The notes beneath the pieces are model-generated. The model worked only from the letters and a program-made list of their open reading frames with translations, was not told the origin of the DNA and did no database searches. From assembly GCA_019245455.1 (NCBI GenBank), contig JAFARM010000232.1:1-11768 (forward strand): a stretch of 11,768 nt of DNA. Reading direction: 5' to 3'. This DNA is from Sphingomonadaceae bacterium. Its GTDB lineage: Bacteria > Pseudomonadota > Alphaproteobacteria > Sphingomonadales > Sphingomonadaceae. The translations under genes and the position numbers were made by a program. Positions 1 to 11,768 of the stretch are shown here, in pieces. Within the stretch, counting starts at the first letter, position 1; the number at the start of each line of letters is the position of its first letter.

Positions 1-1128
1 GCGGCCGTCGGCGCGGGCCATCATCGCCACCTGCGTCGGATAGGCGAAGTCGATGCCGAGATCGTTGAAGCGCCGCAGGATGGCGAGGCCGATCGCATGA
101 CGGGCATCCATCATCGCCTTGAACGACTGGCCCTCGCTGAAGAACACCAGCTCGAAGTCGAGGCTCGAATCGGCAAAGCGGACGAAGTGGCAGCGGTCGA
201 AGCGCGCGCCAGGGGTCGCCGACACGATCCGTTCGATCTCGTGCGGCATCGCCTCCAACAGGTCGCTCTTTGTCTGGTAGGTGACGCCGATGACCATCAC
301 CACCTGCCGCTCCTCGATGCGGGCGAGGTTGGCGATCTGGTCACCGAGCAGCTTGGTGTTGCCGACGATGACCTGCTCGCCCGCCTGCGAGCGGATGCGC
401 ACGGTCTTCAGCCCGATCGCCTCGACCTTGCCGGTGATATTGTTCCAGCGGATGGTGTCGCCGACGCGGAACGGCCGGTCGAACAGGATGGCGAGCGCGG
501 CGAACAGGTCGGCGAAGATGCCCTGTGCGGCGAGACCGATGGCGATGCCGCCGACGCCGAGCCCGGCGACGAGCGCGGTGACGTTGACCCCCAGGTTGTC
601 GAGCACGAGGATGAAGGCGAGCGACCAGACGACGACGTTGACCAGCACGCGGATGATGTTCGACGCGCTGATCAGCGCCGCCTTGTCGTCGCTGAAGGCC
701 GCGCGGCGATCGACGAGGGCGAGGATGAACTCGCGGATCCAGATCGCCCCCTGGATCGCCGCCGAGACGGTGAAGACGAGCTTGATGAAGCCGAGCAGCG
801 CGCCCGGCGGGGCGGCGGCGCGGGCGGCGATCTCGACCGCCAGCGCGCCGAGGAAGAAGCTGCGCGTCTTACGCACCATGCGGCCGATGAAGCCCTTCCA
901 CGTCGTCACGTCGTGGCCCTGGCCGAGCAGGCGGCAGACGCCGAACCGAACGCCGACGAAGACGAGGTAGAGGACGACCGCGCTCGCCGCGCCGATCATC
1001 GCCGCGACGCTGTCGGTCTGCAGCCAGGCGAGCGTCCCGAGCGTCAGGCGGCGGAGCTGGTCGGGGGCGTGGAGCAGGTCGCCCGACAGGCTGGCGGCGG
1101 CGGATGCGGGAGCGTGAGCAGGGGGCAT
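1..1128 (-). CDS. MscS-family mechanosensitive ion channel (3' end outside window)
   Basis: Reverse-strand reading gives 376 codons from ATG at 1128, still open at base 1, so the C-terminus is missing. The product is an inner-membrane channel of the MscS family, which opens under membrane tension to release solutes on hypo-osmotic shock. Hydrophobic segments lie near residues 42-62, 88-102, 111-137 and 158-176. The pore helix, about 180-215, is rich in Gly and Ala and contains GLGVGGIAIGLAAQG, the small-residue packing pattern of MscS TM3. It is followed by FDRPFRVGD (216-224), the start of the cytoplasmic beta domain. The last visible residues (GIDFAYPTQ) match the usual end of the alpha/beta domain, so little is lost. 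It has extra N-terminal helices compared with E. coli MscS. It lies 94 bp downstream of ygfZ on the same strand. No clear ribosome binding site precedes the ATG, so the start is moderately sure. The family is certain; the precise subtype is not. Confidence 0.93.
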   Translation of the reverse strand, partial: MPPAHAPASAAASLSGDLLHAPDQLRRLTLGTLAWLQTDSVAAMIGAASAVVLYLVFVGVRFGVCRLLGQGHDVTTWKGFIGRMVRKTRSFFLGALAVEIAARAAAPPGALLGFIKLVFTVSAAIQGAIWIREFILALVDRRAAFSDDKAALISASNIIRVLVNVVVWSLAFILVLDNLGVNVTALVAGLGVGGIAIGLAAQGIFADLFAALAILFDRPFRVGDTIRWNNITGKVEAIGLKTVRIRSQAGEQVIVGNTKLLGDQIANLARIEERQVVMVIGVTYQTKSDLLEAMPHEIERIVSATPGARFDRCHFVRFADSSLDFELVFFSEGQSFKAMMDARHAIGLAILRRFNDLGIDFAYPTQVAMMARADGR

Positions 1129-1222
1129 GGCGGACCAACGTTGCGGGCGGGCGAACCGGCGCGCGGCTCGGCGGTCGCCTTAAACGGGCGGTCGCGTTAC
1201 GGGAAGATGAACGCGCCCCGGC

Positions 1223-2011
1223 TCAGGCGCGCGGCAGCCACGCCGGCCAGTCGACCGTCAGCGTCGCCCCGCCGGCGGTCAGCGGGCCGTCCGCCGCCTC
1301 GACCCTGAGGTAGGCGATGCCGCGGCCATCGGCGTGGCGGCGCAGCTCGCCCGCGGGCGTGTCGCCGGCGCGGATGGCGACGTCCCCCGGCTCGCCGTCG
1401 ACCGTCACCGGCAGCAGGCGGCGGCGCAGCCGGTCGCGGTGGTGCATCCGCGCCGTGTTCTCCTGGCCGACGTAGCAGCCCTTGGTGAAGCTGACGCCGT
1501 TCAGCTCGACCGCGTTCGCCTCCAGCCACAGCATCCGGTCGAGGAGCAGATCGCCGCTGTCCGCCACCCCGGCGCGCAAGCGGTGGGCGGCGTAGTCGGC
1601 GAGCGTCGCATCGGCCGGCGCGGCGTCGGCGACCCACCGCTGGCCCAGCGCGGCGAGCTGCGGGTCGTGCGGCAGGTCGGCGAGCGGCGCTCCCCACGCG
1701 GCGAAGACGTGCAGCTCCGGCTCGGGCGTGATCGTCACAGCGCGGCGCAGCTTGTACATCGTCAAACGCTTCGCCAGCGCCTCGGCGGCGGCTGCAGCCA
1801 CGTCGACGAACACGCTGCCGTCGCCCGCGGCGGCGTCGTGCAGTACCATGTCGAACAACAGCTTGCCCTGCGCGCTGAGCAGCCCGGCCCACAGCGGCTT
1901 GCCCGGCGCGAGCAGGGCGACGTCGTTCGTCACCAGCCCCTGCAGGAAGTCGCGCGCCTCGGCCCCGCCGACGCGGAGCACGGCACGGTCGGTCAGGCGG
2001 GCGGTCGGCAT
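1223..2011 (-). CDS. ygfZ: YgfZ/GcvT domain folate-binding protein
   Basis: A 262-residue protein of the YgfZ (IBA57/CAF17) family, related to the aminomethyltransferase GcvT. Family members bind tetrahydrofolate and help assemble or repair iron-sulfur clusters in enzymes such as the tRNA methylthiotransferase MiaB; they act in the cytoplasm. The diagnostic motif KGCYVGQE is at residues 177-184 with the conserved Cys at 179, followed by a basic HHRDRLRRR stretch. The N-terminal part has the typical DFLQGLVTND (21-30) and SAQGKLLFDM (46-55) segments. Length is near that of other alphaproteobacterial members and shorter than E. coli YgfZ (about 325). The start at 2011 gives the expected N-terminus, although no good Shine-Dalgarno sequence precedes it. 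The stop TGA lies at 1225-1223. Family assignment rests on the motif and is strong; the exact client proteins are unknown. Confidence 0.94.
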   Translation of the reverse strand: MPTARLTDRAVLRVGGAEARDFLQGLVTNDVALLAPGKPLWAGLLSAQGKLLFDMVLHDAAAGDGSVFVDVAAAAAEALAKRLTMYKLRRAVTITPEPELHVFAAWGAPLADLPHDPQLAALGQRWVADAAPADATLADYAAHRLRAGVADSGDLLLDRMLWLEANAVELNGVSFTKGCYVGQENTARMHHRDRLRRRLLPVTVDGEPGDVAIRAGDTPAGELRRHADGRGIAYLRVEAADGPLTAGGATLTVDWPAWLPRA

Positions 2012-2058
2012 GAGGGCGAGATGGGGCGGCCGGGCGGACGGGGCAAGGCGGCCGCCGC

Positions 2059-2076
2059 GAAGTTCACGAAGTTCAC
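2059..2076. repeat. 9-bp direct tandem duplication
   Basis: The 9-mer GAAGTTCAC occurs twice head to tail (2059-2067 and 2068-2076), about 50 bp upstream of the ygfZ start codon. Read on the minus strand, in the direction of ygfZ, it is GTGAACTTC repeated. It may be a slipped-strand duplication or a remnant of a longer repeat. No function can be assigned. Confidence 0.6.
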
Positions 2077-2173
2077 AGGGGCGACGATGTTCCGTGACAG
2101 CGACTCGCTCGCCCGATCGCCTCCGGCCACGATCGCTAGCACCGCCTGGGGCGTGTAGGACAGCACCATGGGC

Positions 2174-2264
2174 GTCATGCTGGCGGAGGCCAGCATCACG
2201 CTGGTGCGAGACGACAGGCCGGGCGTCTTGCCCGACCGTGGATGCTGGCCTTCGCCAGCATGAC
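2174..2264. repeat. REP-like inverted pair, GCTGGC-stem type
   Basis: Two 24-base arms, 2174-2197 and 2241-2264, are reverse complements with one mismatch and are separated by 43 bases. Each arm is itself a hairpin: GTCAT head, stem GCTGGC/GCCAGC and a 4-base loop (GGAG in one, GAAG in the other, read from the head). The spacer holds a further small hairpin, CGGGC-GTCTT-GCCCG at 2220-2234. A 7-base match (CTGGTGC at 2201-2207 with GCACCAG at 2268-2274) suggests additional pairing. The element fills the gap between the eipA stop and the ygfZ start, both on the minus strand, so it could fold in a read-through transcript. It lacks a T-run and is not a canonical intrinsic terminator. The layout resembles BIME-type pairs of REP sequences. 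Confidence 0.8.
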
Positions 2265-2290
2265 TCTGCACCAGTTTCAGGTGCCGGCGG

Positions 2291-2914
2291 TCAGAACGGC
2301 TTCAGCCGGCTCTCGCGCGTGTAGTTGATCCAGCCCGCGTTGACCCCCAGCCGCAGGCCGACGCCGAGCTTGATCGGCACCAGGATGACGCGGTCGCGCT
2401 GGTTGTAGGTCATGGTGAAGCCGCCGATGAAGTACGCCTTGCCCTCACCCCCCGGATAGCGACGGAACAGGTCGTTGGTGTCGTCGAGGTGGTAGACGAG
2501 CGTGAACACGCGGCTGCCGTCGCCGCCGACATCGAAGCCGACCGACGGCCCGGTCCAATAGACCGGCATCTCGCCTTCGACCTTTGAGTAAAGCGTCCCC
2601 GAGCCATAGCGCAGGCCGACGACGAAGGCCCCCGACGCCTCGCGCCCAACGATATAGCCGTTGGGCCGGCCGTGGTCCTTGAACGCCTTCTCGATCAGCT
2701 TGGCCGCCCCTTCCGCACCCTTGCCGAAGACGCCCTCGGCGGCGGCGATGACGTCCTTTTCCTCGTACGCATCGGCCTTGGGCGTCGGTGGCGCGTCGGC
2801 GGAAGGCGCCGCGTCGGCCGGCGGCGGGGCCGCTGGCGGCGTTCCGCCCGCCTGCTGCGCGGCCGCGGGCAAGGTCATGCCGGCCAACAGGCCAAGCGCG
2901 ATCATCTGGCGCAT
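2291..2914 (-). CDS. eipA: EipA-like periplasmic protein (DUF1134)
   Basis: A 207-residue secreted protein matching the DUF1134 family, whose Brucella member EipA is a small periplasmic beta-barrel protein needed for cell-envelope integrity. Residues 1-20 form a signal peptide ending in AAAQ. Residues 21-47 are a Pro/Ala-rich low-complexity linker, and the conserved domain runs from about 50 to the end. Recognisable family segments are GRPNGYIVGREASGAFVVG (82-100), the YWTGPSVGFDVGG stretch (119-131), SRVFTLVYHL (134-143) and the C-terminal GVGLRLGVNAGW run. Length is normal for the family. The start is supported by a strong GGGAGG six bases upstream. It is transcribed away from ugd across a shared 133-bp spacer. 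Biochemical activity of the family is unknown; the envelope role here is inferred from the Brucella and Caulobacter homologues. Confidence 0.92.
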   Translation of the reverse strand: MRQMIALGLLAGMTLPAAAQQAGGTPPAAPPPADAAPSADAPPTPKADAYEEKDVIAAAEGVFGKGAEGAAKLIEKAFKDHGRPNGYIVGREASGAFVVGLRYGSGTLYSKVEGEMPVYWTGPSVGFDVGGDGSRVFTLVYHLDDTNDLFRRYPGGEGKAYFIGGFTMTYNQRDRVILVPIKLGVGLRLGVNAGWINYTRESRLKPF

Positions 2915-2920
2915 CGTCGT

Positions 2921-2926
2921 CCTCCC
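2921..2926 (-). promoter_or_regulatory. Shine-Dalgarno sequence of eipA
   Basis: Minus-strand GGGAGG (followed by A) lies six bases before the ATG at 2914. It is the clearest ribosome binding site in the window and fixes the eipA start. Confidence 0.75.
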
Positions 2927-2949
2927 GCTCCAACACGCCCCCGCCCACG

Positions 2950-2979
2950 CTTGAATCGCAGCGCCCGCCGGCCGTCAAG
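2950..2979 (-). promoter_or_regulatory. Possible sigma-70 promoter of eipA
   Basis: On the minus strand, CTTGAC (2979-2974), the usual alphaproteobacterial -35 core, is followed after a 17-base spacer (counted from TTGACG) by TTCAAG (2955-2950) as a weak -10. A start of transcription near 2943 would leave a leader of about 30 bases that carries the GGGAGG site. The -35 is good and the -10 matches only three of six consensus positions. I see no comparably good promoter for ugd in the same spacer. Confidence 0.35.
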
Positions 2980-3047
2980 TCCCGTGCTTCCCATCGCATC
3001 CGGCCGCTGCTACCGCGGCGCAGCAACAGCGGAGCGTTCGCCGACCT

Positions 3048-4349
3048 ATGCGTATTACGATGATCGGTTCGGGCTATGTCGGCCTGGTTTCGGGGGCGTG
3101 CTTCGCCGACTTCGGCCATGATGTGTGCTGCGTCGACCTGGATGCCGGCAAGATCGAGCGGCTGCAGGCGGGCATCATGCCGATCTATGAGCCGGGCTTG
3201 GCCGAGCTGGTGACGAACAACGCGCGCGCCGGCCGGCTGACCTTCACCACCGACCTGAAGGCCGGGGTCGCCAATGCCGATGCGGTGTTCATCGCGGTGG
3301 GCACGCCGTCGCGTCGCGGCGACGGCCACGCCGACCTCAGCTACGTCTACGCCGCGGCGCGCGACATCGCCGCGGCGTGCAGCGGCGACACCGTCGTCGT
3401 CACCAAATCGACCGTGCCGGTCGGCACCGGCGACGAGGTCGAGCGCATCTGCCGCGAGGCGAACCCCAACGCCCGCTTCGCCGTCGTGTCGAACCCCGAG
3501 TTCCTGCGCGAGGGCGCGGCGATCCGCGACTTCAAGTTTCCCGACCGCATCGTGGTGGGCACCGACGACCCGCGTGCGCGCGACGTGCTGACCGAGATCT
3601 ACCGGCCGCTGTTCATCAATTCGTCGCCGCTGATGTTCACCGGGCGGCGGACGGCGGAGCTGATCAAGTACGCCGCCAACGCCTTCCTGGCGACCAAGAT
3701 CACCTTCATCAACGAGATCGCCGACCTGTGCGAGGCGGTCGGGGCCAACGTCCAGGACGTCGCGCGCGGCATCGGCAGCGACAACCGCATCGGCTCGAAG
3801 TTCCTCCACGCCGGCCCCGGCTATGGCGGGTCATGCTTCCCCAAGGACACGCTGGCCCTCATCAAGACGGCGCAGGACTTCGGCACCCCGATCCGAATCG
3901 TCGAGACGGTCGCGGCGGTCAACGACACGCGCAAGCGCGCCATGGCGAAGAAGGTCGTCGCCGCGTGCGACGGCTCGGTGCGCGGCAAGACGGTCGCCAT
4001 GCTCGGCCTGACGTTCAAGCCGAACACCGACGATATGCGCGATTCGCCGGCGATCGCCGTCGTCCAGGCGCTGCAGGACGGCGGCGCGAAAATCCGTGCC
4101 TATGACCCCGAGGGCGTCGAGCAGGCGAAGCTGGTGCTGTCGGACGTCGACTATGCGACCGATGCCTACAGCTGCGTCGCGGGGGCCGACGTCACTGTGC
4201 TGATGACCGAATGGGAGGCGTTCCGCGGCCTCGACCTCGACCGCATCGGCAAGTCGATGGCGCGGCCGGTGATCGTCGACCTGCGCAACGTCTACCGCCC
4301 CGACGAGATGGCGCGGCGGGGCATCGCGTATACCAGCGTCGGGCGCTGA
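3048..4349 (+). CDS. ugd: UDP-glucose 6-dehydrogenase
   Basis: A 433-residue cytoplasmic enzyme that oxidises UDP-glucose to UDP-glucuronate in two NAD+-dependent steps, supplying sugar for capsule, exopolysaccharide or lipopolysaccharide. The N-terminal Rossmann fold begins with GSGYVG at residues 7-12 and an acidic VDLD (29-32) that binds the NAD ribose. Catalytic residues are all present: Cys263 in GGSCFPKD (260-267), Lys207 in ELIKYAAN, and Glu151/Glu155 in NPEFLREG (149-156). KSTVPVGT (120-127) and TFKPNTDDMRDSP (322-334) are further family signatures. The length is normal. The start is the only ATG that keeps the full Rossmann beta strand; the upstream Shine-Dalgarno is weak. The gene is divergent from eipA and is followed by a palindromic repeat cluster that may end or stabilise its transcript. 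No glycosyltransferase genes lie beside it, so the target polysaccharide is unknown. Confidence 0.97.
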   Translation: MRITMIGSGYVGLVSGACFADFGHDVCCVDLDAGKIERLQAGIMPIYEPGLAELVTNNARAGRLTFTTDLKAGVANADAVFIAVGTPSRRGDGHADLSYVYAAARDIAAACSGDTVVVTKSTVPVGTGDEVERICREANPNARFAVVSNPEFLREGAAIRDFKFPDRIVVGTDDPRARDVLTEIYRPLFINSSPLMFTGRRTAELIKYAANAFLATKITFINEIADLCEAVGANVQDVARGIGSDNRIGSKFLHAGPGYGGSCFPKDTLALIKTAQDFGTPIRIVETVAAVNDTRKRAMAKKVVAACDGSVRGKTVAMLGLTFKPNTDDMRDSPAIAVVQALQDGGAKIRAYDPEGVEQAKLVLSDVDYATDAYSCVAGADVTVLMTEWEAFRGLDLDRIGKSMARPVIVDLRNVYRPDEMARRGIAYTSVGR

Positions 4350-4364
4350 GCGATCAACCGCCAT

Positions 4365-4391
4365 GTCCGTCATCCCCGCGAAAGCGGGGAC
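4365..4391. repeat. REP-like single unit, CCCCGC-stem type
   Basis: A 27-base unit beginning 16 bases after the ugd stop codon. It has the GTCAT head at 4369-4373, stem CCCCGC/GCGGGG (4374-4379 with 4384-4389) and loop GAAA. An identical 27-base copy starts at 4401, giving a direct repeat with a 36-base period. The hairpin is strong but lacks a following T-run, so any role in ending or protecting the ugd transcript is inference. Confidence 0.8.
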
Positions 4392-4402
4392 GCCCGCCAC
4401 GT

Positions 4403-4516
4403 CCGTCATCCCCGCGAAAGCGGGGACCCATCTCCTGCCGTCCGCCCGTAGCGACGAAGCGCGTCGCATCCTGGCGAATAGCGGGAGATGGGTCCCCGCT
4501 TTCGCGAGGATGACGG
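4403..4516. repeat. REP-like inverted pair, CCCCGC-stem type
   Basis: Two 33-base arms, 4403-4435 and 4484-4516, are reverse complements with one mismatch (a T for C in the stem of the right copy) and enclose 48 bases. Each arm carries the GTCAT head, the CCCCGC/GCGGGG stem, a GAAA loop, and an inner extension reading ACCCATCTCC on the left. The same arm sequence recurs inside pbpC at 11445-11520. The segment lies between ugd and the tRNA gene, and I see no gene in it. The 114-base length and paired arrangement fit a small non-autonomous repeat element, probably mobilised in trans. Confidence 0.85.
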
Positions 4517-4552
4517 GTTGGAAGTCGGGATGATGGAAGCGCCGCCCCTCGC

Positions 4553-4581
4553 TTGCCCCCGCCGTAGCCCCCCGGTATAGG
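4553..4581 (+). promoter_or_regulatory. Probable tRNA-Ser promoter
   Basis: TTGCCC (4553-4558), preceded by C, is followed after 17 bases by TATAGG (4576-4581). Transcription would begin about seven bases before the mature tRNA 5' end at 4594. This fits a sigma-70 tRNA promoter in an alphaproteobacterium (CTTGNN -35). The run of C and G between the boxes makes the exact -10 register uncertain by a base. Confidence 0.5.
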
Positions 4582-4593
4582 CCGGTCCCTCGC

Positions 4594-4685
4594 GGAGTCG
4601 TGGGTGAGCGGCTGAAACCAGCAGTTTGCTAAACTGCCGTACTGGGTAACCGGTACCGAGGGTTCGAATCCCTCCGACTCCGCCA
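4594..4685 (+). tRNA. tRNA-Ser (anticodon GCT)
   Basis: The sequence folds into a complete class II tRNA of 92 bases including an encoded CCA end (4683-4685). The acceptor stem is GGAGTCG (4594-4600) with CGACTCC (4675-4681) and discriminator G at 4682, as expected for serine. The anticodon stem is GCAGT/ACTGC (4621-4625 with 4633-4637) around loop TTGCTAA, giving anticodon GCT at 4628-4630, which reads AGC and AGU. The long variable arm that marks tRNA-Ser is a 7-bp stem, 4639-4645 with 4650-4656, closed by GTAA. The T arm is GAGGG-TTCGAAT-CCCTC. All stems pair well, so it appears functional. No integrase gene or partial 3' duplication of the tRNA is visible nearby. Confidence 0.97.
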
Positions 4686-4696
4686 CTCCGTTCGTC

Positions 4697-4711
4697 GCGA
4701 AAATCTTTCGC
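4697..4711 (+). terminator. Small hairpin after the tRNA, possible weak terminator
   Basis: GCGAAA (4697-4702) and TTTCGC (4706-4711) form a perfect 6-bp stem with a 3-base loop, 12 bases after the CCA end. There is no T-run behind it, so it may be only a processing or pausing hairpin. The rest of the 69 bases between the tRNA and the next gene shows no clear promoter. Confidence 0.25.
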
Positions 4712-4754
4712 TTCGGCGCTGCCACTCCCCTTGTCGCGACTCGCGGCGACGGTC

Positions 4755-7700
4755 ATGCTGCGGTTCATGCAGAGATGGCGCGCGGGGCTGATCGTCGTAG
4801 TGGCGCTGGGAACGGCGCGTGCCGGCAGCGGCCCTGCTCCGGCTGTCGCCGCCTTCTCCCCGGCCGGATCGGTCGAGCGCGTCGAGCAGATCAAGGTGCG
4901 CTTCACGACGCCGATGGTCGCCTTCGGCGACCCGCGCCTGCCGGCACCGATCGCGGGCACGTGCAGCGAGGGTGCGACCGGGCGCTGGGTCGACGCGCAG
5001 AGCTATACGATCGACCTGGCCCAGCCGCTCGCCGGTGGGCGGCGCTGCCGCTACGCGCTCGTCCCGGGACTGAAGGATGCCGCCGGCGCGCGGCTCGCCC
5101 CGGCGCGCTTCGCCTTCGCCACCGGCGGGCCGAACATCCGCGTCGCCCTGCCGGCGGACGGGCGGACGATCGAGGAGGACCAGGTCTTCCTGCTGGCCCT
5201 GAATGCCGCGCCGACCGCCGCCTCGCTCGCCGCCCACGCCGCCTGCGCCATCGACGGCGTCGGCGAGGCGGTGCCGCTCGACATCCTGCCCGACGCGACG
5301 CGCGCGAAGATCGTCGCCTCGGCGGGCAGCGACTACGCGACACGCAACTTCCTGCAGAAGGCAGGGCAGGTCGCGCCCAACCCCGAGTGGAGCGAGCAGC
5401 CGCAGCCGAAGGCCGTCGTCGTCGCCGCGCAGTGCCGCCGCACCCTGCCGTCGGGCGGGCGGGTCAGCCTCGTCTGGGGCGCGGGCATCGCCACCGCCGA
5501 CGGGCTGGCGACGCAGCGGCCCGCCCGGCTGGACTTCAAGATCCGCCCGGCGTTCGTCGCGCGGCTCGAATGCAGCCGCGCCAACCCGGCCGCCGCCTGC
5601 TCGCCGATCGAGCCGATCAGCGTCCGCTTCACCGGCCAGGTGCCGGTCGCGCTGGCCCGGCAGGTGCGGCTGGTCGACGCCGCCGGCAAGGACGCGGCGA
5701 CGGTTCCGTTCAAGCCGCACGTGCAGACGGTCGACGAGCTGACCTTCAAGGGGCCGTTCCCCGAGCGGGCGCGGCTGCGCGTGCTGATCCCGGCGAACCT
5801 GACCGACGACGCCGGGCGGCCGCTGGCCAACGCCGCGCGCTTCCCGCTCGACACCGCGACCGCCGACGCGCCGCCGCTAATCAAGTTCGCCGGCACCTTC
5901 GGCATCGTCGAGGCGAAGGAGGGCGGCGTCCTGCCGGTGACGGTGCGCGCGGTCGAGCCGGCGATCGCGGGGAAGGACGCCAAGGTTGTTGGGGGTCCGA
6001 TCGGCGGCCGCGACGTCGTCGTCGCCGACGACGCGACGATCGCGCAGTGGTTGCGGACGCTCGACAAGGCCGAGGAGCGGACCCACGACGAGGAGCCGAT
6101 CGCCGGCAGCGACGACACGAAGTGGATCGAGACGACCCGCTCGACGCCGCTGATCCGGGCGAACGCGCCGGCGCGCGGCCTGACCATCCGCCGCCAGGAC
6201 GCGCGCGCGTTCGAGGTCGTCGGCATCCCGCTGAAGGGCAACGGCTTCCACGTCGTCGAGCTCGCCTCGCCGCTGCTGGGCAAGGCGCTGCTCGGGCGCG
6301 GCGGCACGCGCTACGTCGCCGCGGGCGCGCTCGTCACCGATATGGCGGTGCACTTCCAGTGGGGCCACGGCCGCAGCCTCGCCTGGGTCACGCACCTGTC
6401 CGACGCGACGCCCGTCGCCGGCGCGCGCATCGCCGTCAGCGACAGCTGCAGCGGCCGTCTGCTCGCCACCGCGGTGACCGACTCCGCCGGCCGCGCGGCG
6501 ATCAGGGATGGCCTGCCCGAGCCGACGGAGGCCGACAGCTGCGACTACGGCGAGCGGCCGCTGATGGTCAGCGCGCGCACCGCCGACGACTTCAGCTTCA
6601 CCCTGACGACGTGGAGCAAGGGCATCGCGCCGTCGGACTTTAGCATCTACGGCGGCGACGCCGAGCGCACGGCGTACCACACGATCTTCGACCGCACCCT
6701 GCTCCGCGCCGGCGAGACGGTGCACATGAAGCACGTCATCCGCGCGCGCACCGATGCCGGCTTCGCGCCGGCCGAGCTGCCGTCCGACCCGACCGTCGTC
6801 ATCCGCCACCTGGCGAGCGACCAGACCTACGCGCTCGACCTGAAGCTCGGCCGCGACGGCATCGGCGAGACGGCGTGGGCCGTGCCCGCCGCCGCCGCGC
6901 TCGGCGAGTACAGCGTCGAGATCGGCGAGCGCGGCGCGACCGAGCGGCACACGTCGGGAACCTTCACCGTCGAGGAGTTCCGCCTGCCGACGATCCGCGC
7001 CCGCGTCGCCGGGCCGGCGAAGCCGCAGGTCGCACCCAGCGCGGTGCCGGTCGACCTGAGCCTCGCCTATCTCGCTGGCGGGGCGGCGGCGCACGCTCCG
7101 GTCAAGCTGAGGACGATGGTCGCGCCGCGCGACCTCGAGATCGCCGACTATCCGAAGTTCAGTTTCACCGGCGAGGATATCGTCCCCGGCATCGTCCGCC
7201 TCGACGGCGCCGACGAACCCGCCGCGGCGGCACCGACGCGGGCGCAGGTCGTGCCGGTAACGCTGTCGGCCGGCGGCACCGCGCGCGTCGTCGTCGACCG
7301 GCTGCCGCCGGTGACGGTGCCGTCGACCCTGTCGCTCGAGATGGACTATGACGATGCCAACGGCGAGGTGGCGACCGCCAAGGGCTCGGTCAGCCTCGAT
7401 CCGGCGGCGGTGCGCGTCGGCATCGCCAAGGACGGCTGGATCATGAAGGCCGACGCCGCCCACCTCCAGGTCGTCGCCCTCGACCTCGCCAACCGGCCGG
7501 TCGCCGGCCAGCACGTCGACGTCCGCCTGTTCAGCCGCGAGACCTATTCGTACAGGAAGCGCCTGATCGGCGGCTTCTACGCCTATGACAACAGCCGCGA
7601 GACGAAGGCGCTCGGCCGCGGCTGCAGCGGCGCGACCGACGACCGCGGGCTGTTCCGCTGCACCCTCGACGCCGGCGTGTCGGGCGAGGCGATCGCGCTG

Positions 7701-10544
7701 GTCACGGCGAAGGACGCCGCCGGCCACGTCAGCCGCGCCACCCAGTCGCTGTGGCTGGCGGGCGACGACGACTGGTGGTTCGGCGGCGACAACGGCGACC
7801 GCATGGACGTCGTCCCCGAAGCCCCCGAGTACCCGGCCGGCGGCGTCGCCAGGTTCCAGGTGCGGATGCCGTTCCGCGAGGCGACCGCGCTCGTCAGCGT
7901 GCTGCGCGACGGCGTCATCGACAGCTTTGTCACGACGCTGTCGGGCAAGGAGCCGGTGGTCGCGGTGCAGCTGAAGCGCGGCTACGCCCCCGACGTCTAT
8001 GTCTCGGTGCTGGCGGTGCGCGGGCGGGTGGCGGGCTGGCGGCTGTGGCTCGCCGACCTCGCCCGGCGCTGGAACCTGCCGTGGCTGAGCCGCGACGCGG
8101 CGTACCCGACCGCGCTCGTCGACCTCGCCAAGCCGTCGTACCGCTTCGGCCTCGCCAAGATCCGCGTCGGCTGGGACGACCACCGGCTCGGCGTCCGCGT
8201 CGCCACCGACAGCCCGACCTATGCCGTGCGCAAGACGGCGCAGGCGACCGTCACCGTCACCCCGCCCAGGGGCCGCGCCCTGCCGCCGGGAAGCGAGATC
8301 GCCTTTGCCGCGATCGACGAGGCGCTGCTCCAGCTCCACGGCAACGACAGCTGGGACGTGCTGACGGCGATGATGGCCGACCGGCCGCTGTCGGTCTTTA
8401 CCTCGACGGCGCAGACGCAGGTCGTCGGCAAGCGCCACTATGGCCGCAAGGCGCTGGCTGCGGGCGGCGGCGGCGGCGAGGGCGCGGGCGGGACGGTGCG
8501 GCGCGACTTCAACCCGCTGCTGCTGTGGCGCGGGCGCGTTCCGCTCGACGTTCAGGGGCGAGCGAGCCTGCCGGTGACGATGAACGATTCGCTTTCGGCC
8601 TTCCGCCTCGTCGCGGTGGCGACGGCGGGGTCCGACCTGTTCGGCACGGGGGCGGTGACGGTGCGGACGACGCAGGACCTGCAGCTGCTCGCCGGCATCC
8701 CGCCGCTGGTCCGGGAGGGCGATCACTATACAGCGACGGTGCTGGCGCGGAACGCGACGGCCAAGGCGATGCGGGTCAGCCTGAGCGGCACCGCCGGTGC
8801 GGCGGCGCTGGCGCCGCGTATCGTCGACATACCGGCCGGCGAGGCGACGACCGTCGCCTGGGACGTCGCCGCGCCGGCGGAGGGCAAGATCCAGTGGGCC
8901 ATCGCCGCGCGCGCGACGAGCGGCGCGACCGACGCGGTCCAGGTGACGCAGGCGGTCGCGCCTGCCGTGCCGGTCGAGACGCTGCAGGCGACCCTGGTTC
9001 AGGTCGCGCCGCAGCAGTCGTTCCCCGTCGCCCTGCCGGCAACCGCGCTCCCCGGGCGCGGCGGCGTCGATGTCGCCCTCAGCCGCTCGCTCGGCGGGTC
9101 GCTGCCCGGGGTGCGCGCCTACATGGCCGCCTATCCCTACGACTGCATCGAGCAGCGGCTGTCGGTGGCGGTCGCGGCCGGCGACCGCGCGCGGTGGGAC
9201 GCGGCCGCCGCCCTTCTGCCGGCCTATCTCGACCGCGACGGCCTCGTCCGCTTCTTCCCCGCCGACTGGATCGCCGGCGACGATTCGCTGACGGCGTACC
9301 TGCTGCGCCTGTCCGCCGACAGCGGCTGGCCGCTGCCCGCCGACGTCAAGGCGAAGATGGTCGCCGGCCTGACCGGCTTCGTCGGCGGCCACGTCGCGCG
9401 GCCGCACGATAACGTGCTGGTCGTCGAGAAGGGCAAGGGCATCGTCGGTACGGCCAGCTTCACCGGCGAGGGCGCGTCGCGGCGGCTGGCGGCGATCGCC
9501 GGGCTGATGAGCGCGAACGCGGCGACGCCGGCGATGGTCGAGCCGATTTCGGTCACGCCCGACGCGTGGGACACGGCGACGCTGATCGACTGGCTGACCG
9601 TGCTGCGCCTGCCCGGCATCCCCGACGCCGAGGGCAAACGCGCGCAGGCGGAGACCGTGCTGCGCGCGCGGCTCGACCTGCAGGGGACGCGGCTGTCGAT
9701 CACCCGCGCCGACGACGCGTGGCAGCTGCTCGGCTCGCGCGACCTGACGGCGGCGCGGCTGCTGCAGGCGATCGTCGCGCTGCCCGACTGGCGCGCCGAC
9801 GCGCCGCGCATCGCCCGCGGGCTGATGCTCGACCAGAGCCGCGGCCACTGGGACACGACACCGGCGAACGCGGTCGGCACGCTGGCGATGCGGGCCTTCT
9901 CGGCGCGGTTCGAGGCGACGCCGGTCGCGGGGACGACGACGGCGACGCTGGGCGGCGCGCGCCACGTCTTCGACTGGAGCACGACACCGCCGCCAGCGAC
10001 GCTCGCCTGGCCGCCGGCCGCCGCGTCGCTGACGCTGACCCATGCCGGCGCGGGGGCACCGTGGGCGATCGTCACCAGCCGGGCCGCCGTGCCGCTGACC
10101 GCGCCGTTCAGCAGCGGCTTCGCCGTCCGCCGCGCCGTGTCGGCGATGAGCCAGGCGGTCCCCGGCCGCTGGAGCCGCGGCGACGTGATGAAGGTCCACC
10201 TCGAGGTGACGCCGCGCGCGCCGCTGGCGTGGGTCGTCGTCAACGACCCCGTGCCGGCGGGCGCAACTGTGCTCGGCGGCTCGCTCGGCGGCCGCAGCGA
10301 CATCCTTGCCGCCGGCGCGACGGCGGGCGTCCAGCCGACCTTCGTCGAGCGGCGGACCGAGGCCGTCCACGCCCATTACGAGGCGGTGACGCGGGCGACG
10401 ATCGCCTATGACTATACGCTGCGGCTGAACAGCGCCGGCACCTTCCGCCTGCCGCCGACACGCGTCGAGGCGCTGTATTCGCCCGAGATGATGGCGCTGG
10501 TGCCGAACGCGCCGCTGACGGTGGCGGCGGCCCCGGCGCGGTGA
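4755..10544 (+). CDS. Bacterial alpha-2-macroglobulin with thioester
   Basis: A protein of about 1929 residues of the bacterial alpha-2-macroglobulin family (YfhM/ECAM type), thought to trap attacking proteases in the periplasm. An N-terminal signal segment (basic RFMQRWR, hydrophobic AGLIVVVALG, cleavage near ARA) has no lipobox Cys, so a soluble protein rather than the lipoprotein seen in E. coli is likely. Ig-like macroglobulin domains follow from about residue 35; FDRTLLRAGETVHMKHVIR (about 644-662) marks the MG2-type domain. A Gly-rich flexible stretch at 1230-1250 lies where the protease bait region should be, followed by the conserved FNPLLLWRG and NDSLSAFRLVAVAT segments. The thioester motif CIEQ is intact (Cys1464, Gln1467; bases 9144-9155), preceded by AAYPYD; the usual form is CLEQ. 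The receptor-like C-terminal domain has VVNDPVPAGA. At about 1930 residues it is longer than E. coli YfhM (about 1650). ATG 4755 is preferred; TTG 4731 and ATG 4767 are alternatives. It overlaps pbpC by four bases. Confidence 0.95.
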   Translation: MLRFMQRWRAGLIVVVALGTARAGSGPAPAVAAFSPAGSVERVEQIKVRFTTPMVAFGDPRLPAPIAGTCSEGATGRWVDAQSYTIDLAQPLAGGRRCRYALVPGLKDAAGARLAPARFAFATGGPNIRVALPADGRTIEEDQVFLLALNAAPTAASLAAHAACAIDGVGEAVPLDILPDATRAKIVASAGSDYATRNFLQKAGQVAPNPEWSEQPQPKAVVVAAQCRRTLPSGGRVSLVWGAGIATADGLATQRPARLDFKIRPAFVARLECSRANPAAACSPIEPISVRFTGQVPVALARQVRLVDAAGKDAATVPFKPHVQTVDELTFKGPFPERARLRVLIPANLTDDAGRPLANAARFPLDTATADAPPLIKFAGTFGIVEAKEGGVLPVTVRAVEPAIAGKDAKVVGGPIGGRDVVVADDATIAQWLRTLDKAEERTHDEEPIAGSDDTKWIETTRSTPLIRANAPARGLTIRRQDARAFEVVGIPLKGNGFHVVELASPLLGKALLGRGGTRYVAAGALVTDMAVHFQWGHGRSLAWVTHLSDATPVAGARIAVSDSCSGRLLATAVTDSAGRAAIRDGLPEPTEADSCDYGERPLMVSARTADDFSFTLTTWSKGIAPSDFSIYGGDAERTAYHTIFDRTLLRAGETVHMKHVIRARTDAGFAPAELPSDPTVVIRHLASDQTYALDLKLGRDGIGETAWAVPAAAALGEYSVEIGERGATERHTSGTFTVEEFRLPTIRARVAGPAKPQVAPSAVPVDLSLAYLAGGAAAHAPVKLRTMVAPRDLEIADYPKFSFTGEDIVPGIVRLDGADEPAAAAPTRAQVVPVTLSAGGTARVVVDRLPPVTVPSTLSLEMDYDDANGEVATAKGSVSLDPAAVRVGIAKDGWIMKADAAHLQVVALDLANRPVAGQHVDVRLFSRETYSYRKRLIGGFYAYDNSRETKALGRGCSGATDDRGLFRCTLDAGVSGEAIALVTAKDAAGHVSRATQSLWLAGDDDWWFGGDNGDRMDVVPEAPEYPAGGVARFQVRMPFREATALVSVLRDGVIDSFVTTLSGKEPVVAVQLKRGYAPDVYVSVLAVRGRVAGWRLWLADLARRWNLPWLSRDAAYPTALVDLAKPSYRFGLAKIRVGWDDHRLGVRVATDSPTYAVRKTAQATVTVTPPRGRALPPGSEIAFAAIDEALLQLHGNDSWDVLTAMMADRPLSVFTSTAQTQVVGKRHYGRKALAAGGGGGEGAGGTVRRDFNPLLLWRGRVPLDVQGRASLPVTMNDSLSAFRLVAVATAGSDLFGTGAVTVRTTQDLQLLAGIPPLVREGDHYTATVLARNATAKAMRVSLSGTAGAAALAPRIVDIPAGEATTVAWDVAAPAEGKIQWAIAARATSGATDAVQVTQAVAPAVPVETLQATLVQVAPQQSFPVALPATALPGRGGVDVALSRSLGGSLPGVRAYMAAYPYDCIEQRLSVAVAAGDRARWDAAAALLPAYLDRDGLVRFFPADWIAGDDSLTAYLLRLSADSGWPLPADVKAKMVAGLTGFVGGHVARPHDNVLVVEKGKGIVGTASFTGEGASRRLAAIAGLMSANAATPAMVEPISVTPDAWDTATLIDWLTVLRLPGIPDAEGKRAQAETVLRARLDLQGTRLSITRADDAWQLLGSRDLTAARLLQAIVALPDWRADAPRIARGLMLDQSRGHWDTTPANAVGTLAMRAFSARFEATPVAGTTTATLGGARHVFDWSTTPPPATLAWPPAAASLTLTHAGAGAPWAIVTSRAAVPLTAPFSSGFAVRRAVSAMSQAVPGRWSRGDVMKVHLEVTPRAPLAWVVVNDPVPAGATVLGGSLGGRSDILAAGATAGVQPTFVERRTEAVHAHYEAVTRATIAYDYTLRLNSAGTFRLPPTRVEALYSPEMMALVPNAPLTVAAAPAR

Positions 10545-11768
10545 GCGGGGCGGCGCGCGAGGGGCCCCCACCCCGGCCCTCCCCGCTCTCCGCTTCGCGG
10601 GGGGGGAGGGAGAAGGAAGGGCCTCCCTCCCCCCCCGATGCGAAGCATCGGAGAGCGGGGAGGGCCGGGGTGGGGGTTCTTGCCGCCGTCATCCTCGTCG
10701 CGGTCCTCGTCCTCGCCACCACGCCGCCCGACCCGCCGTCGTTCGCCGCCGTGCGCGCCGGGTGGCGGTCGTCGGAGGCGCGGCTGCTCGCGCGCGACGG
10801 GCAGGTGCTCGATATCGTCCGCGCCGATCCCCGCGTCCGCCGGCTCGACTGGGTGCCGCTCGGCGGCGTGTCGCCGGCGTTCGTCACCGCGGCGGTCGCG
10901 AGCGAGGACAAGCGCTTCGCCTTCCATCACGGCGTCGACTGGCGCGGCGTCGGCGGGGCGATCCGCGACCGGCTGCACGGGCGCCGCGGTCGCGGCGCGA
11001 GCACGATCACGATGCAGCTCGCCGGGCTGCTGGCGGGGAACCGCGGCGGCGGCCGCTCGTGGCTGGCCAAGATCGAGCAGGCGCGCGCCGCCCTTGCCAT
11101 CGAGCGCCGCTGGACCAAGGCCGAGATCCTCGAGGCATGGGTCAACCTGCTGCCGTTCCGCGGCGACCACGTCGGCATCGACGCCGCCGCGCGCGCGCTC
11201 GCGGGGAAGCCGCCCGCCGCGCTCGACGCGACCGAGGCGCGCGTCCTCGTCAGCCTGCTCCCCGCGCCGACTGCGAGCCCGGGGCGCGTCGCGGCGCGCG
11301 CCTGCCGGACGAGCGCGCTGCCATGCGCCCGCCTGGAGCTGCGTACCGCCGAGATGCTGGCGACGCGCCAGCCGCTGCCCGACCCCGGCCTTGCGCCGCA
11401 GGTCGCCGCCCGGCTGATGGCCAGGGGCTGTTCGAAAATTGCTCCTGTCATCCCCGCGAATGCGGGGACCCACCTCCCACGGCTGGAGGAGATAGGTCCC
11501 CGCTTTCGCGGGGATGACAGGGTTGGAAACGCCGTCGCAGCGCCGTCATGCCTCATCCGCACCACGCTCGACGCCGACCTGCAGGCGTTCGTCGCCACGA
11601 CGCTGCGGCAGCAGCTCGCCGCCCTTGCCGGGCGCAACGCCCGCGACGGCGCGGCGATCGTCGTCGACAATGCCAGCGGTGACATCCTCGCCTATGTCGG
11701 CTCGGCCGGGCCCGGGTCGACGAGCGGCGCGGTCGATGGCGCGGCGAGCCCGCGGCAGGCGGGGTCGA
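10541..11768 (+). CDS. pbpC: Penicillin-binding protein 1C (3' end outside window)
   Basis: The frame is open from GTG 10541 to the window end (409 codons). The product is a bifunctional peptidoglycan synthase anchored in the inner membrane: a GT51 glycosyltransferase followed by a transpeptidase domain. A membrane segment (GVLAAVILVAVLVLATT) lies near residues 45-61. GT51 motifs are present: EDKRFAFHHGVD with catalytic Glu122, GASTITMQLAG (152-162), and IEQARAALAIERRWTKAEIL. The linker segment LAPQVAARLMA is normally followed closely by IRTTLDADLQ, which opens the transpeptidase half; here about 35 residues intervene, mostly encoded by a palindromic repeat. VVDNASGDILAYVG follows, then the window ends before the SxxK serine. 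GTG 10541 overlaps the upstream TGA, suggesting translational coupling to the macroglobulin, the known yfhM-pbpC pairing. The first 43 codons are almost all repeat sequence, so GTG 10670 is a real alternative start. No stop or frameshift is visible. Confidence 0.9.
   Translation, partial: MSGAAREGPPPRPSPLSASRGGREKEGPPSPPDAKHRRAGRAGVGVLAAVILVAVLVLATTPPDPPSFAAVRAGWRSSEARLLARDGQVLDIVRADPRVRRLDWVPLGGVSPAFVTAAVASEDKRFAFHHGVDWRGVGGAIRDRLHGRRGRGASTITMQLAGLLAGNRGGGRSWLAKIEQARAALAIERRWTKAEILEAWVNLLPFRGDHVGIDAAARALAGKPPAALDATEARVLVSLLPAPTASPGRVAARACRTSALPCARLELRTAEMLATRQPLPDPGLAPQVAARLMARGCSKIAPVIPANAGTHLPRLEEIGPRFRGDDRVGNAVAAPSCLIRTTLDADLQAFVATTLRQQLAALAGRNARDGAAIVVDNASGDILAYVGSAGPGSTSGAVDGAASPRQAGS
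10565..10676. repeat. 112-bp nested palindromic element at the 5' end of pbpC
   Basis: Perfect 28-base arms at 10565-10592 and 10649-10676 enclose a second perfect 15-base inverted repeat (10598-10612 with 10623-10637) that contains an 8-base G run and its C complement. A side hairpin, GATGC-GAA-GCATC, lies at 10637-10649. The whole can fold as one long stem with a short side hairpin. It starts 20 bases after the macroglobulin stop and ends at the first codons of the PBP1C membrane segment. From memory, translations of such elements (PHPGPP-like peptides) recur in many proteobacterial genomes, which marks it as a dispersed repeat and not part of the original gene. It has no sequence in common with the GTCAT-headed repeats in this window. 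Confidence 0.85.
10657..10672 (+). promoter_or_regulatory. Alternative ribosome binding site and GTG start for pbpC, inside the repeat
   Basis: GGGGAGGG (10657-10664) lies five bases before an in-frame GTG at 10670-10672. Both belong to the right arm of the 112-bp palindrome. Starting here would give a short cytoplasmic tail and a membrane segment almost at the N-terminus. Whether this or GTG 10541 is used cannot be told from sequence alone, and the site is sequestered if the palindrome folds in the mRNA. Confidence 0.4.
11445..11520. repeat. REP-like inverted pair inserted in frame in pbpC
   Basis: Two 33-base arms, 11445-11477 and 11488-11520, are reverse complements with three mismatches and enclose a 10-base loop. 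They carry the same GTCAT head, CCCCGC/GCGGGG stem and inner ACC-ATCTCC-type extension as the pair at 4403-4516, so they are the same family in a shorter form. The pbpC frame is identical on both sides and is open across the element, which encodes about residues 302-327, including VIPANAG and GPRFRGDD. The other two forward frames contain a stop within the element (TAG in one, TGA in the other). The insertion point is the linker between the glycosyltransferase and transpeptidase domains. Confidence 0.92.

Follow-up and report, generated by a model that had tools for sequence, protein, structure and literature searches.

A CGTC-type REP dimer apparently read in frame within the PBP1C gene of a Sphingomonadaceae bacterium

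The pbpC gene of a Sphingomonadaceae bacterium has a palindromic repeat wholly within its reading frame, which raises the question of whether the repeat is an insertion that is read into PBP1C and, if so, how the gene can carry it. The locus is at the end of the window, a stretch of 11768 bp that is one whole contig (C318) of assembly G000 (2.65 Mb in 430 contigs, 95.2% complete). pbpC is the last gene on the contig and follows a bacterial alpha-2-macroglobulin gene. The longest pbpC open reading frame starts with a GTG codon that overlaps the stop codon of the upstream gene; an alternative GTG is at position 10670, and the database protein of this contig (P0001, 366 aa) has a length that fits the second start. 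Homologues of the encoded protein include those of Sandarakinorhabdus, Polymorphobacter and Sphingomonas (protein search, among the best 120 of 1347 hits). Within the window Rfam at gathering thresholds detects only a tRNA. The positions of the features are listed in Table 1.

Table 1. Features of the pbpC locus and related repeats in the window
Feature	Positions	Strand	Basis or remark
pbpC (PBP1C), 5′ part only	10541..11768	+	runs off contig
GT51 transglycosylase domain (PF00912)	10832..11281	+	residues 98–247, E 1.5e-39
Second palindromic repeat family, 53-nt arms, in frame, N-terminal end of longest pbpC open reading frame	10565..10676	.
72-bp inverted dimer, CGTC-type REP, in frame in pbpC, putatively read as VIPANAGTHLPRLEEIGPRFRGDD	11447..11518	+
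Left arm of the dimer, tagged end outermost	11444..11477	+	inverted repeat I6
Right arm of the dimer, inverted	11488..11521	-	inverted repeat I6
Non-repeat sequence before the element, limits approximate, mostly absent from relatives	11417..11446	+
Non-repeat sequence after the element, limits approximate, mostly absent from relatives	11519..11557	+
Intergenic cluster, three arms of the same CGTC-type REP family	4369..4514	.	repeat comparison

The element in pbpC consists of two arms of 34 nt each, which are 91% complementary and 10 nt apart. An earlier note on this DNA had described it as a 76-bp inverted pair of the same family as the intergenic cluster, with one frame maintained before and after it and a single stop-free forward frame. 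The family relationship is borne out by the arms, which match those of the cluster by 89–97% (D4 94%, D19 91%, I5 97%, I7 89%); the core however is 72 bp in length. The frame is open from the GT51 domain across the element and into IRTTLDADLQ, the latter aligning with the PBP1C family, and in the pbpC copy forward frame 0 is open, frame 1 has a TAG and frame 2 a TGA, which is as had been proposed. GC by codon position is coding-like on either side of the element, and an alignment with the family shows that conserved PBP1C residues are kept on both sides. We infer from this open frame that the element is translated as part of PBP1C. The AlphaFold model matches PBP structures, and most of the glycosyltransferase domain is modeled with confidence; pLDDT is below 50 for residues 297–335, which are the inserted linker, in a model that is also poor elsewhere, notably in the truncated second domain of PBP1C. 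The RNA of the element is predicted to fold into a hairpin of very high stability (-66.4 kcal/mol, z -8.5), and such a hairpin could hinder translation, a possible cost of carrying the repeat.

Between the anchors VAARL and TTLD the window PBP1C displays a linker of 53 residues, as opposed to a modal length of 14. The homologues compared are the best 120 of 1347 hits less the window's own protein, i.e. 119 sequences of up to 72% identity by BLASTP. The repeat peptide is present in 0 of these 119, and their linkers are 12–15 residues long in 116, 18 in two and 35 in one. Among these best hits the peptide is thus not an ancient trait of the family, and linker length is conserved, contrary to the description of this linker as variable in the earlier note. 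Judged from the alignment, the segment is an insertion of 39 residues, of which 24 are encoded by the repeat and about 15 belong neither to the repeat nor to the family. The original estimate of about 25 added residues agrees with the repeat-encoded portion and falls short of the full extension. The homologue with the 35-residue linker, P0014, has the additional residues at the same place and contains CRPADPVRPASAGMAGRKGCSSS there; this may be a repeat that has decayed, or a separate insertion.

Five genus relatives were examined for an uninterrupted gene, which the earlier note had suggested as a check. In G001 and G005 the pbpC protein matches both flanks and the middle segment is missing; G003 has a 5′ fragment of pbpC only, and G002 and G004 show more distant PBP hits only. 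A scan of genome contigs for close relatives gave five loci, the best with 54% identity, and no close empty site. The nearest empty pbpC sites are too distant for exact junctions to be read from them. The extent of the repeat itself is clearer. Its length of about 72 bp is matched by dozens of copies in G000, and with a query of 156 bases, in which the element occupies bases 43–114, matches of other copies span at most bases 29–129, i.e. they extend no more than about 15 bases beyond the pbpC element. No other match of the DNA that encodes the approximately 15 flanking residues was found in G000. At the valS and metH sites, as in pbpC, about 15–18 non-repeat residues are found beside the 24 that are repeat-encoded.

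The repeat is abundant in G000. The arm pattern, with three or fewer mismatches allowed, matches 166 times on the forward and 164 times on the reverse strand, whereas a reversed control pattern gives no match; the 330 matches are therefore far beyond chance. A 31-base arm occurs 81 times without mismatch, and 40 copies of the 72-bp form were counted, seven of them in-gene copies and 33 others. CGTC REPs, as described by Di Nocera et al. (2013, PMC3733652), are found mainly in alphaproteobacteria including sphingomonads and are mostly dimers, and for the CGTC-1 type that text defines an 8-bp stem in which the first and second pairs are almost invariably A-T. The pbpC element has TGTC tags, TGTC and CCTC being accepted variants, at both outer ends (11446–11449 and, in reverse, 11516–11519), 4-base loops (GAAT in the left arm and GAAA in the right) and, where the CGTC-1 tail is mostly CCA, a CCA after the left stem and a CTA after the right. 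The stem ATCCCCGC/GCGGGGAC is complementary at 7 of 8 positions, with T-A as second pair and an A.C mismatch at the first. The element also has the inverted-dimer organization of CGTC-1, with the ‘HH’ label of that paper left unmatched to an orientation. By sequence features, i.e. tag, loop, tail and dimer form, the repeat fits the CGTC-type REPs and appears closest to CGTC-1, from which the first stem pair deviates. In another family of the order (G037, G043 and G049) many arms have GGGGAT and thus the full 8-bp stem. At 2173–2264 of the window, between two genes, an inverted pair recognized by eye has a CGTC-like tag and a different stem (ATGCTGGC...GCCAGCAT); it is perhaps a further type of CGTC REP.

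A RAYT was considered as the mover of the repeat and rejected, since two models, PF01797 and the REP-transposase model NF047646, each found none in the six genus genomes, which include G000 (95% complete) and G005 (100%). The Y1 transposase domain PF01797 was found in 8 of 40 genomes overall, none of them among these six. With respect to RAYT-associated REPINs, the repeat has neither a cognate RAYT nor the GTAG tag, its tags being TGTC.

The search for other intragenic copies, also suggested in the earlier note, covered 105 distinct clusters in 80 stretches of G000 together with the window, representing 231 of the 330 arms (70%) at three or fewer mismatches; 84 of the 105 are simple inverted pairs. 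Eleven clusters, in ten genes, are in frame by a stop-free frame and coding-like sequence on both sides. By Pfam the genes are metH, coaBC, putA, dnaX, xseA, valS, ligD (with two copies), carB, mutY and pbpC, so that besides pbpC nine genes hold a further ten copies in frame. Seven of the eleven pass stricter thresholds, and the copies in dnaX and mutY, one of those in ligD and the window's pbpC copy were accepted by a looser test. Sixteen of the 80 stretches had been picked from peptide hits, which favors the VIPA frame, and the dnaX copy came that way. The in-gene share of 11 of 105 appears to be far below that expected from gene density.

Empty sites are seen in several of these proteins. 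Alignments with PDB chains are interrupted where the segment is inserted in valS, metH, coaBC and xseA; in putA the net gain over the PDB relative is small, so that the empty site is less clear, and in dnaX the insertion lies past the part covered by the PDB alignment. Uninterrupted relatives were aligned for valS, metH and the ligD linkers, while carB, mutY and dnaX stand without such an alignment. valS is without the element in G004 (87% identity, about 41 residues shorter) and also in G001, G003 and G005; metH is without it in G003 and G005 (about 42 residues shorter) and in G002, which has a different linker. It had been proposed that the pbpC insertion is tolerated as it falls between domains. 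The position between the PBP1C domains is as stated, but such a position is not required, given that in valS, metH, xseA, carB and mutY the copy falls within a Pfam domain match and splits it.

Six of the 105 clusters have coding sequence on either side that is on the same strand and in different phases. These were considered as possible broken genes and rejected, each being flanked by two different genes according to Pfam: gmk/aldehyde dehydrogenase, M16 peptidase/deacetylase-like, two transhydrogenase genes, nusG/L11, two histidine biosynthesis genes, and ribD/lumazine-binding. Four same-frame hits (L118, L147, L148 and L171) were likewise rejected as in-gene copies, with stop codons separating two frames at the element. 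The remaining 84 clusters, with weak coding signal on one or both sides, a short flank, or divergent, are outside the broken-gene check. An antisense open reading frame of dnaX has no Pfam match. In the ligD of G000 (L156), the linker before the ligase domain has PLPEREGPGVGG and PPTPNPSRKRE adjoining the CGTC copy; these peptides resemble the translation of another repeat family, so that two kinds of repeat may be present in this linker.

Use of frame in these genes is uneven. The 33 other 72-bp copies provide 66 readings, one for each strand; of these, 63 are open in frame 0, 59 in frame 1 and none in frame 2. The peptide of frame 0 is VIPAxAGTHLP...EMGPRFRGDD and that of frame 1 is SSPRKRGPIS...RWVPAFAGM; frame 2 terminates at a stop codon. 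All 11 in-gene copies have the downstream arm in the EMGPRFRGDD frame (variants include EIGPRFRGDD and EMGPDFRRDD) and the upstream arm as VIPAxAG in seven and as a sequence similar to RHPRESG in four of the 11, and the hydrophobic SSPRKRG/RWVPAFAGM frame, which is nearly as open, is used by none of them. For the seven 72-bp in-gene copies the chance of always having frame 0 over frame 1 is about 0.01, by a post-hoc test and with the dnaX copy guided by its peptide. Mean mismatches to the consensus of 60 positions are 1.9 in the in-gene copies (n=7) and 1.6 in the others (n=33); the in-gene copies are no more diverged than the others. The pbpC element has 2 mismatches at these 60 positions. 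The earlier suggestion of a recent insertion is upheld only in a relative sense, by this low count and by the in-gene copies being no more diverged than the 33 others.

Copies are also present in genes of the relatives, namely in the ligD of G005 and G002, the dnaX of G001 and G002, and the feoB of G002. These five were found by peptide search, in stretches with a coding-like frame across the repeat, and are outside the frame count. By alignment the ligD copies of G005 and G002 are in the same two linkers as those of G000, one in each, and the linker without a copy in either genome is an empty site for the other. The dnaX copies of G001 and G002 are in the same linker as that of G000. Copies in a shared linker are either inherited or repeatedly inserted.

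The 5′ end of pbpC displays repeats as well. The second palindromic family has 136 matches in G000, both strands of one place being counted apart, and its edge within pbpC offers the GTG at 10670, which is preceded by GGAGG. Given this alternative start, the N-terminal repeat parts are possibly, but not necessarily, translated. At the same pbpC site G003 (L039) has a similar palindrome, unlike the CGTC type. The start of pbpC in G005 and the stop codon of the upstream gene overlap, and in G001 (L032 from 1545) a CGTC-type copy follows directly after the pbpC overlap, its second arm being diverged. The G001 copy is in the hydrophobic frame, SSPRTRGPIS...KWIPALVG, and leads into a membrane segment. 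Protein P0009 starts with the peptide VIPAQAG...ACAGMT, and P0005 starts with MLAFAGMT. In relatives the repeat at the pbpC start appears, in the hydrophobic frame, to supply a cytoplasmic tail and the beginning of a membrane helix.

These observations are very probably explained by insertion of a CGTC-type REP dimer into the PBP1C linker in this lineage, with the repeat spreading selfishly and with harmless, frame-open copies being kept. A non-autonomous palindromic repeat would have inserted between the glycosyltransferase and transpeptidase domains, its length of 72 bp and its one open frame keeping pbpC readable. The ribosome would then make a hydrophilic segment of 24 residues that may loop out in disordered form. 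Not being a gene, the repeat must be moved by something else, presumably by an activity other than a RAYT. Insertion would be random, selection removing most insertions into coding sequence and leaving frame-open copies with a harmless peptide; both the neutrality of the repeat and its way of movement are inferred. Among the points against the insertion reading are that pbpC is represented here by its 5′ part only, that the stable hairpin could hinder translation and that the approximately 15 residues beside the element are without a donor match in G000.

A stronger proposal is that the repeat has become adapted to live inside genes. Of two open frames, its consensus would maintain the one that encodes a hydrophilic, linker-compatible peptide, and the repeat would colonize linkers and loops genus-wide and return to ligD and dnaX, carried by an unrecognized mover that is not a RAYT. 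This is unlikely; if true, housekeeping proteins have been colonized in a genus that is not obligately intracellular.

Decay of pbpC in this lineage, such that the repeat persists in a gene that no longer matters, is quite unlikely. PBP1C is dispensable in some bacteria, which is compatible with decay, as is the presence of two repeat families within the open reading frame. The C-terminal half of the gene was not found in the G000 assembly when the C-terminal half of the G005 protein was used as query, the only two hits (34 and 36% identity) being in other PBP-like frames. The contig however simply ends within the gene, and the open frame, coding-like GC and conserved residues on both sides of the element do not suggest decay; moreover, the same type of insertion is present in the housekeeping genes valS, dnaX and carB.

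It is very unlikely that the insertion is functional, with the protein or its translation being adjusted by the inserted peptide or by the hairpin in the mRNA. The single frame of all downstream arms, the copies of relatives in the same ligD and dnaX linkers and the stability of the hairpin would be in keeping with a function. Yet the targets are unrelated enzymes, most of which differ between the species examined, the in-gene copies are as diverged as the others, and filtering of harmful frames accounts for the bias without a benefit.

The fragmentation of G000 into 430 contigs, and the tendency of assemblers to err at repeats, bring up an assembly artefact in which reads were misjoined at a repeat of hundreds of copies. 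This is highly improbable: the two flanks are parts of one gene, correctly ordered and in frame, as is also seen in nine other genes, and a 72-bp repeat is shorter than common sequencing reads. Assembly error is also argued against by G005, which is 100% complete in three contigs and whose ligD carries an insertion of this kind. That the long linker is ancestral, with the repeat-like sequence there by chance or copied out of the gene, has a negligible probability, since the 35-residue linker of P0014 at the same place is the one point for it and it is already contradicted by the short linkers of nearly all homologues among the best hits and by the match of the segment to dozens of copies over about 72 bp.

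Insertion of the repeat followed by retention of tolerated copies, the reading preferred here, has wider implications. Mobile palindromes are apparently read into protein in a sphingomonad-like bacterium, even in the genes for valyl-tRNA synthetase (valS), the clamp-loader subunit DnaX and carbamoyl-phosphate synthetase, and such copies are natural tests of where proteins tolerate insertions. The question of how CGTC REPs multiply without a RAYT is sharpened. For annotation, long linkers with VIPAxAGTH...MGPRxRGDD can be taken as repeat-derived.

Compared with known systems, the element is close to published ones. The earlier note regarded Rickettsia palindromic elements (RPE) as the precedent, and this is supported in that CGTC-1 repeats of R. 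conorii are equated with RPE-6 in PMC3733652. The element resembles RPE (Ogata et al. 2000, via PMC2229807 and PMC3733652) as a palindrome that is in frame in conserved genes, and it conforms to the description of a coding palindrome as being in frame and absent from homologues. It differs in having a sphingomonad-like host that is not obligately intracellular, the comparison with RPE being by description and not by sequence. According to the review by Delihas (PMC2229807), 19 reading frames have an RPE inserted in frame; a guanylate kinase that carries one is active, with its substrate affinity changed. Yersinia YPAL/RU-2 (PMC2229807) and Wolbachia WPE (PMC3733652) are similar by description, being short mobile repeats read with host genes, and YPAL supplies part of a signal peptide as well (PMC2229807); these have different names and are different families. 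With REPIN/RAYT systems (GTAG REPs) the repeat shares inverted REP dimers in hundreds of copies, but it has a CGTC-type tag and no RAYT in the six genus genomes.

The closest system is CGTC-1 as described in PMC3733652. Common to both are TGTC/CGTC-tagged ends, a 4-base loop, a CCA tail on one arm, dimers, units in genes and the lack of a transposase, the text of that paper reporting that no transposase gene was found for CGTC REPs; the first stem pair, A.C in the G000 arms and not A-T, is the difference. According to the same text some CGTC REP units are intragenic and encode 20–30 amino acids, in genes that include those for DNA repair and tRNA synthetases, and flexible linkers or loops are suggested as the reason for tolerance. 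The novelty implied by the earlier note is thus limited, CGTC REPs in genes having been reported in 2013; PBP1C itself is unnamed in the main text of PMC3733652, in which ‘penicillin’ occurs 0 times and whose gene list is in Additional file 3, and no report of REPs inside PBP1C was found in the open-licence literature. To the intragenic CGTC REPs already published there, the pbpC case adds PBP1C, the extent to which one genome is loaded with copies, the bias in frame use and the presence of copies in the same linkers of relatives.
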